Source: Acidobacteriota bacterium
GTDB lineage: Bacteria; Acidobacteriota; UBA4820
Assembly: GCA_029559035.1 (NCBI GenBank)
Contig: JAKQCT010000055.1
Location: 1-64,000 of the forward strand
Reading direction: 5' to 3'
Length of the DNA: 64,000 bases
The first letter of the stretch is position 1; every line of letters starts with the position of its first letter. Both the position numbers and the translations under genes were made by a program. Shown in pieces: positions 1-64,000 of this stretch. Below the pieces are notes generated by a model. It was not told the origin of the DNA. It saw nothing but the letters and a program-made list of their open reading frames with translations, and did no database searches.

Positions 1-2765
1 CATCGTCTTCACTAAGTGGTTTTACCATTGTAAACGGAACGCTCTATTTCTCTGCGAACAACGGAACAAATGGATCAGAGCTTTGGAAAAGCGACGGAAC
101 AGAGGCAAGCACTGTTCTTGTGAAGGATATATATAGCGGGACCTCATCGTCTCAACCATATTATCTTACCAATGTAAACGGAACGCTTTATTTTTCCGCG
201 TCCAACGGAACAAATGGCAGAGAGCTATGGAAAACCGACGGGACATCTTCTGGTACTGTTCTTGTGAAGGATATTAATGGAACTTCGTCATCTTATCCAT
301 ATAATCTAATTAATGTAAATGGAACACTGTTTTTTACCGCGACAGACGGCACTACCGGGTCTGAACTATGGAGGAGCGACGGGACGCAGGATGGGACAGT
401 TAAGATCTCTCTTATAAACTCGGAATGTTCCACAATGGAATACTGTGAAATTGTTAGTACAGGAAATCGAGTATATTTTACGGCAGATTCAGACACATAC
501 GGACGGAGTCTTTGGGCTTACGATCTTTTGCCGCAGCCTTTATGTTCCGTGAATAATGCTGCGGACGACCTTTGCCCATGTGCCGACACGGGGGTTCGGA
601 TATCCTGGCCGCAGGACCCGGAAGCATGGAACGATGGCAGTGTTGGTGTAAGGACTTATGATATTAAAAGAGACGGAATAACAATAGCTAACAACCTTCC
701 TTATGGGACAATGGAATATGTTGACACGGAAGGGAACAACAATACGCCATATTTGTACCAGGTTAGTTACAGGAACGGAAATGGCGCGGCAGGATTGACC
801 GACGGGGTCATCGTAAATGACTTGTTATCACTATCACCGACGATCTCTTCAAGCATACCTGCATGTCCTACGGTGAACCTCACAACTCAAAACTACTCTA
901 CATATCAATGGTACAGAAACGGAACAGCTATTTTCGGCGCAACGAACCAGAGCTACGAGGTGGTGGCGCCTGGAAATTACTCCGTATTCGTGACAAATAC
1001 AAGCTGTGAAAATTGCTTTCAAATGAGCCCCGCAGTTACTGTTTACAATAATCCCGATATCCCCGCCATAACTGGAGATTCTGCCGGATGCGCTTCCGTG
1101 ATGCTCTCCACGGGAATGAACGTCGGCTACCAATGGATAAAAGATGGCGTGGACATCTTCGGCGCCACAGGCCAGCAATACTATGCGACTGAAAGCGGGA
1201 CTTTCAGCGTGCGCGTTAGTAACTCAGAAGGATGCACCGCGACATCTACAGGGAAGAGCATTGTTATTCATCCGTTGCCGGTTCCAATCGTGGACGGTCC
1301 ATCTTCCGGGTGTGATCTTGTTGTTCTTTCAACCGGAAGCTTCGCGAGTTACCAGTGGAAGAAAGATGGGGTTGATATTTCCGGGGAGGTAAATCAAAAC
1401 TACACTGCGACGCAGAGCGGCACATTCAGCGTGAGAGTAATAACGGGTGATGGATGCACAGGAACTTCAACCGGTAAATCCGTCGAAATATCCAGCACCC
1501 CAACCCCCACTATTATCGGTGAAGCAAGCGATTGCGGATCAGTAATCCTTTCGACCGAATCCTTTAATAGCTATCAGTGGATAAAGGAGGGTGTTGATAT
1601 TCCGGGGGCCACGGCCCAGTCATTCACCGCATCTGAAACAGGAACATATGCCGTGAGAGTGGGAACCAGTGAAATCTGCGAGGCCACCTCTCCAGGGAGG
1701 AGCATCGAAATATTTCCGTTGCCGGTTCCAATCGTGGATGGCCCATCTTCCGGGTGTGATCTAGTTGTTCTTTCAACCGGAAGCTTCGCGAGTTACCAGT
1801 GGATTAAAGATGGGATTGATATTCCCGGAGAGGTAAATCAAAGCTGCACTGCGACGCAGAGCGGCACTTTCAGCGTGAGAGTGACCAATGCCGACAGCTG
1901 TGTCGGCGTTTCTTCAGGAAAGGCCCTCACCGTGTTTTCATCCCCATCTCCATCGCCTGCTGTTGATGGTTTGGACAGCGGGTGCGGCACCGTTATCCTC
2001 TCCTGTCAGAGTTACGCAGCCTACCAGTGGATCATTAATGGAGGCGATATTCCCGGCGCCACAGCGCAATTCTACAATGCCCCGATAAGCGGCAACTACT
2101 CGGTCAGGGTATCAAACAGCGATGGATGCGTATCCACATCCCCCAGCAGAAGCATAACCATATTCCCGGTCCCCGAACCTAATATTTCCGGCGATCATTT
2201 CAACACTTGTCCGGCAACTTCTATCCCGCTTTCGACGGGAGCCTTCGATTCATACCAGTGGTACTTAAATAACAACCAGATTCCCGGCGCTGTTGATCAA
2301 ATGGTCAATGCAGGAACTTCAGGCAGCTACAAAGTTCAAGTTACGAATCAGGAGGGATGCATGGCATTTTCCAGCAACTTCCAGGTTTTCATCGACTTCT
2401 GCCCTCAATCGGAGGTTTCCCCTTCAGGTGCGGTATATCCTTTGATCTTGGCAAAGGATTCTGCCTCATCAACGGGGTTCTACATTTACTTTCAGCGGCT
2501 CGATACTCTCGACGGTTACAACATCTACGAGGGAGACATCGTTTCTCCGTGGGACGGGATCTATCACCATGAGAACAAGCCGGGCAACATCTGTCAGGCA
2601 ACAGTTGAGGATCTCGGAATAGGGAAGATGCGGGCGGAGATCAGCCCCGGCGAAGGCAATCATTACTATCTCGTAACTGCGCATGGCGATGGAATTGAAG
2701 GTCCCAGCGGGTATGATTCTCAGGGTGTCGAAATAGATCCTCTTCAGAATACCTGCACACCCTAG
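1..2765 (+). CDS. Secreted ELWK-repeat / Ig-like repeat protein, 5'-truncated
   Basis: The reading frame is open from the first complete codon (base 3), so the true start lies before the window. The visible part begins with ELWK-type repeats (core SELWKSDGT, RELWKTDGT, SELWRSDGT), about 45 residues each, as found in secreted bacterial repeat proteins. At bases 540-830 there is an FnIII-like module (DTGVRISW ... PYLYQVSYRNG). It is followed by seven Ig-like repeats with a period of about 74 residues, each marked by (S/T/G/A)YQW and SVRV. The extreme C-terminus (bases 2430-2765) resembles the end of the kelch protein at 34-36.7 kb. No sorting signal or C-terminal membrane anchor is visible. The role is probably extracellular or cell-surface binding; the ligand is unknown. 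The repeat architecture is clear, the function is inference. Confidence 0.85.
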   Translation, partial: SSSLSGFTIVNGTLYFSANNGTNGSELWKSDGTEASTVLVKDIYSGTSSSQPYYLTNVNGTLYFSASNGTNGRELWKTDGTSSGTVLVKDINGTSSSYPYNLINVNGTLFFTATDGTTGSELWRSDGTQDGTVKISLINSECSTMEYCEIVSTGNRVYFTADSDTYGRSLWAYDLLPQPLCSVNNAADDLCPCADTGVRISWPQDPEAWNDGSVGVRTYDIKRDGITIANNLPYGTMEYVDTEGNNNTPYLYQVSYRNGNGAAGLTDGVIVNDLLSLSPTISSSIPACPTVNLTTQNYSTYQWYRNGTAIFGATNQSYEVVAPGNYSVFVTNTSCENCFQMSPAVTVYNNPDIPAITGDSAGCASVMLSTGMNVGYQWIKDGVDIFGATGQQYYATESGTFSVRVSNSEGCTATSTGKSIVIHPLPVPIVDGPSSGCDLVVLSTGSFASYQWKKDGVDISGEVNQNYTATQSGTFSVRVITGDGCTGTSTGKSVEISSTPTPTIIGEASDCGSVILSTESFNSYQWIKEGVDIPGATAQSFTASETGTYAVRVGTSEICEATSPGRSIEIFPLPVPIVDGPSSGCDLVVLSTGSFASYQWIKDGIDIPGEVNQSCTATQSGTFSVRVTNADSCVGVSSGKALTVFSSPSPSPAVDGLDSGCGTVILSCQSYAAYQWIINGGDIPGATAQFYNAPISGNYSVRVSNSDGCVSTSPSRSITIFPVPEPNISGDHFNTCPATSIPLSTGAFDSYQWYLNNNQIPGAVDQMVNAGTSGSYKVQVTNQEGCMAFSSNFQVFIDFCPQSEVSPSGAVYPLILAKDSASSTGFYIYFQRLDTLDGYNIYEGDIVSPWDGIYHHENKPGNICQATVEDLGIGKMRAEISPGEGNHYYLVTAHGDGIEGPSGYDSQGVEIDPLQNTCTP

Positions 2766-3055
2766 AGATAGCTTTTTAAGGAACGGGAAAAGAAAGCTAC
2801 CCGAGCTGGGCCGTAGGTACTGCCGGAATTGAAAAAGGAAAAGTAGCCGCGCCCTTCACGGGCGCGCCTGAGGTCATAAAAAGACTTGCCTACCTTCAGC
2901 CTTCAGCCTGTATTAGCCAAAAGGCGACAATGTTGTGCCCAAAGACGACTTCACGTCGCGAAAGGGCACATTCCTATCCAGGGGGGTATTCAGCGAGCGA
3001 GCTGGCGAGCGGAGCGCCTAAGAGGGGAGCGGAGCGCTCCCTTCTTGGGAACGCT
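2766..3055. other. Convergent intergenic region with hairpins and repeats
   Basis: No gene is apparent between two convergent genes. A perfect 7-bp G+C hairpin (CGCGCCC, bases 2848-2854, with GGGCGCG, 2860-2866) has no T-run and may be a weak terminator. Bases 2894-2907 are two tandem CTTCAGC heptamers. The rest is copy A of the dispersed hairpin repeat described separately. Confidence 0.6.
2953..3049 (-). repeat. Dispersed hairpin repeat, copy A
   Basis: The stem AAGAGGGGAGCG (3020-3031) pairs with CGCTCCCTTCTT (3035-3046) across a GAG loop with one G-T pair, and can be extended to 3017-3049. The flanks (GGGCACATTCC, CCAGGGGGGT.TTCAGCG) match, in inverted orientation, the units at 32.45 kb and 56.05 kb. 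It begins 7 bases after the stop of the leftward ArnD-like gene, so it could act on that transcript's 3' end. No T-tract follows, so it is not a standard terminator. Confidence 0.7.
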
Positions 3056-4129
3056 TCACACTTCCAGCATCTGGATGGTGACCTCGCGCCTGCGTCCTTC
3101 CACGAGGCCGTAGGAGAGGGTGCAGCGGGGGAGGGGAGCGGGCTCGGCGAGCCTGAGCCCGAGCAGCTCGCGGAGTGAGGCGAAGGCGAATCCTTCCTTC
3201 GATGCCTTTTCCAGGAACCCTGCGAACTCTCCTGCGAATGCGATCCCGTCGTAAAGCGGGCTGACCTCAAGCACCGGGTATTTCTGTATTGACGATTCCT
3301 TCAGGATGAACTCGTAAAAGGATCTTTCGTCCCCGTTGCCGGCGGCGAGCCACTCGGTGACCGTCGGCAGGGTTACCGGGACCTGCGGGGTTTTCATCAC
3401 TCTCGGATCGATCACGGGAAGGAACGGGTCGGTCCCCCTGCAGTCGCTCGCGAAATCGAAGGCGAAATTCTCCTGCAGGAGGATGGTCGCGTTGGAACAA
3501 AGGAAGAAGGGGGCGGCGAATGAACGCGCCCTGATACGGAGCAGGTCTTCGAACTCGGAGAGGCCCCGTTCGTAATTGAGAGCCACGGCGTCCTCGTTTC
3601 TCGAAGAAACGGCGGACTTCCATTTCGCGGGAGAGAAACCGTAGAGACCGGCATCGTGCCCTTTCCTTATTATCTCGGAAGCGGCCTCGGACAGCCCACC
3701 GGAAACGGGGCGGGGAGGGGAGAGAAGCCCCGAGTACGCCGTTTTGAATCCTTCACGCCTCACTTTTTGTGTTCTCGAGTTTTCCGAATGGAATGAAGGA
3801 TCGAGGAGAGAGAGGAAGGATTCGCCCCTCGAATCGTTGCCGCATGCCATGAAGAAGGACGAGAGGGCCGAATTGGCTCCGTAGATGTCGAGAAGAGGCC
3901 TTACTCCCTCTTCGAGCGCTCTCCTGGTGTCGACGACCGTCTTCAGGCCGATGACCTTCTTTCCGCCGAGTCCCGGCCTGAAGGGGTACTTGTCCTTCGA
4001 TTCTATCTTCACGTCCTCGAGCTTTCTCTTCTTCTCTTCGCGCCCGCCCTCTTCGATCGGCGGCTGGTAGAGGCTCTTCCTGATCTTCTCCTTGTCAAGC
4101 GGTTTAAGGCCGAAAAGTCTCCCGAACAT
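3056..4129 (-). CDS. ArnD-like polysaccharide deacetylase homologue, probably inactive
   Basis: A 357-residue protein. Residues 227-239 (ASDCRGTDPFLPV) and 247-256 (TPQVPVTLPT) match the conserved core of ArnD, the NodB-family deformylase acting on undecaprenyl-phosphate formamido-arabinose. The NodB metal site appears lost. The ArnD DVDT motif reads VVDT (65-68). The H-x-W-D-H-H segment is replaced by YGFSPAKW (163-170). The late YTIHAE motif reads LEVSPLYDG (287-295). The first 55 residues are charged and lack homology I recognise. It is the last gene of a four-gene operon and starts 5 bases after the stop of the ClpB-like gene. The family assignment is by motif; loss of catalysis is inferred. 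It may be a carbohydrate-binding or scaffold pseudoenzyme. Confidence 0.75.
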   Translation of the reverse strand: MFGRLFGLKPLDKEKIRKSLYQPPIEEGGREEKKRKLEDVKIESKDKYPFRPGLGGKKVIGLKTVVDTRRALEEGVRPLLDIYGANSALSSFFMACGNDSRGESFLSLLDPSFHSENSRTQKVRREGFKTAYSGLLSPPRPVSGGLSEAASEIIRKGHDAGLYGFSPAKWKSAVSSRNEDAVALNYERGLSEFEDLLRIRARSFAAPFFLCSNATILLQENFAFDFASDCRGTDPFLPVIDPRVMKTPQVPVTLPTVTEWLAAGNGDERSFYEFILKESSIQKYPVLEVSPLYDGIAFAGEFAGFLEKASKEGFAFASLRELLGLRLAEPAPLPRCTLSYGLVEGRRREVTIQMLEV

Positions 4130-4134
4130 CCTGC

Positions 4135-7100
4135 TTACCTCTCGTCAGATTCTTTTTCGTCGCTGCCGGCGCCGTTCTGCGACAACTCGTTCTCGTTCTC
4201 CTCGCGGTCCAGAAGCGAGATGGAAAGGCCGCCGCCGCTTCTCTCAACGAAAACCACCCCTTTTTCGTGCCACAGCGGGTCGAGCGCCTTCATGGCCAGG
4301 GGTTCCGCCACCTCGCGCCTGATGACGCGGGCGAGGTTCCTCGCGCCGTATTCGTAAGAGTACCCGGCTTCCGCCAGGTATTCCCTCGCCCCCGGGCTGA
4401 GCCTGAGATCCTTGCCCTCGTTGGCGAGCTTTCTCAGGAGCTCTTCGAGCTCGAGGTCGATTATCCTGATGACGTCGCCCTGGGAGAGGGGGTTGAAGAC
4501 GACGATCTCGTCTATCCTGTTGAGGAACTCGGGAGTGAAGAACTGGCGGACCTCCTTCATGATCTGGGCCTTCTCGTCCGTCATGATGTTCCTGGACTGG
4601 AAGCCCACCTTCGACCTCGTGAAGACATCAGTTCCGAGGTTGCTGGTCATTATGACAGTCGCGTGGTTGAACCTGACCGTACGCCCCCTGCCGTCCGTCA
4701 GCCTTCCGGCGTCGAAGATCTGGAGGAAAAGGTTCAGCACCTGCGGGTCGGCTTTTTCTATCTCGTCGAAGAGCATCACCGAGTATGGGTTCTTCCGTAT
4801 CTTATCGGTGAGCTGGTTTGGGTCGTAGTAGCCGACATATCCGGGGGAGGTCCCTATGAGCCTGGAGGTGGAGATCCTCTCCATGTACTCGCTCATGTCT
4901 ATCCTTATCAGCTTGTCCTCGTCCCCGAAGAGCACCTTCGCGAGAGTCTTGGCGAGCTCGGTCTTCCCGACGCCAGTGGGTCCGACGAACAGAAGCACTC
5001 CGTCTGGGCGGTAAGGGTGGAGGTCGTAGCCGAGCTTGCATGCCCTCACCACCCGCGACACTTTGCTTATGGCGTCGTCCTGCCCCACGACGCTCTCGGC
5101 CAGGTTCTGTTCGAGCGAGGCCAGCCGCTCGGGGGTAAGCCTGGAGAGCCTTTCGTAGCTGATGCCGGACATTTCGGAAAGAGTCTCGAGAATGTCGGAT
5201 TCGGTTACCGTCGCGGGAGACCTGCCGACGGATGACGAAAGGGCGCAGGAAGCGCAGGCCCTGTCCATCAGGTCTAGCGCGCTTTCGGGGAGCATCCTGT
5301 CGCCGACCGACATTTTCACTAGCTCGACGCATCCCTCGAAAAGCCCGTCCGGGACGGTCACGCCGTGAAAGTCCTCGTATGCCTTCTTCCTCGACGAGAT
5401 TATCTCCCTGACGACATCCTGCGGGAGCTCTTCCAGGTTCATAGTGTGGAAGAACTTGAGGAACGCGGGGTCCTTTTCGCGGATGTTGGAATACGCTTCG
5501 GGATCGGTCGTGCCGATGACGGTTATCGTTCCTTTCGCCAGGAAAGGCTTTATGAGGGAGGAGGAATCGAGTGCCGAGCCGCGCGAACTGCCCGAGCTCA
5601 CGAGCTGGTGGATGTTTTCGACGACAAGGATCTCGCCCTGTTCCTTGATCTTCTTGACGACCTCCAGGACCCTCTCTTCGAACTGCCCCCTGAAGCGAGC
5701 TCCGGCAATGAGGCTCCCGGCGATCAGCAGGAAGAACTTCCTCCCCCTGAGAGAGGCCGGTACCTCTCCGGTAAGGACCCTCTGGACCAGCTCCTCGACC
5801 AGGGAGGTCTTGCCCACGCCTGAGTCTCCCACTATGATTGCGTTCTTCTTGTCCCTGCAGGTAAGGATCTCGATGAGTATGTTCAGCTCTTCGCTCCTGC
5901 CGACAAGGGGTTCCCTCTGTTTCAAGGCTATCACGGAATTGAGGTTCTCGAGGAGGTCGTCGGAGGGGGGCTCCGGCCTTTCGATGCCGGCGGGCTTGGC
6001 TTCGGCCTTTCCCCTGAGAATGGTCCTCTTGGCCATCACTCCTGGATGGTAGGGGTTTATCGAGAGGCTTTTCTCGTAGGCGCGGTTGGCTCTCGCCCAG
6101 TCTCCCTTCGCAGCGAAAATGTCGCCCAGCGTCACGTAACCTTCGTCGCTCACGGGGAACCTCTCCAGCAGCTTGTTGATCACCGCCGCCGCCTGCTGGA
6201 GGCTGTTGCCCGCTTCGTAGGATCTCGCCAGTTCGTGGTAGAGGACGGGGAGGTCCGGCCTGACCGCGAGGGCGAGCTCGAGCTCGGCCGCCGCACGGAG
6301 GTATTCCCCCTCCTTGTTCAGCTGAACGGAGTTGATGCAATGTGTGAGCGCCGACGCGAAGATAAGGACCTCCCTGTTCTGCGACCCTCCGAGGCGGTAG
6401 AAGGCGAGGGCGTCATCGTAGGCGCCCTGCCTGAACAGGATCTCTCCGAACTCTATGAGCAGGCTCGGCGAAAGCAGGAGCCGGTAGCCGGGCTCGTCTA
6501 TGCCGCGGTAGAACGCGCCCTCCTTCGTGAGCATCCTGAGGACGAAAGAGTGGCCGTTCTCGTTGTGCAGGAAAGGGTAGAGGCAGAGGGGCTGCCCCAC
6601 TTCCGGGACGAAGTAGAGGCCTTCCTTGACCTGGTGCGATACGGTCCTGATCTTCGATACCGGCGGGCCGTCCTTCGACAGCGGTATGACCTCGGGGCCG
6701 TCGGGCACATTCTGGGAAGGCTTCAGGTGAGCCACGACGGGGGTCCAGTTGTTGACCAGGAAAGTCATGGCCTCGAATAAGATCCTCTCCGCCTCCGGGG
6801 CGTTCCTCTTGTCGCGTTCAAGAAGCGAGAATTGGTTGAACTCGTCAAGTATCTGGAGGTACTTTTTCAGGTAGAGGGGTATGAGGTCCTTTCCGGGGAA
6901 TCTTACGGGAAAGACCTGCCCGAAAAGAGGCCTGTACCTGGCGAAGAGCTGCGACTGGAACTTCACTATGTTGGGTACGGAAGGGTCGTGCAGGAAGGTC
7001 GTGGCGGATTGGGCAAGCTCTCTCGCGTAAACCCGCCTCTCGAGGTAGGCCGCAAGGCCTTCAAGCGCTATGAGATGGAACGATTCCGAGAGGACGCCGA

Positions 7101-7206
7101 AGCAGTTGTCGTGGAGGGTCCCCTCGTCGGCGTTTTCCGCGGCGAGGATGGTCCTGCCGTGCCGGTCGCCGAGGGTTTTCAGGAGGGCTGCCAGGGCCGC
7201 GTTCAT
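4135..7206 (-). CDS. TPR-ClpB-like double AAA+ ATPase with degenerate first ring
   Basis: A 1023-residue protein. Residues 1-245 match no family I recognise and TPR-like helices span about 245-395. AAA domain D1 has Walker A GDSGVGKTS (460-468) and pore loop RFRGQFEER, but its Walker B ends VVEN instead of IDE (528-531). The usual RRF arginine-finger segment reads LKFF (583-586). Domain D2 is intact: Walker A GPTGVGKTE (742-750), pore loop GYVGY (789-793), Walker B MLFDEIEK (811-818), arginine finger FLNR (894-897). The Clp N-domain and an obvious ClpB middle domain are absent. Its start overlaps the DUF6982 stop (ATGA), implying coupling. It is probably a specialised remodelling ATPase driven by D2; the substrate is unknown. 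It is not a housekeeping clpB. Confidence 0.85.
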   Translation of the reverse strand: MNAALAALLKTLGDRHGRTILAAENADEGTLHDNCFGVLSESFHLIALEGLAAYLERRVYARELAQSATTFLHDPSVPNIVKFQSQLFARYRPLFGQVFPVRFPGKDLIPLYLKKYLQILDEFNQFSLLERDKRNAPEAERILFEAMTFLVNNWTPVVAHLKPSQNVPDGPEVIPLSKDGPPVSKIRTVSHQVKEGLYFVPEVGQPLCLYPFLHNENGHSFVLRMLTKEGAFYRGIDEPGYRLLLSPSLLIEFGEILFRQGAYDDALAFYRLGGSQNREVLIFASALTHCINSVQLNKEGEYLRAAAELELALAVRPDLPVLYHELARSYEAGNSLQQAAAVINKLLERFPVSDEGYVTLGDIFAAKGDWARANRAYEKSLSINPYHPGVMAKRTILRGKAEAKPAGIERPEPPSDDLLENLNSVIALKQREPLVGRSEELNILIEILTCRDKKNAIIVGDSGVGKTSLVEELVQRVLTGEVPASLRGRKFFLLIAGSLIAGARFRGQFEERVLEVVKKIKEQGEILVVENIHQLVSSGSSRGSALDSSSLIKPFLAKGTITVIGTTDPEAYSNIREKDPAFLKFFHTMNLEELPQDVVREIISSRKKAYEDFHGVTVPDGLFEGCVELVKMSVGDRMLPESALDLMDRACASCALSSSVGRSPATVTESDILETLSEMSGISYERLSRLTPERLASLEQNLAESVVGQDDAISKVSRVVRACKLGYDLHPYRPDGVLLFVGPTGVGKTELAKTLAKVLFGDEDKLIRIDMSEYMERISTSRLIGTSPGYVGYYDPNQLTDKIRKNPYSVMLFDEIEKADPQVLNLFLQIFDAGRLTDGRGRTVRFNHATVIMTSNLGTDVFTRSKVGFQSRNIMTDEKAQIMKEVRQFFTPEFLNRIDEIVVFNPLSQGDVIRIIDLELEELLRKLANEGKDLRLSPGAREYLAEAGYSYEYGARNLARVIRREVAEPLAMKALDPLWHEKGVVFVERSGGGLSISLLDREENENELSQNGAGSDEKESDER

Positions 7207-7601
7207 TCAGGCTCCGGCGTCACCCTCAGATCGTCGCTCCTGACGATGAATACCTTCTCGTTGTTGTCAAGCGGATCGGCGGGGTAGAGGAAAAAACCGC
7301 TGTTCTCCTCGGCGAGGTTGAGCACCCTTCCCTTGATCACCTCTCCGTCGTGGAACGCGACGCTGAAGATCCTGCCGGCCCTGGGAGAACCCTCGCCGAA
7401 CTCCCTTCCCGCCTTGTAGTGCGGATTGCCGTCGAAGTCTTTCACGAAGAAAATGGCCTTCAGTTCGCTCAAGGGGAATTTAAGGACCTTTCCATCCTGG
7501 TCCAGAACCGTGATCTTGTGGAACGCGGCTGAGAAGGGAATCCTCGATGTACACCTGAGCATCGATCCGTCCCTTTTCCGGAGTATGAGCTTCTCGGCCA
7601 T
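7203..7601 (-). CDS. DUF6982-like small protein
   Basis: A 132-residue protein. The stretch LKAIFFVKDFDGNP followed by VAFHDGEVIKGRV and GFFLYPADPLDNNEKVF fits what I know of DUF6982, a small beta-rich domain often found alone or fused to PilZ-type domains. No signal peptide or membrane segment is seen. It sits between the PilB-like gene (9-base gap) and the ClpB-like gene (4-base overlap), so it is almost certainly co-expressed with both. The biochemical role is unknown. By association it may be a regulatory or adaptor module for the neighbouring ATPases (inference). Confidence 0.65.
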   Translation of the reverse strand: MAEKLILRKRDGSMLRCTSRIPFSAAFHKITVLDQDGKVLKFPLSELKAIFFVKDFDGNPHYKAGREFGEGSPRAGRIFSVAFHDGEVIKGRVLNLAEENSGFFLYPADPLDNNEKVFIVRSDDLRVTPEPE

Positions 7602-7610
7602 GGTATCCCC

Positions 7611-8834
7611 CTACAGGCTGTTCAGGACGTCCTCCAGAGTGGCCATGCCCGCCAGGGCCTTCTGGATGCCGTCCTTCTTCAGCGAGAACAATCCTTCCTT
7701 GTACGCCTGCGTCCTGACGGCCTGGATCGATTCTTTCGCGACGACCATCTTGTTCAGCTCTTCGCTCGGCTTGTAAAGCTCGAAAAGAGCGACGACACCC
7801 GAATACCCGGTGTTCTGGCATTGCGGACAGCCCTTCGCCTTATAGAAACGGGAGTTTTCCGGAAGCCTCAGCCCGAGCTCCCTCTGGATGGACTCGGTAG
7901 CCGGGTAGGCTTCGCGGCACGACGCGCAGAGACTGCGGACCAGCCTCTGGTTGATGATCGCCGTCAGCGACGCCGCGAGCAGGAAGGGCTGGATCCCCAT
8001 GTCGACTAGGTTCTGGATAGCGTTCACGGTGTCGTTCGCAGTCATCCTCGCGAGCACGACTCTTTTCGCGAAGGCCCCCTGGATAGTCACTCGGGCTTCG
8101 CTCTCGTTCGTGATGTCGCCTATATACGCTATGTCGGGCTCCTGTTTCATGAGGGAAGAAATGGCTTCCGCGAAGGTGAACTCACTCTTCTCGTCCGGCT
8201 TGCCCTGCACCATTCCGGGTATCTCGTACTTGACGACAGGGTCGTATCCCATCGCGAGCTGGTTCGGCTTGTAGACTTCGAGTATCGAAGCATAGAGAGT
8301 CGTCCTTTTTCCTGAGCCCGGAGGGCCGGTGACAAGGTAAAGCCCGGAACCCTTGGCGAGGGCCTTAGTGTATTCGACCAGGACCGACTGCATTATCCCC
8401 AGCTGGGAAAGGCGCATCGTGGCGCTCTGCTTGTAGGAGATCTTGATTATTATCGCTTCGCCGAAGAGCGTGGGGAGAAGATGGACATAAAGCTCGAGCT
8501 TCTTTTCCCCCTTCTGGCTCTTGAAGAACCCGCTCTGGGGGATCTTGTTCTTCGTGATGTCCATGCCGCCTAGCACCTTGAGGCGGTTGGCCACGTTGCC
8601 TTTCAGCTTGTCCTCGACTTTTCCGACCTCGTGAAGGGCCGTGCCCTCCCTCCTTCGGATCAGGTATCCTTCGGGGCCCGGCTCGAAGTGGACTTCGGTG
8701 GAATTGGATTCGATGGCGTCCGCTATGATCTTGTCCACTTCCTGGATGACATTTTTCTCTTCGGCAGCGTTCTTGAGCATGCTGCCGGGTTCCATGGGTT
8801 TCTTTTGCGGTTCGAAAGTGATCTTATCGGCCAT
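7611..8834 (-). CDS. GspE/PilB-family ATPase homologue with altered catalytic motifs
   Basis: A 407-residue protein of the type II/IV secretion ATPase fold. It keeps the N2-like segment (EVHFEPGPEGYLIRRREG), Walker A GPPGSGKRT (170-178), a C-x2-C pair at 303/306 and a second at 336/339 (zinc tetracysteine of PilB/GspE). The MshEN/N1 domain is missing. Key motifs are changed: the Asp box reads GYDPVV, Walker B GEIRD reads GDITN (239-243), and the TGH...LHTND His box reads AKRVVLARMTAND (256-268). ATP binding is therefore likely while hydrolysis may be weakened (inference). No other pilus or secretion component is nearby. It is the first gene of a four-gene leftward operon, 110 bases after truD. 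Confidence 0.8.
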   Translation of the reverse strand: MADKITFEPQKKPMEPGSMLKNAAEEKNVIQEVDKIIADAIESNSTEVHFEPGPEGYLIRRREGTALHEVGKVEDKLKGNVANRLKVLGGMDITKNKIPQSGFFKSQKGEKKLELYVHLLPTLFGEAIIIKISYKQSATMRLSQLGIMQSVLVEYTKALAKGSGLYLVTGPPGSGKRTTLYASILEVYKPNQLAMGYDPVVKYEIPGMVQGKPDEKSEFTFAEAISSLMKQEPDIAYIGDITNESEARVTIQGAFAKRVVLARMTANDTVNAIQNLVDMGIQPFLLAASLTAIINQRLVRSLCASCREAYPATESIQRELGLRLPENSRFYKAKGCPQCQNTGYSGVVALFELYKPSEELNKMVVAKESIQAVRTQAYKEGLFSLKKDGIQKALAGMATLEDVLNSL

Positions 8835-8944
8835 CTCTCCGCTCCTTCGTCACGATAATTATACCTCCGCAGGAAAAAAACCGCCATACCGGATTTATCC
8901 GGGGAAGGATCTCGATTGTCAAGTGATAACACGGGGAGAAAGGA

Positions 8945-9949
8945 CTACTTGCCGGAGCTGTGTTTTTCTTCCTGCAAAAGCCTTACGCCGCAGTGTTTCA
9001 GGAGCGTCGTGGCGTAGGAGCCCTTCGGAAGGGAGAAGGAGAGGGCGAGGCGGCTCCCTTCCAGCTGTTCCATCCGAAGGCCGGACACTCTTATCCTCGC
9101 GGCTCTCCGGGTACCGGGCACTCTCGACCTGATAAGGCTCGCGAACGGCACGCCGAATTTCTCTACTGCCTCTTTTTCGATCTCGAGAGAGAGCCCGCGC
9201 GGGATGATCATCCTGGCGCCGATCATGGGGCCTGTGAAATGCGCATCCAGGGAATCTAGCTTGCCTGCCAGTTCCCCCGTCATCTCCCTGAAGTGGAACT
9301 CCCTTTCGGAACCGGGATCGAGAAGGACGTCGCCTTCGACCGGCACTGGGTAAAGGCCGGCTTCTATCCTTCCTTCGAGGTATGAATTGAATATGCGGGA
9401 TTGAAAAACGGAAACGAAGAAGCGTCTCCTTCGCGATCCGCCCTTGGGTGCCTGGTTGAGGAAGATCCTTTTTCCCGCGACGAAAGAGTCTTCGTCCGAA
9501 AGTCTCTGCGGGCCGAAGAAATTGGGCATGCCCTCCCTTTCCAGGATATCAAGGCCGGCTCGCAGGTCGAGGGTATCGCCGTCTCTGTCGTGGTCGAGGA
9601 AGATTATGAACCTGTTCCCGAGCAGTTCTCCCATTCTCAGTTTCGCAGGCTGCCGGAATGCCGACAGGACCTCAGCACCGAGGGAGCCGAAAGCGCTCAA
9701 TATCTTGGCTTCGAGCCTGGCGGGAAGCGAGAAGGTCTGGACGGAAGTGGAAAGCTTGTCCTTGTTCCCCGCGAAGCCTATCTCTTCTTCGCGGATCTTG
9801 AGGATCTTTCTCAGTTCTTCCGCCAAGAACGGCGTGGAGAGGCCCTTTCTCCTGAAAGTCACGTACAGGTGTTCGCCGCCCCCATCTTCTTCGAAAACAG
9901 GGATCTCCTCGACGAAAAATGTTTCAGGGGACTGGTTGAACGATATCAT
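8945..9949 (-). CDS. truD: tRNA pseudouridine(13) synthase TruD
   Basis: A 334-residue protein. TruD converts uridine 13 of tRNA-Glu to pseudouridine. Visible signatures are GFAGNKDK with the catalytic Asp (canonical GYAGLKDK) and GMPNFFGPQR, with a compact TRUD insertion before the C-terminal part. The start overlaps the end of the upstream acyltransferase gene by 26 bases, so the two are probably translated from one message. Length is typical. Confidence 0.92.
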   Translation of the reverse strand: MISFNQSPETFFVEEIPVFEEDGGGEHLYVTFRRKGLSTPFLAEELRKILKIREEEIGFAGNKDKLSTSVQTFSLPARLEAKILSAFGSLGAEVLSAFRQPAKLRMGELLGNRFIIFLDHDRDGDTLDLRAGLDILEREGMPNFFGPQRLSDEDSFVAGKRIFLNQAPKGGSRRRRFFVSVFQSRIFNSYLEGRIEAGLYPVPVEGDVLLDPGSEREFHFREMTGELAGKLDSLDAHFTGPMIGARMIIPRGLSLEIEKEAVEKFGVPFASLIRSRVPGTRRAARIRVSGLRMEQLEGSRLALSFSLPKGSYATTLLKHCGVRLLQEEKHSSGK

Positions 9950-10748
9950 CCGGTTGCTTCTCTTCCGTCGTCAAGGAGGCTTCTTTTTCGTTCTCCGGGA
10001 GAGCGTCGTGCATGGCTATAAAAGTCGTCTCCATGAGCTTGTCCCGGTCTTCGTAGGTCATCCCTTCCGTCGGGATCGGGGGCAGGAACCTGACCTCGAT
10101 GTTGGCCGGTTCGATGAAGAATCCGTGCTGTTTCTGGACATCCCTCGCTCCTCCGATCACTACGGGGACTATCTCCGCCTGGAGGTTCAGGGCGAGGATG
10201 AAGGCTCCCTTCTTAAAGGGAAGCAGGCCGGGGCCCTTGTTCCTCGTGCCCTCCGGAAAGATGACGACCTTCATCTTCTTTTTTTTCATCATCTGTTCGA
10301 GCCTCTGCATCTCCTTCACGGAGGCGGCGTTGTCCTTGCGGTCCACGAGAGGGAAGCCGGAAAGCCAGAGCGCCCAGCCGAAGATCGGGAGCCATCCGAG
10401 CTCCTTCTTGGCCACGAACCTGTAATAATACCTGTTCAGCGAAAGGATGAGTGCGTGGACATCGAAATTGCTCGTGTGGTTTGCGACCAGGACCTGGACC
10501 GTATCCTTCCCGAGATGATGTCTTCCGATGACGTCTACCTCTATTCCCGCCGCGACGGTCGTGAGAAGTGACCAGATGTACGCGGCCCTGGTGGGGAACC
10601 TTTTTCTGAAGAACAGGAGGAAAAGGATAACGAGCGGGCCGACAAGGAGCATCATCCCGTAAAGGGTGACATGGGTCAGCAGGCTCCTGACGATCCTGAA
10701 AACGAGGTAGGGGTATTTCAGGGGCCCGAGATTGTATCTGCTTCTCAT
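9924..10748 (-). CDS. Lysophospholipid acyltransferase (PlsC-like)
   Basis: A 274-residue membrane-associated 1-acylglycerol-3-phosphate acyltransferase family protein. It carries the catalytic NHTSNFD motif (NH-x4-D) and the FPEGTRNK substrate-binding motif. A hydrophobic N-terminal segment (about residues 14-50) anchors it in the inner membrane. The role is phosphatidic acid synthesis or phospholipid remodelling; exact acyl specificity cannot be read. Its start overlaps the M50 protease stop (ATGA), so the genes are coupled. Confidence 0.88.
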   Translation of the reverse strand: MRSRYNLGPLKYPYLVFRIVRSLLTHVTLYGMMLLVGPLVILFLLFFRKRFPTRAAYIWSLLTTVAAGIEVDVIGRHHLGKDTVQVLVANHTSNFDVHALILSLNRYYYRFVAKKELGWLPIFGWALWLSGFPLVDRKDNAASVKEMQRLEQMMKKKKMKVVIFPEGTRNKGPGLLPFKKGAFILALNLQAEIVPVVIGGARDVQKQHGFFIEPANIEVRFLPPIPTEGMTYEDRDKLMETTFIAMHDALPENEKEASLTTEEKQPDDIVQPVP

Positions 10749-11449
10749 TGTCCCGCTATCGAGGCCACGAGGGTCAACGGGAAGAAGACGAATGCCATCA
10801 GGAGGATGTTGAGGACGAAGTGAAGGATCGTCCCCAGGATGGGCGTCATCATCAGGAAAAGAAGTATCAGGAAGCTGAAAGGCTTGATCTTGTCGTAGGC
10901 CCGTGAAGCGGCGCCCTTCGGCAGGACGGCTTCGAGTATGTGGGACCCGTCCAGCGGGAATACGGGTATCGCGTTGAACGCGGCGAGGAGAAGGTTGATG
11001 GAGGCGAAGAGGATCATCAGCGCGGGGGGGGTGTATTCCTGGCCCAGCTCCGCCCAGAACCTTTCCCTGCCGACGACGATCAGATAGCCCGCCATGGCAA
11101 CGGTGGATACCAGCGCGAGCATCAGGTTGCTCACGGGGCCCGCGGCCGAAACGAGCGCGTTGTCGAGGCGGTACTGCCTGAAATTCCTGGGGTTGACGGG
11201 GACGGGCTTCGCCCAGCCGAAGACCGGAAGGTTGAACAGGAAGAGAAAGACCGGGACGACCACCGAGCCTATCGGGTCGAGGTGTTTCAGAGGGTTCAGG
11301 GTGATCCTTCCGAGCATCCTGCCGGTGTTGTCGCCCCTCTTCTCGGCGATGAACGCGTGCGCGCTCTCGTGGACGGAGAGCGAGATCAGCAGGACGAATA
11401 TCACATATGCGAAATTGAGTATGGACAGGGGCGAAAGGTCTGAACCCAA
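10745..11449 (-). CDS. Site-2-type M50 family metalloprotease
   Basis: A 234-residue polytopic membrane protein with zinc motif HESAH (HExxH) near residue 27 and the second metal motif FPLDGS, as in the compact M50 (SpoIVFB/Rip-like) proteins. At least five hydrophobic segments are seen. No PDZ or CBS domain is present, unlike RseP. The start is a TTG preceded by GGAGG at about 8 bases. Substrate unknown. It lies 15 bases after the thiouridylase-like gene and is coupled to the acyltransferase. Confidence 0.87.
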   Translation of the reverse strand: MGSDLSPLSILNFAYVIFVLLISLSVHESAHAFIAEKRGDNTGRMLGRITLNPLKHLDPIGSVVVPVFLFLFNLPVFGWAKPVPVNPRNFRQYRLDNALVSAAGPVSNLMLALVSTVAMAGYLIVVGRERFWAELGQEYTPPALMILFASINLLLAAFNAIPVFPLDGSHILEAVLPKGAASRAYDKIKPFSFLILLFLMMTPILGTILHFVLNILLMAFVFFPLTLVASIAGQ

Positions 11450-11464
11450 GGCGTTATCCTCCGG

Positions 11465-12517
11465 CTAGATGTTGTATTTGCCGAGCAAATCGTCGTCCCG
11501 GAGCGGCGTCACTTCTATCGTCTTTCCGCTGCCGTCAGGGAACGACAAGGCGATTTTAACACTATTTTCATTCCGGGCGTCCGTGTACCTCGCGAGTATC
11601 GATCCGCACAGGGTTTCCTGCCGGGGGTCCGGGACGCACTCGTCTATTATGCCGACGGGGCCCTTCGCGTCGGGCGCCTCCATTCTTATCCTTCCCCTCA
11701 CGAACCTTTCCAGGGCGACATTCTCCCTGAACCTTCTCCCGATGATCAGTTTCAGCTTTTCTCCCAGCCTGAAATGCCTTCCGACCATCAAAAGCTCGAC
11801 ATCTTCCATCGTCAGTTTGCGGTCCGAATGGGCGAGCTTGTCCTGGAACTTCCTCGAGTAGCTCATGTCGGTCAGGAAGCAGCACGCGCCCGTGGGGGCG
11901 AAATTGTCCTTGAGCCCCAGTTCTTCAGCGAGCCTGATCTGCGGGCCGCGGCCTTTGCCGGTGAAATTCTTCAGTTTCTTCCTGTCGATGAGGCCGCTCT
12001 TTTCGGCGTCGGTCTCCTTCATGTACTGCGCGCAGAGAGGCCTGAGTAGCCTGCCCCTGAGGCCTGATTCCCTTTCGATCACGGGGAAGGTGTCCTTCCT
12101 CTGGGACATCGGCCTCTGGCCCAGCACTTCGCCCGTGGCGACCACGTCGGCTCCGGTCTCTTCCATTATCACCCTGGCCTTTTTCAGCATCAGGATCCTG
12201 CAGTCTATGCACGGGTTGGAATTGGCGCCGTAGCCGTGAGGCGGGTTCAGGACGACATCGAGGAAATCGGAGCTTATGTCGTAAGAGCGGAGAGGAACTC
12301 CGATCTCCTTCGCGACCCTCGACGCGGCGTCGAAGAGAGGGGAGAGTTCTTCGTTTGGAAGGGAGGTTCTGTGCCTGTGCTGATAGATGCAGAAACCGGT
12401 GGAGAAATTCACCGCGGTGACCGATACGCCTATTGATTTGAGAAGCGCGGCGGCTAGCGCCGAGTCGAGCCCTCCCGATAAAAGGACAATCGCCGAAGGG
12501 CTCTTCTTATCGGTCAT
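11465..12517 (-). CDS. MnmA/ThiI-type PP-loop tRNA thiolation-like protein
   Basis: A 350-residue protein. The N-terminal PP-loop SGGLDS binds ATP. NPCIDCR carries a C-x2-C resembling the MnmA catalytic cysteine region, and GEVLGQRPMSQR is typical of a bacterial group annotated as tRNA 2-thiouridylase-like. The lack of a THUMP domain argues against canonical ThiI, and the C-terminal third is not MnmA-like. It probably activates a nucleobase for sulfur transfer; substrate not assigned. Its start overlaps the DUF4177 stop by ATGA. Confidence 0.7.
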   Translation of the reverse strand: MTDKKSPSAIVLLSGGLDSALAAALLKSIGVSVTAVNFSTGFCIYQHRHRTSLPNEELSPLFDAASRVAKEIGVPLRSYDISSDFLDVVLNPPHGYGANSNPCIDCRILMLKKARVIMEETGADVVATGEVLGQRPMSQRKDTFPVIERESGLRGRLLRPLCAQYMKETDAEKSGLIDRKKLKNFTGKGRGPQIRLAEELGLKDNFAPTGACCFLTDMSYSRKFQDKLAHSDRKLTMEDVELLMVGRHFRLGEKLKLIIGRRFRENVALERFVRGRIRMEAPDAKGPVGIIDECVPDPRQETLCGSILARYTDARNENSVKIALSFPDGSGKTIEVTPLRDDDLLGKYNI

Positions 12518-12735
12518 TCAGAAATTTGTCTCTTGAAGCAGAGGATGGCCCCCTGCAGCTCCCGGCAGTGGGCGCCGGGATTTCTCACGTATCTTGAAGG
12601 GATTGCTGATACGAGTTCCCAACCGTCGTTTCCGTATACGTTCAGCGAGCCCTTGAACCTCTCAAGCGAGGGCCCGAATTCCAGCGCGTTGAAGTTCCTG
12701 TCGTCGATGACCACCAAGTACTCCCATTTCTTCAT
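12514..12735 (-). CDS. DUF4177-type small protein
   Basis: A 73-residue protein with the DUF4177 pattern: MKKWEYLVV at the N-terminus, a central NxYGNDGWELVSAIP and a C-terminal FKR. No membrane segment; function unknown. It is translationally coupled to the downstream PP-loop protein. It is preceded by a purine-rich ribosome site (GAGGAGGCATGAA). Confidence 0.75.
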   Translation of the reverse strand: MKKWEYLVVIDDRNFNALEFGPSLERFKGSLNVYGNDGWELVSAIPSRYVRNPGAHCRELQGAILCFKRQISE

Positions 12736-12820
12736 TTCATGCCTCCTCTCGTAGAACGCCCCCTTTGCTGCGAACGAACTTTATACATCAAACGGGCGAA
12801 AAATTCAACCATATCGGGGT

Positions 12821-13675
12821 TTATAAGAAGCTCAGGATCCTTCCGTCCCACCGCGCGGGCCTGTCGAAAGGTATGGTCCGTTTGCGGTCGACGTGGCCGC
12901 TCTTTATGCCCCTGATGACGGGTTTCCCTCCCGAGAGCTCCCACGCCCTCAGGTAGACATCCTTCTCGGTGCCGTCCTGCATGCCGGCGAAGCTTCCAAG
13001 GATCAGGCCGGAAGCTCTATCGAAGGCGCCGGAAAGGCTGAGATGGGTCAGCATCCTGTCGATCCTGTACATCGGCTCGTTGACGTCCTCGATGAACAGG
13101 AACCTTCCGTCGAGGTCGGGGAAATAGCGCGTTCCGGCAAGGGCGGAAAGCACCGAAAGGCACCCGCCGGTGACCGTGAACTCCTCCTCGTAGGGGTCGG
13201 AAGGCTTTCCCTTGAGGGAGAAGGGCCACCAGTCGATCGCCGCCCAGAGAGATTCGCCGTCCGCCGCCTTGCTGTCGGAGACCTCGCCGAAGGAGGGGCC
13301 GTAGAGCGCCCACAGCTTCGGGGACCTTGACGCCCAGCAGAACACGGCGGTTGAATCCGAATATCCGATCAGCGTCTTTTCCTTCCTGCGGTGGTAGCGG
13401 GGAAGGAGGTGAAGGAGCCTCACGGATCCGAACCCGCCGCGGGAGAACCAGATGATGTCGACTTCGGGATCGTCAAGCGCACCTGCCAGATCGTCCAGCC
13501 TCTCCTGATCGGTGCCCGCGAGGTAGCCCCTTTTTTTGAGCGCGCTCTTCCCGAAAGTCACCGAAAAACCCCTGTCTTCAAGATAGGACCTCCCGGCTTC
13601 GAGCTTTCCCGGGTCGCAGGGGCCGGACGGCGAAACGACCCTGATGTGTCTTCCCTTTCCGGCGTCTATCTTCAT
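12821..13675 (-). CDS. LD-carboxypeptidase, peptidase S66 family
   Basis: LdcA-like serine peptidase, 284 residues, that trims the terminal D-Ala from tetrapeptide stems during murein recycling. Motifs seen are SRGGFGSVR, IGYSDST with the nucleophilic serine, FIEDVNEPMYRIDRML with the glutamate, and IKSGHVDRK with the histidine: the complete Ser-Glu-His set. The ATG at 13675 is chosen because it overlaps the tatC stop as ATGA and begins at the conserved domain; an upstream in-frame extension lies inside tatC and is unlikely. Confidence 0.88.
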   Translation of the reverse strand: MKIDAGKGRHIRVVSPSGPCDPGKLEAGRSYLEDRGFSVTFGKSALKKRGYLAGTDQERLDDLAGALDDPEVDIIWFSRGGFGSVRLLHLLPRYHRRKEKTLIGYSDSTAVFCWASRSPKLWALYGPSFGEVSDSKAADGESLWAAIDWWPFSLKGKPSDPYEEEFTVTGGCLSVLSALAGTRYFPDLDGRFLFIEDVNEPMYRIDRMLTHLSLSGAFDRASGLILGSFAGMQDGTEKDVYLRAWELSGGKPVIRGIKSGHVDRKRTIPFDRPARWDGRILSFL

Positions 13676-14403
13676 GAAGGTTCTTCCTTTCCCGCAGGGA
13701 ACATTATAGCAAGAAGAAAACCCAGATAATAAAGGACGATCATCGGCAGGGCAACCACCGCCTGGGTGAAGGGGTCGCCGGAAGGCGTGATCACGGCGGC
13801 GGCGATGAAGGAGATCAGGACCGCCCATTTGGAGCCTTTAAGGAGCTTCCCGGGAGTGACCAGCCGGAGCCTGGCGAGCAGGAATATCAGGACGGGGGTC
13901 TCGAAGCAGAGCCCGATCCCGATGATCATGAGAAGTTCGAAGTTCCAGATTCCGGACGCGGTGACCACGTTCCTGTATCCCTCGTTGAGCGAGAAGAAGA
14001 ACCTGAAGGTAAGGGGGAGCACCAGGAAATATGAGAATGCCATGCCCGCCATCATGAAGAAAGCGGTCCCCAGGACGAACGGGACCGCCAGCTTCCGCTC
14101 TTTCTCCCTCAGGGCTGGCTTCAGGAAGAGCCACAACTGATAGAAGAGCCAGGGGGACGACAGGAAGACGGCCGAAACGGCGGCCATCTTCATGTAGACG
14201 AAGAAAATGTCGGATATGCCCGTGTAGGCGAGCGCGCCCGATCCTTCGGGGAGGTACTCGTGATAGGGAAGGAAAACGGTTTCGGCGATCTTTTTCACGA
14301 AAAGGGAGCAGGGGACAAGGACCGTTCCGAAGCCCCAAAGGGCCATCAGGATCCGTTTCCTCAATTCGCCTAAATGCCCGAGGAGGCTCAGTTCTTCACT
14401 CAC
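13672..14403 (-). CDS. tatC: Sec-independent translocase subunit TatC
   Basis: Six-helix receptor of the twin-arginine export pathway. The N-terminal SLLGHLGELRKR motif and the PSGDP loop before the last helices are diagnostic. I chose the GTG at 14403 (preceded by GGGGGAG), which places the conserved N-terminus at residue 5 and overlaps tatA by 8 bases. An upstream start at 14451 would add a 16-residue tail running far into tatA. It forms an operon with tatA upstream and ldcA downstream. Confidence 0.92.
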   Translation of the reverse strand: MSEELSLLGHLGELRKRILMALWGFGTVLVPCSLFVKKIAETVFLPYHEYLPEGSGALAYTGISDIFFVYMKMAAVSAVFLSSPWLFYQLWLFLKPALREKERKLAVPFVLGTAFFMMAGMAFSYFLVLPLTFRFFFSLNEGYRNVVTASGIWNFELLMIIGIGLCFETPVLIFLLARLRLVTPGKLLKGSKWAVLISFIAAAVITPSGDPFTQAVVALPMIVLYYLGFLLAIMFPAGKEEPS

Positions 14404-14617
14404 TTCGCTCCCCCGGATCCTTTTCGGAGGGAGGAGCGCCTTTGGGATCATCGTTTGTTCCGGCGGCCATCGCGTTCCTCACTTCCGCCTCCGCTTTTTT
14501 AAATTCTCTCGCGGCTTTTCCGAAAGCGCGGCCCAGTTCCGGAAGCCTTCCTGGCCCGAAAAGCAGGAGCGCTACAAGGAAGATCAGGAGCAGTTCCCCG
14601 GCTCCTATCGAGCCCAT
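14396..14617 (-). CDS. tatA: TatA-type translocase subunit
   Basis: A 73-residue protein with one N-terminal membrane helix, the LLFGPGRLPELGRAFGKA amphipathic helix (FG-PxLPEL hallmark), then a charged tail. It is short and closer to TatA/E than TatB. It polymerises with TatC to export folded proteins. The start is 1 base from the stop of the MMPL gene. Confidence 0.9.
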   Translation of the reverse strand: MGSIGAGELLLIFLVALLLFGPGRLPELGRAFGKAAREFKKAEAEVRNAMAAGTNDDPKGAPPSEKDPGERSE

Positions 14618-14618
14618 T

Positions 14619-17159
14619 TTACTTTCCGGCTTTCTTTTTTCTTTTTTCCATTATGGTCAGGACGGCTATGAGGAACGTCAATGTGGTGATCATCGAGTAA
14701 AGGGTCCCGAAAAGAGCGACCATCCCTACCGATTTGAGCCCCGGGAACGAGGATGTGTAAAGAGACCCGAATCCCGCGATGGTCGTCATCGCGGCTATGA
14801 CAAGAGGCTTGCAGGTTTCGTTGATGAGGTTCCTGAAGTTGTTGCCTCCGGGATGGGTGTACCTGTGTACGACATGGACGCCGTAGTCCGATCCGATCCC
14901 GATTATCATCGTGGTGACGAATATGTTCATCATGTTGAGAGGTTCCCTCAACAGGACAAGTGTCCCCATAAGCCATATGAGTGATATCAGGAGAGGCGCC
15001 AGCGAGATGAAGGAAAGCCAGAGCGATTTGAAGTCGATCCAGATGATCAGAAGTACTATTATCATTCCCAGGATGAAGGATTTCAACGCGGAAGCTTTCA
15101 TTTCGGCCCTCAGGGTCCTGGAAAGTCTGTTGATGCCGGTGACCTTGGCGTCGGGACAAGCGGCTTCCACCGCGGAAACGAGGCCGGTGGGCTCGTTCCT
15201 CTTGTAATCTTCCGAGATGTAGATGTAAACAACGCCACGGTAGAGGCCGTCAGATTTTTTTATTATGAACTTGTCCAGGAAGGGCTCGAGAGGGCTTTCC
15301 CTCAGCCTCTCGAAGGTAAGGTCCTCGGGGTCCAGCATCCGCCTGAGCGCTTTCAGGAAATCCCTGAAGTAGTCCGGGTCGAAACCGTCCGCGGCGCATG
15401 CCGAAAGAAAATCCGCTTTGATCCTTTCATAGTTCGTCCCTTTCGCCCTAAGTTCCTTGAGTTTGTCCATCACGGCTGCCTGGTTGTCTTCCGGTGGCAG
15501 GTATGTGGAAAGGGAATCGGTGAAGAGAACTCTTCCGTCCTTCCTGAGGCCGTCCAGGGAGTCGGAGATGAGCTTCGTCTTTCTCGCGACCTCGGCCGGG
15601 TCCTTCCCGTAGACCGTGGCCATCATGTAGGTGAACGAGGCGCCGAAACGCTGGTTGATCTCGCGCGTCACGCGGAGCCCGCTGTTGTTGGAGCTCCTGA
15701 GGGCGGTCACGCTGTCGTCCAGGGATATCTGCGTCGCGAGCGCGCCGAAAGCGACCGTCGCCGCAAGGATCAATATCAGCGCGAGCGCGGGGTACTTGTG
15801 CGCTAAGGAACTGATGTGGGAAAGGCCGAAAGAGCTGATCTTGAACCGCGGTTCGACGCCTTTTCTCCTCTTGTGGTGGTCATGGTAGGCGACCATCGGG
15901 GGGAAAAGCATGAAGTTCATGAGAAGGACGAGGAAGATGCCCATCGCGACAAGAAGTCCGACCTGCCTCATGCCGTTGAACGGAGTGACCATAAGTGTCA
16001 TGAATACCGCCATGGTGGTGATCGCTCCCGTGAAGACGCTCTTGAAAGTGTGGCCCATCGTAGTTTCGATAGCCTCTTCGGTCGAGCTTCCGGCTCTCTT
16101 TTCGTGGATGAACCTTCCGTAAAGGACTGTCGAGAAATCGATCCCGAGGCCGATCAGCAGGGCTCCCACGCTAGCGGTCGCCGAGTTGAATGTCGCTCCG
16201 AACAGCCTCATGAAAAATAGAGTCAGGAAAAGAGCGGACAAAAGAGGGAGCCAGCCGTATACCAGGGCGCTCCTCGCCCTGAAGGCGAAAAAGGTCACCA
16301 GCATGACCAGGAACAGGGAAGAAAGGGTGTTGACTATCGCATCCCTTATCACGAGGCTGGAGTCCGACTGGTTTATGGCGTAACCTCCTCCGTATGAGAA
16401 GACGAGGGGAGCCGCGTCGGGGAAGTCTGACTTGAAATCGTCCTCCAGCGTTTCCAGCATCTTCATCAGCTTCTTTCCGAAGATGAAGTTCTGGGCGGGT
16501 TCCGTAGGCTTGACAAGCATCAGGAGCCCGGGAGCCTTCGGGTCGCCCGAGAGATAATAACCGGTGGAAAGGTCGACCTTCAGCCTCCTCGATTTACCGA
16601 GGAACTGGTTCTTTATAAGCGGAAGAAGGTTGAACGGGTCGAACTTTATCAGCTGTTTTTCATAGAAGGAGAGCGGGCTCTTCAGCTTTGCCCTGTTCTT
16701 GGCGCTGTTCTCGGCAATAGATTCTTTTGTAAAAGCCGTTGAAACCTGTTCAATGTCGTCGGGCTTTAGATAAAGGAAAGTGTAAGGGAGAAGGTCCCTT
16801 ATGGCGGGTTCCAGGTCCTGGAGGCGGTATTCCACGGAGGTTATCATTCCGCTGGCTTTCAGCCGCTCGACATATTCGTCTATGTCGTCGAAATGGTCCT
16901 CCATCGATCCGTCTTTCGGGTCGAGTTTAATGAGGATGAAGAGGTGGTCGATGCTCTTGAAATCCTCGAGGGCGGACCTGAAATCCTGGACGACGGGTTC
17001 TTTTTGCGGGAGGAGCCCCAGGATGTCGGATTCGATCCGCGGCGGGTTGAAAGAGAGATAGACCGCGGCAGCCAGGAACACCAGCCCCAGGGACCACAGG
17101 ACGACCCTGTAATTTCCGCTGAGGAAGCGTGCGCTGTTTTTGAAGAAGGTCTCTCTCAT
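14619..17159 (-). CDS. MMPL/RND-type exporter
   Basis: An 846-residue protein of the MMPL/HpnN class of the RND superfamily. One N-terminal helix is followed by a large periplasmic loop, a five-helix bundle (GIDFSTVLYGR, the MMPL D-F/Y signature), a second large loop and another bundle with GIGSDYGVHVVHRY. The two halves are internal repeats. Proteins of this class move lipids such as hopanoids to the outer membrane; the substrate cannot be read here. It lies between pgsA and tatA, consistent with envelope function. Confidence 0.85.
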   Translation of the reverse strand: MRETFFKNSARFLSGNYRVVLWSLGLVFLAAAVYLSFNPPRIESDILGLLPQKEPVVQDFRSALEDFKSIDHLFILIKLDPKDGSMEDHFDDIDEYVERLKASGMITSVEYRLQDLEPAIRDLLPYTFLYLKPDDIEQVSTAFTKESIAENSAKNRAKLKSPLSFYEKQLIKFDPFNLLPLIKNQFLGKSRRLKVDLSTGYYLSGDPKAPGLLMLVKPTEPAQNFIFGKKLMKMLETLEDDFKSDFPDAAPLVFSYGGGYAINQSDSSLVIRDAIVNTLSSLFLVMLVTFFAFRARSALVYGWLPLLSALFLTLFFMRLFGATFNSATASVGALLIGLGIDFSTVLYGRFIHEKRAGSSTEEAIETTMGHTFKSVFTGAITTMAVFMTLMVTPFNGMRQVGLLVAMGIFLVLLMNFMLFPPMVAYHDHHKRRKGVEPRFKISSFGLSHISSLAHKYPALALILILAATVAFGALATQISLDDSVTALRSSNNSGLRVTREINQRFGASFTYMMATVYGKDPAEVARKTKLISDSLDGLRKDGRVLFTDSLSTYLPPEDNQAAVMDKLKELRAKGTNYERIKADFLSACAADGFDPDYFRDFLKALRRMLDPEDLTFERLRESPLEPFLDKFIIKKSDGLYRGVVYIYISEDYKRNEPTGLVSAVEAACPDAKVTGINRLSRTLRAEMKASALKSFILGMIIVLLIIWIDFKSLWLSFISLAPLLISLIWLMGTLVLLREPLNMMNIFVTTMIIGIGSDYGVHVVHRYTHPGGNNFRNLINETCKPLVIAAMTTIAGFGSLYTSSFPGLKSVGMVALFGTLYSMITTLTFLIAVLTIMEKRKKKAGK

Positions 17160-17190
17160 GTCCCTTTTTCCGCCCGGTTTTCGTTCCGGG

Positions 17191-17775
17191 TCAATCTTTG
17201 GCGAAGAGCTCGACTTTTTTCAGGAATATGACCACATATTCGATCATGGAGATGACCGCCACCGCGGCGACGAGGTACAGTATGGCGCTCCCCGTCTCCT
17301 GGACGAACTCCCAGCCTTTCTGGTTGCCCCAGATGATCAGGCAGATGGCGATGACCTCGATCACCATCTTGACCTTGCCAAGCCCTCCGGCGGGTATGAC
17401 CACCTGGCGGCTGGCCGCGACCATCCGTATGCCCATGACGGCGAACTCCCTGGCGATTATGACTACGACGACCCATGCCGGGGCGAGCTGAAGCTCGACG
17501 AGGGAGATTAGTACGGAGCCAATCAGCAGCTTGTCGGCGATGGGGTCCAGGAGCTGGCCGAGAGTTGTCACTCCGTAACGCTTCCTGGCGAGGTAGCCGT
17601 CGAGTATGTCGGTCAACGACGCGATCAGGAAAAGGGCCACCGCTATGGTCTCGCGGTTGAAATAGAACCATTTCTCGAACTGGAACTTGGTCAGGAGGAC
17701 AACGACGAGGAACGGAACGATGAAGATCCTCATGAGTGTCAGAGTGTTCGGAATATTGAGAAGGCGCCCGGTCAT
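17191..17775 (-). CDS. pgsA: CDP-diacylglycerol--glycerol-3-phosphate 3-phosphatidyltransferase
   Basis: A 194-residue membrane enzyme making phosphatidylglycerophosphate. The CDP-alcohol phosphotransferase motif is complete: TDILDGYLAR followed by GQLLDPIADK (D-x2-DG-x2-AR-x8-G-x3-D-x3-D). About five hydrophobic helices. Its ATG overlaps the stop of the sigma-54 activator gene (ATGA), so it is co-translated with a regulator, which is unusual for a housekeeping lipid gene. Confidence 0.92.
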   Translation of the reverse strand: MTGRLLNIPNTLTLMRIFIVPFLVVVLLTKFQFEKWFYFNRETIAVALFLIASLTDILDGYLARKRYGVTTLGQLLDPIADKLLIGSVLISLVELQLAPAWVVVVIIAREFAVMGIRMVAASRQVVIPAGGLGKVKMVIEVIAICLIIWGNQKGWEFVQETGSAILYLVAAVAVISMIEYVVIFLKKVELFAKD

Positions 17776-19331
17776 TTGGACGATCTCTTGTGCTGGCGCC
17801 TGTCGAGCCCCATGCGCTCGATCATCTTGATGAGCCCCCTTCTGGTCACGCCGAGTTCATCGGCCGCCTTCGTCCTGTTCCACTTGTGTTTCGAAAGGGC
17901 GTCAACGAGCATCTTCTGCTGGATGTTATCCAGGGTGTCCTTGAGCTTCCTGGAGTCAGAGGGGGACCTGACCAGCGAGCTGTGCTGTATGACCTCGGAG
18001 AGGTACCGCGGATGGACCGTCTCGCCGTCCTGAAGCAGTATGGCGATCCGCTCCATCTCGTTCTTGAGTTGACGGATGTTCCCCGGCCAGGCGTAGGTCG
18101 AGAGGGTCTCCAGGGCGTCGGGATCTATCCCGGCGTAGTGCTTGCCCATCTTCTGGCAGTAGTTCGTCAGGAAATGCCTGGCGAGAATGGGAATGTCTTC
18201 CTTCCTGTCCTTCAGGGGCGGCATCTTGATGGTGACGATGTTGAGCCTGTAAAAGAGGTCCTCCCTGAAGAGGCCCTTGTAGATCTGCTCCTGAAGGTCC
18301 TTGTTCGTGGCGGAAAGTATCCTGACATCCACCTGGATCGGAGTGTTGTCCCCGATACGCCTGATCTCCCCCTCCTGAAGGGCCCGCAGGATCTTGGCCT
18401 GCGAGGAAAGAGACAGATCGCCTATCTCGTCCAGGAAGAGCGTGCCGCCGTCCGCCGCTTCGAAAAGTCCCGGGCGGTCATGGGTAGCTCCCGTGTAGGA
18501 ACCCTTCTTGTAGCCGAAAAGCTCGCTCTCCAGAAGGGTTTCGGGGATTGACGCGCAGTTCTGAGTGATGAACCTCTTGTCCCTGCGGGGGGATTTGGAA
18601 TGTATGGCCCTGGCGACAAGCTCCTTGCCTGTGCCGCTCTCGCCGAGAATCAGGACCGACACGTTGGAAGGAGCGATGAGGTCCAGCGTTTCGAAGATGG
18701 AAAGCATCTGTGGCGAGTTCGTTATTATCTCGGGGTAGCTGACATCTCCCGAGGCGTAGTCGCTCAGGTAAACCTTCTGGCTCTCGACGGCCTCCATTTC
18801 AAGAAGATGGTGGATCACCGAGACCGAAAGCTTGACGAAAGCCTTGAGGAAGAGGTTGTCCCGTTCGGAGAAGGCCCCGGATCTCTTGCCGTGGTCGAGA
18901 TAGATCGCGCCCAGGATCCTGTCCCTGTGTTCCAGGGGGACGCAGATCACGCTCAGGATGTTGTAATGGATGGCGCTTTCGCTGTGGAACCTCGGATCGG
19001 TCTGCGCGTTGGGCGTGACAAGGCCGTCCTTCTTCGACATCGCCTCTTCCACGACGGAACGCGCGATCTTCTGTGCGTCCACCAGATCGTCAGGATAGAG
19101 CGACTTGGCAGCCGTAGGGTAGAGCACCCCCGCCTTGTCCTTCAGGAAGATGACGCCCCTTTCGGCGTTGAGGTGCTCGATGGTAAGGTTTACCAGGTTT
19201 TCCAGCAGGCTGTGGGAATCGGTTAGGGTGTGCAGGAGGGATGCAAGCCGGAAGATCGTCTCGAGGTCTTTCCTGTCCTCGATCCTGGAAAGCTCATCTA
19301 TCTGTGCTGCCAGTTCCTCGCGGTCCGGCAT
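17772..19331 (-). CDS. GAF-domain sigma-54-dependent transcriptional activator
   Basis: A 519-residue protein. N-terminal GAF-like sensor (about 30-170), central AAA+ sigma-54 interaction domain with Walker A GESGTGKE, sigma-contact loop GSYTGA (canonical GAFTGA) and Walker B GGTLFLDEIGD, and a C-terminal Fis-type helix-turn-helix (TKAADELGVTRRGLIKMIERM). There is no receiver domain, so it responds to a small ligand or protein rather than a histidine kinase. It starts 2 bases after the TPR membrane gene. Target promoters unknown. Confidence 0.9.
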   Translation of the reverse strand: MPDREELAAQIDELSRIEDRKDLETIFRLASLLHTLTDSHSLLENLVNLTIEHLNAERGVIFLKDKAGVLYPTAAKSLYPDDLVDAQKIARSVVEEAMSKKDGLVTPNAQTDPRFHSESAIHYNILSVICVPLEHRDRILGAIYLDHGKRSGAFSERDNLFLKAFVKLSVSVIHHLLEMEAVESQKVYLSDYASGDVSYPEIITNSPQMLSIFETLDLIAPSNVSVLILGESGTGKELVARAIHSKSPRRDKRFITQNCASIPETLLESELFGYKKGSYTGATHDRPGLFEAADGGTLFLDEIGDLSLSSQAKILRALQEGEIRRIGDNTPIQVDVRILSATNKDLQEQIYKGLFREDLFYRLNIVTIKMPPLKDRKEDIPILARHFLTNYCQKMGKHYAGIDPDALETLSTYAWPGNIRQLKNEMERIAILLQDGETVHPRYLSEVIQHSSLVRSPSDSRKLKDTLDNIQQKMLVDALSKHKWNRTKAADELGVTRRGLIKMIERMGLDRRQHKRSSK

Positions 19332-19333
19332 CG

Positions 19334-20131
19334 TCAGGCTTTAAGCTCCCTCACCCGCTCCTTGAGCCTCGATTCCATCTGATCGTTCTTCGGGGCCGGA
19401 GGCTTGCCGGGACCGGTGCCGGCGTTCGACTTCCTCGCGGACTCTATCTTCTTCAGCGCTTCCTCGTATGTCCGGGCGGCGTCGGCCTTCCTGCCCTGCC
19501 TTTCGTAGAATTGTGCGAGGAGGTTTAGGCCCATCGGCTCGGGAAGATCCCCGCTGTCCATTTTCGAGAGCTGTGTGTAAAGGGATTCCGCTTTGGCAGC
19601 GTCTTTCTGGGATTCCGCGATACGGGCCTTTAGGCCTATCACGACGGTCCTGATCGAGGAGTCTTTCTCGAGGCTGTCCAGTATTTTGAGCGCTTCGGCC
19701 TGGGATCCCGAAAGGGCGAGGTCCGCGGCCTTGAGGTAAAGGGCGGCTTTTTCCTGGTCGTCGGAAGCTCCCTTCGCGTAAAGCTCGTCAATTTTTTTCT
19801 TGAGCTCGGAAGACCTTTCCTCGGGGTTGGTAAAGACCTTCATGCCGCTCTTCAGATAGTCTTCCCTCTGGGGATCGCCGGGCTTGAGCACGGGGGCTTC
19901 GGAAGTCTCTATGACTTCGCTGAGGAGCGCCGAGGAAGCGTCGCTCCTGTCATGACTGTAACCGATGTAGTAATAGATGCCGGCCACCGCTGCGACGACG
20001 GCGATGAATCCCGCCGCGTAAGCCTGCCAGTGATGTTCGAGGCTGTTCTCCGTAATCGCGAACGTCCTCGCGAGGAACTGGCGGAACGGGTCGGTGCGCA
20101 TCTCTTCCTTTTTAAGCTTTCTTCGGGCCAT
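19334..20131 (-). CDS. YfgM-like membrane-anchored TPR protein
   Basis: About 265 residues. A basic N-terminus (MARRKLKKEE), one transmembrane helix (WQAYAAGFIAVVAAVAGIYY) and periplasmic TPR-like helical repeats (ALYLKAADLAL, NLLAQFYERQGRKADAA). The topology matches YfgM/BamD-style periplasmic TPR proteins. The ATG at 20131 is chosen since AAGGAG lies 7 bases upstream; an in-frame TTG 5 codons earlier overlaps that site. It heads the long leftward gene series after tRNA-Arg. Confidence 0.75.
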   Translation of the reverse strand: MARRKLKKEEMRTDPFRQFLARTFAITENSLEHHWQAYAAGFIAVVAAVAGIYYYIGYSHDRSDASSALLSEVIETSEAPVLKPGDPQREDYLKSGMKVFTNPEERSSELKKKIDELYAKGASDDQEKAALYLKAADLALSGSQAEALKILDSLEKDSSIRTVVIGLKARIAESQKDAAKAESLYTQLSKMDSGDLPEPMGLNLLAQFYERQGRKADAARTYEEALKKIESARKSNAGTGPGKPPAPKNDQMESRLKERVRELKA

Positions 20132-20155
20132 GAATATCTCCTTCAAGAGAAAAAA

Positions 20156-20231
20156 TGGTGAGCCTGGCGGGACTTGAACCCACGACCCCCTGCTTAGGAG
20201 GCAGGTGCTCTATCCACTGAGCTACAGGCTC
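20156..20231 (-). tRNA. tRNA-Arg (CCT anticodon)
   Basis: Full cloverleaf on the minus strand. Acceptor GAGCCTG pairs with CAGGCTC, followed by discriminator A and an encoded CCA. The D-arm is GCTC...GAGC. Anticodon stem CCTGC/GCAGG closes loop CTCCTAA, giving anticodon CCT. The T-arm contains GTTCAAGTC. Confidence 0.95.
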
Positions 20232-20244
20232 ACGCGCGTCCAAT

Positions 20245-20520
20245 TCAATATTCTATATCAAAACCGCTTCGCCGCTCAAGCCCCCCGGGAGCGTCCAGCG
20301 GCCTGACGTCGTAAACCGAGGCCTGGGGAGGACCCGTCCACAGGGCTTTTTCAAGCGCTCCCACGGCTTCGGGAAGGCCGAGCGCCGCCACCTCCACCGA
20401 ACCGTCAGGCATGTTCCGGACGTATCCCCTGAGGCATAGGGCGGATCCCTGCCGGAGAACGAAATACCTGAACCCGACTCCCTGGACCACGCCCGATACC
20501 CGCCAAGCCCTGCTCTCCAT
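20245..20520 (-). CDS. acyP: Acylphosphatase
   Basis: A 91-residue small enzyme hydrolysing acyl phosphates. The [14 protein letters not shown] signature includes the catalytic Arg, and [13 protein letters not shown] includes the catalytic Asn. The start MESRAW follows GGGGAG by about 6 bases; a TTG start 5 codons upstream is less likely. The link to the acyl-phosphate-forming Pta-Buk genes further on is suggestive only. Confidence 0.92.
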
Positions 20521-20558
20521 GCCTGCTCCCCGCAATACATCATAAGAACAGAAAAAAC

Positions 20559-20587
20559 TTGAAAAAGCAACGGAAATGTGCTAAAAA
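20559..20587 (+). promoter_or_regulatory. Putative sigma-70 promoter for the coiled-coil lipoprotein
   Basis: TTGAAA and TAAAAA are separated by 17 bases, about 32 bases before the lipoprotein start. Sequence-only prediction. Confidence 0.5.
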
Positions 20588-20619
20588 AACAGCTTGTGAA
20601 CACAAATAGGAGGAAAAAG

Positions 20620-21765
20620 ATGAAAAAAGCCCTAATTCTCGCGGTAGCGGTGAGCCTCGTCCTGATGTTCGGCTGCAAGTCGAAAGAGTCGGCCGAGTTG
20701 GCCGCGCAGATGAAGCAGGTACAGAAGATCGCCAAGCTGGAGAAGCAGATCACCGAGAAGCAGGAAAAAATGAACATGCTTATCAGGCAGTACGCCCAGG
20801 AGGGCGGAAAGGACCTCGGCCTGGTCCTTGACCAGAGCATGGGTACCGACCAGAGGGAGCTCCTGGAGAAAAAGCTTCAGAATGAAGAAGGTATCGGCTA
20901 CAAGGACCTCATCTCGGACATTCTCAAGCAGCAGAAAGAGATAGAGGATCTCAAGGTCCAGGTCCAGGACCTGGAGAAGAAGCTTCCTGCGCCGACCCTG
21001 GTGAAGAGGGGCGACAAGCACTTCGACATCGGAATGCAGTACCTGACCAAGGAGAAGGGGCTGGACGAAGCCGCCGCCAAGAAGCTCATCTACCAGACGA
21101 ACATAATGGACGAACTGGTGCCGGGCTTCAAAGTCTGGAACTTCTACGATAACGGAGTTTACGGGACCTTCGTGACGCAGGGCGACGCGGCCGTGAGCCC
21201 TTACGGAGTGATCCAGGCGGCAAAGAAGAAGCTCGTCGACGAAAAGAACACCGCGGTCAGCCAGAAAGAAGTCCTGCAGAAAGAAAAGACCACTCTTCTC
21301 GAGCAGGTCGACGACCTCCAGAAGAGAAGGGACCAGCTCAACCAGGACGTGATGTTGCTCCAGCAGGAGAGGGAAGAGCTTGTCAGGAAGCTCGCGGAAG
21401 TGAGGGAGCTCTCGGAAGAGCTGAAGTCCAAGCTCAACTCCGTTTTCTTCAGGGCCGGCGAAAGGAAAGCGCTGGTAGATTCGGGGCTGGTCAAGGACCC
21501 CGTCTTCGGAAGCGCCAAGATACTGAAGTTCCAGGACGAGAATTTCCCCGACAGGATAGACCTGAGGAGCCAGGACGCGATATCCATCTCGGCCGAGCAG
21601 TGCGGCGTCCCCTCGATCAAGAAGGTCAGGGTGGTTCCCACCAGTTTCAAGGAGGGCGTCGACTTCACGGTGGTGATCCTCGGGGGCGGCGCGACAGCGA
21701 ACATCAACATCCTTAGCAAGGACAAGTTCCGAGCCGAAAGGACGGTAGTGGTCCTGGTGAACTGA
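20620..21765 (+). CDS. Coiled-coil lipoprotein of unknown function
   Basis: A 381-residue protein. A signal peptide ends in lipobox LMFGC, so it is lipid-anchored in the envelope. A long coiled coil follows (LEKQITEKQEKMN; later LEQVDDLQKRRDQLNQ and LLQQEREELVRKLAEV). The last 100 residues look globular. The start ATG follows AGGAGG at 6 bases; an in-frame earlier codon lacks a site. It is a single-gene unit with its own promoter and a strong terminator. No family recognised; a structural envelope role is inferred. Confidence 0.8.
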   Translation: MKKALILAVAVSLVLMFGCKSKESAELAAQMKQVQKIAKLEKQITEKQEKMNMLIRQYAQEGGKDLGLVLDQSMGTDQRELLEKKLQNEEGIGYKDLISDILKQQKEIEDLKVQVQDLEKKLPAPTLVKRGDKHFDIGMQYLTKEKGLDEAAAKKLIYQTNIMDELVPGFKVWNFYDNGVYGTFVTQGDAAVSPYGVIQAAKKKLVDEKNTAVSQKEVLQKEKTTLLEQVDDLQKRRDQLNQDVMLLQQEREELVRKLAEVRELSEELKSKLNSVFFRAGERKALVDSGLVKDPVFGSAKILKFQDENFPDRIDLRSQDAISISAEQCGVPSIKKVRVVPTSFKEGVDFTVVILGGGATANINILSKDKFRAERTVVVLVN

Positions 21766-21791
21766 CGAGCTCAGATAATAAGAGAAGAAGG

Positions 21792-21822
21792 ACGCCCGGC
21801 TTGAACGCCGGGCGTTTTTTTT
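21792..21822 (+). terminator. Rho-independent terminator
   Basis: A perfect 9-bp stem, ACGCCCGGC (21792-21800) with GCCGGGCGT (21807-21815), then eight Ts. It ends the lipoprotein transcript; the convergent kefB-like gene stops inside its T-run. Confidence 0.95.
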
Positions 21823-23470
21823 ATGAAAGGCTTCGACGGGCGTAATCCGCCAGATGCGAGGCCATGTTCTTGTAGGGGAGAAGGACTTCGTTCGCCCCGG
21901 CGGATTTGAGGGCTTCCCCGTGTTCTTCCGAGTCTGCCGTGGCAACTATCACTGAGTTCGGGGCGGCGGTCCTGCAGATCCTAACTATTTCTATGTTGCC
22001 GGTACCCTTGAGGAGCATGTCCGGGACGGTGGACATGATTATCTCCGCATCCGAAACTCCCGAGTGTTCAAGAGTGTCCATGCTGCTTATATCGCCGAAC
22101 ATCCCGTGGATCTTGCGGTCTTTAAGCTCCTTCAGGACCTCAAGATTGAAATCGATGACGAGTATCCCGTCCAGAAGCTCCGGGTACTTTTCTTCGACCA
22201 GCTCGACGAAAGCTCTCGCGGTCCTGTGAAAGCCGAGGACCACGACCGAGTAATGCTTCTCTTCATCTCCGGTCGAGGCTTTTCTAGCTCTCGACGGGAA
22301 GCCCAGCCTGACGAGAAGCCTGTCGTAAGCGAGGTAAGCAGAATGGTTCCCGTTGATGAAATAGGAAGAAAGGACGGAAGTTATGGCCATGGCGTATATG
22401 ATAAGCGACATCAGCCTCTGCCCGATATGGCCGTATCCGACTCCGAGCGCCGCGACGACGAGCGAGAACTCGCTGATCTGCGACAGGTTCAGGCTTGCTA
22501 TGAAGCTCGTGCGTCTTCCTCCTCCCGCGAGCGAGATCAGCGGATAGACGGTGAGAAAACGCGACGCGACTACGAAGGCCACTATGACGACGGCCATGAA
22601 GAGCATGGGCGCGTCCGGTGCCGGTATCTTCATCCCGATGGAAAGGAAGAACAGAGTGAGGAAGATGTCCCTCAGGGGGAGCACCTTGGCGGTGACGTGC
22701 ACGCTGTAAGGGAAAGAGGAGATGGCCACGCCAGCGATGAGGGCTCCCATCTCCATGGACAGGCCAATCGCTTCTCCGATCCCTGCCATGAGGGCGCACC
22801 AGGCCACGGAGACCGCGACAACCATTTCCGGAGTACCCGAGATCTTTTCGAAGATCATCCTGAGAAGGTACTTGCTGAGGAGGAACCCGATCGCGAGCAG
22901 TGCCGCGCATTTGCCGAGCGCGAGGGCGATCAGGGTGATCTTCGGGTGGGTGAAGTGGGGCTGGACCGCGAGCACCATGATGGCCCACAGGTCCTGAAAA
23001 ATGAGTATCCCCAGCGTAACCCGCCCGGGGAGCGTGTCGAGCTCGAACTTGTCGTAAAGAAGCTTGACGACTATCGCCGTGCTGCTAAGGGCGCAGAAGA
23101 TCGCCAGGTAGAGCGCGTCCATTTCGCCGCCGCCGAAGCCGAAGCCGAGTAGGGCGAAAAAGCCCGTGCCGATCAGTATCCCCATCAGGAACTGCCCGAT
23201 GCCGGCGTAAAAAAGCTGTTTTCCCGAAGAAAGCAGCTTTCCGGGGCTCAGTTCGAGGCCGATGATGAAAAGCAGAAGTATAAGCCCGATCTCAGAGATC
23301 ACCTGTATGTTCTCCGGGTCGGTTACCAGCCTGAAGCCGATCTCCGGGCCTATTATGGCCCCCGCGAGAAGGTATCCCAGGATCACGGGCTGTTTTATTA
23401 ACTGGAACAAAAGTCCGACGGCGGTGGCCGCGAGTATGGAGACGCCTATTTCAAAAAGGATGCCGTGCAT
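21821..23470 (-). CDS. KefB-type cation/proton antiporter with RCK domain
   Basis: About 549 residues. An N-terminal CPA2 sodium/hydrogen exchanger domain of roughly 12 helices is followed after residue 400 by a TrkA-N/RCK-like Rossmann domain (YSVVVLGFHRTARAF, then FGDISSMDTLEHSGV). The glycine loop is relaxed (G-F-H-R-T-A instead of GxGxxG), so NAD binding may be altered. It probably exchanges K+ or Na+ for protons at the inner membrane. ATG at 23470 is preferred over the preceding TTG. It follows the diguanylate cyclase gene by about 40 bases. Confidence 0.85.
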   Translation of the reverse strand: MHGILFEIGVSILAATAVGLLFQLIKQPVILGYLLAGAIIGPEIGFRLVTDPENIQVISEIGLILLLFIIGLELSPGKLLSSGKQLFYAGIGQFLMGILIGTGFFALLGFGFGGGEMDALYLAIFCALSSTAIVVKLLYDKFELDTLPGRVTLGILIFQDLWAIMVLAVQPHFTHPKITLIALALGKCAALLAIGFLLSKYLLRMIFEKISGTPEMVVAVSVAWCALMAGIGEAIGLSMEMGALIAGVAISSFPYSVHVTAKVLPLRDIFLTLFFLSIGMKIPAPDAPMLFMAVVIVAFVVASRFLTVYPLISLAGGGRRTSFIASLNLSQISEFSLVVAALGVGYGHIGQRLMSLIIYAMAITSVLSSYFINGNHSAYLAYDRLLVRLGFPSRARKASTGDEEKHYSVVVLGFHRTARAFVELVEEKYPELLDGILVIDFNLEVLKELKDRKIHGMFGDISSMDTLEHSGVSDAEIIMSTVPDMLLKGTGNIEIVRICRTAAPNSVIVATADSEEHGEALKSAGANEVLLPYKNMASHLADYARRSLS

Positions 23471-23513
23471 CAAGCAACTCTGACGGGATCGCGCGTCCGC
23501 CCTTGCGGGAATG

Positions 23514-25127
23514 TCATCTTTTCCTCGCGAGGACCAGCCTGTTCCTGCCCGTTTTCTTGGCTTCGTAGAGTGCGGCGTCCGCCGATTCCAGGAGGTGCTT
23601 TTCCGAGGGGGTGGTCTCGGGGAACGCCGATACGCCTATCGAGATGGTGACCGGTATCTCCGTTCCGGGCATCAGCTTTACAGCCGCGTCCTGGACGGCG
23701 CACCTGACTCGCTCGGCGACTTCGGAAGCCTCCTGGATCCTGCAGTTTGGCAGGATGGCCGCGAACTCCTCCCCGCCGTAGCGGCAGAGGATGTCGGTCT
23801 CCCTCAGGTTGGCCGAGAGCCTCTGCGATATTTCCTTCAGCACCGAGTCTCCCAGCGGGTGGCCGTGAGTGTCGTTTATCTTCTTGAAGTGGTCAACATC
23901 GAACATCATCAGGGAAAGGGGTTCCGCCGAGCGCTCAGCCCTCTTGAACTCCTTGTGGTAGGTCTCGTCGAAATACCTGCGGTTGTAAAGGCCGGTAAGG
24001 CCGTCCTTGATGGCAAGTTGCTTGTTCTCGAGGTTTATCATCGAGAGTTCGATGAGGGCGGACGCCTCTTTTAGGAACAGCTGGGCGGAGTCCCTGTCCT
24101 CCGGCGCGAAAGGCTCCTTTTCCGTCGTTACGGCCCCTGCTATGCCCAAAATGTCGTCGCCGCTTTTGAGTTTCTGAATGAGAGCGATCCTGTCGGCGGG
24201 AAGCTTCTCGTCCCTGCGGAGGATCGGCATGGGAGTTTCTTTGGCCGCGGAACCCTGGAGAAGAACATAGTCGTCCTGGTGGGCGAAAAGCCAGAATGCC
24301 CAGGTTCCCGGTTCGGGGCGGTTGAAGTCGTCGGGCGGGGGAGGGAAACCGTGAGTCACGAGGTAGGGGTATTCATGTTTCGAACTCAGAAGGAAAACAA
24401 AGCTGAACCTGCACCCGAGGATGTTGGCGAGAGTCTTGGCGGCGGCGTCAGCCATCTCGGAAAGGTCCTTTCCCCTGAGCATCTCGACTATTCCGGTGTC
24501 TCTTTTTTCGGAGCGGACGCGCAAGTACTCCAGTTTGCGGGACCTCGAAGCGAATATCTCGAGCTCGTCGAGGAATCGCGCGCCCCTCTTCGCGGAGAGA
24601 ATGTCTTTTGAGGAGAAAGGCTCGGAAACGCCCCTGTGCGCGGCCAGCAGCCCGATGCACGACCCCCTGCGTATAACGGGATAGTAGATGACCGAGCATG
24701 GCTCCTTGGGGTCCTTCAGGTGTCTCAGCGCCTGGGGCTGGACGATCTCGGCGATGACCTCTTTTTCTTCGTTCATCGCGATGCCGTACAGGCCCTCCGA
24801 GGATTGCACGGCAGTTTCCCTTGTCTCGGTCCCGGGGCTTGCGCCGACAGCTATCAGGCCCCCGTTCTCGAGTCGAAGGTACACGACTCCGTCGGCGTTC
24901 AGGCTCTGCCTCTGGATGCCGAGGATCTGGCTGACGAGAAGGGAGAAGGATGGCACCCTGTGCTCTTCGTTTTCGTCGGGAGGAAGCAGTTCAGTCGATC
25001 GGCCGGCCTCTTCCGCGGCCCCCCGGACCTTTTTTCTGGACAGCATCCAGGCCGCGCCGGCTCCCGCGGCAAGCCCGGCAGTCCCGGTCGTCACGATCAT
25101 GATGATGAGGAAATTATCCATCTTCAT
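23514..25127 (-). CDS. Membrane-anchored GAF-GGDEF diguanylate cyclase
   Basis: A 537-residue protein. One N-terminal transmembrane segment, two GAF-like regions (about 75-190 and 200-360) and a C-terminal GGDEF domain. The active site reads YGGEEF, a catalytically competent variant, and the inhibitory I-site RETD sits five residues before it, so product inhibition by c-di-GMP is expected. Its start overlaps the VanZ-like gene by 14 bases. Confidence 0.9.
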   Translation of the reverse strand: MKMDNFLIIMIVTTGTAGLAAGAGAAWMLSRKKVRGAAEEAGRSTELLPPDENEEHRVPSFSLLVSQILGIQRQSLNADGVVYLRLENGGLIAVGASPGTETRETAVQSSEGLYGIAMNEEKEVIAEIVQPQALRHLKDPKEPCSVIYYPVIRRGSCIGLLAAHRGVSEPFSSKDILSAKRGARFLDELEIFASRSRKLEYLRVRSEKRDTGIVEMLRGKDLSEMADAAAKTLANILGCRFSFVFLLSSKHEYPYLVTHGFPPPPDDFNRPEPGTWAFWLFAHQDDYVLLQGSAAKETPMPILRRDEKLPADRIALIQKLKSGDDILGIAGAVTTEKEPFAPEDRDSAQLFLKEASALIELSMINLENKQLAIKDGLTGLYNRRYFDETYHKEFKRAERSAEPLSLMMFDVDHFKKINDTHGHPLGDSVLKEISQRLSANLRETDILCRYGGEEFAAILPNCRIQEASEVAERVRCAVQDAAVKLMPGTEIPVTISIGVSAFPETTPSEKHLLESADAALYEAKKTGRNRLVLARKR

Positions 25128-25509
25128 TGCCCCCGCGAGCTTTTTTTCTGTTCAGATAAAATGCCGCCATGTAAAAAGCGGCCAGGCCGCAGGCCGCCCC
25201 GATCAAATCGTGTCCCAGGTCGCTTATGTCAGGGACCCTGCCCGGGATGAAAGCCTGATGGATCTCGTCGGAAAGACCCCACAGCCCTGAAAGCAGAAAA
25301 GCGGCGATCCCGGAAGCCGCGGAAGGAACCCCAGGCTTCCCTCCGTGGATAGCCCTGAGAAGCAGGAACGAAAAAACGGCGAATTCGGGATAGTGAAGGG
25401 AATTGGAATCGATGTTGAAGGGCATGGGGGGAGAGCTCATCCCGGAAAGAGTGAACATAACTGCCAGGCAGATCGTGAAAGGCAGCCAGTAACGGACGAA
25501 CCCGGCCAA
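25114..25509 (-). CDS. VanZ-like membrane protein
   Basis: A 131-residue protein with about four hydrophobic segments and the VanZ family signature SDEIHQAFIPGR followed by DISDLGHDLIGA. Family members are linked to glycopeptide tolerance in some species, but most are uncharacterised. It starts 1 base after the small membrane protein and overlaps the GGDEF gene. Confidence 0.85.
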   Translation of the reverse strand: MAGFVRYWLPFTICLAVMFTLSGMSSPPMPFNIDSNSLHYPEFAVFSFLLLRAIHGGKPGVPSAASGIAAFLLSGLWGLSDEIHQAFIPGRVPDISDLGHDLIGAACGLAAFYMAAFYLNRKKARGGNEDG

Positions 25510-25510
25510 C

Positions 25511-25687
25511 TTATTTTCCCGTGAGGAGCATCAGGAAAGCGAAAGCCAGGGACCCCAGGACCATCCATGAAAAGGTCTTAAGAAAAGATTTGAGAAACTT
25601 TCTCGGCGTCGAATGGTAAAGGGTGGAGAAGAAGAGGGAAACCAGGGCCGAGAAAAGCAGAAGGCTGATGAAGTGGTCTTTAAGCAT
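25511..25687 (-). CDS. Small two-helix membrane protein
   Basis: 58 residues with two hydrophobic helices (ISLLLFSALVSLFFS and WMVLGSLAFAFLMLL). Its ATG overlaps the preceding stop (TGATG), supporting real translation. I recall similar short proteins beside DUF6677 genes; function unknown. Confidence 0.7.
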   Translation of the reverse strand: MLKDHFISLLLFSALVSLFFSTLYHSTPRKFLKSFLKTFSWMVLGSLAFAFLMLLTGK

Positions 25688-26076
25688 CACTCTTCCGCCT
25701 TCCTGCCGATGGAAATGTCGAAGGCGTCCATCATGAGAAGCATGTTCATGAGCCCCGCCGTTATCAGGAAGGTGCTTCCGTACCCGAACATGACGGAGGT
25801 CACGGTCTCGGGGACTATCCTGTTGACCCCCGAAAGGACGCAAAGCAGGTAGGGGAGCCCCATTCCGAGCTCCCCCGCGCCTGCGAGCTTGTAAAGCCAA
25901 TTGGAACTCCTGAGCGTGAAGACGCCGCCGTCCATGAGAAGTCCGGCCAGGAATGTCGAACCGACGATAAGGAAAAACCCCGCGGCCTTCTTCCTCCTGC
26001 CGAGAACGAAATGGGACAGTCCCGGAAGGACGAGCGTCGGGAGAGATAATAGGTAAGGCCTGACGCCGGTTCTCAT
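25687..26076 (-). CDS. DUF6677-like membrane protein
   Basis: A 129-residue polytopic protein. The pattern PGLSHFVLGRRKKA, ELGMGLPYLL, then TAGLMNMLLMMDAFDI matches what I know of DUF6677. Function unknown. It lies 40 bases after rplI and is coupled to the 58-residue membrane protein, so it is probably on the ribosomal protein transcript. Confidence 0.65.
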   Translation of the reverse strand: MRTGVRPYLLSLPTLVLPGLSHFVLGRRKKAAGFFLIVGSTFLAGLLMDGGVFTLRSSNWLYKLAGAGELGMGLPYLLCVLSGVNRIVPETVTSVMFGYGSTFLITAGLMNMLLMMDAFDISIGRKAEE

Positions 26077-26115
26077 CTTCTCCCCGCCTTCATCGTTTCC
26101 GCCCGGGGGAGAATG

Positions 26116-26562
26116 CTACTCTTCCTTGGTAACGGTCAGCTTGACGACCGGGACCACTTCCTGGTGAAGCCTGATCCTGATCTCGAACTCGCCGAGCCTC
26201 TTGATCGGTTCGTGCAGGAGGATCTTCCTCTTGTCGATCTTGAATCCCTTCTCTTCGAGCAGGTCGGCGATGTCGGTCGGCGTGACCGAGCCGTATAGGA
26301 GGTCCTGGTCGCCCGACCTCTTCTGGACCACCAGCTCGACGGCGGATAGCTTCTCCGCCATTTCCTGGGCGTCTTCCTTCTCCTTGACCTGCTTGGCTTC
26401 GTACATCCTGTGTTCCTGCTGGAGAAGCTTCAGCGCGCCCTGGGTGAATTTCATTGCGAGGCCTTTGGGGATCAGGAAGTTCCTGGCGAAGCCGTCCTTG
26501 ACTTCGACGACGGCGCCCCTGTTCCCGAGGTTCTCAACGGTGTCTTTAAGGATGATCTTCAT
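26116..26562 (-). CDS. rplI: 50S ribosomal protein L9
   Basis: A 148-residue protein with the L9 N-domain (MKIILKDTVENLGNRGAVVEVKDGFARNFLIPKG, described in parts: first strand MKIILK and PRxxLIPKG-like loop), a long connecting helix and a C-domain. Standard length. Third gene of the rpsF-rpsR-rplI operon. Confidence 0.97.
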   Translation of the reverse strand: MKIILKDTVENLGNRGAVVEVKDGFARNFLIPKGLAMKFTQGALKLLQQEHRMYEAKQVKEKEDAQEMAEKLSAVELVVQKRSGDQDLLYGSVTPTDIADLLEEKGFKIDKRKILLHEPIKRLGEFEIRIRLHQEVVPVVKLTVTKEE

Positions 26563-26572
26563 TTTTCCCTCC

Positions 26573-26851
26573 TCAGTCCGTGGCGAATGGCAGAAGGGCC
26601 AGATGCCTGGCGCGCTTGACCGCGACGGTTATCTGCCTCTGGTGAAGGGCGCACGCGCCGGAGATCCTCCTGGGTACGAGCTTAGCCCTCTCCCTGAGAT
26701 ATCCCTGAAGCATGTTGACGTCCTTGTAGTCGACGTAAGCTACGCCGGTGTCGCACAGCTTGCAGTATTTCTTCCTCTTGAAGAGGGAATCCTTTTTGTA
26801 GAACGTTTTTTTCTTGTCCTTGTCCCTTGAATTACGGTCTCTGAATGCCAT
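26573..26851 (-). CDS. rpsR: 30S ribosomal protein S18
   Basis: A 92-residue protein. A basic, extended N-terminus is followed by the S18 core (YVDYKDVNMLQGYL, RRISGACALHQRQI). It retains cysteines (CKLC ... C..H) suggestive of the zinc-binding S18 form. It sits 8 bases after rpsF. Confidence 0.97.
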   Translation of the reverse strand: MAFRDRNSRDKDKKKTFYKKDSLFKRKKYCKLCDTGVAYVDYKDVNMLQGYLRERAKLVPRRISGACALHQRQITVAVKRARHLALLPFATD

Positions 26852-26859
26852 CTTTCACC

Positions 26860-27267
26860 TCAATCCATCTCGCCGTCTTCTTCGCCGAATCCGTCGTAAT
26901 CTCCCGAATCCTCCTTCGAGCCGGATTTGCCCCTCTTGAGGAGCTTCTCCTTCATCCGGGCTTCGGACTTCTCTTCCTCGTCCCTGCGGATGGTGAGGAA
27001 CCGGAGGATAGTTTCGCTGACCCTCAGGCGGCCCTCGAAGCTCTGGATTATGTCCTCTTTCTCGCTCTTGTAGTCGCAAAGGACATAGTAGCCTTCGGTG
27101 AATTTCTGGATGGGGTAGGAAAGGTTGCGTTTTCCCCACTTCTGGACAACTGCTTCACTCGCCCCGTGACGGTTCCTGAGCTCCTCCTCGTAGCCTTTGA
27201 CCATGTTGTCGAGGTCGCTCTCTGAAACGTTCGGGGGCACAACGATCATCGTTTCGTAATGTCTCAT
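26860..27267 (-). CDS. rpsF: 30S ribosomal protein S6
   Basis: 135 residues starting MRHYETMIVVPP. The ferredoxin-like S6 core ends with LRFLTIRR, then an acidic, charged C-terminal tail. The ATG at 27267 follows GGAGGC and begins at the conserved N-terminus; an upstream extension is not supported. Confidence 0.96.
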   Translation of the reverse strand: MRHYETMIVVPPNVSESDLDNMVKGYEEELRNRHGASEAVVQKWGKRNLSYPIQKFTEGYYVLCDYKSEKEDIIQSFEGRLRVSETILRFLTIRRDEEEKSEARMKEKLLKRGKSGSKEDSGDYDGFGEEDGEMD

Positions 27268-27389
27268 CTTGCCTCCTTTCGGACATAACGCCCCTGCCTC
27301 AAAGGGCAGAGGAAGGATTTCGAGCGGCCAAATATAACACAAAAAAGAAGTTTTGTCCACAAGGGTGGGCAGCGGCGGGTGTCTTTATC

Positions 27390-27418
27390 TTCAACCGAAA
27401 AAATGTTATTTTTATAGT
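27390..27418 (+). promoter_or_regulatory. Putative promoter for pta-buk
   Basis: TTCAAC and TATAGT are spaced by 17 bases in the divergent gap between rpsF and the fusion gene, 27 bases before its ATG. The -35 is weak. Confidence 0.35.
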
Positions 27419-27444
27419 CCGGGCCGACCGGAAGGAGGGTCTCG

Positions 27445-29655
27445 ATGATCGACATAGAAAAATACCTTGACGGGGAGCTTGCCGCAACCTCTCGGTCGAA
27501 ACCGACCATAATTTTCTCCGAGTCGCTTGATCCGAGGGTGATCGAGGCCGCGTGTTTTCTTTCAAGGTTCTGCAAGCCGGTCTTTCTCGAAAAGGAAGAG
27601 AATGTGAGGGAGTCGGCCGGCAGGAACCTCCCGAGGGTCGACAAGACGAGGATAGACTACATGATCTCCGAGTCCGTGTTCGTGGACATCCCTTCAAGGA
27701 AAGACCTCCTGGAAGAGTTCGCTTCGCTCGTCGTTAAAACGGAGCTGGGGGGTTCGGGGAGCCGGGGTGAGGCCCTCAAGCTCGCCGCGGAACCGCCTAG
27801 GTTCGGTATTTACGCAGTGAAGGCGGGCCATGCTGACATGGTGGTCGGAGGAGCGGCGTCCGAACCGGTCCGTTTCTTCAGGCCGGCGCTCAAAGCGCTG
27901 AAAGAACAGGAAGTTCAGGCGGAGATCGGCGTGTTCTTCCTGCCCGGAGGATCGTCGATGGATGTCTTTCCCGGAGGGATAGCCGTGTTCGGTGATGTGG
28001 GGGTCAACGCGTCCATGAGGCCGGATTCCCTCGCCCGGGTTGCCGTCGAAACTTGCGCGGCCGCGAGAGATATCATTCCCGACTCGACGCTCCCGGAGAT
28101 CCGAGCTGCGATGGTCTCATATTCCAACAAGGGTTCGGACGAGGGGGGATCTCCCGACCTGGTGAGGGAAGCTTCCAAGCTCGTGCCCGCCCTTCTGGAA
28201 AAAAAGGCCCTCGAAGACAAGAAGTACGGCTCCATAAGGATAGTGGGAGAGGTCAAGGTCAGCGCAGTGCTCTCCAAAAGGTCGGCGTCGCATTACCTCA
28301 AGAACGACAGAGGGGCGGAGGACCTGGCGGGAAGGTACAACGTTATCGTGTGCCCAAACATCGAACTCGGCAATTTCATGTACCATTTCTTCTCTTCCAA
28401 TTTCCCTTACGCCGGCAAGATATCGGCGATCTGCGGAGCCGGCTACAAAATAGTGGACCTTGCCATGGACTGCACTGCCGACGACGTCAGGCTCAGCGTC
28501 AAAGCGAACCTGCTCCGCCATCACAGGGCGGGGAATTGGTCGGAGACTCCCAGGGACACTTTCTTCAGAAAATACAGGGTGCTTGCCGTAAATCCCGGAT
28601 CTACCTCGACAAAAATCGCCCTTTACGAAGGGGACAGGGAACGCTTCACGGAAGAGATACAGCACGGCGCAGAAGAACTGAAGCCCTACGAGGGAAAGCC
28701 CATCGTCGCCCAGTTCGCCTTCAGGAAAGAGATAATCATGAAAACGCTGAAGGAGAAGGGGTTCAGGGCGGAGGACCTGGACGCCGTTTCCGGGCGCGGC
28801 GGATTACTCAGGCCGCTGGCTCACGGAACTTACGACGTGAACGACAAGATGGCCGAAGACCTGATGGCATGCGTAAGCGGTGAGCACGCGTCGAACCTCG
28901 GCGCTCTTATAGCGAAGGAACTCTCCTCCGGAACGGCTGCGAGGCCGTTCATCGTAGATCCCGTCGTGGTCGACGAGGTCCCGGTCAGGGCGAAGATAAC
29001 GGGGGTGAAGGAGGTGCGCAGGAAGGTGATCAGCCACGCCCTGAACCAGATAGCCAGCGCCAGGAGGTACGCCGACGCGAACGAGACCTTTTACGAGCAC
29101 ATCAACGTGATCGTGTGCCACATGGGCGGAGGAATAAGCGTGGGGGCGCACAAGAAGGGCCGGTACATCGACGTCAACAACGCTCTCGACGGAGAGGGGC
29201 CGTTCACTCCTCAAAGGTCCGGTTCGCTGCCCGTGGGGGCGCTCATAGAGCTGTGCTTCTCCGGCAAGTATGACAAGAAACAGCTGAAGCTCCTCAACAA
29301 GGGGAGGGGAGGCCTGATAGATCTTCTCGGAACGGCCGACCTGAGGGAGGTCGAGGCCAGGATCGATAAGGGGGACACGGAAGCCGGGGAGGCTTTCGAA
29401 GCCATGGGCTACCAGATCGCCAAGGAAGCGGCCTCGCTGCTGCCGGCTTTCGACGGGGAAAAGGTCGACCAGGTGATCCTCACCGGCGGGATGGCGCGTT
29501 CAGGGAAGCTGACCGCGGCCATCGGATCATATCTCAAATCTCTCGGGTGCGGAATAACGGTCTACCCCGGAGAGAACGAGATGCTCTCTCTCGTCAAAGG
29601 CGCGATCAGGGTCCTAAGCGGCAAAGAAGAGGCAAGAACTTACAAAGGAGAATGA
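27445..29655 (+). CDS. Fused phosphate acyltransferase-butyrate kinase
   Basis: A 736-residue protein. Residues 1-385 are a PTA/PTB phosphotransacylase-type domain (DVGVNASMRPDSLARVAVET; CPNIELGNFMYHFF). Residues 385-735 are a butyrate kinase of the ASKHA fold (VNPGSTSTKIALYEG, GRGGLLRPL, HMGGGISVG, LTGGMARSGKL). Normally these are two enzymes that turn an acyl-CoA into acid and ATP through an acyl phosphate; fusing them could channel the unstable intermediate (inference). The ATG follows GGAAGGAGG. A separate Ptb-like gene starts 1 base downstream, so the N-terminal domain may serve another acyl-CoA or be regulatory. Confidence 0.88.
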   Translation: MIDIEKYLDGELAATSRSKPTIIFSESLDPRVIEAACFLSRFCKPVFLEKEENVRESAGRNLPRVDKTRIDYMISESVFVDIPSRKDLLEEFASLVVKTELGGSGSRGEALKLAAEPPRFGIYAVKAGHADMVVGGAASEPVRFFRPALKALKEQEVQAEIGVFFLPGGSSMDVFPGGIAVFGDVGVNASMRPDSLARVAVETCAAARDIIPDSTLPEIRAAMVSYSNKGSDEGGSPDLVREASKLVPALLEKKALEDKKYGSIRIVGEVKVSAVLSKRSASHYLKNDRGAEDLAGRYNVIVCPNIELGNFMYHFFSSNFPYAGKISAICGAGYKIVDLAMDCTADDVRLSVKANLLRHHRAGNWSETPRDTFFRKYRVLAVNPGSTSTKIALYEGDRERFTEEIQHGAEELKPYEGKPIVAQFAFRKEIIMKTLKEKGFRAEDLDAVSGRGGLLRPLAHGTYDVNDKMAEDLMACVSGEHASNLGALIAKELSSGTAARPFIVDPVVVDEVPVRAKITGVKEVRRKVISHALNQIASARRYADANETFYEHINVIVCHMGGGISVGAHKKGRYIDVNNALDGEGPFTPQRSGSLPVGALIELCFSGKYDKKQLKLLNKGRGGLIDLLGTADLREVEARIDKGDTEAGEAFEAMGYQIAKEAASLLPAFDGEKVDQVILTGGMARSGKLTAAIGSYLKSLGCGITVYPGENEMLSLVKGAIRVLSGKEEARTYKGE

Positions 29656-29656
29656 A

Positions 29657-30583
29657 ATGAAGCCCATAAGCAGTCTAGATGAACTGATCTCAGGCCTGAA
29701 GGGCCAGCCCCCGAAAAAGGTCGTTGTCGCAGCGGGGCAGGACGAGAACACCATAGAAGCCGCCCACAGGGCCGCTCAGGAGAAGATCGCCGAAATGATC
29801 CTCGTCGGCGACGGGGAAAAAATAAGGAAGTTGTGCGCGGAAAAAAAGCTTGACCACAAGGCCTTCTCGGTGGTCGAGGAGAGCGACGATTACAAGGCCG
29901 GAGTCACCGCGAGGAACATGGTGAAGGAAGGCGCCGGCGACTGCCTGATGAAAGGACTCATCGGGACCGACAAGTACATGCACCTGATCCTGGACAAGGA
30001 GCAGGGGCTTCTTCCGAAAGGAGCGGTGCTCACTCACCTGACCGTCATCGATTCGCCCTTCTACCAGAAGAGCCACGGAAAGCTTCTTTTCGTTTCCGAC
30101 GTCGCGATCATCCCCCAGCCGGACCTCCCCACGAAAGTGAAGATCCTCGAATACCTGATCCAGGCGGCCCACAGCTTCGGAATAGAAAAACCGAAAGCCG
30201 CCCTCCTGGCGGCCAACGAAAAGGTGTCGGACAAGATGCCCGCCACAACGGACGCGGCGATAATATCCAAGATGGCCGACAGGGGACAGATCAAGGGCGC
30301 GGTAGTGGACGGCCCCCTTGCGCTCGACGTCGCTATCTCTCCGGAAGCCTGCGAGATAAAGGGCCTGAAATCTCCCGTGAACGGGGACGCCGACCTGATC
30401 CTCTTCCCAAACATCGAGAGCGGGAACGTTTTTTACAAGACTGTAACGAACCTCGGGGGATCAAGGCTGGCCGCAGTCGTCGTCGGAACTGTGGTCCCGT
30501 GCATCCTTACAAGCAGGGCCGACGACGAGGAATCCAAGTTCTTCTCGATAGCCCTCGGCTGCAGGCTTGCGGCCAAAAAATGA
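29657..30583 (+). CDS. Phosphate butyryltransferase-like enzyme
   Basis: A 308-residue stand-alone PTA/PTB family protein. GLIGTDKYMHLILDKEQGLLPKG, split as GLIGTDKYM and LLPKGAVLTH, and the FPNIESGNVFYKTV and PDLPTKVKILEYLI segments are typical of Ptb. It transfers phosphate to butyryl- or branched-chain acyl-CoA. With the upstream fused butyrate kinase it forms a substrate-level phosphorylation module. 1-base spacing. Confidence 0.87.
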   Translation: MKPISSLDELISGLKGQPPKKVVVAAGQDENTIEAAHRAAQEKIAEMILVGDGEKIRKLCAEKKLDHKAFSVVEESDDYKAGVTARNMVKEGAGDCLMKGLIGTDKYMHLILDKEQGLLPKGAVLTHLTVIDSPFYQKSHGKLLFVSDVAIIPQPDLPTKVKILEYLIQAAHSFGIEKPKAALLAANEKVSDKMPATTDAAIISKMADRGQIKGAVVDGPLALDVAISPEACEIKGLKSPVNGDADLILFPNIESGNVFYKTVTNLGGSRLAAVVVGTVVPCILTSRADDEESKFFSIALGCRLAAKK

Positions 30584-30771
30584 CAGGGCCTGAGGCGGCT
30601 TGACAACGGACCTGGAAAGTATTACTTTGAGGGTGTAAACAGAGCGGAGAAGCGGGAATGTTCGGCAAGGATGCCCAAGTTCCTATTATTCGCACCAACC
30701 CTCCTGATTTCGTCTACCCTCAACCGAAACTCGCGCCTCCGGGCAGTTAAACGACATGCTTTCCGCTCCCG

Positions 30772-30807
30772 CCGGCCCTCCGCACCCCCGGGGGGCCGGT
30801 TTCATTT
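30772..30807 (+). terminator. Possible rho-independent terminator
   Basis: CCGGCCC (30772-30778) pairs with GGGCCGG (30793-30799), followed by a T-rich stretch (TTTCATTTT). It would end the ptb transcript. The T-run is imperfect. Confidence 0.45.
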
Positions 30808-30829
30808 TGCGGCCCGTTGAAGTTATAAT
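30801..30829 (+). promoter_or_regulatory. Putative promoter for the zinc-ribbon/hemB operon
   Basis: TTCATT, a 17-base spacer and a perfect TATAAT at 30824-30829, close to the start at 30847. The implied leader is very short. Confidence 0.4.
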
Positions 30830-30846
30830 TACCTCCGGAGGCTCGA

Positions 30847-31065
30847 ATGGATTTCGAAGAACAGGAAGAAAGGCAATTCAAGGGAGAGAAAGGCGAGTAC
30901 TGCGAGATGTGCGGGGCAAAGGAAAGGCTTATAACGCTGAACAAATGTCCCATGTGCCACAAGTATTTTTGCGAGAAATGCCAGATAAATTTCGGAGGCA
31001 AGACCTTCTGTTCCGATTTCTGCGGCCAGGAGTTCTTTTTCGGCGGGGACGAAGAGGATGAATAA
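30847..31065 (+). CDS. Small zinc-ribbon protein
   Basis: A 72-residue acidic protein with eight ordered cysteines/histidines in paired motifs: CEMC, CPMCHKYFCEKC, FCSDFC. It probably binds two zinc ions in a cross-braced or double-ribbon fold. The start follows GGAGG by 5 bases. Its last codons overlap the hemB ATG, so the two are coupled, hinting at a role near haem or metal metabolism (inference). No family named with confidence. Confidence 0.75.
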   Translation: MDFEEQEERQFKGEKGEYCEMCGAKERLITLNKCPMCHKYFCEKCQINFGGKTFCSDFCGQEFFFGGDEEDE

Positions 31066-32062
31066 AGACCATCAGGACAGCCTCGGCCCTCTTTTCCGGC
31101 CCAGGAGGCTTAGGGAAAACAGGATATTGAGAGAGATGGTCCGTGAGACGGCCTTGGGGGCGGCGGATCTTGTTTATCCCCTGTTCGCCGTCGAGGGGAG
31201 GGGCTGGAAAAAAGAAGAGATCCCGTCCATGCCGGGCATCTGCCGCCACTCCGTCGACTCGCTGCTCACCGAGATAGACGGCGCGCTTGAAGACGGCGTC
31301 AAGGCCTTCATATTCTTCGGGATCCCGTCCAGGAAGGACGAACGGGCCTCCCAGGCTTACGCCGGCAGGGGGGTGGTCCAGCAGGCGGTGAGGGCCGCGA
31401 AGAAACGCTTCGGGGAGGACGCGCTCCTGATCACGGACGTTTGCCTCTGCGAATACACGAGCCACGGGCACTGCGGCGTTACCGGCGGGAAAGGGGAGAT
31501 ATCTAACGACGCCTCGCTTCCTCTCCTGGCGGAAACAGCCATAAGCCACGCGGAAGCGGGAGCGGACATGGTCGCGCCTTCCGACATGATGGACGGAAGG
31601 GTGGGAGCTATCAGGGACGCCCTCGACCATTGCGGATACACGAGCGTTCCGATAATGGCGTACTCAGCAAAGTACTGTTCGAAGTTTTACGGCCCTTTCA
31701 GGGAGGCCGCCGGTTCGGCTCCCCAGTTCGGGGACAGGAGGTCTTACCAGATGGACCCGTGCAACGCCGTCGAAGCGCTCAAGGAGATAGCCCTCGACAT
31801 AGACGAAGGCGCCGACATAGTCATGGTGAAACCCGCTCTGGTTTACCTGGACATCGTGAAGAAGGCTTATGAAACTTTCGACGTTCCGATAGCCGCTTAC
31901 AACGTATCGGGCGAATATTCGATGATAAAAGCGGCCGCGAAGATGGGATGGCTGGATGAAGAGGGAACGATGATGGAAACCCTGACCTCCATAAAGAGGG
32001 CCGGGGCGTCGATCATCCTGACCTACTTCGCGAGGCAGGCCGCGCGGCTCCTGAAGCCTTGA
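31058..32062 (+). CDS. hemB: Delta-aminolevulinic acid dehydratase (porphobilinogen synthase)
   Basis: A 334-residue enzyme condensing two aminolevulinate molecules in tetrapyrrole synthesis. The zinc-binding cluster DVCLCEYTSHGHCG (about 127-140) shows the Zn-dependent type. The two active-site lysines are in YSAKYCS and MVKPALVY. Standard length. Coupled to the zinc-ribbon gene. Confidence 0.96.
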   Translation: MNKDHQDSLGPLFRPRRLRENRILREMVRETALGAADLVYPLFAVEGRGWKKEEIPSMPGICRHSVDSLLTEIDGALEDGVKAFIFFGIPSRKDERASQAYAGRGVVQQAVRAAKKRFGEDALLITDVCLCEYTSHGHCGVTGGKGEISNDASLPLLAETAISHAEAGADMVAPSDMMDGRVGAIRDALDHCGYTSVPIMAYSAKYCSKFYGPFREAAGSAPQFGDRRSYQMDPCNAVEALKEIALDIDEGADIVMVKPALVYLDIVKKAYETFDVPIAAYNVSGEYSMIKAAAKMGWLDEEGTMMETLTSIKRAGASIILTYFARQAARLLKP

Positions 32063-32087
32063 CATCCGCGTGAAAAGAACCTAACTT
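32059..32087 (+). promoter_or_regulatory. tmRNA promoter
   Basis: A perfect TTGACA, a 17-base spacer and TAACTT end 11 bases before the mature tmRNA 5' end. The -35 overlaps the last hemB codons. Confidence 0.75.
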
Positions 32088-32098
32088 ATTCATACCGT

Positions 32099-32441
32099 GG
32101 GGGCGTTTCGGTCTCGACGGGGTCGTACGGGAGGTGACGGCGCACCGAGTTCCGTGAACTCGTTAAACTCGCGGAAAACTTTAACTGCCAACGATAACTT
32201 GGCCCTGGCGGCTTAACCGCCACATCCCATCTGGCTTCTCCCGCGGGCCGCTTGGGATGTCGCTAGCGGGATGCTTTCGATTGCGCGCTCCCTGCAATTG
32301 AACTAAGACTTAGGGAGATAGCGGACCGCTGACTTGCCGGTACCAGTGGCGGCGAGCGAAAACTCAGGAACCGGATACGTGCGTAGATGTTGCCTTGGCC
32401 GGCCTCTCCGGACGCGGGTTCGACTCCCGCCGCCTCCACCA
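32099..32441 (+). ncRNA. ssrA: Transfer-messenger RNA
   Basis: One-piece tmRNA that rescues stalled ribosomes. The 5' GGGGGCG pairs with the 3' CGCCTCC before an encoded CCA. GTTTCGGTCTCGACGGGGTCG and GGACGCGGGTTCGACTCCCG mark the tRNA-like domain. The reading frame at 32187-32216 encodes the tag ANDNLALAA and TAA. The common bacterial tag has Tyr where this has Leu; the LAA degradation end is kept. Confidence 0.97.
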
Positions 32442-32450
32442 AGAAATCCC

Positions 32451-32525
32451 AAGAGGGGTGCGCTCCGCTCCCCTCTTAGGCGCTGCGTTCGCAGGCTCAC
32501 TCCGCTGAACACCCCCCTGGAAATG
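32451..32525 (+). repeat. Dispersed hairpin repeat, copy B
   Basis: AAGAGGGGTGCG (32451-32462) pairs with CGCTCCCCTCTT (32466-32477), with one internal mismatch. The right flank TTAGGCGCTGCGTTCGCAGG ... CCCCCCTGG matches copies A (inverted) and C. It begins 10 bases after the tmRNA CCA. Confidence 0.7.
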
Positions 32526-32680
32526 AATACACCTACGCGTGGAGTGAATCCAACGCTCGGTGCAAGGCTTATTAGGGAGGGAAGCGAAACCGCGTCCGGA
32601 AGGGGGCGCGGGGGAATAGGCTTCCCCCGCAGTCAGTGCATCTTCGAAGGCGCGAGGGGGAGCAGAGAGCGGAGCGATCG

Positions 32681-32712
32681 TTGAGGGGGAACTGCGGAAA
32701 GTTCCCTCTCAA
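32681..32712 (+). repeat. Thirteen-base-pair hairpin
   Basis: TTGAGGGGGAACT pairs with AGTTCCCTCTCAA around a GCGGAA loop (one G-T pair), just before the second tmRNA-end copy. No T-run. Confidence 0.6.
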
Positions 32713-32763
32713 GGAGCGAGGGAAGGAGCGACGGATGCCGGTCGACTCCCGCCGCCGCCACCA

Positions 32764-33195
32764 CGAGATGTCGGAAAGTGAGAAGGGTGAAGTCAGGGGA
32801 TGCGGTATCGCTCCGAATAAAAATGGGAAAGAACAGCCAAAATAAAACAACGAGTGCTCAAGAAGCAGGTAAAAGCCGCGAACGACACGAATTGAATCAA
32901 GAAAAAACTCAGCGGTTTACTTGAGATATTTGAAGTTCAATGGAAAAGGACACGTAGAACATTGTGTTAAACCCAGGAAGGGAGAATACATCCTAAACCT
33001 GTCGTGAGATAAGTTATCGGATCAGTAAAAATAAAGTGGGCATTTACTATATAAAAAAAGAAGAATATCAAAATATCTCAATTGATGTTTTATGGAAGGA
33101 GCGTTTTTCACCATATATTATTGCAACTTTGCATGGAGGGTGAATTTAAAGTTGGATCGGGAGAATAATTATCTGATCCTCAATATTCCAGACCG
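32764..33195. other. AT-rich gene-free stretch
   Basis: Composition turns AT-rich relative to both flanks. Only short frames occur. The longest readable piece, near 33035-33140 on the plus strand, would encode YIKKEEYQNISIDVLWKE-like sequence without a start site or recognised homology. Probably decayed foreign DNA linked to the tmRNA-end duplication. Confidence 0.4.
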
Positions 33196-34200
33196 TTAAT
33201 CTGAAAAAAGCCCGGATCTCGGTTTAGTTTTTTTTGCGTCGTCCCCAGGCATCGAAGGCTCTTTCGATGATCCGTCGCCCATGTAGAGAGAGATTTTCAT
33301 CGGAGGGGGCGTAGTGATGAAACCCGCACCGTTTTCGGCTTTTCTGATCTCGGTCAGGCAGTGTCTGACCTTGGCGTCCAGGTTGTCGATGTGATGAAAA
33401 AAGACAGCTTCGGCGGTGGAGGGATCGACCGGAGAACCGAAACCATCGGCACGCTGTCCCTGGTGGCTCAGTATCAGATGGATTATGGCTCTTTTCTTTT
33501 CCTGGGGGAAACTCTCCATGCCGTCTATGAGGTCCTCGGTCATCTTCGCGCCCATGTAGATATGGCCGAAGAGCTTGCCGTCAGTTGTATATTCGAACCC
33601 CGGGTCCGTGGATATCTCTTTCGCCTTGCCAGAATCGTGGAGGAAAGCACCCGCTGTAAGAAGGTCCTTGTCGAGTTCAGGGTAAAGAGATGAAAGGGCT
33701 TCAATGGCTCTCGCGAGTCCGATGGAGTGTTCGAGAAGCCCCGACAGCCAGGCATGATGGATCGATTTCGCAGCGGGAGCTATAGAGAAATCGGAGAAAA
33801 AAATGGAATTCTTGAAGGTTTTCAGCAGGTTTTTGTAATCATCATCCCGCATCGCTTCAATGATCGTGTCGAATTCCTCTGCCAGCTCTTCCTTTTGACT
33901 GTCGCCCTTGGGAAGAAGCGCTGATTTGTCGAATTCCCCATCAAAAGGCTTCACTTCGTGAATTATCAGCTGTCTGACACCGTTGTATTCGTCAGCCGTC
34001 GCCTTGACGGAGTAGGGGTTCTGAGGGACCAGAAGGCGCGCCTGATCATCCAGATGCCTGTTCTGCCAGATCTTGGCGGGGATGGGTTCCTTGTCAAGGA
34101 TGAACCTTCCAGCCCAATAGGGTCCGTTCTTTCCCTGGACGATCTTGCCTTCAACAAGCCACATGACTTGTTCGATCCTGTCGCCTTTTTTCATTTCCAT
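33196..34200 (-). CDS. YhaM-like OB-fold/HD 3'-5' exoribonuclease
   Basis: A 334-residue protein. An N-terminal OB-fold-type nucleic acid binding region (about 1-100) is followed by an HD domain with HHAWLSGLLEHS, FLHDSGK and SHQG metal ligands. This is the arrangement of YhaM, a Mn-dependent 3'-5' exonuclease best known from Gram-positive bacteria. The C-terminal 40 residues are low-complexity. Substrate specificity not proven. Confidence 0.85.
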   Translation of the reverse strand: MEMKKGDRIEQVMWLVEGKIVQGKNGPYWAGRFILDKEPIPAKIWQNRHLDDQARLLVPQNPYSVKATADEYNGVRQLIIHEVKPFDGEFDKSALLPKGDSQKEELAEEFDTIIEAMRDDDYKNLLKTFKNSIFFSDFSIAPAAKSIHHAWLSGLLEHSIGLARAIEALSSLYPELDKDLLTAGAFLHDSGKAKEISTDPGFEYTTDGKLFGHIYMGAKMTEDLIDGMESFPQEKKRAIIHLILSHQGQRADGFGSPVDPSTAEAVFFHHIDNLDAKVRHCLTEIRKAENGAGFITTPPPMKISLYMGDGSSKEPSMPGDDAKKTKPRSGLFSD

Positions 34201-34210
34201 TTTCCACCTC

Positions 34211-36745
34211 TCATGGTTCTTCTCCGCATTTTCCCGTGGAAGACAGTACCCTGGTGAACCCGGTGCCTTGGCCGGCGCTGCCTTCGCATTTATCGAGGAT
34301 CGCCGTCACGAGGTACCACAAAAGCTTGCCGCTCGCCGCCAGGGGATCGTCGCCTCCGCAGTCAGCGCATGCCGTCAGCGGACCTTCGTACCTTGAGCAT
34401 CCGTCCGGCGATGAGGTCTTGAGATTCGGGAGGTCAGCCAGGTTCCCCCTATAGAGCCTGTAGCTTGTCGACTCGGCCACGGCGTCCCAGGTGTAATCCG
34501 TCATGTCCAGGAACGCGACCTCATCCGGCAACGCTTCCTGGTGGTCGACCGCCGATACTCCCGCTGTCAAAGAAGAAAGCCCGCATCCGTTGACGGCCCG
34601 GACCTGGTACAGGTAGGGAACCTCGTTCTCGCCTGTCGCGTCTGTATAGGATAGAGTAGTTTCGGCAAGGCCTGAAACGATAACCATTCCTTCCCTCAAA
34701 ACCTCGAAAGACCTCGTTCCAGCGCCGGAATCTCCCCACAATCGAGGGGTTGCCCATGAAACTGTCACCCCCGTATCGGAACAGCCTTGGTCCGCCGCGC
34801 TGTTGTTGACGGGGAAGAGGGGCGCGGCAGGCCCTCCAAAGAATATCCCTCCGGTGTTCTGGCTTGAATAACCACCCCAGACCAGCATCATCTCTCCGGT
34901 CCATACAGCAGTGTGCTGGCTCCTTGCGGCAGGCACTCCGCTGCCTGTGGAAGTGGCGAGCCAGTTCCCGGCGGAGGGATCGTAGAAGGCTCCGGAATTT
35001 AGAGTACCCATTGCTCCTCTTCCGCCCCAGACTATCATTCTTTCTCCGTCCCAGGACGATGTATGTTCCGATCTCGCCTCGGGGAAATAGTCATCGCAGG
35101 GAGTCGGCATCCAGCTGTCGGAAGAAGGAGTATATCTGCTTCCGGAAAAGAGGCGGAAATTTCCCGTGGCCTCGATGCCGCCCCATATTATCATCATCTC
35201 TCCGCTCCAGACGGCAGAGTGGTAAGCCCTCTGCTCGGGGGCGTTGTTGTTGGTCGTGGACGTCCAGGTGTCCGACGAGGGCGAGTACCTTCCGCCCGTG
35301 GAGGTGAAGAAAGGGGTGGTCTCGGAGGTCCTTCCGCCCCAGACGATCATCTCCGCGCCTGTCCATACGGTTGTGTGCTGGGATCTCGCCAAGGGAACGT
35401 TTTCTCCCTCTGAAGTTGCGGTCCAGCTGTTCGTGGAGGGAATGTATCTTCCGCCAGAATTATATTTGGTCGAGCCGTAGCTCCCTCCCCAGATGATCAT
35501 TTCCGTCCCGGTCCATGCTGCAGTGTGCATCGTCCTTGACGACGGACAGCCCGCTCCCTGCGATGTCGCCGACCACGTGTTCGATGAAGGGTTGTACCTT
35601 CCCCCCGTATTCGAGCCCGATCCCCAGACTATCATCTCCGCCCCGGTCCACACCGCGGAGTGGTAGTACCTGGCGGAGGGCACGTTGGCTCCCGTGGATG
35701 TGGGCAGCCAGCTGTCGGTGGCGGGGAAGTAACGCCCACCCGTTCTGAGAGACGTGGTGTTGACACCTCCCCATATGATCATTTCCGCCCCGGTCCAGAC
35801 GGCGGTATGAAGCTGCCTTCCCGCAGGGGCGCCGGTTTCGCCGGAGATCTCCGACCAGTAGCCCTCGGACGGCACACAGTCGAGAAGCTCAGCCGTCGGG
35901 CGGGGCATTCGATACGAGTATTCGCTTGCCTGGAAAAGCTGTTCCAGGAACGCTTCTTCAGGCATTTCGCCGAGCCATTCTTCAAGCGGACGCTTGTACA
36001 AAGAGACAGCCTCTATCTCGATGGAAGCGGAACTTTCTCCGAGTGTCCTGAGCACGACGAACCGATCTTCCATATCGATCGGCTCCGATACACATCCCTC
36101 CCGGGGAAGACCCGACGCCATCTGCGCGAATATGCTTTCATCGATGTTCACCGGCGGAGGATATTCATCAGGCAGATTCTGAGAAGAGCTATCATTCACG
36201 AAGATTATCCTTTCGCAAGACAGTTCTCCGGAATAGGTCATGATCCGGGGATACCCGGCTCCGGCAAGGGTGGCTTCGTGAAGGACCTTGTCGCCGTAAT
36301 AAAGGCCTGATATGAGCTTATCAGCAAGGATCGGCCTGACGAGGCATTCCGCGATAACGAAGGGATCGTCACCCAGGGCCGAGAAAAGCTCCCTGAGCGT
36401 GGCCGGGTCTTTTGAGGACGCGACCATCCTGTCCAATTCCTCCTGAAGCTCCGCGCCGGTTATCGTCCTGTTCCAGAAAAGCTTCAACGCGGCCGATCTT
36501 TTAATATAAGCCGCGACCTTTCCCCTTATGACGCTATCGGGAAAAGACTGCTCGAATGGAGGCTTGGGTTCCCGGTTCTCTGCCGGCCAGAGCCTGTGCC
36601 TGTCATAAACCCTCTCTATCGCCGCCTGAGCTTGAACCCGCTGTTCGAACGAAATGGACCGGGAGGCGCAGGCGCCCGCCTGTGCGGAAAAAGTCCATAA
36701 GCATACGATAAGGGATAATAAAATATAGAGGTACGGGCGCCTCAT
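34211..36745 (-). CDS. Secreted kelch-repeat protein
   Basis: An 844-residue protein with an N-terminal signal peptide (ILLSLIVCLWTFSAQAGA). Residues 1-290 lack a named domain. About seven kelch repeats (AVWTGAEMIIWGG, TGGRYxPSSxxW) build a beta-propeller at about 300-660. An FnIII-like module (DTGVTVSW ... PYLYQVRAVNGCG) follows, then a C-terminal segment with paired cysteines. The last two parts resemble those of the truncated protein at the window start. Probably extracellular. SD AGGAGA precedes the ATG. Confidence 0.85.
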   Translation of the reverse strand: MRRPYLYILLSLIVCLWTFSAQAGACASRSISFEQRVQAQAAIERVYDRHRLWPAENREPKPPFEQSFPDSVIRGKVAAYIKRSAALKLFWNRTITGAELQEELDRMVASSKDPATLRELFSALGDDPFVIAECLVRPILADKLISGLYYGDKVLHEATLAGAGYPRIMTYSGELSCERIIFVNDSSSQNLPDEYPPPVNIDESIFAQMASGLPREGCVSEPIDMEDRFVVLRTLGESSASIEIEAVSLYKRPLEEWLGEMPEEAFLEQLFQASEYSYRMPRPTAELLDCVPSEGYWSEISGETGAPAGRQLHTAVWTGAEMIIWGGVNTTSLRTGGRYFPATDSWLPTSTGANVPSARYYHSAVWTGAEMIVWGSGSNTGGRYNPSSNTWSATSQGAGCPSSRTMHTAAWTGTEMIIWGGSYGSTKYNSGGRYIPSTNSWTATSEGENVPLARSQHTTVWTGAEMIVWGGRTSETTPFFTSTGGRYSPSSDTWTSTTNNNAPEQRAYHSAVWSGEMMIIWGGIEATGNFRLFSGSRYTPSSDSWMPTPCDDYFPEARSEHTSSWDGERMIVWGGRGAMGTLNSGAFYDPSAGNWLATSTGSGVPAARSQHTAVWTGEMMLVWGGYSSQNTGGIFFGGPAAPLFPVNNSAADQGCSDTGVTVSWATPRLWGDSGAGTRSFEVLREGMVIVSGLAETTLSYTDATGENEVPYLYQVRAVNGCGLSSLTAGVSAVDHQEALPDEVAFLDMTDYTWDAVAESTSYRLYRGNLADLPNLKTSSPDGCSRYEGPLTACADCGGDDPLAASGKLLWYLVTAILDKCEGSAGQGTGFTRVLSSTGKCGEEP

Positions 36746-36780
36746 GGTCTCCTGTCTTTGGCATAAGCCTGTAAATATAA

Positions 36781-36809
36781 ATTATAGAACAGATCGAGCT
36801 CTTTGTGAA
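36781..36809 (-). promoter_or_regulatory. Promoter of the kelch gene
   Basis: On the minus strand TTCACA, a 17-base spacer and a perfect TATAAT lie 36 bases before the kelch ATG. The -35 touches the T-run of the ppdK terminator. Confidence 0.7.
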
Positions 36810-36836
36810 AAAAAGGGGCGGAACATCTCCCGCCCC
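36808..36836 (-). terminator. Rho-independent terminator of ppdK
   Basis: On the minus strand GGGGCGG pairs with CCGCCCC across an 8-base loop, followed by seven Ts, 25 bases after the ppdK stop. Confidence 0.9.
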
Positions 36837-36860
36837 TTCACAAGCAATGCGCTTTCTATA

Positions 36861-39596
36861 TTACTTTTTTCCTTCCTTCAGCGCGGCCTGGGCTGCCGCC
36901 AGCCTTGCCACAGGAACGCGGAAGGGGGAGCACGAAACATAGTTGAGGCCGATGGAATAGCAGAACTCGACCGAGCTCGGTTCGCCGCCGTGCTCGCCGC
37001 AGATGCCTATCTGCAGCTTGTCCCTGGATGACCTTCCTTTCTGGACGGCCAGCCTCATCAGTTCGCCCACGCCGTCACGGTCAACCTTCTGGAACGGGTC
37101 GGCGGGGAATATCTCTTTGTCAAGATAGGCCGGCAGGAATCCCCTGACGTCGTCCCTCGAAATTCCGAATGTGGTCTGGGTCAGGTCGTTCGTGCCGAAG
37201 GAGAAGAACTCCGCGTGCTTCGCGATCTTGTCAGCGGCGACGCAGGCCCGGGGCAGTTCGATCATCGTCCCGACGAGATAATCGACCTTCCTGCCTTCTT
37301 TCGCGAAGACTTCGTCCGCTATCCTTCTCGTCATTTCCGCGAAGAACTTCATCTCCGCTTCGGTGGCCACGATCGGTATCATGACCTCCGGCTTTACCTT
37401 CAGGTTCTCCTTGGCAACCGTCACGGCGGCTTCGATGATCGCCCGGATCTGCATTTCGTAGATGGCTGGGAAGGTGAGTCCGAGGCGGCAGCCCCTGTGG
37501 CCGAGCATCGGGTTGTTCTCGTGGAGCTGTTCGATCCTGTGCAGGATCTCCTTGCTGTCTGTCTTCAGCTCCTTCGCTATCGCGGCGACTTTCTCCTCGA
37601 ACACTTCGGGTTTCAGCGCTTCGCGGGAGGGGAGGAACTCGTGGAGCGGCGGGTCTAAAAGCCTTATGGTTACAGGCCTTCCCTCCATCGCCTTGAATAT
37701 ACCCACGAAATCTTCCTTCTGCATCGGGAACAGGAAAGAGAGAGCCTCGTTCCTCTCGGCGGCGTCCTCCGAAAGGATCATCCTCCTGACGTAGTGGATC
37801 CTTTCGCCTTCGAAGAACATGTGCTCGGTCCTGCAGAGGCCGATGCCCTGGGCTCCCAGCCGGACCGCGATGGCGGCCTGCTTCGGAGTGTCCGCGTTGG
37901 TCCACACTTCCATCTTCCTGTACTTGTCGGCCCACGCCATCAGCTTCGCGAACCTCTTGTAATTGGGGGCGTCGCCCTCCTTCATCTCCCCGTTCAGGAC
38001 CTGCAGGGATTCGCTCGGCCTGGTCGGCAGCTCTCCCTCGATAACCTCGCCGGTGAAGCCGTCTATGGAGAGGTAGGAGCCTTCCTTGAAGGCCTTTCCG
38101 GCCACTTTGAGCTCTCCCTTGTCGTAGTTTATGTCGAGGGAGCTGCAGCCGACTATGCACACCTTTCCCATCTGCCTGGCGACGAGCGCCGCGTGCGACG
38201 TCATTCCGCCCTGGGCGGTGAGGATGCCCTGCGCCGCGTTCATGCCCTTGATGTCCTCGGGGCTGGTGAACTTCCTGACAAGCAGGACCCGTTCGCCCTT
38301 AGACGCCCAGGATTCGGCGTCGACTGCGTTGAAGACGATCTTGCCGGAAGCTCCGCCCGGTCCGGCGGGGAGGCCCTTCGCAAGGACCTTGCCGTTCTTC
38401 ACGGCTTCTTCCTTCGCCTTCGAGTCGAAGATGGGGGACAGGAAGGCGGCGATGCCGTCGGCTTCAGGCCTCGAAACCGCTTCCTTCTCGTCGATCAGTC
38501 CTTCTGATTCCATGTCCACCGCCATCTTGGCCGCGGCGAAGGGGTGCCTTTTTCCGGTTCTTGTCTGGAGCATCCAGAGCTTCCCGTCCTCGATGGTGAA
38601 CTCGAAGTCCTGCATGTCCTTGAAATGGTTCTCTATCTTGTTCCTGATGGCGAAGAGCTCGTCGAAGGCCTTCGGCATCACATCTTTGAGCTTCTCTATG
38701 GGCTGCGGGGTCCTTATGCCGGCGACCACGTCTTCGCCCTGCGCGTTCATGAGGAACTCTCCGTACAGCCTGTTCTCGCCTAGCGCGGGGTCCCTTGTGA
38801 AACCGACGCCCGTGCCCGAGGTCTCTCCCTTGTTGCCGAACACCATCGTCTGCACGTTGACCGCGGTTCCCCATTCGGCAGGGATGTTGTAGAGCTGCCT
38901 GTAGGCGATGGCCCTCTCGTTCATCCACGAGCCGAAGACCGCGCCGATGGCTCCCCAGAGCTGTTCATAGGGGTCTTCCGGGAAGTCGACTCCCAGTTTC
39001 TTCTTGATCTCGGCCTTGTAAAGCCGCACGAGCTCCCTGAGGTCGTCGGCGCTCAGTTCCGTGTCGAACTTGACGCCCTTGTCGTGTTTCATCTTCTCGA
39101 TGATCACTTCGAAGGGGTCCTCTTCCTTCTTGTTCTGGGGCTTGAGGCCCAGGACCACGTCGCCGTACATCGCCACGAACCGCCTGTAGGAGTCGTAGGC
39201 GAAGCGGGGATTTCCCGTCAGCTTCGCCATGCCTTCGACGCATTTGTCGTTGAGTCCGAGGTTGAGGATCGTGTCCATCATGCCGGGCATCGATGCGCGG
39301 GCGCCCGACCTCACCGAGAAAAGAAGGGGATTGGAGGGATCGCCGAACTTCCTTCCCATTATCTTTTCCACGCCTTCCAGGGCTTCCCTGACCTGCGGAT
39401 CGAGGTCGCCGGGATAAGAGTTCTTGTTCTGGTAATAGTAGGTGCACACGTCGGTGGTGATGGTGAATCCGGGAGGCACGGGAATCTTGAGGTTGGTCAT
39501 CTCCGCCAGCCCCGCGCCCTTGCCGCCGAGCAGTTCCTTCATCTTGCCTGTTCCTTCAGCTTTTCCTTCTCCGAAAAAATAAACCCATTTGCTCAT
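36861..39596 (-). CDS. ppdK: Pyruvate, phosphate dikinase
   Basis: A 911-residue enzyme interconverting pyruvate, ATP and Pi with PEP, AMP and PPi. N-terminal ATP-grasp domain (GGKGAGLAEMTNLKIPVPPG region), central phosphohistidine domain with GGMTSHAALVAR carrying the catalytic His (about residue 463), and C-terminal PEP-binding TIM barrel (FGTNDLTQTTFG, CGEHGG with the catalytic Cys). Full length. It points to PPi-linked glycolysis or gluconeogenesis, fitting a fermentative lifestyle. Own promoter and terminator. Confidence 0.97.
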   Translation of the reverse strand: MSKWVYFFGEGKAEGTGKMKELLGGKGAGLAEMTNLKIPVPPGFTITTDVCTYYYQNKNSYPGDLDPQVREALEGVEKIMGRKFGDPSNPLLFSVRSGARASMPGMMDTILNLGLNDKCVEGMAKLTGNPRFAYDSYRRFVAMYGDVVLGLKPQNKKEEDPFEVIIEKMKHDKGVKFDTELSADDLRELVRLYKAEIKKKLGVDFPEDPYEQLWGAIGAVFGSWMNERAIAYRQLYNIPAEWGTAVNVQTMVFGNKGETSGTGVGFTRDPALGENRLYGEFLMNAQGEDVVAGIRTPQPIEKLKDVMPKAFDELFAIRNKIENHFKDMQDFEFTIEDGKLWMLQTRTGKRHPFAAAKMAVDMESEGLIDEKEAVSRPEADGIAAFLSPIFDSKAKEEAVKNGKVLAKGLPAGPGGASGKIVFNAVDAESWASKGERVLLVRKFTSPEDIKGMNAAQGILTAQGGMTSHAALVARQMGKVCIVGCSSLDINYDKGELKVAGKAFKEGSYLSIDGFTGEVIEGELPTRPSESLQVLNGEMKEGDAPNYKRFAKLMAWADKYRKMEVWTNADTPKQAAIAVRLGAQGIGLCRTEHMFFEGERIHYVRRMILSEDAAERNEALSFLFPMQKEDFVGIFKAMEGRPVTIRLLDPPLHEFLPSREALKPEVFEEKVAAIAKELKTDSKEILHRIEQLHENNPMLGHRGCRLGLTFPAIYEMQIRAIIEAAVTVAKENLKVKPEVMIPIVATEAEMKFFAEMTRRIADEVFAKEGRKVDYLVGTMIELPRACVAADKIAKHAEFFSFGTNDLTQTTFGISRDDVRGFLPAYLDKEIFPADPFQKVDRDGVGELMRLAVQKGRSSRDKLQIGICGEHGGEPSSVEFCYSIGLNYVSCSPFRVPVARLAAAQAALKEGKK

Positions 39597-39626
39597 TTTT
39601 CATACTCCTTCCAAAAAAATAAAGGT

Positions 39627-39655
39627 ATTTTACATTAAAAACTTCTTTATGGCAA
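39627..39655 (-). promoter_or_regulatory. Promoter of ppdK
   Basis: On the minus strand TTGCCA, a 17-base spacer and TAAAAT lie about 30 bases before the ATG, which has AAGGAG upstream. Confidence 0.65.
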
Positions 39656-39690
39656 AAACCTTGATCCCGGCGGGCAGGAGCCGGTCCTGT

Positions 39691-41340
39691 TCAGATGATG
39701 TCTTTGACTTCGAAAAAGAAATTGGGCCTGGTCTTTATCTTGTCGGGAAGAAGCCTGCCCACGATGGTCCTGTCTCTCGAGGGAACTTCCTTTATCTTCG
39801 TGAAAGCGTCGAAGTAGAAGGCGGAAAAGGAATACCCTCCGGGCAATTGGATGTTCCATAGAAGGTGCTTGTCCTTAACGACGCGGGCGTCGGAAAGCGA
39901 GGCCAGTTCGAAGGCGAAATAGGGCGGCTGGAGCGAATGGTCTATGGGATCGAGCCCGCCCAGAGAGTTCCAGGCCAGTTCGGCCTGGTCCGGCTTCAGG
40001 AGGAAATACTCCATCCTCGAGGTTTCCGGGTCAGCGTTCTTCGTCAGGTTGTTGTCGAGGAAATCCCGGAGCTTCGATATGTTCTTCGTCTGCATGGTGA
40101 ATCCGGCCGCCTTCTGGTGTCCTCCGAGGCGGGTGAATATCCCCTCCGACCTCCTGAGCAGGGCCGTTATGTCGCACCCGTCGGCGGCTCTCGCCGATCC
40201 CGTGGCGTTCTCGCCTTCGACCGCTATCAGGAAAACGCATATGCCCCTCTCCTGGGCGAGCCTGGAGGCGACTGGCCCCAGGAGGCCCTTGTGGAACCTG
40301 TCCGAAGCGCAGAAGAGGAAGGCGATGTCGCTTTCCGCGTCGAAATGTTTCTCCACCTCCTCGGCCATCTGGTTCTGAGTGAAGCGCCTGCTCTTGTTGA
40401 GAGCCTCCAGCTTGTCCACGAGAAGCCTCGCCCGTTCCTGGTCCCTTTCGAGAAGGATCTCGAGAACGAGGTTCCCGTCTTCCATCCTTCCCGCGGCGTT
40501 CAGCCTGGGCGCGAGATAGTAGGCGATATGGTGGCTCCGGAAAGGAGGCTGTGGGCATTTCTCGAGAAGGGCGGTCAGGCCGGGGCTGCGCGTCCCCGCG
40601 AGGGTCCTGAATCCTTCCCTGCAGAGCTTCCAGTTGAAGGGGCTTACGGGGACGACATCCGAGATCGTCGCGATCGCGCAGAGCCTGAGGAACGGTTCTT
40701 CCGGAAGAGGGACGCCCATGACCGCGGCCGTCTCCCTGAGGAGGAGGTACCCGACAGTCGCTCCCGCTAGGGTCTTCATCTCTTCGCTTTCGCCGAAGTG
40801 GGGGTTCACGATTATCCCCTTCACGAGATTGTTCTCTTCGGGGATGTGGTGGTCGCTGACCACGAGGTCTATCCCGTTAAGGGCCAGCGCTTTTTCTATG
40901 TCGCCCGCGTTCGTCCCGCAGTCGACCGTCACCATGAGGCGAGCGTTCTGTTTCTTCGCGGCTTCCACGCTTGCCGCGGAGAGTCCGTAGCCGTCATCGA
41001 AACGCGAAGGGACGAACGCGGCGACCGAAGCCCCGAGGGCGGTGAGCCCGCTGACCATGACCGCGGTCCCCATGAGGCCGTCGGTGTCGTAATCCCCGTG
41101 GACGAGGATCTTTTCTCCGTTCCTTGCGGCGAGGGCTATCCTCTCGGCGGCCCGGGCGATGTCAGGGAGGGAGGAGGACGCCGGGAAGACCAGCGGCTCT
41201 CCCGAAAAAAAAGCCGGTTCGAGGGAAGGATGAAGAAGCCTCGAGACGATCATCGCCTCGATGGAGCTAAGGTTCTTCTCCCTTGAAAGAGTCATCGCTT
41301 TCTGGTCAGGTTCGATCTCTTTCCAGTTCTGAAAAGCCAT
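39691..41340 (-). CDS. recJ: RecJ-type single-strand DNA exonuclease
   Basis: A 549-residue DHH-family phosphoesterase. Motifs seen are HGDYDTDG (DxD metal site), VTVDCGTN, VSDHH and the DHHA1 motif GGHQKAAGF. Length and motif order fit RecJ, a 5'-3' exonuclease of recombination and mismatch repair. The C-terminal OB part is less conserved. It starts about 70 bases downstream of tRNA-Ala. Confidence 0.9.
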   Translation of the reverse strand: MAFQNWKEIEPDQKAMTLSREKNLSSIEAMIVSRLLHPSLEPAFFSGEPLVFPASSSLPDIARAAERIALAARNGEKILVHGDYDTDGLMGTAVMVSGLTALGASVAAFVPSRFDDGYGLSAASVEAAKKQNARLMVTVDCGTNAGDIEKALALNGIDLVVSDHHIPEENNLVKGIIVNPHFGESEEMKTLAGATVGYLLLRETAAVMGVPLPEEPFLRLCAIATISDVVPVSPFNWKLCREGFRTLAGTRSPGLTALLEKCPQPPFRSHHIAYYLAPRLNAAGRMEDGNLVLEILLERDQERARLLVDKLEALNKSRRFTQNQMAEEVEKHFDAESDIAFLFCASDRFHKGLLGPVASRLAQERGICVFLIAVEGENATGSARAADGCDITALLRRSEGIFTRLGGHQKAAGFTMQTKNISKLRDFLDNNLTKNADPETSRMEYFLLKPDQAELAWNSLGGLDPIDHSLQPPYFAFELASLSDARVVKDKHLLWNIQLPGGYSFSAFYFDAFTKIKEVPSRDRTIVGRLLPDKIKTRPNFFFEVKDII

Positions 41341-41355
41341 ACTTTTCCTTTACGC

Positions 41356-41380
41356 GAAAAAGGAAGGCGCCGGCCTTCCT
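41356..41380 (-). terminator. Terminator after tRNA-Ala
   Basis: On the minus strand AGGAAGGC pairs with GCCTTCCT around a 4-base loop, then TTTTT. It separates tRNA-Ala from recJ. Confidence 0.75.
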
Positions 41381-41411
41381 TCCAGGGATCGGACCCCTAA
41401 AAAAAAGAATT

Positions 41412-41487
41412 TGGTGGAGCTAGGGGGGATCGAACCCCCGGCCTCTTGAATGCCATTCAAGCGCGCTCCCAGCTGCGCCATAGCCCC
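41412..41487 (-). tRNA. tRNA-Ala (GGC anticodon)
   Basis: Acceptor GGGGCTA pairs with TAGCTCC (one G-T pair), discriminator A and encoded CCA. Anticodon stem CTTGA/TCAAG closes loop ATGGCAT. The T-loop contains GTTCGATCC. Confidence 0.95.
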
Positions 41488-41545
41488 ACACAAGTCGGTT
41501 ATTATATACGACTAGCCGCCGCTCGTCAACAACCGAGGGAAGCGC

Positions 41546-43786
41546 TTATCCGTCCTGGCTTTTGCCTGGACCGCCCGCTGTTCCGGACGACAAATCGTCG
41601 GCCTGTGTCACCTTTCCGGCTTTCCTGAGAAGCTCGGCGTAGTTCTTCCTGCAAGTCGCTACATGAGGATGGTTTTCTCCCAGTTCCTTCCTGAAAATGG
41701 CCAGGGCTGCGGCATAATGTGTCTCGGCGTCTGAAAATCTGTCCATCGAGGCGTACAGCGCTCCCATGTTGTTCATTATTATCGCGGATTCGTAATGGTC
41801 TCCGCTGAAGATCCTCCCGTGTATCCCCAGCGCTCTCAAAAACAGTTTTTCCGCTTCCGGGTATTTCTTTTCAACTGAATAGAGGCGCGCAAGGTTGTTC
41901 AGGGTCGTCGCCACCTCGACGTGGTCCTCTCCGTATACTTTTTCCTGTATCGCAAGGGCTTCCATGTAAAGGGATTCGGCCTTGTCGTATTTTTTCATCG
42001 ATTCGCAAAGGACCGCGTAATTGCTGAGACCTCCCGCGTACTCGGGAGAATCGGTGCCGGCCGAATTCTTAACCAGTTCCACGGTTCTCTCGTAGAGAGG
42101 CTCGGCTTTTTGGTAGTTCCTGGCCGCGCGGTACGCCATCGCGAGGTTGTTGACCGCATTCGCGAGGGTGGTCTTGTCAGCGGGGCCCTGAGTCCCCTCG
42201 ATGACCTTGACGGCGCGTTCGCAGACAGATATCGCCCTGTCGTATTCCCCCCTGGCGTAGTACACCCAGCCCAGGTTCGCAAGGCAGAGGCCCAGCGTAG
42301 GATCTTCAGATCCCAGCTTTTTCTCTTTTATCCGAAGGCTTTCCAGGTAAAGTTCTTCGGATCTCACGAGGTCCCCTTCCGTGGCGATCAGGTCGGCCAG
42401 GCTGAAAAGGACTTCCGAGTATTCGACGCTTTCTTTCCCGAGCTCCCTGCCGAAAGTTTCCGCGGCGTTTTCGAGAAGCGGCCTGGATTTCGAGAAAAGG
42501 CCAAGGTTGTAATAGACCTGGCCCATCGTCTGCATCAGCTTCGCGCTGGTCAGGGGCTCGTCCTTCAATTCTGCGGATATCTTCTCCGACCCCTTGTCCA
42601 GTATCTCCCTTGCGGTTATCGTGTTGCCTCTTGATTCGCCCGGATCGGATACCGTGAAGATGCTGACAAGAAAATCGGAAACTCGCTTCGAAGATTCGGC
42701 TTCCCTGTTGGCTCTGACGGCCTCCTTGTTCGCCCTGTCCGCTTCTTTCTGTATGCGGAAAGCCTGGAAGCTCATCACCGCGGCGAGGATCGTCAGGACC
42801 GTTACCGCGGCCGCCAGGAGAAGCATTTTAAATTTCTTCCGCGGTTTGTCCGCTATCAATTTGAGTTTTTCCAGTACGTCCATCGCCGCGGGTCTTTGGG
42901 CGGGAGCGAGCGACTTCATCCTCGTTATCAACGCCGCGGTGTCCGGGTCGATCCCTTCCGCGGGAAGCGTCTCTCCCTTCTGCGCCATCACGAGTTTTTT
43001 CATCGGGTCAAGGTTCTCGGGATAAGGCTGTTTCGAAGTGAACAGTTCCTGAAAGACCAGCCCGAACGAATAGATGTCGCTCGCGGTGGTGGCCTGCTCG
43101 CCGCGGGCCTGCTCCGGGCTCATGTAGGAGAGCGTTCCCATGATCGTGCCTGCCCGAGTGAACGATGTGTCGCTGGAAGGCTTGTCCTCCGATGAAGCGG
43201 GTGAGGCTTCTCCCACGAGCAGCGTCGGCTCTTCGGAGATGTCCGAGATCTCATTTTCATCCGGTCTGGTGTTCCCTGCACTGAAGCCCTGTTCGAATTT
43301 TCCCGGCTGGACGACCCCGGCCAGGCCGAAGTCGAGGAGCTTCACCGTGTTATCCGGAGTCAGCATGATGTTCTCCGGCTTCAGGTCGCGGTGGACTATG
43401 CCTTTACCGTGGGCGACCGTAAGGACTTCCGCGATCTGGTTGACAATGCTGGTCCTGATGGCATATTCGATCCCTTCCCTTGCGATCTCTCGGAGATTCT
43501 TTCCCGGGATGAGCTCGAGGATGATGTAATTGTTGTCATCCTCCTCGATCAGGTCGTAAATCCTGCAGATGTTGGGATGTTCGAGCTTCGAAAGGACCCG
43601 CGCCTCCCTCAGGAATCTCGCCTTGGCGCCGCTGTCAAACTTTTGCTCTCTCCTCAGGACCTTGAGAGCGACGTTCCGACCGAGGACCTCGTCCGCGGCG
43701 ACATAGACCTCGCCCATGCCGCCCTTTCCCAGTTGTTCAGTAACCCTGTACTGGCGGATCTTTTTGCCGACAAGGCTTTCCGTCAT
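41546..43786 (-). CDS. Membrane Ser/Thr protein kinase with TPR sensor
   Basis: About 746 residues. The N-terminal kinase has GKGGMGEVY, the VALKVLR lysine, catalytic HRDLKPEN, DFG and the MSPEQ P+1 loop, so it appears active. A transmembrane helix (MLLLAAAVTVLTILAAVM) follows near 330. The C-terminal 380 residues are TPRs (ATTLNNLARLYSVEKKYPEAE and related units), probably periplasmic. The ATG at 43786 overlaps the stop of the GH18-amidase gene (ATGA). Its fixed link to a cell-wall hydrolase suggests envelope monitoring (inference). Confidence 0.92.
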   Translation of the reverse strand: MTESLVGKKIRQYRVTEQLGKGGMGEVYVAADEVLGRNVALKVLRREQKFDSGAKARFLREARVLSKLEHPNICRIYDLIEEDDNNYIILELIPGKNLREIAREGIEYAIRTSIVNQIAEVLTVAHGKGIVHRDLKPENIMLTPDNTVKLLDFGLAGVVQPGKFEQGFSAGNTRPDENEISDISEEPTLLVGEASPASSEDKPSSDTSFTRAGTIMGTLSYMSPEQARGEQATTASDIYSFGLVFQELFTSKQPYPENLDPMKKLVMAQKGETLPAEGIDPDTAALITRMKSLAPAQRPAAMDVLEKLKLIADKPRKKFKMLLLAAAVTVLTILAAVMSFQAFRIQKEADRANKEAVRANREAESSKRVSDFLVSIFTVSDPGESRGNTITAREILDKGSEKISAELKDEPLTSAKLMQTMGQVYYNLGLFSKSRPLLENAAETFGRELGKESVEYSEVLFSLADLIATEGDLVRSEELYLESLRIKEKKLGSEDPTLGLCLANLGWVYYARGEYDRAISVCERAVKVIEGTQGPADKTTLANAVNNLAMAYRAARNYQKAEPLYERTVELVKNSAGTDSPEYAGGLSNYAVLCESMKKYDKAESLYMEALAIQEKVYGEDHVEVATTLNNLARLYSVEKKYPEAEKLFLRALGIHGRIFSGDHYESAIIMNNMGALYASMDRFSDAETHYAAALAIFRKELGENHPHVATCRKNYAELLRKAGKVTQADDLSSGTAGGPGKSQDG

Positions 43787-46700
43787 CTGCTCCACTTGAC
43801 CGCTTCGGCGATGGTGGCCTTGCCGGTGACCGCCGCCTGGTTGTCCAGGACGACCGTGTATGGGGTTCCCGCGTTGAAGGGGAAGCTACCCAGGTAGATC
43901 CAGGAGCAGTTATTGACGGTCTGGTCAACTTCCCTTGTTACGGAGCCGCCTTCATAATAGACCGTGTACCTGGCGATCGTCCTGTTGGTAGTCCCGGCCA
44001 CGAACCTGACGTGGACGTGGTGATCACCCGTTACCGTCGGAGTGAAGCTCCATGCAGCCGTCGCTGTCACGCTGGACGCTGTCGTCGCGTACCTGTACGC
44101 CCCGGTCCCGCCCTGGCAGTCGGCGCTCCCGCCCTGTATCCAGCTCCCCGAATAAGCGGCGTCGCCGTAGTACCTGGTCACGGACCAAGGTGGTTCGCTG
44201 TTGCCAACTGCGTCAACCGCGCATAGGGAATAGAACCAACAATCTCCGGGATCAGGAGATTGGCCATCGGCATAATAGTTGTCGGTGATATCGTCGACGT
44301 AAATGCCGAAATCCCACGCTGTGAGGTCGGCTCCTCGCCATAACTCGTAATGCCCCATCGTTTCGGGATCGCCGTTCTTGTCGAGCGTCACCGCGTCCCA
44401 TTCCCAGCGGTCGTTCTGCCATTTGAAGGATGAAACGGCGGCCGGAGCGGTAACGTCGGTGCAGGTCACGGTCAATACGTCGGTCGAGGAATTGTTTGCG
44501 GAATCGTAAGCGGTCACGGTAAGGATGTTGGTCCCGCTGTAAAGTGCTATGCCCGGGACGGACCAGGTCGTCGTCCCGTCGGCGAGGCCGCTGCCGCCCC
44601 TGCTGTTCTCCCACGTGACCCTGCTGACCCCCGAACCGTCGGACGCGGCGCCTCCGAGGTCAAGCGAGGCGGCGGAAGTCGAGTAGGTATCGGAGGAGGT
44701 CGGTGTCGTTATCGTCACCACGGGAGCGGTCGTGTCCGCCGAAAATGTCACATTGAGCGAGTAGGCTCCCGGGTGCTGCGTCCCTTCGGAATCGGTCCAA
44801 GTGTCGCAAACAAGGAAGTAATCGCCGGGCTGCACGAACGCCGTAAAATCGGTGTGATCCCTCACGATGCAAGCGTTGGTATTGCAGGTGGAAAGAAGAT
44901 GAATGTCGATGTCCACAGGGTCCGTGCATGTCACCGTCACGCCGAGCGTCCCCGCGGAGAGGACCGTCAACTTGTAGACGATCTCCGGGCCGGCTTCGTT
45001 CGTTGTCGGCGAGCAGGAGTACCAGTTCATCACCGCTCCCTTTCCCGTCGTGTCGTTGTTCTCCGTGTAGGGGAAGGAGGTTATCAGGATCGGGTTCCCG
45101 CAGGTACCTTCGGCGGAGGCGGCGCAGGGAGGGTCCTCCTGTGTGACGCCGTAGTGATGCTCGATGCCCTTGGCAATAGCACCGGCGATCGTGCAGTTCC
45201 TTTCGACAGTATTGAGAAGAGCCTGCTCCTCCGGGTTCGAGATGAAGGAGGCTTCGGTAAGCATCGCGGGCATCGAAGTGTAGTGGACCATCGCGAAGTC
45301 GTCGCCGTGGACCCCGTAGATCGATGGCGAGCAGTTCGAGGAAACGACCCCGATGTCGAGGGCGGAGTCAAGCCTGAGGGCGGTCTTCGCCGCCATGTCC
45401 CTGGAATTGGCGCTCGCGGCGAGGCATCCGTTTGTTGATGTCCAGTAGACATGAACTCCCGTGTAATTCGCGGAAGGAGTCCCGCTGGCGTTGTGGTGAT
45501 AGCTCACGGCGCGGTCCACCGGTATGGAATTGAAGTAGTTGTAGCGGGCGCTGAGGCTCATCGTGGCGTCGGTCGTCCTCGTCATGTAGACCGACGCGCC
45601 CTTTGCCTGCATCGCGTCCCTGAGCATGAGAGACCCCGTGAGGTTGATATCCTTTTCATTGAGGTAAATGGGACTCGGACCTATCGCTCCCGGATCGTCT
45701 CCGCCGTGGCCGGGGTCGATCCCGATGTCGATGCCGGACATCTCTCCCGACGGCGTGGTCGAGAACTTCTCTTCGATCGTGTTCCAGAGGTCGTCGTCGT
45801 AATTGTCGTAGTTGAGGGCCCACATCCCCGTCCCGCCCAGGTTGTTCGAGTTCACCTGGTCCCACTTGAGGCCGAGGCTCTCCTCGTCGTCATAGAAACA
45901 CTGGTACGGCCCCGTGGTGATAACGTAATAAGGAACCTCGGCGTAAGTGTCCCACTGCCTTCCGTGGGTCACTGAATTGGCTTTCGCGACGCTGTAGGTC
46001 TTGGAGACACCCGTATCCGTTGTCGCGGAGGGAACCGTGGTGGATACCGTCGGCCACTCGAAGCCGTAATAGGGGAGCCCCAGGATGAACTTGCCGGCGT
46101 TCTCGCTCCCGCCGTATGTAAGGTAATCGTTGATCGTCCAGTCGACCGCCCTCGTTCCCCACCTCGTGCTGCCGATGGTCGGGGATACCGGGCCCGCCGT
46201 CGCAGAGCCCTTCCAGTAGTAGTCGTAGGCCATGATGAACATGCCGTCGCTGTTGATCGCGAGCTGGTCGTAGTCGAACGCGCCCGACCAGTCCACGGCG
46301 GGCGTGCACAGAGAAACATGAGAGCCGGGGATCGCCGCGTGAAAGGCGTCCGTCAGTTCGGTCATGAAAATTACGAGGTTTGTTTTCTGGGCGACGGGAA
46401 CACCTTCGAAATCGATGCAGACCCCTCCCGCGTTTCCCGCCTGCGCCTGGGCGAGAAGGGTGTCGATGGCGTTCTGCCTGTTGGACGCGCTGCTCAGAAG
46501 CGTCGAGATCCCGGTAGAGCTGAAAAGCGTCGCGGTTATGGTCAGCTTCACCCCGTTGGCCGCGGCGGCGTTCCTGAGCGCCGTCACGTATGTTCCGTTG
46601 GGCCAGTTGTGGGTATTGGTAATGTTTCCCGAGCTGTCCATTTCAAGCGAGAAAAAGGCGACATGGGTGAGGAGGTCCCACCGAATGTGGCTGAGGTCCG

Positions 46701-46971
46701 TGTAGACCCAGTAGGGCATGAATCCGTAAACGGTGCGGGTCAGAGCTTCCTCGCGGGACTCTGCGTTCTCCCTCGCCTCGGGATTCACCCCGAAGAGGAG
46801 AGGGTATCCCGGTTCGGGGATGTCGCCGAGCCGGTTGTACTGTTCAAGCTCAGCCTGATGGATGGAAGGTGGCTGAACGACAGTCCCCTCGGGGATGCCG
46901 GCCGGCGGCTGAGTCGCCGGTATGAAGAAAGGAAGGGCTGATATTATGAGGATCGCGAGGAGTCTTTTCAT
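43783..46971 (-). CDS. GH18-amidase fusion, secreted cell-wall hydrolase
   Basis: About 1062 residues with a signal peptide (LLAILIISALPFFIPA). GH18-type glycosidase barrel at about 85-400, with GVCIDFEGV holding the catalytic Glu and MAYDYYWKG. N-acetylmuramoyl-L-alanine amidase type 3 at about 420-620 (IDPGHGGDDPGA, YHHNAS, TEASFISNPEEQ: zinc His/Glu ligands present). Then a pre-peptidase-like domain, an Ig-like module and a C-terminal golvesin-like domain (SWIQGGSADCQGG ... AVKWSR). It should cut both glycan and peptide bonds of murein or spore-like walls. It is coupled by ATGA overlaps to both neighbours. Confidence 0.9.
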   Translation of the reverse strand: MKRLLAILIISALPFFIPATQPPAGIPEGTVVQPPSIHQAELEQYNRLGDIPEPGYPLLFGVNPEARENAESREEALTRTVYGFMPYWVYTDLSHIRWDLLTHVAFFSLEMDSSGNITNTHNWPNGTYVTALRNAAAANGVKLTITATLFSSTGISTLLSSASNRQNAIDTLLAQAQAGNAGGVCIDFEGVPVAQKTNLVIFMTELTDAFHAAIPGSHVSLCTPAVDWSGAFDYDQLAINSDGMFIMAYDYYWKGSATAGPVSPTIGSTRWGTRAVDWTINDYLTYGGSENAGKFILGLPYYGFEWPTVSTTVPSATTDTGVSKTYSVAKANSVTHGRQWDTYAEVPYYVITTGPYQCFYDDEESLGLKWDQVNSNNLGGTGMWALNYDNYDDDLWNTIEEKFSTTPSGEMSGIDIGIDPGHGGDDPGAIGPSPIYLNEKDINLTGSLMLRDAMQAKGASVYMTRTTDATMSLSARYNYFNSIPVDRAVSYHHNASGTPSANYTGVHVYWTSTNGCLAASANSRDMAAKTALRLDSALDIGVVSSNCSPSIYGVHGDDFAMVHYTSMPAMLTEASFISNPEEQALLNTVERNCTIAGAIAKGIEHHYGVTQEDPPCAASAEGTCGNPILITSFPYTENNDTTGKGAVMNWYSCSPTTNEAGPEIVYKLTVLSAGTLGVTVTCTDPVDIDIHLLSTCNTNACIVRDHTDFTAFVQPGDYFLVCDTWTDSEGTQHPGAYSLNVTFSADTTAPVVTITTPTSSDTYSTSAASLDLGGAASDGSGVSRVTWENSRGGSGLADGTTTWSVPGIALYSGTNILTVTAYDSANNSSTDVLTVTCTDVTAPAAVSSFKWQNDRWEWDAVTLDKNGDPETMGHYELWRGADLTAWDFGIYVDDITDNYYADGQSPDPGDCWFYSLCAVDAVGNSEPPWSVTRYYGDAAYSGSWIQGGSADCQGGTGAYRYATTASSVTATAAWSFTPTVTGDHHVHVRFVAGTTNRTIARYTVYYEGGSVTREVDQTVNNCSWIYLGSFPFNAGTPYTVVLDNQAAVTGKATIAEAVKWSR

Positions 46972-47900
46972 TTCAGCCACCCCCTCATTATCCTGCCGTC
47001 AAGGTCGAAAAATACCGTGTGACCGTCCTCTGCCATCGACGGCCTCATCTCGATCTTGTCGGGCGTGTCCGTAAGGCGGTATGTCATCCGCGTGGAGATG
47101 GAGTAAAGGTAGATGTCCGAGGCGACGATCCGGTGGCCGTCGTCCAGTGTCTTCTCGTAAATAATGCACGAACCGTCCCGGGCGAAGCGCGCGGAGCTAC
47201 CTTCCCCGATGTCCCTGAGCTCGTCCGAGCCCTCTTTTCCCAGATAGATGTGGCCGTCGAGGCAGTGGATCAGGAAAATCTTGCCGTCCTCAGAGTAGCG
47301 CGGCATGAATAAGACCCTGCCGTCTCCCGACTCGTTCCTGGAGGCCTTCATCTCGTTGTCGAAGGCGACCAGCGCTCCCGAAGGGTGTGGGAGCTTTATC
47401 CCCTTGAATCCGCCCGCGCTTTCAGGGCCGGCGCTCTTCAGGGTTGAACCGTTCTTCCAGTCCGCGAAGAGGACGAGGCCGTCCTTCCACGCCGGAAGAG
47501 AGAGGCTGTCCGAGAGGGCGCTCGATACCTCCACCGTGCCGTCCGGATGGCCCACGGCGATGAGCAGCTTCTTATTGATCTTGCCGAGGGAACCGCGGAA
47601 AGCCACGAGGTCGTCGGAAGGAGCCCACTCGAAGCCGAAGCCCGCCCCCTCCAGGTTCGTCAGCTCGCGGACCTTTCCGTCATCCAGACTGTAAAGCATG
47701 ATCCCCTTGAAATTGTCGCCCGTGAAAGCCAGGTACTTGCCGCTGGGCGAAGGCGCGGGAGAGATCTGCGCCCCCTCGACAGGGATGCCCGCGTCCCTCA
47801 CATCCGAAAGCAGGTGTTCCTCAAGGCCGGGCCGGTTTTGAGCCAACGCAGGCAGGGAAAGAAGCAGGATCACCGAAGCCGCGATTTTCATGATCTTCAT
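46968..47900 (-). CDS. TolB-like beta-propeller, exported
   Basis: About 310 residues with a signal peptide (MKIAASVILLLSLPALAQ). WD40/PD40-like blades (SPSGKYLAFTGDNF, APSDDLVAFRGSLG, RPSMAEDGHTVFFD). The start at 47900 follows GGAGG by 7 bases; earlier in-frame ATGs lie upstream of or inside that site. Its stop overlaps the GH18-amidase ATG. Probably a periplasmic binding or scaffold protein for the hydrolase (inference). Confidence 0.8.
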   Translation of the reverse strand: MKIMKIAASVILLLSLPALAQNRPGLEEHLLSDVRDAGIPVEGAQISPAPSPSGKYLAFTGDNFKGIMLYSLDDGKVRELTNLEGAGFGFEWAPSDDLVAFRGSLGKINKKLLIAVGHPDGTVEVSSALSDSLSLPAWKDGLVLFADWKNGSTLKSAGPESAGGFKGIKLPHPSGALVAFDNEMKASRNESGDGRVLFMPRYSEDGKIFLIHCLDGHIYLGKEGSDELRDIGEGSSARFARDGSCIIYEKTLDDGHRIVASDIYLYSISTRMTYRLTDTPDKIEMRPSMAEDGHTVFFDLDGRIMRGWLK

Positions 47901-48270
47901 TGTCATCCTCCGGAATGGTTTCATCAAGTTTCATATTGAAGCGAAAGGACTTATTTGTCAAGGAAATGAAGACGGGAGACATGACCCGATTCGTTTCTTT
48001 GAATCGGGATCGTGTCCCCGACTCCCGGACGGTCAATACCCCTTAACCTTAAGGGGGAAGCCGAAGGCAGGGGATTTTCCACCTGTTGCTCCAAATGACA
48101 GGGGGGAGGGAGTATAATATTGCTTCGCAGGGGATTAAGGCGGAAGGCTGAAGGCTGGGGGATTTTCCACCTGTCGCTCCAAATGACACGGGGGAGGGAG
48201 TATAATATTGCTTCGCAAGGGCTTAAGGCTGAAGGCTTAAGTCTGAAGTTGCAGGGAAAGGAGACAATCC
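47901..48270. repeat. Intergenic region with tandem duplication
   Basis: Bases 48063-48141 and 48150-48229 are two nearly identical tandem copies of about 80 bases. Each holds GGATTTTCCACCTGT, a G-rich tract and GGGAGTATAATATTGCTTCGCA. CTGAAGG-type heptamers separate and follow them. TATAATATT could be a -10 box, but no good -35 fits. No gene is seen. Confidence 0.7.
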
Positions 48271-48633
48271 TTGGCGAATTATAAGAATCTGATCATCTGG
48301 CAAAAATCCGACAGGTTGGCTCTCCTGATTTACAAGTTGACGAAAGACTTCCCGAAGAGCGAGATATTTGGCATCACCTCCCAGATCCGGAGGGCGGCCT
48401 TGTCCGTCCCCACAAATATCGTTGAAGGATATAACCGTAAAAGCAAGAAAGAACTCGGGAGGTTCATAGATATCTCTCTGGGGTCGCTGGCAGAGACCGA
48501 ATATCTTCTGGATTTTTCAAAGAAGCTTGGATACATCAAGGGCGACACGGGCGAAATCGACGCAATGATTGCCGAGCTGGGAAAGCTCCTGTGGGGCTTC
48601 CAAGCTTCGCTTATCCGAAAGGCCAATGTCTGA
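48271..48633 (+). CDS. Four-helix-bundle protein (23S rRNA IVS type)
   Basis: A 120-residue protein of the S23 / intervening-sequence family, with hallmarks NLIIWQKSDRLALLIY, FGITSQIRRAALSVPTNIVEG and SLAETEYLL. It forms a pentameric four-helix bundle in known structures; function unclear. The start is TTG, with GGAGA about 10 bases upstream. Relatives are often encoded inside 23S rRNA inserts, but here it is free-standing among repeats. Confidence 0.88.
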   Translation: MANYKNLIIWQKSDRLALLIYKLTKDFPKSEIFGITSQIRRAALSVPTNIVEGYNRKSKKELGRFIDISLGSLAETEYLLDFSKKLGYIKGDTGEIDAMIAELGKLLWGFQASLIRKANV

Positions 48634-48652
48634 TGAAACTGAAACCTCAGTC

Positions 48653-48745
48653 CTTCAGCCCTCAATCTTCAGCCTTTAGCCTTAAGCCGCCCGAAGGGCT
48701 TGCCTTCCGCCATCAGCCTTCAGCCTTCAGCGCTGTCCGACTGAT
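48653..48745. repeat. Heptameric CTTCAGC repeat tract
   Basis: Degenerate tandem units of CTTCAGC/CTTTAGC/CTTAAGC around a CGAAGGGCTTGCC core. The same heptamer recurs at 2894, 48147, 48220, 56190 and 59243. Confidence 0.7.
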
Positions 48746-48757
48746 AAAGGAGGACCC

Positions 48758-49345
48758 ATGGCCGAAATCCTAACCAGAAGGCAGATAGGAAAGCTTCCAA
48801 TCGTTCCCTACCCGAGGATCAGGAAAGAGCTTCAGACGGGGGATATGTTGTTCGCATCGGGCAACTATGTGATCTCGAAGCTGATAAGGAAATTCACGAA
48901 GTCCCCGTGGAGCCATGTCGGGATAATCTTCCCCGTCAAGTCGCCCGGCGGCGCCCTCCTTCTTGAGAGCGTCGAAGACAAGGGGGTCAACTTCCTCCCC
49001 ATGGGCCGCTACCTGACCGACTACTACAGGGGGAGGCCTTACAACGGCATCCTCGCCGTCGCCAGGGTAAGGAACCTCAAAAAGAAGCATGTCGAAGAGC
49101 TTTCCAAGTTCGGCATCAAAGAGCTTGCCCGCCCCTACGACCGCGACGAGATAATCAAGATCGTCGCCCGGATAATGGCCGGAATGGGCAAAAAGGAGCG
49201 CGACCGGGAGTACATCTGCTCCGAGCTGGTCTATGAGTGCTTTTTAAGAGCCGGGATAGAATTCAAGTACGACAAGAGGGGGTTTATTAGCCCCGCGAAT
49301 ATTTGGGAAGATGAGAGGGTGGAGATGGTGGGGAGGGTGCTGTGA
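48758..49345 (+). CDS. YiiX/YebB-like NlpC/P60-superfamily peptidase
   Basis: A 195-residue protein of the permuted papain-like group. TGDMLFASGN and SPWSHVGIIF give the catalytic His, LLESV a conserved Glu, and YICSELVYECF the catalytic Cys. No signal peptide. Such proteins are amidases or lipid/peptide hydrolases. SD AAAGGAGG precedes the ATG. GC content resembles the core genome. Confidence 0.82.
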   Translation: MAEILTRRQIGKLPIVPYPRIRKELQTGDMLFASGNYVISKLIRKFTKSPWSHVGIIFPVKSPGGALLLESVEDKGVNFLPMGRYLTDYYRGRPYNGILAVARVRNLKKKHVEELSKFGIKELARPYDRDEIIKIVARIMAGMGKKERDREYICSELVYECFLRAGIEFKYDKRGFISPANIWEDERVEMVGRVL

Positions 49346-49576
49346 AAGAAGAGAAGAGGTGGAAAAAGAGAGTGGGGAGGGTGGGGTGACTTGCATTTCT
49401 TTCATTGAGGCACTATATTTAGGTTGCCAGCGCTGGTTGGGCCGTGCCCCAATAACCGGCGTTGTGCGATGCAACCAGCCCGGTGGTTGACGTCTCCTTT
49501 TTAAAACAGATAAATTGGTGGAGCGCGGATTGCCACAGGTTGAGTGCTATATTGTTCATGAAAGGAGAAGTTGGTC
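49346..49576. other. Intergenic stretch with imperfect inverted repeat
   Basis: CTGGTTG and CAACCAG arms about 37 bases apart lie within 49430-49485. No integrase or recombination core matches. Composition shifts towards AT after this point, so it may mark the island boundary. Confidence 0.35.
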
Positions 49577-49789
49577 ATGGATAATGACGATCTTTCAAAG
49601 AAGCCGCCGAAAAAAGGGGAGCTTGTGAATCACGATGCTCTCAAGATAGGCATTCCATTGCCAGAGCTTCTAAAGATGACTCTGCCCGAGGGGGCAGAGT
49701 TCATAGGGATTTATGATAATGTTGAAGAAGCAAAGAAGGCGATTGAGGAGGCGGAGGAAGCAGAGGTAAAAGGTGAAGATAGGGAATAA
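49577..49789 (+). CDS. Small acidic protein of unknown function
   Basis: About 70 residues. KIGIPLPELLKMTLPEGAEFIGIYDNVEEAKKAIEEAEEAE is read in parts: a short hydrophobic centre (PLPELLKM, EFIGIYD) and a strongly acidic helical tail (AKKAIEEAEE). No DNA-binding helix-turn-helix is visible. It precedes the methyltransferase by 92 bases and shares its lower GC. Not recognised. Confidence 0.5.
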   Translation: MDNDDLSKKPPKKGELVNHDALKIGIPLPELLKMTLPEGAEFIGIYDNVEEAKKAIEEAEEAEVKGEDRE

Positions 49790-49881
49790 TACCAAGGTGG
49801 CTGCCCAGATGAGGGATATAATAAGTGAGGAAAGGGAATCTCGTTGAATGAGTTTACTTTAAATGGCAGAATAAAGCCCTA

Positions 49882-50922
49882 ATGAACAAGGACATGGAGA
49901 AAATGGTCAGTAAATCAAAAAAAGAAGAGATTCCGAGAAAAACAAATAAGAAAGACCTGCTGGAAAATCAGGTAAAAGATCCTCTTTTCAGTCAAAATCT
50001 TCCTATCGTCAAGGATTTTAAAAAATCAGAATCGGTGGTTGTCTTTCCCGGTGATTGTCTGGACTTGTTGAAAACTATCCCGAACGAATCTCTCCAACTG
50101 GTCGTCACCTCACCGCCTTATAATATCGGCAAGGAATACGAAAAGAAGTTACATTTGGACTCGTATGTTGAGCAACAAGCAAAGGTGATCTCCGAATGCG
50201 TCCGCGCCCTTTCCCACAAAGGCAGCATTTGCTGGCAAGTCGGCAATTACGTTGATAATGGGTCAATAGTTCCCTTGGACACGATCCTTTATCCGATTTT
50301 CTCCAAGCTAAATCTGAAGATGAGAAATCGTATCATCTGGCATTTTGAACACGGCCTTCATTGCAGTCGAAGGTTTTCTGGAAGGTACGAGACGATTATC
50401 TGGTTTACGAAATCCGACGATTACTTCTTCAATCTTGATGAAGTGCGGGTTCCTCAAAAATACCCTGGTAAAAAATACTTCAAAGGACCAAAAGCCGGAG
50501 AGTATTCCTGCAATCCATTAGGCAAGAACCCTGGCGATCTATGGATTATCCCGAATGTAAAGAGCAACCATGTAGAGAAAACAGACCATCCCTGTCAGTT
50601 TCCAGTTGCCTTAATAGAGAGGTTAGTTCTTTCTCTAACAAAAGAGAAAGATTGGGTCTTTGATCCATTCCTCGGGACCGGAACCACGATAGTTGCTGCC
50701 CTACGCCACGGACGAAAGGGCGCGGGTGCCGAAAAGGTTTCTAAGTATGTTGATCTCTCAATTCAGAGAATTAAAAAGGAACTGGACGGTACATTGATAA
50801 CCCGCCCATTGGACAAGCCGATCTATGACCCATACGAGGCCGGCAACAGTCTTACTTCCGCGCCTTGGATAAAGAGCGAACCAAAAAGCAAATATGAAGT
50901 TGGACTGAAATCCAGGAAATAG
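49882..50922 (+). CDS. Type II DNA methyltransferase (likely N4-cytosine)
   Basis: A 346-residue protein of the beta-type amino-methyltransferase arrangement. Motif IV TSPPY (76-80) comes first and the SAM-binding motif I DPFLGTGTT near 262 comes later. TSPPY is typical of N4-cytosine enzymes. A charged 45-residue N-terminal extension precedes the core. It lies 8 bases before a BstYI-like endonuclease, so it should protect R-GATCY sites (inference from the partner). AT-richer than the core genome. Confidence 0.88.
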   Translation: MNKDMEKMVSKSKKEEIPRKTNKKDLLENQVKDPLFSQNLPIVKDFKKSESVVVFPGDCLDLLKTIPNESLQLVVTSPPYNIGKEYEKKLHLDSYVEQQAKVISECVRALSHKGSICWQVGNYVDNGSIVPLDTILYPIFSKLNLKMRNRIIWHFEHGLHCSRRFSGRYETIIWFTKSDDYFFNLDEVRVPQKYPGKKYFKGPKAGEYSCNPLGKNPGDLWIIPNVKSNHVEKTDHPCQFPVALIERLVLSLTKEKDWVFDPFLGTGTTIVAALRHGRKGAGAEKVSKYVDLSIQRIKKELDGTLITRPLDKPIYDPYEAGNSLTSAPWIKSEPKSKYEVGLKSRK

Positions 50923-50930
50923 GGGGAAGC

Positions 50931-51542
50931 ATGAAGATTGCTGAAACATACTCTCATTTGAATGGTCTGGAATTCCTGATTGTCCACAAGCCGAAGCTCT
51001 GGCAAGAAATTCAGTCTGTTATTAAAGCGGTGGATGCAGAGAAATGCCGTACCAAAGTTTCTAAAGAAAAAACAATGCGCGGCAAGATATTATACAGCCC
51101 TATTGATATGAATGGCGCCTTTAAGAAACATCTTCGAAAACAATCGTGGGAGGAAAGCCGAGTAAGCTATTGGGTCACGAAAAGTGAAAAGTTGATCCGC
51201 AAAACCCTTACCATGACAGCCAAAGAACAGAAGCAAGAAATCGAAGCCGCTGGGGAAACAGCGATCTTCAGCTACAACCAGACTGACTTTGTAAAAGACC
51301 GGGTAGCGATTGAAGTTCAATTCGGGAAGTATGCTTTCGTGGCTTACGATCTTTTTGTTAAGCATCTCGCATTCTATGTTAGCGATAATATTGATGTCGG
51401 GATTGAGATTCTTCCCATGAAATCTCTTCAAAGTCAAATGAGTTCCGGCGTTGCCTACTATGAAGGCGAATTCTATAATGTCGTTCGACAAGGCCGTGGC
51501 GTCCCGGCCGTGCCGCTTGTAATAATAGGGATTGAGGCGTGA
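50931..51542 (+). CDS. BstYI/BglII-family restriction endonuclease
   Basis: A 203-residue protein. From memory its N-terminus (YSHLNGLEFLIVHKP), centre (SYNQTDFVKDRVAIEVQFGK) and end (VVRQGRGVPAVPLVIIGI) closely follow BstYI, which cleaves R^GATCY. The BglII-type active site D-x(n)-E-x-Q is intact (Asp near 119, E128, Q130). Length matches the family. Start GGGGGAAGC-ATG, directly after the methyltransferase. Recognition site is inferred by similarity; an alignment with REBASE members would settle it. Confidence 0.88.
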   Translation: MKIAETYSHLNGLEFLIVHKPKLWQEIQSVIKAVDAEKCRTKVSKEKTMRGKILYSPIDMNGAFKKHLRKQSWEESRVSYWVTKSEKLIRKTLTMTAKEQKQEIEAAGETAIFSYNQTDFVKDRVAIEVQFGKYAFVAYDLFVKHLAFYVSDNIDVGIEILPMKSLQSQMSSGVAYYEGEFYNVVRQGRGVPAVPLVIIGIEA

Positions 51543-51598
51543 GGGCAAGGGAATGATTATGGTTCAAATAGCAAAAAGCAATGAAGGTAACGAGATAA

Positions 51599-52540
51599 AT
51601 GGATAAAGAGAATTCAATCGGTACAAATAGCTTGCTCCCAAGATTTCAAGGCGACAGCGGTGGCACAATTCTTACCGAAGTGCTCTGCAATCAAATTCTG
51701 ATAAGAGGAGAAGTCTCTGTATGCGAGGAATTCAAAAAATCCATTGAACTTCTTGAACTTAATAATGGCGATACTCTGATAAAGCAAGACGGGGCTGACA
51801 ATAAGCTATATTTTATTCTGAGCGGTTCTTTCACTATTGTAGTCAACGGTAGAGAAATCGCAATAAGAGTACCAGGGCAACATGTTGGTGAAATGGCATT
51901 GATCGACCCCACTTCCAGACGCAGTGCATCTGTTATTGCACGGGAAGCTTCAGTTGTTGCATCAATCAACGAAGAACAATTTTCGATAGTAGCTAATAAC
52001 TACCCGCAAGTATGGCGCAGAATAGCAGTGGAGTTGTCGAGTCGCCTGAAGCAGAGGAATAGATTTATAGAACCACCACGAAACCAACCAGTTGTATTTA
52101 TCGGAAGTTCATCGGAAAGTTTGGATATAGCGCGAGAGATACATAATCTGTTTGAACATGATTCTTTTGTTGTTGATGTGTGGACAAGCGGTATTTTTAT
52201 GCCATCAGCCACATCGATCGAAAGCCTTGTTGACGCCCTTAAGCGATCAGACTTTGGCGTTATAATTTTTAACCCGGATGATATTATACAATCAAGGGAT
52301 GAAACAACAGTGGGGCCAAGAGACAATGTTGTGTTTGAATTAGGTTTGTTTATTGGGCATCTCGGTAGAGAAAGAACATTTTTTGTTGTACCAAGAGGAA
52401 AGGATATAAAGATACCCACGGATTTACTAGGCGTAAAGCCACTTGAATATGCAGAAGGCACAACTGACACTCTAAAATCAAGAATAGGCCCGCTTTCAAA
52501 TGAATTAAGAAAACTGATTAATGAGAAAGGACCAAGATAA
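51599..52540 (+). CDS. pycTIR: Pycsar effector: cyclic-nucleotide-binding TIR protein
   Basis: A 313-residue protein. Residues 30-150 are a CRP-like cyclic-nucleotide-binding domain (LIKQDGADNKLYFILSGSF, VGEMALIDPTSRRSASVIA phosphate-binding cassette). Residues 165-295 are a CAP12/Pycsar-type TIR domain (VFIGSSSES, PRDNVVFELGLFIGHLGR with the catalytic Glu near 246). In known Pycsar systems a cyclic pyrimidine signal activates this TIR to destroy NAD+ during phage infection. It abuts the cyclase gene with no gap. Gene symbol by architecture. Confidence 0.88.
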   Translation: MDKENSIGTNSLLPRFQGDSGGTILTEVLCNQILIRGEVSVCEEFKKSIELLELNNGDTLIKQDGADNKLYFILSGSFTIVVNGREIAIRVPGQHVGEMALIDPTSRRSASVIAREASVVASINEEQFSIVANNYPQVWRRIAVELSSRLKQRNRFIEPPRNQPVVFIGSSSESLDIAREIHNLFEHDSFVVDVWTSGIFMPSATSIESLVDALKRSDFGVIIFNPDDIIQSRDETTVGPRDNVVFELGLFIGHLGRERTFFVVPRGKDIKIPTDLLGVKPLEYAEGTTDTLKSRIGPLSNELRKLINEKGPR

Positions 52541-53239
52541 ATGAAAACTTTAACTGAAATTGAAGCGGGAATAGTTGAAATTCTTAAAACTCAATGGAAG
52601 CGAAGAAATGGCCAGAAAGTCCCTGAAGCAGAGGACATCAAGTTAGGGAATGATGCTGTGGAAATAGAGGGTACTGTCCTCTATGCTGATTTGGAAGATT
52701 CAACGGGGCTTGTCTTGGGCTATAAAGACTGGTTCGCAGCGGAAGTATATAAGTGCTATTTAATGTCAGCATGCGAATTAATAAAAAATAACGGGGGGGT
52801 CATTACTGCTTTTGATGGGGATCGTGTTATGGCGGTTTTCATCGGGAATACAAAGAATTCCGATGCTGCAAAATGTGCTTTGCAGATTAATTATATTGTT
52901 CAAAAGGTTATCAACGTTAAATTGCAAGAACACTTCAAGAGCACAGCATTTCAGCTTAATCAAGCCGTTGGTATTGATATGAGCAATCTTTTCATCGCAA
53001 AAACAGGTATTAGAGGTTCCAATGACTTAGTCTGGGTAGGGAGAGCTGCTAACTTTGCGGCGAAGCTATGCAGCTTAAGGGAAGGGCTTTTCAATAGCTA
53101 TATTACAGAGGAAGTTTTTAACCGACTTATGGATCAGGTAAAATATGGAGAGGAGCCGAAACGCCTTATGTGGGATAAGGTAATGTGGCGACAGAGAGGA
53201 ATTGCTGTCTACAGATCTTCTTGGACCTGGGCACCATGA
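52541..53239 (+). CDS. pycC: Pycsar pyrimidine cyclase
   Basis: A 232-residue class III nucleotidyl cyclase domain with no other module, the size of PycC. Metal-binding aspartates are in LYADLEDSTG (Asp50) and FDGDRVMAVF (Asp94). The later WVGRAANFAAKL carries the conserved Asn/Arg region. Pairing with a cNMP-binding TIR protein identifies it as a Pycsar cyclase making cCMP or cUMP after phage sensing; which base it uses cannot be read safely. TAA-ATG junction with the effector. Low GC. Confidence 0.87.
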   Translation: MKTLTEIEAGIVEILKTQWKRRNGQKVPEAEDIKLGNDAVEIEGTVLYADLEDSTGLVLGYKDWFAAEVYKCYLMSACELIKNNGGVITAFDGDRVMAVFIGNTKNSDAAKCALQINYIVQKVINVKLQEHFKSTAFQLNQAVGIDMSNLFIAKTGIRGSNDLVWVGRAANFAAKLCSLREGLFNSYITEEVFNRLMDQVKYGEEPKRLMWDKVMWRQRGIAVYRSSWTWAP

Positions 53240-53347
53240 TAAAAATATCCAATATAGTAGGTCTACATACCACTTTCTATTATCCCTTCTTGATAAATTC
53301 CTTTTCCTATGTATGAGACTATTTGTTTTAACAAGGAGATAGAGTAA

Positions 53348-54046
<699 letters not shown>

Positions 54047-54084
54047 ATCATATACCAAGATCACTCGCTTCAGCCGGAGCCCCC

Positions 54085-54798
54085 ATGTCTCTTCCCCTCT
54101 CTCCTTCTCAAAAATCCCTCATCCTCCGTGTCATTAACTGTTTCGAGACGGGTTCGCCTGAGGGGAACTATTCGGCTCTTTCGATCTACGCGGACGGGCC
54201 GCACGGGATCAGGCAGATAACCTACGGGCGGTCTCAGGTGACGGAGTACGGGAACCTGAAAAGGCTGGTTTCCCTCTATGTGAAGGGGAAGGGGATCTTC
54301 GCCGGAGAGCTTGGGAAGTATCTCGGCGACATCGGGAGCGTCCCCCTGGTTGACGACAAGGGGTTCAAGGCGCTTCTCCGTTCTGCGGGGAGGAAGGACC
54401 CGGTGATGGCGAAGGTGCAGGACGCCTTTTTCGAGGATGCCTATTTCAAGCCCGCGCTGAAGTGGGCATCTAAAGCCAACTGCTTGGCTTTTAGGACACA
54501 GCGAGGACTCTGTCCCGAGCGGGTCACCCTCTACGATTCGTTCATCCACAGCGGCTCCATCCTGAAGGTCATAAGGAGGAAGTTCCCCGAAGTTCCCCCG
54601 TCGAAGGGCGGGAAGGAGAAGCCCTGGATACAAGCCTATGTGAAGGCCAGGCACGAATGGCTGCTCGGAAGCAGGAAGAAGTTCGTGAGAGCCTCTTCGT
54701 ACCGGACGAAGGACCTTATGAAGATGATCGAGGATAAGAACTGGAACCTCGACAAACTGCCACTCATAGCCAACGGAATAGAAGTTTATCCGGAGTAG
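54085..54798 (+). CDS. GH46-type chitosanase-like protein
   Basis: A 237-residue protein. The N-terminal pattern INCFETGS (Glu21), IYADGPHG (Asp37), RQITYGRSQVTEYGNL matches the GH46 chitosanase catalytic pair and substrate cleft. No signal peptide is visible, so it may act intracellularly, be phage-borne, or be released by lysis. GC is higher than the preceding genes. The first codons (MSLPLSPS) and the CCCCCATGTCTCT context resemble the repeated leader ORFs at 57.3 and 57.8 kb. Confidence 0.75.
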   Translation: MSLPLSPSQKSLILRVINCFETGSPEGNYSALSIYADGPHGIRQITYGRSQVTEYGNLKRLVSLYVKGKGIFAGELGKYLGDIGSVPLVDDKGFKALLRSAGRKDPVMAKVQDAFFEDAYFKPALKWASKANCLAFRTQRGLCPERVTLYDSFIHSGSILKVIRRKFPEVPPSKGGKEKPWIQAYVKARHEWLLGSRKKFVRASSYRTKDLMKMIEDKNWNLDKLPLIANGIEVYPE

Positions 54799-55352
54799 AA
54801 AATCCCTCCCGACGGCGCATTGAATCGCACTTTGCGGCGCAAGGTGTCTTGCCCCGCCTCAGGCAATTCTACTGCGCCATTCTTTATGAAAGGGAGGAGC
54901 TCCCTCTTGACATTTCTCCTTCTCTTGTTTTATTGTTAAAACTCATCAGGAAGAAATCTCATCGCGTTTCACGAACGCAACAATATGGGGTTCTAGGGCG
55001 TTGTTTCGGGGGTGTCGGTGGTGTTTGGGGAGCCAGCCAGGCAAAATCCGGCTGAAAAATCGTCAACTCGTGTAAATCTTCTGTTAAAAGGGAATATTCA
55101 CGCCTCAAGTTGCGAAGAAAAAGGGATGATTTTCCTTGTTCCGGCGGGAACAGGGCTATACTTTGGGAAATGTTTCCGCGTTGACGAGGGGATTTCCGCT
55201 TTTTGCCGGAAAGATCTTGAAATAGCGAAGGGAACCCGGGAAAACTTCCGGCCGGGGTGCCGTGTTTCCGTCGCAATTTGCCGTCCTTGTCGTGATTTTC
55301 GCCGTGTTCACGGTTTTTTTGTCCGTTTTCACTTGACCTAAAGGAGGTTCGA
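54799..55352. other. Long intergenic region of unknown content
   Basis: No supported gene. Overlapping frames of 109 codons (plus) and 142 codons (minus) lack ribosome sites and plausible protein composition. An AAGGGAG-GAG-CTCCCTCTT hairpin near 54889-54907 resembles the dispersed hairpin repeat. The leader before the next gene could be regulatory, but no riboswitch consensus was recognised. Confidence 0.4.
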
Positions 55353-56036
55353 ATGAGATTACCGGCACTTTCACTGAGCGGGGACACTTTGTTGAGGACC
55401 TACGGCGTCTATCACCTGACAAGACTCAAGGCAGACAAGGCAATGAAGGAGATGGTCGCCGCCTTTGAACAGTCGCAGGATCGCCTGAAGCAACGGATAG
55501 AGGCATACAAGGCGGCGGAGGCTTCGGCGATGACGGCGATGGCGGTAAGGGACGGCGAGGATGCCGCGTTCGACGACGCGGTGGGACAGCTCGCCCTCGA
55601 CATACTGAAGATAACGGGGAACAGCAAGAAGGCCCCCCTTTACCTTAAATATTTCCCCGACGGCATGACGGCGATAGTGGGCGCGCCCCTTGAATCCGAG
55701 CTTCAGAAGGCGAGCGTTATCCTTGCGAAGCTGGCCGAAGAGGAAGATCCTGCCGTTGCCGCGCACGCCGGGCCGATCAGGACGGCGCTTGAAGCTCTCG
55801 CCACCGCCATTGATACCCACAAGGGCGCGATGGAAGTGGAGATGCAGACTTACGGGATGCTCCAGACCGAAAAGGTGAACTGGCTGGACCAGTACAAGAA
55901 GAACTACCGCGACCTGACGAGGCTTTTCTACAAGACGCCCAAGAAGGCCGATACCTATTTCAAACCCGCCGCAAAAGGCGACAAAGCCGAGAAAGAGGCA
56001 AAGAAGGAAGGCGCGCCAGTTGCGGCGAAGACGTAA
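55353..56036 (+). CDS. Helical protein of unknown function
   Basis: A 227-residue Ala/Lys/Glu-rich, mainly alpha-helical protein without signal peptide or membrane helix (MKEMVAAFEQSQDRLKQRIEA; ILAKLAEEEDPAV). The C-terminus is a low-complexity KAEKEAKKEGA tail. The start follows AAAGGAGG at about 6 bases. High GC, unlike later cassette genes. Not recognised; composition suggests a structural or phage-type protein. Confidence 0.65.
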   Translation: MRLPALSLSGDTLLRTYGVYHLTRLKADKAMKEMVAAFEQSQDRLKQRIEAYKAAEASAMTAMAVRDGEDAAFDDAVGQLALDILKITGNSKKAPLYLKYFPDGMTAIVGAPLESELQKASVILAKLAEEEDPAVAAHAGPIRTALEALATAIDTHKGAMEVEMQTYGMLQTEKVNWLDQYKKNYRDLTRLFYKTPKKADTYFKPAAKGDKAEKEAKKEGAPVAAKT

Positions 56037-56040
56037 GGCG

Positions 56041-56150
56041 CTTCGCTTCCCAAAGAGGAGGGCGATCCTCTCTCCTCTTAGGCGCTCTGCTCGCATGCTC
56101 GCGACGCTGAACTCCTCCCCGGCAGGGAATGTGCCATTGCGCGAAGTAAA
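56041..56150 (+). repeat. Dispersed hairpin repeat, copy C
   Basis: AAGAGGAG (56053-56060) pairs with CTCCTCTT (56072-56079). Compared with copies A and B both arms changed together (GGGG/CCCC to GGAG/CTCC), a compensatory change. The flanks TTAGGCGCTC..CTCGC, GCTGAAC.CC and GGAATGTGCC also match. It starts 4 bases after a stop codon. Confidence 0.7.
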
Positions 56151-56213
56151 TTCGACGCACGGCACGACATTTTATGCCCTGACGGGCAGGCTGATGGCTG
56201 AAGGCTGAAGATA

Positions 56214-56256
56214 CCCCCGCCCCGAAGCGAAAGCCCAAGGGCGGGGGATTTTTTTT
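56214..56256 (+). terminator. Terminator-like hairpin, repeated unit 1
   Basis: CCCCCGCCC (56214-56222) pairs with GGGCGGGGG (56239-56247), then a T-run. The inner CCGAAGCGAAAGCCCAAGGG recurs at 56878, where the 5' arm has decayed. Both copies are followed by GGAAGGTATAGAAT. Confidence 0.75.
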
Positions 56257-56359
56257 AATGGAAGGTATAGAATATTAAAGGATGGGGAGGGAAAAGAAAA
56301 ATGATACATGGAACAAATCAAGAATTAAGTACAATCCTTAACCCTCTTGAGGGATCCTG

Positions 56360-56857
56360 ATGTCGATCCCTGATTTTGATCCAGAAGCCGAAGGTGCGAT
56401 TTGCCGTTTTGACCTCCAGTTTGTTTTGCGGACAGGAGAGAATTCTCTCTTTCTAAAAGCGCTGTCAGATCTCTGGACATTAGCCATGTACAAGCTTCGA
56501 AAAGCAAACGGGTTATGCCTCTCTGAATCTGGCCCGGTTCTTTTTTCAAGTGACCAGGCAGTAAATGTTCTGGCTACGCTATCGGCCACGGATGAGACGA
56601 TGAAGATGGCCATGTTTCAGGAGCCGTTCGGTTTCGGGCAGTCCGGCGCAATCGAGCGCGCATTTGCGAAGGTGTTTGGCGATGGCTTGTATACGAAATG
56701 GCTTATCACATTCGAGGATGGTCAGTTTGACCAATGCCTTGCTCTGATCGAGGCTGGCAGTGAACTACTCGTTCAGGCCAAGAACGGCCGGGGCAGAAGC
56801 AAGGACACCATCGCCCCCGGCAACGACCCCTGCCCGCCGAGGGATAAGGAGCATTAG
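56360..56857 (+). CDS. Orphan cassette gene 1, unknown
   Basis: A 165-residue soluble protein without signal or membrane helix (FDLQFVLRTGENSLF, MFQEPFGFGQSGAIER). GAGG lies about 8 bases before the ATG. Lower GC than adjacent core genes. It lies between two copies of the terminator/TATAGAAT repeat. Resembles no family I know; size fits an immunity or accessory protein (speculative). Confidence 0.55.
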   Translation: MSIPDFDPEAEGAICRFDLQFVLRTGENSLFLKALSDLWTLAMYKLRKANGLCLSESGPVLFSSDQAVNVLATLSATDETMKMAMFQEPFGFGQSGAIERAFAKVFGDGLYTKWLITFEDGQFDQCLALIEAGSELLVQAKNGRGRSKDTIAPGNDPCPPRDKEH

Positions 56858-56877
56858 GAAAATATGAACCCCACACA

Positions 56878-56930
56878 CCGAAGCGAAAGCCCAAGGGCGG
56901 GGGGGTTTTTTCCGGAGGAAGGTATAGAAT
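56878..56930 (+). repeat. Terminator/TATAGAAT repeat, unit 2
   Basis: The 26 bases at 56878-56903 match 56222-56247 exactly or nearly so. TTTTTT and GGAAGGTATAGAAT follow as in unit 1. A third TATAGAATATT with the same GAGGGAG follow-up lies at 58025. Confidence 0.75.
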
Positions 56931-56958
56931 GAAAGAGGTGAGGAGAGAAAACGCTTAA

Positions 56959-57333
56959 ATGAGTCGCATCGTATCCGCCCTGTTATTGTTCTTACTTCTT
57001 TTTGGAGGACTGCCTTCCAATATGCAAGAAAATATTGAAAAGAAATATTGTTGGTGGCATCCAAAATTATTCTCCCTTATTTCTTCGGTTCTTGAGTTTA
57101 TGTTCGGCCTTGGACTGCTCAGACTGATTCTTTTGATGCATGGCCTTGGGAGACTTAATACAGAGAACGGAATCATTCTAGGGATCGTGGGAATATTCTT
57201 TCTTGTTGAAGGCTTGATACGCATAGCTTCCACTCGTCACTTGAAAGTAACGGCCTTCCCTTTCTTGCCGGTTCTTATTCTTATTAAAATCGCTGAAAGA
57301 TATTATAAGCCAAAGGCCCCCCCATGCCCCTAG
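56959..57333 (+). CDS. Orphan cassette gene 2, membrane protein
   Basis: A 124-residue protein with three to four hydrophobic helices (LLLFLLLFGG, ISSVLEFMFGLGLLRLILLM, GIVGIFFLVEGLI, FLPVLILIKIA). AT-rich. The last residues APPCP and the stop codon are provided by the start of the following repeated leader ORF (CCCCCCATGCCCCTAG). Function unknown. Confidence 0.6.
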   Translation: MSRIVSALLLFLLLFGGLPSNMQENIEKKYCWWHPKLFSLISSVLEFMFGLGLLRLILLMHGLGRLNTENGIILGIVGIFFLVEGLIRIASTRHLKVTAFPFLPVLILIKIAERYYKPKAPPCP

Positions 57334-57428
57334 CTCTTCTCTCTCCTTCTTCTTTACTTTCGATCTCGGACGGTGACACGCCGGAACTTCACTTTATGGG
57401 GACTTCTTCGCCATCCGGTGAGACGTGA
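57324..57428 (+). pseudogene. Truncated nuclease-like leader ORF, copy 1
   Basis: 34 codons, MPLALLSPSSLLSISDGD then TPELHFMGTSSPSGET. It shares its first 21 residues almost exactly with the ORF at 57838. SDGDTPE resembles the start of thermonuclease-like domains that continue to a second DTPE motif, so this may be an internal deletion between the two (inference). Its stop overlaps the next gene's GTG (GTGA). Confidence 0.5.
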
Positions 57429-57847
57429 CGATAATCGGAATAATCCTGGTCGGTGTGTTTTTCCTGGGGATCGCGCAGCTCTTTACTCATCGCAAGGCAC
57501 TGATATTTCGCTACATGAGCCGCCAGACATGCTATCGAGAGTGGTTGGCGCGATACGGCAAGGATCACAAGGTTCAGATCCAACGATATCTTCGCTGCTT
57601 TGGCGATTCATTCTTTGTCTCACCCACTATCCTCCACAAGCTTTCACCAGACGATGGTATTCTCGACTACTACCAGGAAGACTACAAAACTGGTGGACCA
57701 GATTTTCTTGAATGCAATTATTTCGCTCGTGCACTTCAATCCGAGTTCGGTTACGAAATAGAGGAAGAGGATGGAAATCTAACAATGGGGCAACTGTTCG
57801 AGAAGGTGACAAGAATCGAAAGACTTGGCGACCCCCCATGTCTCTAA
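57425..57847 (+). CDS. Orphan cassette gene 3, unknown
   Basis: 140 residues, an N-terminal membrane helix (IGIILVGVFFLGIAQLF) and a soluble, acidic C-terminal domain (DDGILDYYQED, SEFGYEIEEEDGNL). GTG start overlapped by the leader ORF stop, implying reinitiation. Its terminal DPPCL and stop lie inside the next repeated leader (CCCCCCATGTCTCTAA). No family recognised. Confidence 0.55.
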   Translation: MTIIGIILVGVFFLGIAQLFTHRKALIFRYMSRQTCYREWLARYGKDHKVQIQRYLRCFGDSFFVSPTILHKLSPDDGILDYYQEDYKTGGPDFLECNYFARALQSEFGYEIEEEDGNLTMGQLFEKVTRIERLGDPPCL

Positions 57848-57915
57848 TCCTTCTTTCTCCTTCTTCTTTATTGAGTATCTCGGACGGTGACACGCCTGAA
57901 GTAAGGTGGGCGTGA
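57838..57915 (+). pseudogene. Truncated nuclease-like leader ORF, copy 2
   Basis: 25 codons: MSLILLSPSSLLSISDGD then TPEVRWA. Near-copy of the ORF at 57324. Its TGA overlaps a GTG that opens the following 43-codon frame, a second use of the same GTGA junction. Confidence 0.5.
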
Positions 57916-58043
57916 GGATGGCAAGGACGGGGGGGTGGTACAAGGTGGCGGACCTTCGCCCCCACCTCGAAGGCTGGCCGATGAAATACCTGAAAGCAGA
58001 AGAGTATCTTTCCATCCCCGAAGAGTATAGAATATTTAAGTGA
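57912..58043 (+). pseudogene. C-terminal remnant frame
   Basis: 43 codons, VRMARTGGWYKVADLRPHL ... EYLSIPEEYRIFK. Together with the preceding ORF it may be a frameshifted, internally deleted relic of one gene. Its last codons contain the TATAGAATATTTAA motif found at 56266 and 56921, suggesting those are relics of the same 3' end. Confidence 0.45.
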
Positions 58044-58058
58044 GGGAGGAGATAAAAG

Positions 58059-58967
58059 ATGAAAAATATTGCATTGTTGGTAATTATATTTATTGGAATG
58101 TTTTCTTCTATCATTACTTCCGCGCAGGATTGTGGAGAGATATGGACGCAGGTTGCATTACCTGATCCTCCGGAGGTCGCTTTTTACGCCGTAATATGGG
58201 CCGAAGGGCAATATGTGGCGGTCGGTCATGCCTGCCTGAACGCTGTAAGTACAGATGGCTTGAACTGGACTTGGGGCGACCGGGATGATGGCGATTTGAT
58301 GCTTTCTCTGGCCTACGGAGAAGGTCTTTATGTCGCAGGGGGGACGAACTGCGTTTATGTAAGCAAGAACGGTCTTGATTGGACAAAATACCGTCTTGAT
58401 ACTGGTGCATTCTATTTGGGTGTTGCTCATGGCAATGGTAAGTTCATTGCTGTTGGCGGAAGTCAGTGCATCGCGCGCAGCAAGGACGGCAGAACATGGA
58501 ACAAGCAGCAATTAAATCCCAAGAAATGGTTCTCGGGGATAGCCTTTGGCAATGGAAGGTTTGTCGCTGTGGGCGGGGACAGCATATTTACCAGTAAAGA
58601 CGGAATAACATGGAAGAAAAGGAAAACGGGTGTTGATTGGGAAATCGAGCTGGTGAGCATAGCCTACGGACATGCCGGCTTTGTGGCTCTTGGCTACGGA
58701 GCTGTTTTGGGAAGTTCTGATGGTAAAAAGTGGTCACAAATAGCTTATCTGCAACTTCCGGAAGGTCCAACGGTAGAATATCTTACATACGCAAATGGCA
58801 TGTATGTTGGCGTAGGTGGCGGGATCATAATCACAAGCCCGGATGGTGTTGAATGGACGATAAGAGAAACCCCCAACGCACATTCTATGTATGGAATAGC
58901 GGGTTCCGGTTCAAATCTTGTCGCTGTGGGTGATGATATCTTTTTCAGTGATTGCAGTAATAATTAG
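58059..58967 (+). CDS. Secreted beta-propeller-like repeat protein
   Basis: A 302-residue protein with a signal peptide (MKNIALLVIIFIGMFSSII then TSAQD). Five to six BNR-like blades of about 45 residues (SKNGLDWTKY, SKDGRTWNKQ, SKDGITWKKR, SSDGKKWSQI, SPDGVEWTIR alternating with GNGKFIAVGG). Probably periplasmic or extracellular binding. AT-rich; last gene of the cassette-like array. AGGAG lies 9 bases upstream. Confidence 0.75.
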   Translation: MKNIALLVIIFIGMFSSIITSAQDCGEIWTQVALPDPPEVAFYAVIWAEGQYVAVGHACLNAVSTDGLNWTWGDRDDGDLMLSLAYGEGLYVAGGTNCVYVSKNGLDWTKYRLDTGAFYLGVAHGNGKFIAVGGSQCIARSKDGRTWNKQQLNPKKWFSGIAFGNGRFVAVGGDSIFTSKDGITWKKRKTGVDWEIELVSIAYGHAGFVALGYGAVLGSSDGKKWSQIAYLQLPEGPTVEYLTYANGMYVGVGGGIIITSPDGVEWTIRETPNAHSMYGIAGSGSNLVAVGDDIFFSDCSNN

Positions 58968-59339
58968 GGACATCCACCTATTCCACAGATCTGGCGGCGG
59001 GATAAGGTAGTTCACTTCGCTTGAAATGCTGCGGGCCTTTCTCGTGATGACTGATTCCTTTATCCTGTAAATCCTGTATATCCTTGTGAATGGTTGTCAT
59101 CCGTTCTCTTCGGGTCCTCGGCTGTCGTTTGGCATCCCGTTCTGTTGAAAATCCCCCTTGTTCCCCCTTTGCAAAGGGGGAGAGCCGTCACGCAGGGGGA
59201 TTTTAATTCGGGCGATTCGTGAATCGCCCCTACGGAAAATCCTTCAGCCTTCCGCCTTCCGCCTTCAGACTTTCTTCTCCCCCCGATTGCTTCATTCCTT
59301 CCGATAAAGTAAAATTCTTTATCTGAAGGAGGATCAGGC
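58968..59339. other. Intergenic region with nested palindromes
   Basis: No gene. The outer arms AAAATCCCCCT (59148-59158) and AGGGGGATTTT (59194-59204) enclose CCCCCTTTGCAAAGGGGG (59163-59180). A separate GGGCGATTC-GT-GAATCGCCC hairpin lies at 59210-59229. CTTCAGC/CTTCCGC heptamers follow at 59243-59270. It resembles small non-autonomous palindromic elements. Confidence 0.65.
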
Positions 59340-61208
59340 ATGCCGCACAACCTACTGCATTTTTCGTTGATCGCCGCGCTTCTTTTCTGCCTCGGGTTCG
59401 CCAAAACACAAGCTTTCGAGCCTTTCCCGGAGGGGCAGGACAAGCTTTTCCATTTCAACCTTCAGAAGAACTTCTACAAGGACGACGCCGCGCACAAGGC
59501 GGACGTGGAGAAGGCGAGGGCGATAATCACGGAGATAGAGAAGCACAAGGGAAAAGTGGGAAGCTCGGCGAAGGAGCTGAACGAGCTCTTCACCCTGATC
59601 AGCGATTACACGGATGTCTTCTACCGCCTTTACGCATTCGGCGAGTTCCGCGAGGCTATCAACACGAAGGACAGGGGCCCGATAGAGAAGTTCATCGAGG
59701 TCTCCGCGGAGGGGCAGTCGAAGACGGCCTTCGTAAAAGTGGAGCTCAAAGGCCTAACCGAAGAGAAGCTTTCGGCGTTCCTGAAGGAGGATCCTTCGCT
59801 GAAACGGTTCGAGTACGCCATAAGGGACACGACGAGGATGTCTCCGCACCTTCTTTCCCAGGAGAAGGAAGAGCTTCTCGCCAAGCTCCGGCCGGCGAGG
59901 TTCGAGTGGCAGGAGGCGATCTTCCAGCTTGCTTTCGACAGGACTCAGTTCGGCAAGGTGGAAACGGGAGGAAAATCCTACGACGCGGGGACGAACTACG
60001 AAGCCCTAATAAGGAATCCAGACAGGAAAGTTAGAAAAGCAGGCTACGATGAATACGTGAAGGGGCTGCGCGCGGTCTCCGACGTGGCGGGATTCTCGCT
60101 GGTAAGGCTGATGCGCTCTTCAAACGAGGAAGCCCAGATGAGAGGGTTTGGCACCTCTTTCGACGAGAGCCTTTTCAACGAGTACCTGACGAGGGGCGCT
60201 GTCGAGAACGTCTTCTCCCAGCTTAGGGCCACTTCCGGCGTATACAACGATTACCAGCGCTACAAGATGGACGTGGCGAAGCTTAGGGACAAGATAACCG
60301 ATCCGAACCTCTACGACATCGAGCTTCCTCCGACAGGCGTCGAGGAGCCGAAGTTCACGGCTATGGAAGCGGTCGATACTGTGAAAAAGGCGCTGGCGCC
60401 TCTCGGGCCGAAGTACGGCGCCGAGCTATCGGCTCTTCTCGATCCGGCCAATGGCAGACTTGATATCGTCGGTGGGCCTTTCAGGAGGCAGGGCGCGTTC
60501 TGCGAGGCGGGGTTCGGATTCTTCCAGGACAACTTCCAGGGCTTCCTCGGCGACGTTTCGACGCTCGCTCACGAGAGCGGCCACGCGATCCATCACAGGC
60601 TGGTCCTGCTGAACAGGGGAGGGGAGATGTTCTCCCAGGGGCCGCCGTACCTCACGGAATCGTTCTCGATGTTCAACGAGTACCTTTTGAAGGACTATCT
60701 CCTTAAAACGCTGAAGGACGAGAAGCAGAAAAGGGCGATCCTTCTCGACCAGCTCAACGAGCAGATGTACCTCTGGGAACTGGGCAGAAGGGCAGAGTTC
60801 GAGATGGCGGCCTACGACGGAGTCGCGAAAGGCGAGATCACGAACGCCGAGGGGTTCAACAAGGTGTGCTCGGAGGTCGGGAAGAAATACGACATCTTCT
60901 TCGGTACCAATCGGGACCTCGAATGCTGGTGGATAAGGAAGCATCACTACTGGAGCGTCCCCACCTATTACAAGAACTACGTCGTGGCCCAGATCCTTGC
61001 GATGAAGTATTTCGAGCTCTACAAGAAGGACCCGGAAGGCTTCTCGAAGAAGTACATCGCCATGGTCGAGTGCGGCCTGGACAGGGATTCGCTCTCTCTC
61101 CTGAAGGATTTCCTCGGAATAGACCTGAACGACCCGAACCTGCTGGGCGACACCCTGAAGATGGTCAGGGAGAACTTCGAACTGGAGAAAACCGGTAAAA
61201 AGAAGTAA
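59340..61208 (+). CDS. M3-family oligopeptidase, exported
   Basis: A 622-residue protein with a cleavable signal peptide (LLHFSLIAALLFCLGFAKTQA). The zinc motif HESGH begins near residue 411 and is followed by a long helical C-terminal part (EFEMAAYDGV, YYKNYVVAQILAMKYFELY), typical of M3/oligoendopeptidase F metallopeptidases. It would degrade peptides in the periplasm. Strong GGAGG site. The aminotransferase follows after 41 bases. Confidence 0.88.
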   Translation: MPHNLLHFSLIAALLFCLGFAKTQAFEPFPEGQDKLFHFNLQKNFYKDDAAHKADVEKARAIITEIEKHKGKVGSSAKELNELFTLISDYTDVFYRLYAFGEFREAINTKDRGPIEKFIEVSAEGQSKTAFVKVELKGLTEEKLSAFLKEDPSLKRFEYAIRDTTRMSPHLLSQEKEELLAKLRPARFEWQEAIFQLAFDRTQFGKVETGGKSYDAGTNYEALIRNPDRKVRKAGYDEYVKGLRAVSDVAGFSLVRLMRSSNEEAQMRGFGTSFDESLFNEYLTRGAVENVFSQLRATSGVYNDYQRYKMDVAKLRDKITDPNLYDIELPPTGVEEPKFTAMEAVDTVKKALAPLGPKYGAELSALLDPANGRLDIVGGPFRRQGAFCEAGFGFFQDNFQGFLGDVSTLAHESGHAIHHRLVLLNRGGEMFSQGPPYLTESFSMFNEYLLKDYLLKTLKDEKQKRAILLDQLNEQMYLWELGRRAEFEMAAYDGVAKGEITNAEGFNKVCSEVGKKYDIFFGTNRDLECWWIRKHHYWSVPTYYKNYVVAQILAMKYFELYKKDPEGFSKKYIAMVECGLDRDSLSLLKDFLGIDLNDPNLLGDTLKMVRENFELEKTGKKK

Positions 61209-61249
61209 TATATTCGCCTCTGGGGACATTTCCCCCTGCGGAGGAAAGC

Positions 61250-62446
61250 ATGGAACTTTCGGAAAGGGCACTTTCGGTACAGGCCTCGCCCATAAGAAGG
61301 CTTACACCGCTTCTTCTCGAAGCGAAAAAGAGAGGGATAACGGTTCACCACCTCAATATCGGACAGCCCGACATCGAGACCCCGAAGGTGTTCTGGGACG
61401 CTATCAAGAACTACGAGGAGAAGGTCCTCGCCTACGGACTTTCGGACGGACTGCCCGAGCTGAAAAGCGCCGTGGTCGACTATTTCGCCCGCTACAACAT
61501 CTTGCTGAGGCAGACCGACATCCAGGTGACCACGGCGGGAAGCGAGGCTCTGCTCTATTCGCTCTGCCTCGTATCCGACCCGGGCGAAGAGGTTATCGTC
61601 TTCGAACCCTTCTACACCAACTACAACGGCTTCGGTACGATAGCGGGGATAAAGACGGTGCCGGTTACGACGAAGGCCGAGAACGGCTTCTCCATACCTT
61701 CGGCCGAGGAGATCGAGAAGAAGATCACCTCGAGGACCAAGGCGATGATCGTCTGTTCCCCGAACAACCCGACGGGACATATCATGAGCCCCGAAGAAAT
61801 GGAGAGGATAGCCGGCATCGCGAAAAAGCACGACCTCTTCATCATATCCGACGAGGTTTACAGGGAATTCACCTACGAAGGCGCGAAGGCCACCAGCTTC
61901 CTCGAATTCAAGGACGTCGAGGACAGGGTGATCGTCGTCGATTCCATTTCTAAAAGGTTCTCGGCGTGCGGAGCCCGCGTCGGCTTCATCGTCTGCAAGA
62001 ACCCCGCGATCATGTCCTACGCCCTCAAGTTCGCGCAGGCGAGACTCTGCCCTCCCACGCTCGAACAGCTCGGGGCCCTTGCCGCCTACAGGATGGACCC
62101 TTCCTATTTCGACCCGATCAGGACCGAATACCAGAACAGGAGGGACGCTCTCATAGACACTCTTCACAGCAATCCCGAGATCCTCGTCGAGAAGCCGCAG
62201 GGAGCCTTCTACATGATGGCGAAGCTGCCGATCTCCGACAGCGACGATTTCGCATCGTGGCTGCTCAAGGATTTCAATGTTGACGGAGAGACGACGATGG
62301 TCGCTCCCGGTGACGGATTTTACGCCACGAAGGGCCTCGGCACGGACGAGGTGAGGCTTGCATACGTCCTCAACGTGGAGAGGACGAAGAGGGCCGCGCA
62401 GATCCTCATGAAAGGGCTTGAAGAGTACAAGAGGAAGAAAAGATGA
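61250..62446 (+). CDS. Class I/II PLP-dependent aminotransferase
   Basis: A 398-residue AspC-like fold-type I enzyme. NIGQPDIETP N-terminal arm, SPNNPTGHIM, SDEVYREF with the Asp contacting the PLP pyridine, and DSISKRFSACGARVGF with the Schiff-base Lys. The C-terminal Arg is in DEVRLAYVLN. Probably aspartate or aromatic aminotransferase; substrate not determined. Confidence 0.93.
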   Translation: MELSERALSVQASPIRRLTPLLLEAKKRGITVHHLNIGQPDIETPKVFWDAIKNYEEKVLAYGLSDGLPELKSAVVDYFARYNILLRQTDIQVTTAGSEALLYSLCLVSDPGEEVIVFEPFYTNYNGFGTIAGIKTVPVTTKAENGFSIPSAEEIEKKITSRTKAMIVCSPNNPTGHIMSPEEMERIAGIAKKHDLFIISDEVYREFTYEGAKATSFLEFKDVEDRVIVVDSISKRFSACGARVGFIVCKNPAIMSYALKFAQARLCPPTLEQLGALAAYRMDPSYFDPIRTEYQNRRDALIDTLHSNPEILVEKPQGAFYMMAKLPISDSDDFASWLLKDFNVDGETTMVAPGDGFYATKGLGTDEVRLAYVLNVERTKRAAQILMKGLEEYKRKKR

Positions 62447-62466
62447 TCGCTTGAAAAAGATGCTGT

Positions 62467-62495
62467 AAAAGGGCGGGCAGTTCCCGCCCTTTTTT
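62467..62495. terminator. Bidirectional terminator
   Basis: An 11-bp perfect stem AAAAGGGCGGG/CCCGCCCTTTT with loop CAGTT, A- and T-runs on both sides, between convergent genes. Confidence 0.95.
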
Positions 62496-62835
62496 ATTGC
62501 TGTTTTATGACGACGCCGAAATGCTTTCCGAAGATGACGAAGTTGCTCTGCACGATGCCTTTAACCAGCTTTTTTTCGCCTGTTTTGGGGAGCGATCCGT
62601 CGGTGATGACCTTGATCTCACCCGTCCCGTCCCTGAGCACGAAGGAGCCCTTCTCGCTTTGCGGCAGTTTCGATCCCGAGACGACTTCGCCGTAGACAAC
62701 AACGGTCTTGTTCTCGTATTTCGCGGGAGAAGACTTGATCTCGCCGATAGGAGTTGCCAACTTTTCGCAGGAGATGACCAGCAGGCAGAGTACGATCAGA
62801 AGGGCTGCGGTTTTATGACCGGACTTGATCCTCAT
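62494..62835 (-). CDS. OB-fold lipoprotein
   Basis: 113 residues. Signal peptide with lipobox LVISC, then a small OB-fold-like domain (ENKTVVVYGEVV, FVLRDGTGEIKVIT, VKGIVQSNFVIFG) like those of tRNA_anti-like/cytochrome c maturation-type proteins. Anchored in the envelope; ligand unknown. 11 bases after the ABC substrate-binding gene. Confidence 0.8.
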   Translation of the reverse strand: MRIKSGHKTAALLIVLCLLVISCEKLATPIGEIKSSPAKYENKTVVVYGEVVSGSKLPQSEKGSFVLRDGTGEIKVITDGSLPKTGEKKLVKGIVQSNFVIFGKHFGVVIKQQ

Positions 62836-62846
62836 TCCTGAGCTCC

Positions 62847-63749
62847 TCAGTACCTTTTGGCCACCCTGGATTCGTCGTATTTCGATCCGAATGCCTTGGC
62901 CGACTCCTGATTTATGCTCAGCTTGAAATCCCCGCAGAAGTAAACGGGGCTCTTGGAAGTGCCGCTTTTCATCTCGCCGATAGCCTTCGCCGCCGCCTGA
63001 GTGAGCTCCCGGGATTGAACGAAAATCGCCACCGGCACTCCGGAGGACGCGATCTGTTCGTTGAAGCCGTATAGCGCGACCTTTTTTTCGAGGGCTTTCG
63101 TCACCATGAACTTTACGGCGTCCTTGCTGTAGGCCAAAGGATCGATGAGGATCAGGGCCGCGTCGACCTGCCCGAGGAAGTAGGGGAAAGGGGCGGTCAG
63201 GTCCTGGGCGCTCTCAACTCCGAGCTGTTTGCATTTGTACCCGGCGGCTTCCGCCTGAGCCTTGAAATAGTCGGCCATCTCCTGGTTAACGCTCTTGGTG
63301 AATATGATCCCGAAGGTCTTCGCCCCCGTGTTCTTTGAAAGATTGTCGAAAACCACGCGCGGCTCGGGATAGATGGAGACGAACAGGAAATCCTTCTTGG
63401 CGGCGTAGCTCCTCGACAGCGGGTTCGGGAGGCCGACCGCGACTCCTTTCGCGCTTCCCGCCTGGAAAGCGGTGGTGACGGCCGCGGGGCCGATGGCGCA
63501 GACTATTGATTCTTTTTCGAGCGACAGGGCGCTTTTCGCCTCGTCCTCCTTGTCTTTCTCGACGGCAATGAGGGAGCCGGCGGAAAGCGAAGCCTTCAGG
63601 GCATTCGCGGTCTCCTCGAAAAGAGGCGTTCCCTTCTGATAGACGACCGCGACTTCCTGCGCGGCCGTATCCGCATGAGAGATCATGATAAAAAGGCACC
63701 CAAAAAAGGCAGCGCACGGGAGAAACTTCGAAATTCTAAATTTATTCAT
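62847..63749 (-). CDS. ABC transporter substrate-binding protein (PF04392-like)
   Basis: A 300-residue protein with a signal peptide (FLPCAAFFGCLFIMISHADTA). Two-lobed periplasmic binding fold (VVYQKGTPLFEETANALKA; FGIIFTKSVNQEMADYFKA; PVYFCGDFKLSINQESAKAFG) as in TrpXYZ-type uptake systems. No permease or ATPase is seen in the window. The ligand may be an aromatic compound (family-based guess). Confidence 0.8.
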   Translation of the reverse strand: MNKFRISKFLPCAAFFGCLFIMISHADTAAQEVAVVYQKGTPLFEETANALKASLSAGSLIAVEKDKEDEAKSALSLEKESIVCAIGPAAVTTAFQAGSAKGVAVGLPNPLSRSYAAKKDFLFVSIYPEPRVVFDNLSKNTGAKTFGIIFTKSVNQEMADYFKAQAEAAGYKCKQLGVESAQDLTAPFPYFLGQVDAALILIDPLAYSKDAVKFMVTKALEKKVALYGFNEQIASSGVPVAIFVQSRELTQAAAKAIGEMKSGTSKSPVYFCGDFKLSINQESAKAFGSKYDESRVAKRY

Positions 63750-63904
63750 TCCATGACCCTTTCCGTAACTTGTCCACCACCATTATATGCTTTCACGCCT
63801 TCATTTTCCACCCCGCAGCGATCCTGACAAGAATAATCCATTCTTAGGGGCCTAAAAATCCTAAATGACCAACGTTTGGGAACGCGTATTATTCCGGGAA
63901 GAAC

Positions 63905-63936
63905 GGCGGGGGGGGGTAATGGCATCCCCCCCCGCC
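63905..63936 (-). terminator. G/C-run hairpin after the partial gene
   Basis: GGCGGGGGGGGG and CCCCCCCCGCC form a strong stem just downstream of the leftward partial gene. The T-run is missing; termination role uncertain. Confidence 0.4.
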
Positions 63937-63950
63937 TGATTCAGAGGGAG

Positions 63951-64000
63951 TTATTTTTTTACGGGTGGCTGGCTGATCATCCTTTCGGGCCTGACTTCCC
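63951..64000 (-). CDS. C-terminal end of a gene entering the window
   Basis: A leftward frame open to the window edge ends EVRPERMISQPPVKK and TAA. Only about 15 residues are visible, so the product cannot be named. The clean stop and downstream hairpin support a real gene. Confidence 0.5.
   Translation of the reverse strand, partial: EVRPERMISQPPVKK

Follow-up and report, generated by a model that had tools for sequence, protein, structure and literature searches.

A conserved three-gene module of Acidobacteriota combines a degenerate PilB/GspE-like protein with a TPR-containing Clp protein carrying one altered AAA+ ring

The described systems closest to the locus reported here are the PilB/GspE motors, the Clp (Hsp100) unfoldases and the deformylase ArnD. 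The roles of the Mg-binding Glu, the catalytic Glu, the arginine fingers and the His-box residues of PilB have been described (PMC5424180), and in the PilB–PilZ–FimX system a large regulator, together with a small protein that is not an enzyme, tunes a PilB-type motor (PMC11656802). Among the unfoldases, the VGF loops of ClpC and ClpE bind ClpP (PMC13125188), and (L/I/V)-G-(F/L) in the last AAA+ domain is the general ClpP-binding motif (PMC8745299). The roles of the metal motifs are known for NodB (PMC10967932). In this work we have compared these systems with a cluster of four genes in a window of 64,000 nucleotides, the whole stretch of DNA that was analysed, which is part of a 2.86 Mb Acidobacteriota assembly. 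The component families are known individually; their combination, and the branch of Clp proteins found here, appear to be undescribed in the searchable literature. The preliminary description of the locus knew of no system with such a set, and we likewise found none in the limited open-access literature, nor anything relevant there on DUF6982, a pseudo-ATPase PilB or a TPR-containing Hsp100 protein.

The four open reading frames lie on the minus strand within positions 3056–8834 and are transcribed in the order PilB/GspE-like (hereafter pseudo-PilB), DUF6982, TPR-Clp and ArnD-like (Table 1). Only 9 nt separate the first two genes, the second and third overlap by 4 nt, and 5 nt separate the last two; a gene recognized by eye as TruD is located 110 nt upstream of the pseudo-PilB gene. 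Scans of the cluster for promoters and terminators performed no better than on shuffled sequence, so that the assignment of an operon rests on spacing and conservation. The preliminary description had read this stretch as four coupled genes, encoding a PilB/GspE-like ATPase with altered Walker B and His box, a DUF6982 protein, a TPR-ClpB-like protein with a dead-looking first ring and an ArnD-like protein without its metal site, and the losses it describes are present in the sequence. It did not note that both PilB arginine fingers are gone as well, that the zinc cysteines of pseudo-PilB remain, or that D2 of the Clp protein is complete and has a ClpC-like VGF loop. A partial large repeat protein with ELWxxDGT and Ig-like repeats, at positions 120–2765 of the window, converges on the operon.

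Table 1. Features of the cluster, with positions in the window
Feature	Position	Strand	Match or basis
Pseudo-PilB (407 aa), limited to the N2 and C-terminal domains	7611..8834	-	T2SSE E=1e-72
Pseudo-PilB Walker A GPPGSGKR; Lys kept, next Thr/Ser replaced by Arg in all orthologues	8304..8327	-	
Pseudo-PilB Asp-box Mg-binding Glu position (E357 of Geobacter PilB), Tyr197; Phe in other orthologues	8244..8246	-	
Pseudo-PilB residue where the catalytic Glu is expected behind Walker B, Asp240; G008 and G010 alone have Glu	8115..8117	-	
Pseudo-PilB His-box region: Ala for T411, Arg for H413 and Thr for H420 (numbered as in Geobacter PilB)	8031..8075	-	alignment
Pseudo-PilB zinc tetracysteine Cys303, 306, 336 and 339, kept and invariant	7818..7928	-	
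DUF6982 protein (PF22478), 132 aa	7203..7601	-	E=9e-25, 87.7 bits (gathering cut-off 24.5)
TPR-Clp (Hsp100), 1023 aa: new N-terminal domain, TPR, degenerate D1, intact D2	4135..7206	-	
TPR-Clp N-terminal helical and beta domain, residues 1–244 (predicted)	6475..7206	-	
TPR-Clp TPR repeats, residues 247–402	6001..6468	-	
TPR-Clp D1 Walker B acidic pair, DE to EN, residues 530–531	5614..5619	-	
TPR-Clp D2 Walker B DE, intact, residues 814–815	4762..4767	-	
TPR-Clp VGF tripeptide, residues 867–869, aligned with the ClpP-binding loop of ClpC	4600..4608	-	
ArnD-like pseudoenzyme, 357 aa, clustered only in the window's family	3056..4129	-	ArnD model E=9e-37
ArnD metal motif 1, KTVVDT for RIDVDT	3926..3943	-	
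ArnD metal motif 2, LYGFSPAKW for LHAWDHHAW, both His lost	3620..3646	-	

Pseudo-PilB resembles PilB/GspE (PF00437) in its N2 and C-terminal RecA-like T2SSE domains, its zinc tetracysteine and its Walker A Lys, and it matched solved PilB, PilF and GspE chains with E values of about 1e-61 to 1e-67. Unlike them it has no N1/MshEN domain: the T2SSE match starts from residue 23, no MshEN match was obtained and the protein begins at N2. For the residues involved in hydrolysis we compared it with canonical PilB/GspE proteins, two of them from the same genome, transferring the numbering of PMC5424180 by alignment and spacing. YD replaces ED in the Asp box, GDITN stands where GEIRD is expected, so that the RD following the catalytic position is lost as well, and ARMTAND replaces STLHTND in the His box. 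Both arginine fingers are also replaced in the orthologues, one by Tyr or Asn and the other by Lys, whereas the QRL(V/I)R stretch is retained. The Walker A Lys apart, nearly all conserved residues of the nucleotide site have been exchanged. The comparison thus shows a protein which has kept the fold core and zinc motif of a PilB-type motor and has lost the residues which, judged by alignment, would be needed for hydrolysis. It falls well below the curated cut-offs (316.8 of 630 bits for GspE, 302 of 676 bits for PilB), and when its own profile was run against 396 genomes of the phylum, the copies in 12 genomes of the order scored 752–803 bits, a copy cut by a contig end (G005) scored 524 bits and every other protein reached at most 325 bits; by their length, these lower matches outside the order are ordinary PilB/GspE proteins. 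The gap between 750–800 and at most 325 bits marks pseudo-PilB as a distinct family. Separately, the window's genome encodes a second degenerate PilB/GspE homologue of 609 aa (L004:808-2637; G000:C87, about 82.3–84.2 kb), with an MshEN domain, a Walker A of SPLLQGTT without Lys and, by eye, a selA-like gene downstream; it is an independent pseudo-motor.

The genes for pseudo-PilB, DUF6982 and TPR-Clp are adjacent, and their arrangement is the same, in each of the 13 genomes examined from the order, which represent two families and six genera (G000 is the window's genome, G000–G003 make up its family and the other family includes G004–G011); some of these clusters are located at contig ends, with one gene cut there. 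The flanks, as judged by eye, vary: TruD in the window, ABC permeases in G001 and G003, polA and pyrG in G002, and in the other family YmdB/RNase Y/PheST in several genomes and an acyl-CoA dehydrogenase in G011. The constancy of the triplet amid such varied neighbours speaks strongly for a function in common. Could the altered proteins nevertheless be products of decaying pseudogenes? The loss of catalytic residues would fit such an explanation, but the frames are intact in 13 genomes, pseudo-PilB is 59–80% identical to its orthologues and the same replacements recur, the changes in the pseudo-PilB and Clp motifs being fixed in every orthologue whose sequence covers the sites concerned. Between the nearest relatives, G004 and G006, pS is 0.11–0.13 and pN 0.005–0.011 for the pseudo-PilB and Clp genes (0.11 and 0.005 for pseudo-PilB), and dN/dS is 0.03–0.15 in every computable comparison, the value for pseudo-PilB between G009 and G012 being 0.15. 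Since synonymous change is much greater than amino acid change, we reject decay, to which we attach practically no probability; judging from these substitution patterns, the degenerate parts are preserved for some job.

The third protein, TPR-Clp, has the two AAA+ rings of ClpC, ClpE and ClpA and a ClpB_D2-small domain, and like ClpA it has no M-domain insertion between D1 and D2. It differs from all three in that TPR repeats and a new domain, modelled at a mean pLDDT of 87, replace the Clp N-domain; residues 1–244 gave no Pfam match, and PDB matches covered the TPR part only. The D2 ring is complete: both Walker motifs, the pore loop GYVGY, sensors 1 and 2 and the Arg finger are all kept, and they are intact wherever they are readable. 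In D1 the Walker A is kept and the Walker B pair and an Arg finger are lost: the Glu is replaced in 13 of the 13 TPR-Clps aligned, and within the order every orthologue that can be read at these sites has EN for DE and residues of the LKFF type for the Arg-finger ERRF. ClpA/B/C-type proteins of the same phylum retain the D1 DE. It may be asked if pseudo-PilB and the D1 ring are slow ATPases with unusual residues rather than inactive ones, since both have kept the Walker A Lys and an acidic residue occupies the catalytic position of pseudo-PilB (Asp, or Glu in two orthologues). We consider this improbable, as the Mg-binding Glu, the arginine fingers and the His box have all been replaced in the PilB-like family and the catalytic Glu of D1 has become Asn, Asp or His.

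On a tree of D2 sequences, built without one misread long row, the TPR-Clps formed one group with 100/100 support, apart from the ClpA/B/C-type proteins. This group extends beyond the order: six other families of the phylum have solitary relatives (about 36–44% identity), with neither a PilB-like nor a DUF6982 gene beside them, and in these, too, the D1 Glu has given way to Asp, Asn or His. The design with one degenerate ring is therefore older than the cluster. This bears on the preliminary description, which had read three independent losses of catalysis as a sign of one repurposed assembly. The conserved set stands, with its triplet and fixed motifs, but a single event behind the three losses must be rejected, the loss in D1 being older than the cluster. 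When the N-terminal region of TPR-Clp was run against about 85,000 species genomes, a search whose reach is close relatives, the same set of genomes alone was returned. TPR-Clp is apparently an undescribed Hsp100 branch present in at least eight families of Acidobacteriota. A search of the window's genome with ClpB_D2-small gave TPR-Clp, a protein of ClpB type, ClpX and another match that is weak; neither ClpA nor ClpC was evident among them. TPR-Clp may work in a manner like that of ClpV, the Hsp100 which serves the type VI secretion machine as its sole client; however, the conserved cluster contains no T6SS genes, and the ClpV model scores the protein below the ClpA and ClpB models. An anti-phage role was unsupported, the PADLOC matches being to the AAA+ rings only. 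In three other families the gene that comes after the solitary TPR-Clp gene (L151:11921-12862, L153:6068-6988, L104:4677-5615) encodes a product of about 310 aa with an N-terminal membrane helix and the look of an alpha/beta hydrolase, a different partner for this unfoldase family.

Could TPR-Clp cooperate with ClpP? At the position of the VGF loop of B. subtilis ClpC all TPR-Clps have Gly followed by an aromatic residue, the tripeptide being VGF in the window and mostly VGY elsewhere; the first position is usually hydrophobic, with M or A in some. Nearly all have a hydrophobic-G-aromatic loop in alignment with the VGF of ClpC, one having Ala first. Each of the 15 genomes searched, that of the window included, gave a ClpP match above the family cut-off, the one in G001 being weak. 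Most orthologues carry Tyr in place of Phe or Leu at the third position, which makes ClpP binding uncertain.

Each of the 13 genomes of the order has its own GspF/PilC and at least one further canonical-type PilB/GspE match. A third, separate pilus machine was rejected, since the numbers of GspF/PilC and canonical ATPases match in the host genome, where no orphan PilC/GspF was found and the existing ones look fully used by the canonical ATPases. Unlike genes for PilB/GspE, the pseudo-PilB gene does not stand beside pilC, pilT or pilins, and apart from the ancestry of its product we found no genomic link from the module to pilus loci. Pseudo-PilB could be a regulatory subunit which enters canonical PilB/GspE hexamers or caps these hexamers at PilC/GspF, slowing or parking the motor, while TPR-Clp and DUF6982 set how long it stays. 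The canonical PilB/GspE and GspF-type proteins of the order would provide its partners, and the fold core, zinc motif and QRL(V/I)R have been kept while the nucleotide site was altered. We nevertheless regard it as an unlikely explanation: the score gap from canonical PilB is large, N1, the usual docking domain for PilM and PilZ, is missing, and the changes at the inter-subunit arginine and in the His box may stand in the way of mixed interfaces. The module does resemble the PilB–PilZ–FimX control of pilus motors in combining a small non-enzymatic protein with a large regulator, but the regulator here is an AAA+ unfoldase, no c-di-GMP domain was found in the module and the DUF6982 model has no PilZ match.

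That model (mean pLDDT 78) predicts tandem small beta barrels of the SH3/Sm-like type. Foldseek returned no significant match for it, only weak Tudor/SH3/Sm-like ones, and with no PilZ among them a PilZ fold is unsupported. Other DUF6982 proteins of the phylum adjoin unrelated genes; one of them (G036, L051:9439-9837) is encoded beside flhA-like and flhB-like genes.

We tentatively propose, as the best of several explanations and with confidence well short of even, that pseudo-PilB and DUF6982 recruit, or are handled by, a TPR-targeted Clp unfoldase with a single motor ring, acting on the pilus/T2SS motors of the cell itself. TPR-Clp would form a hexamer with D1 as a structural ring and D2 as the sole motor, and its TPR and N-terminal part would select a dedicated client. 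Pseudo-PilB, probably still oligomeric, and DUF6982 would be that client, or an adaptor bringing TPR-Clp to PilC/GspF platforms or to canonical PilB/GspE hexamers, and the unfoldase would then remodel its target or hand it to ClpP through the VGF/VGY loop. We place the target at the pilus/T2SS platform because pseudo-PilB has no clear ancestry elsewhere and because canonical motors as well as GspF/PilC are encoded in these genomes. Against this proposal, the client must be a different one in the six families where TPR-Clp occurs without pseudo-PilB and DUF6982, and the unrelated neighbours of DUF6982 homologues elsewhere also speak against it. Its weakest step is the link to pili. It is nearly as likely that the PilB fold is used here outside pili, the triplet being a signalling or proteostasis complex in which pseudo-PilB serves the unfoldase as an oligomeric scaffold. 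The lack of an orphan PilC/GspF for a third machine, the housekeeping genes beside the triplet (by eye, TruD, YmdB/RNase Y/PheST and polA/pyrG) and the occurrence of TPR-Clp by itself in other families accord with such a complex, whereas the conserved zinc motif suggests that contacts of the PilB type still matter. If the unfoldase does act on the cell's own motors, the module might even represent a new Hsp100 class, TPR-targeted, with one degenerate and one motor ring and possibly coupled to ClpP, which has a fossil pilus motor as adaptor or client and is devoted to T4P/T2SS motor control, but so full a reading we hold to be doubtful. Degenerate kin of secretion and pilus motors are seldom noticed. 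The present one is fixed throughout an order, its gene constantly next to that of an unfoldase, so that a direct connection of protein quality control with pilus-type motors can be put to the test. TPR-Clp, naturally altered in one ring, may also help in asking what the D1 ring of Clp machines does.

The ArnD-like gene differs from the other three. Its product matches ArnD, the Ara4N-P-Und deformylase, and the solved chain 8t0j over the full length, but the metal-binding Asp and both His are lost, and it has an extra N-terminal segment and a conserved C-terminal tail. In G000, G001 and G002 it stands fourth in the cluster, in G003 the contig ends, and in the clusters of the other family it was not seen; on this distribution it is best described as a family-level addition to the triplet. 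Co-location therefore holds for the triplet and fails for the ArnD-like gene, relatives of which keep full catalytic motifs elsewhere, in lineages that have an arn operon, so that for this gene the refutation named in the preliminary description applies: tailed ArnDs with the same C-terminal ending and an intact metal site are present in G005, G008, G010 and G011 (that of G009 is partial), and, as judged by eye, genes resembling ArnB and ArnA are part of the locus in G010 and G005. Two copies are present in both G004 and G006, an intact ArnD within an arn-type locus and, elsewhere, a degenerate tailed one; G007 has a degenerate copy only. The tailed ArnDs form one group (support 98/99); the grouping which bears on the number of losses has support of 50/28. 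No ArnB orthologue was found in G000–G003 or G007, the best matches in G000–G003 having 38–42% identity compared with 71–100% for orthologues. The protein looks like an enzyme which has outlived its pathway and is kept for another reason, and in our proposal it would be a later accessory, retained for its fold and tail and not for deformylation. The preliminary description had instead suggested an envelope or polysaccharide machine, which would make use of the inactive deacetylase. ArnD acts on an undecaprenyl-linked sugar, and three of the family's four genomes carry the degenerate gene within the operon, the contig ending in the fourth. We found no evidence in support of such a machine and consider it very improbable: the gene is not part of the other family's cluster, the window's family is without an ArnB orthologue, the conserved cluster contains no glycosyltransferase or polymer gene and GspF/PilC look used by the canonical ATPases. 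In some other-family genomes an open reading frame starting M(K/R)IGVIPPVPMEPF is found downstream of TPR-Clp (L049:5151-6125, L046:6525-7528) and may be an alternative fourth partner.
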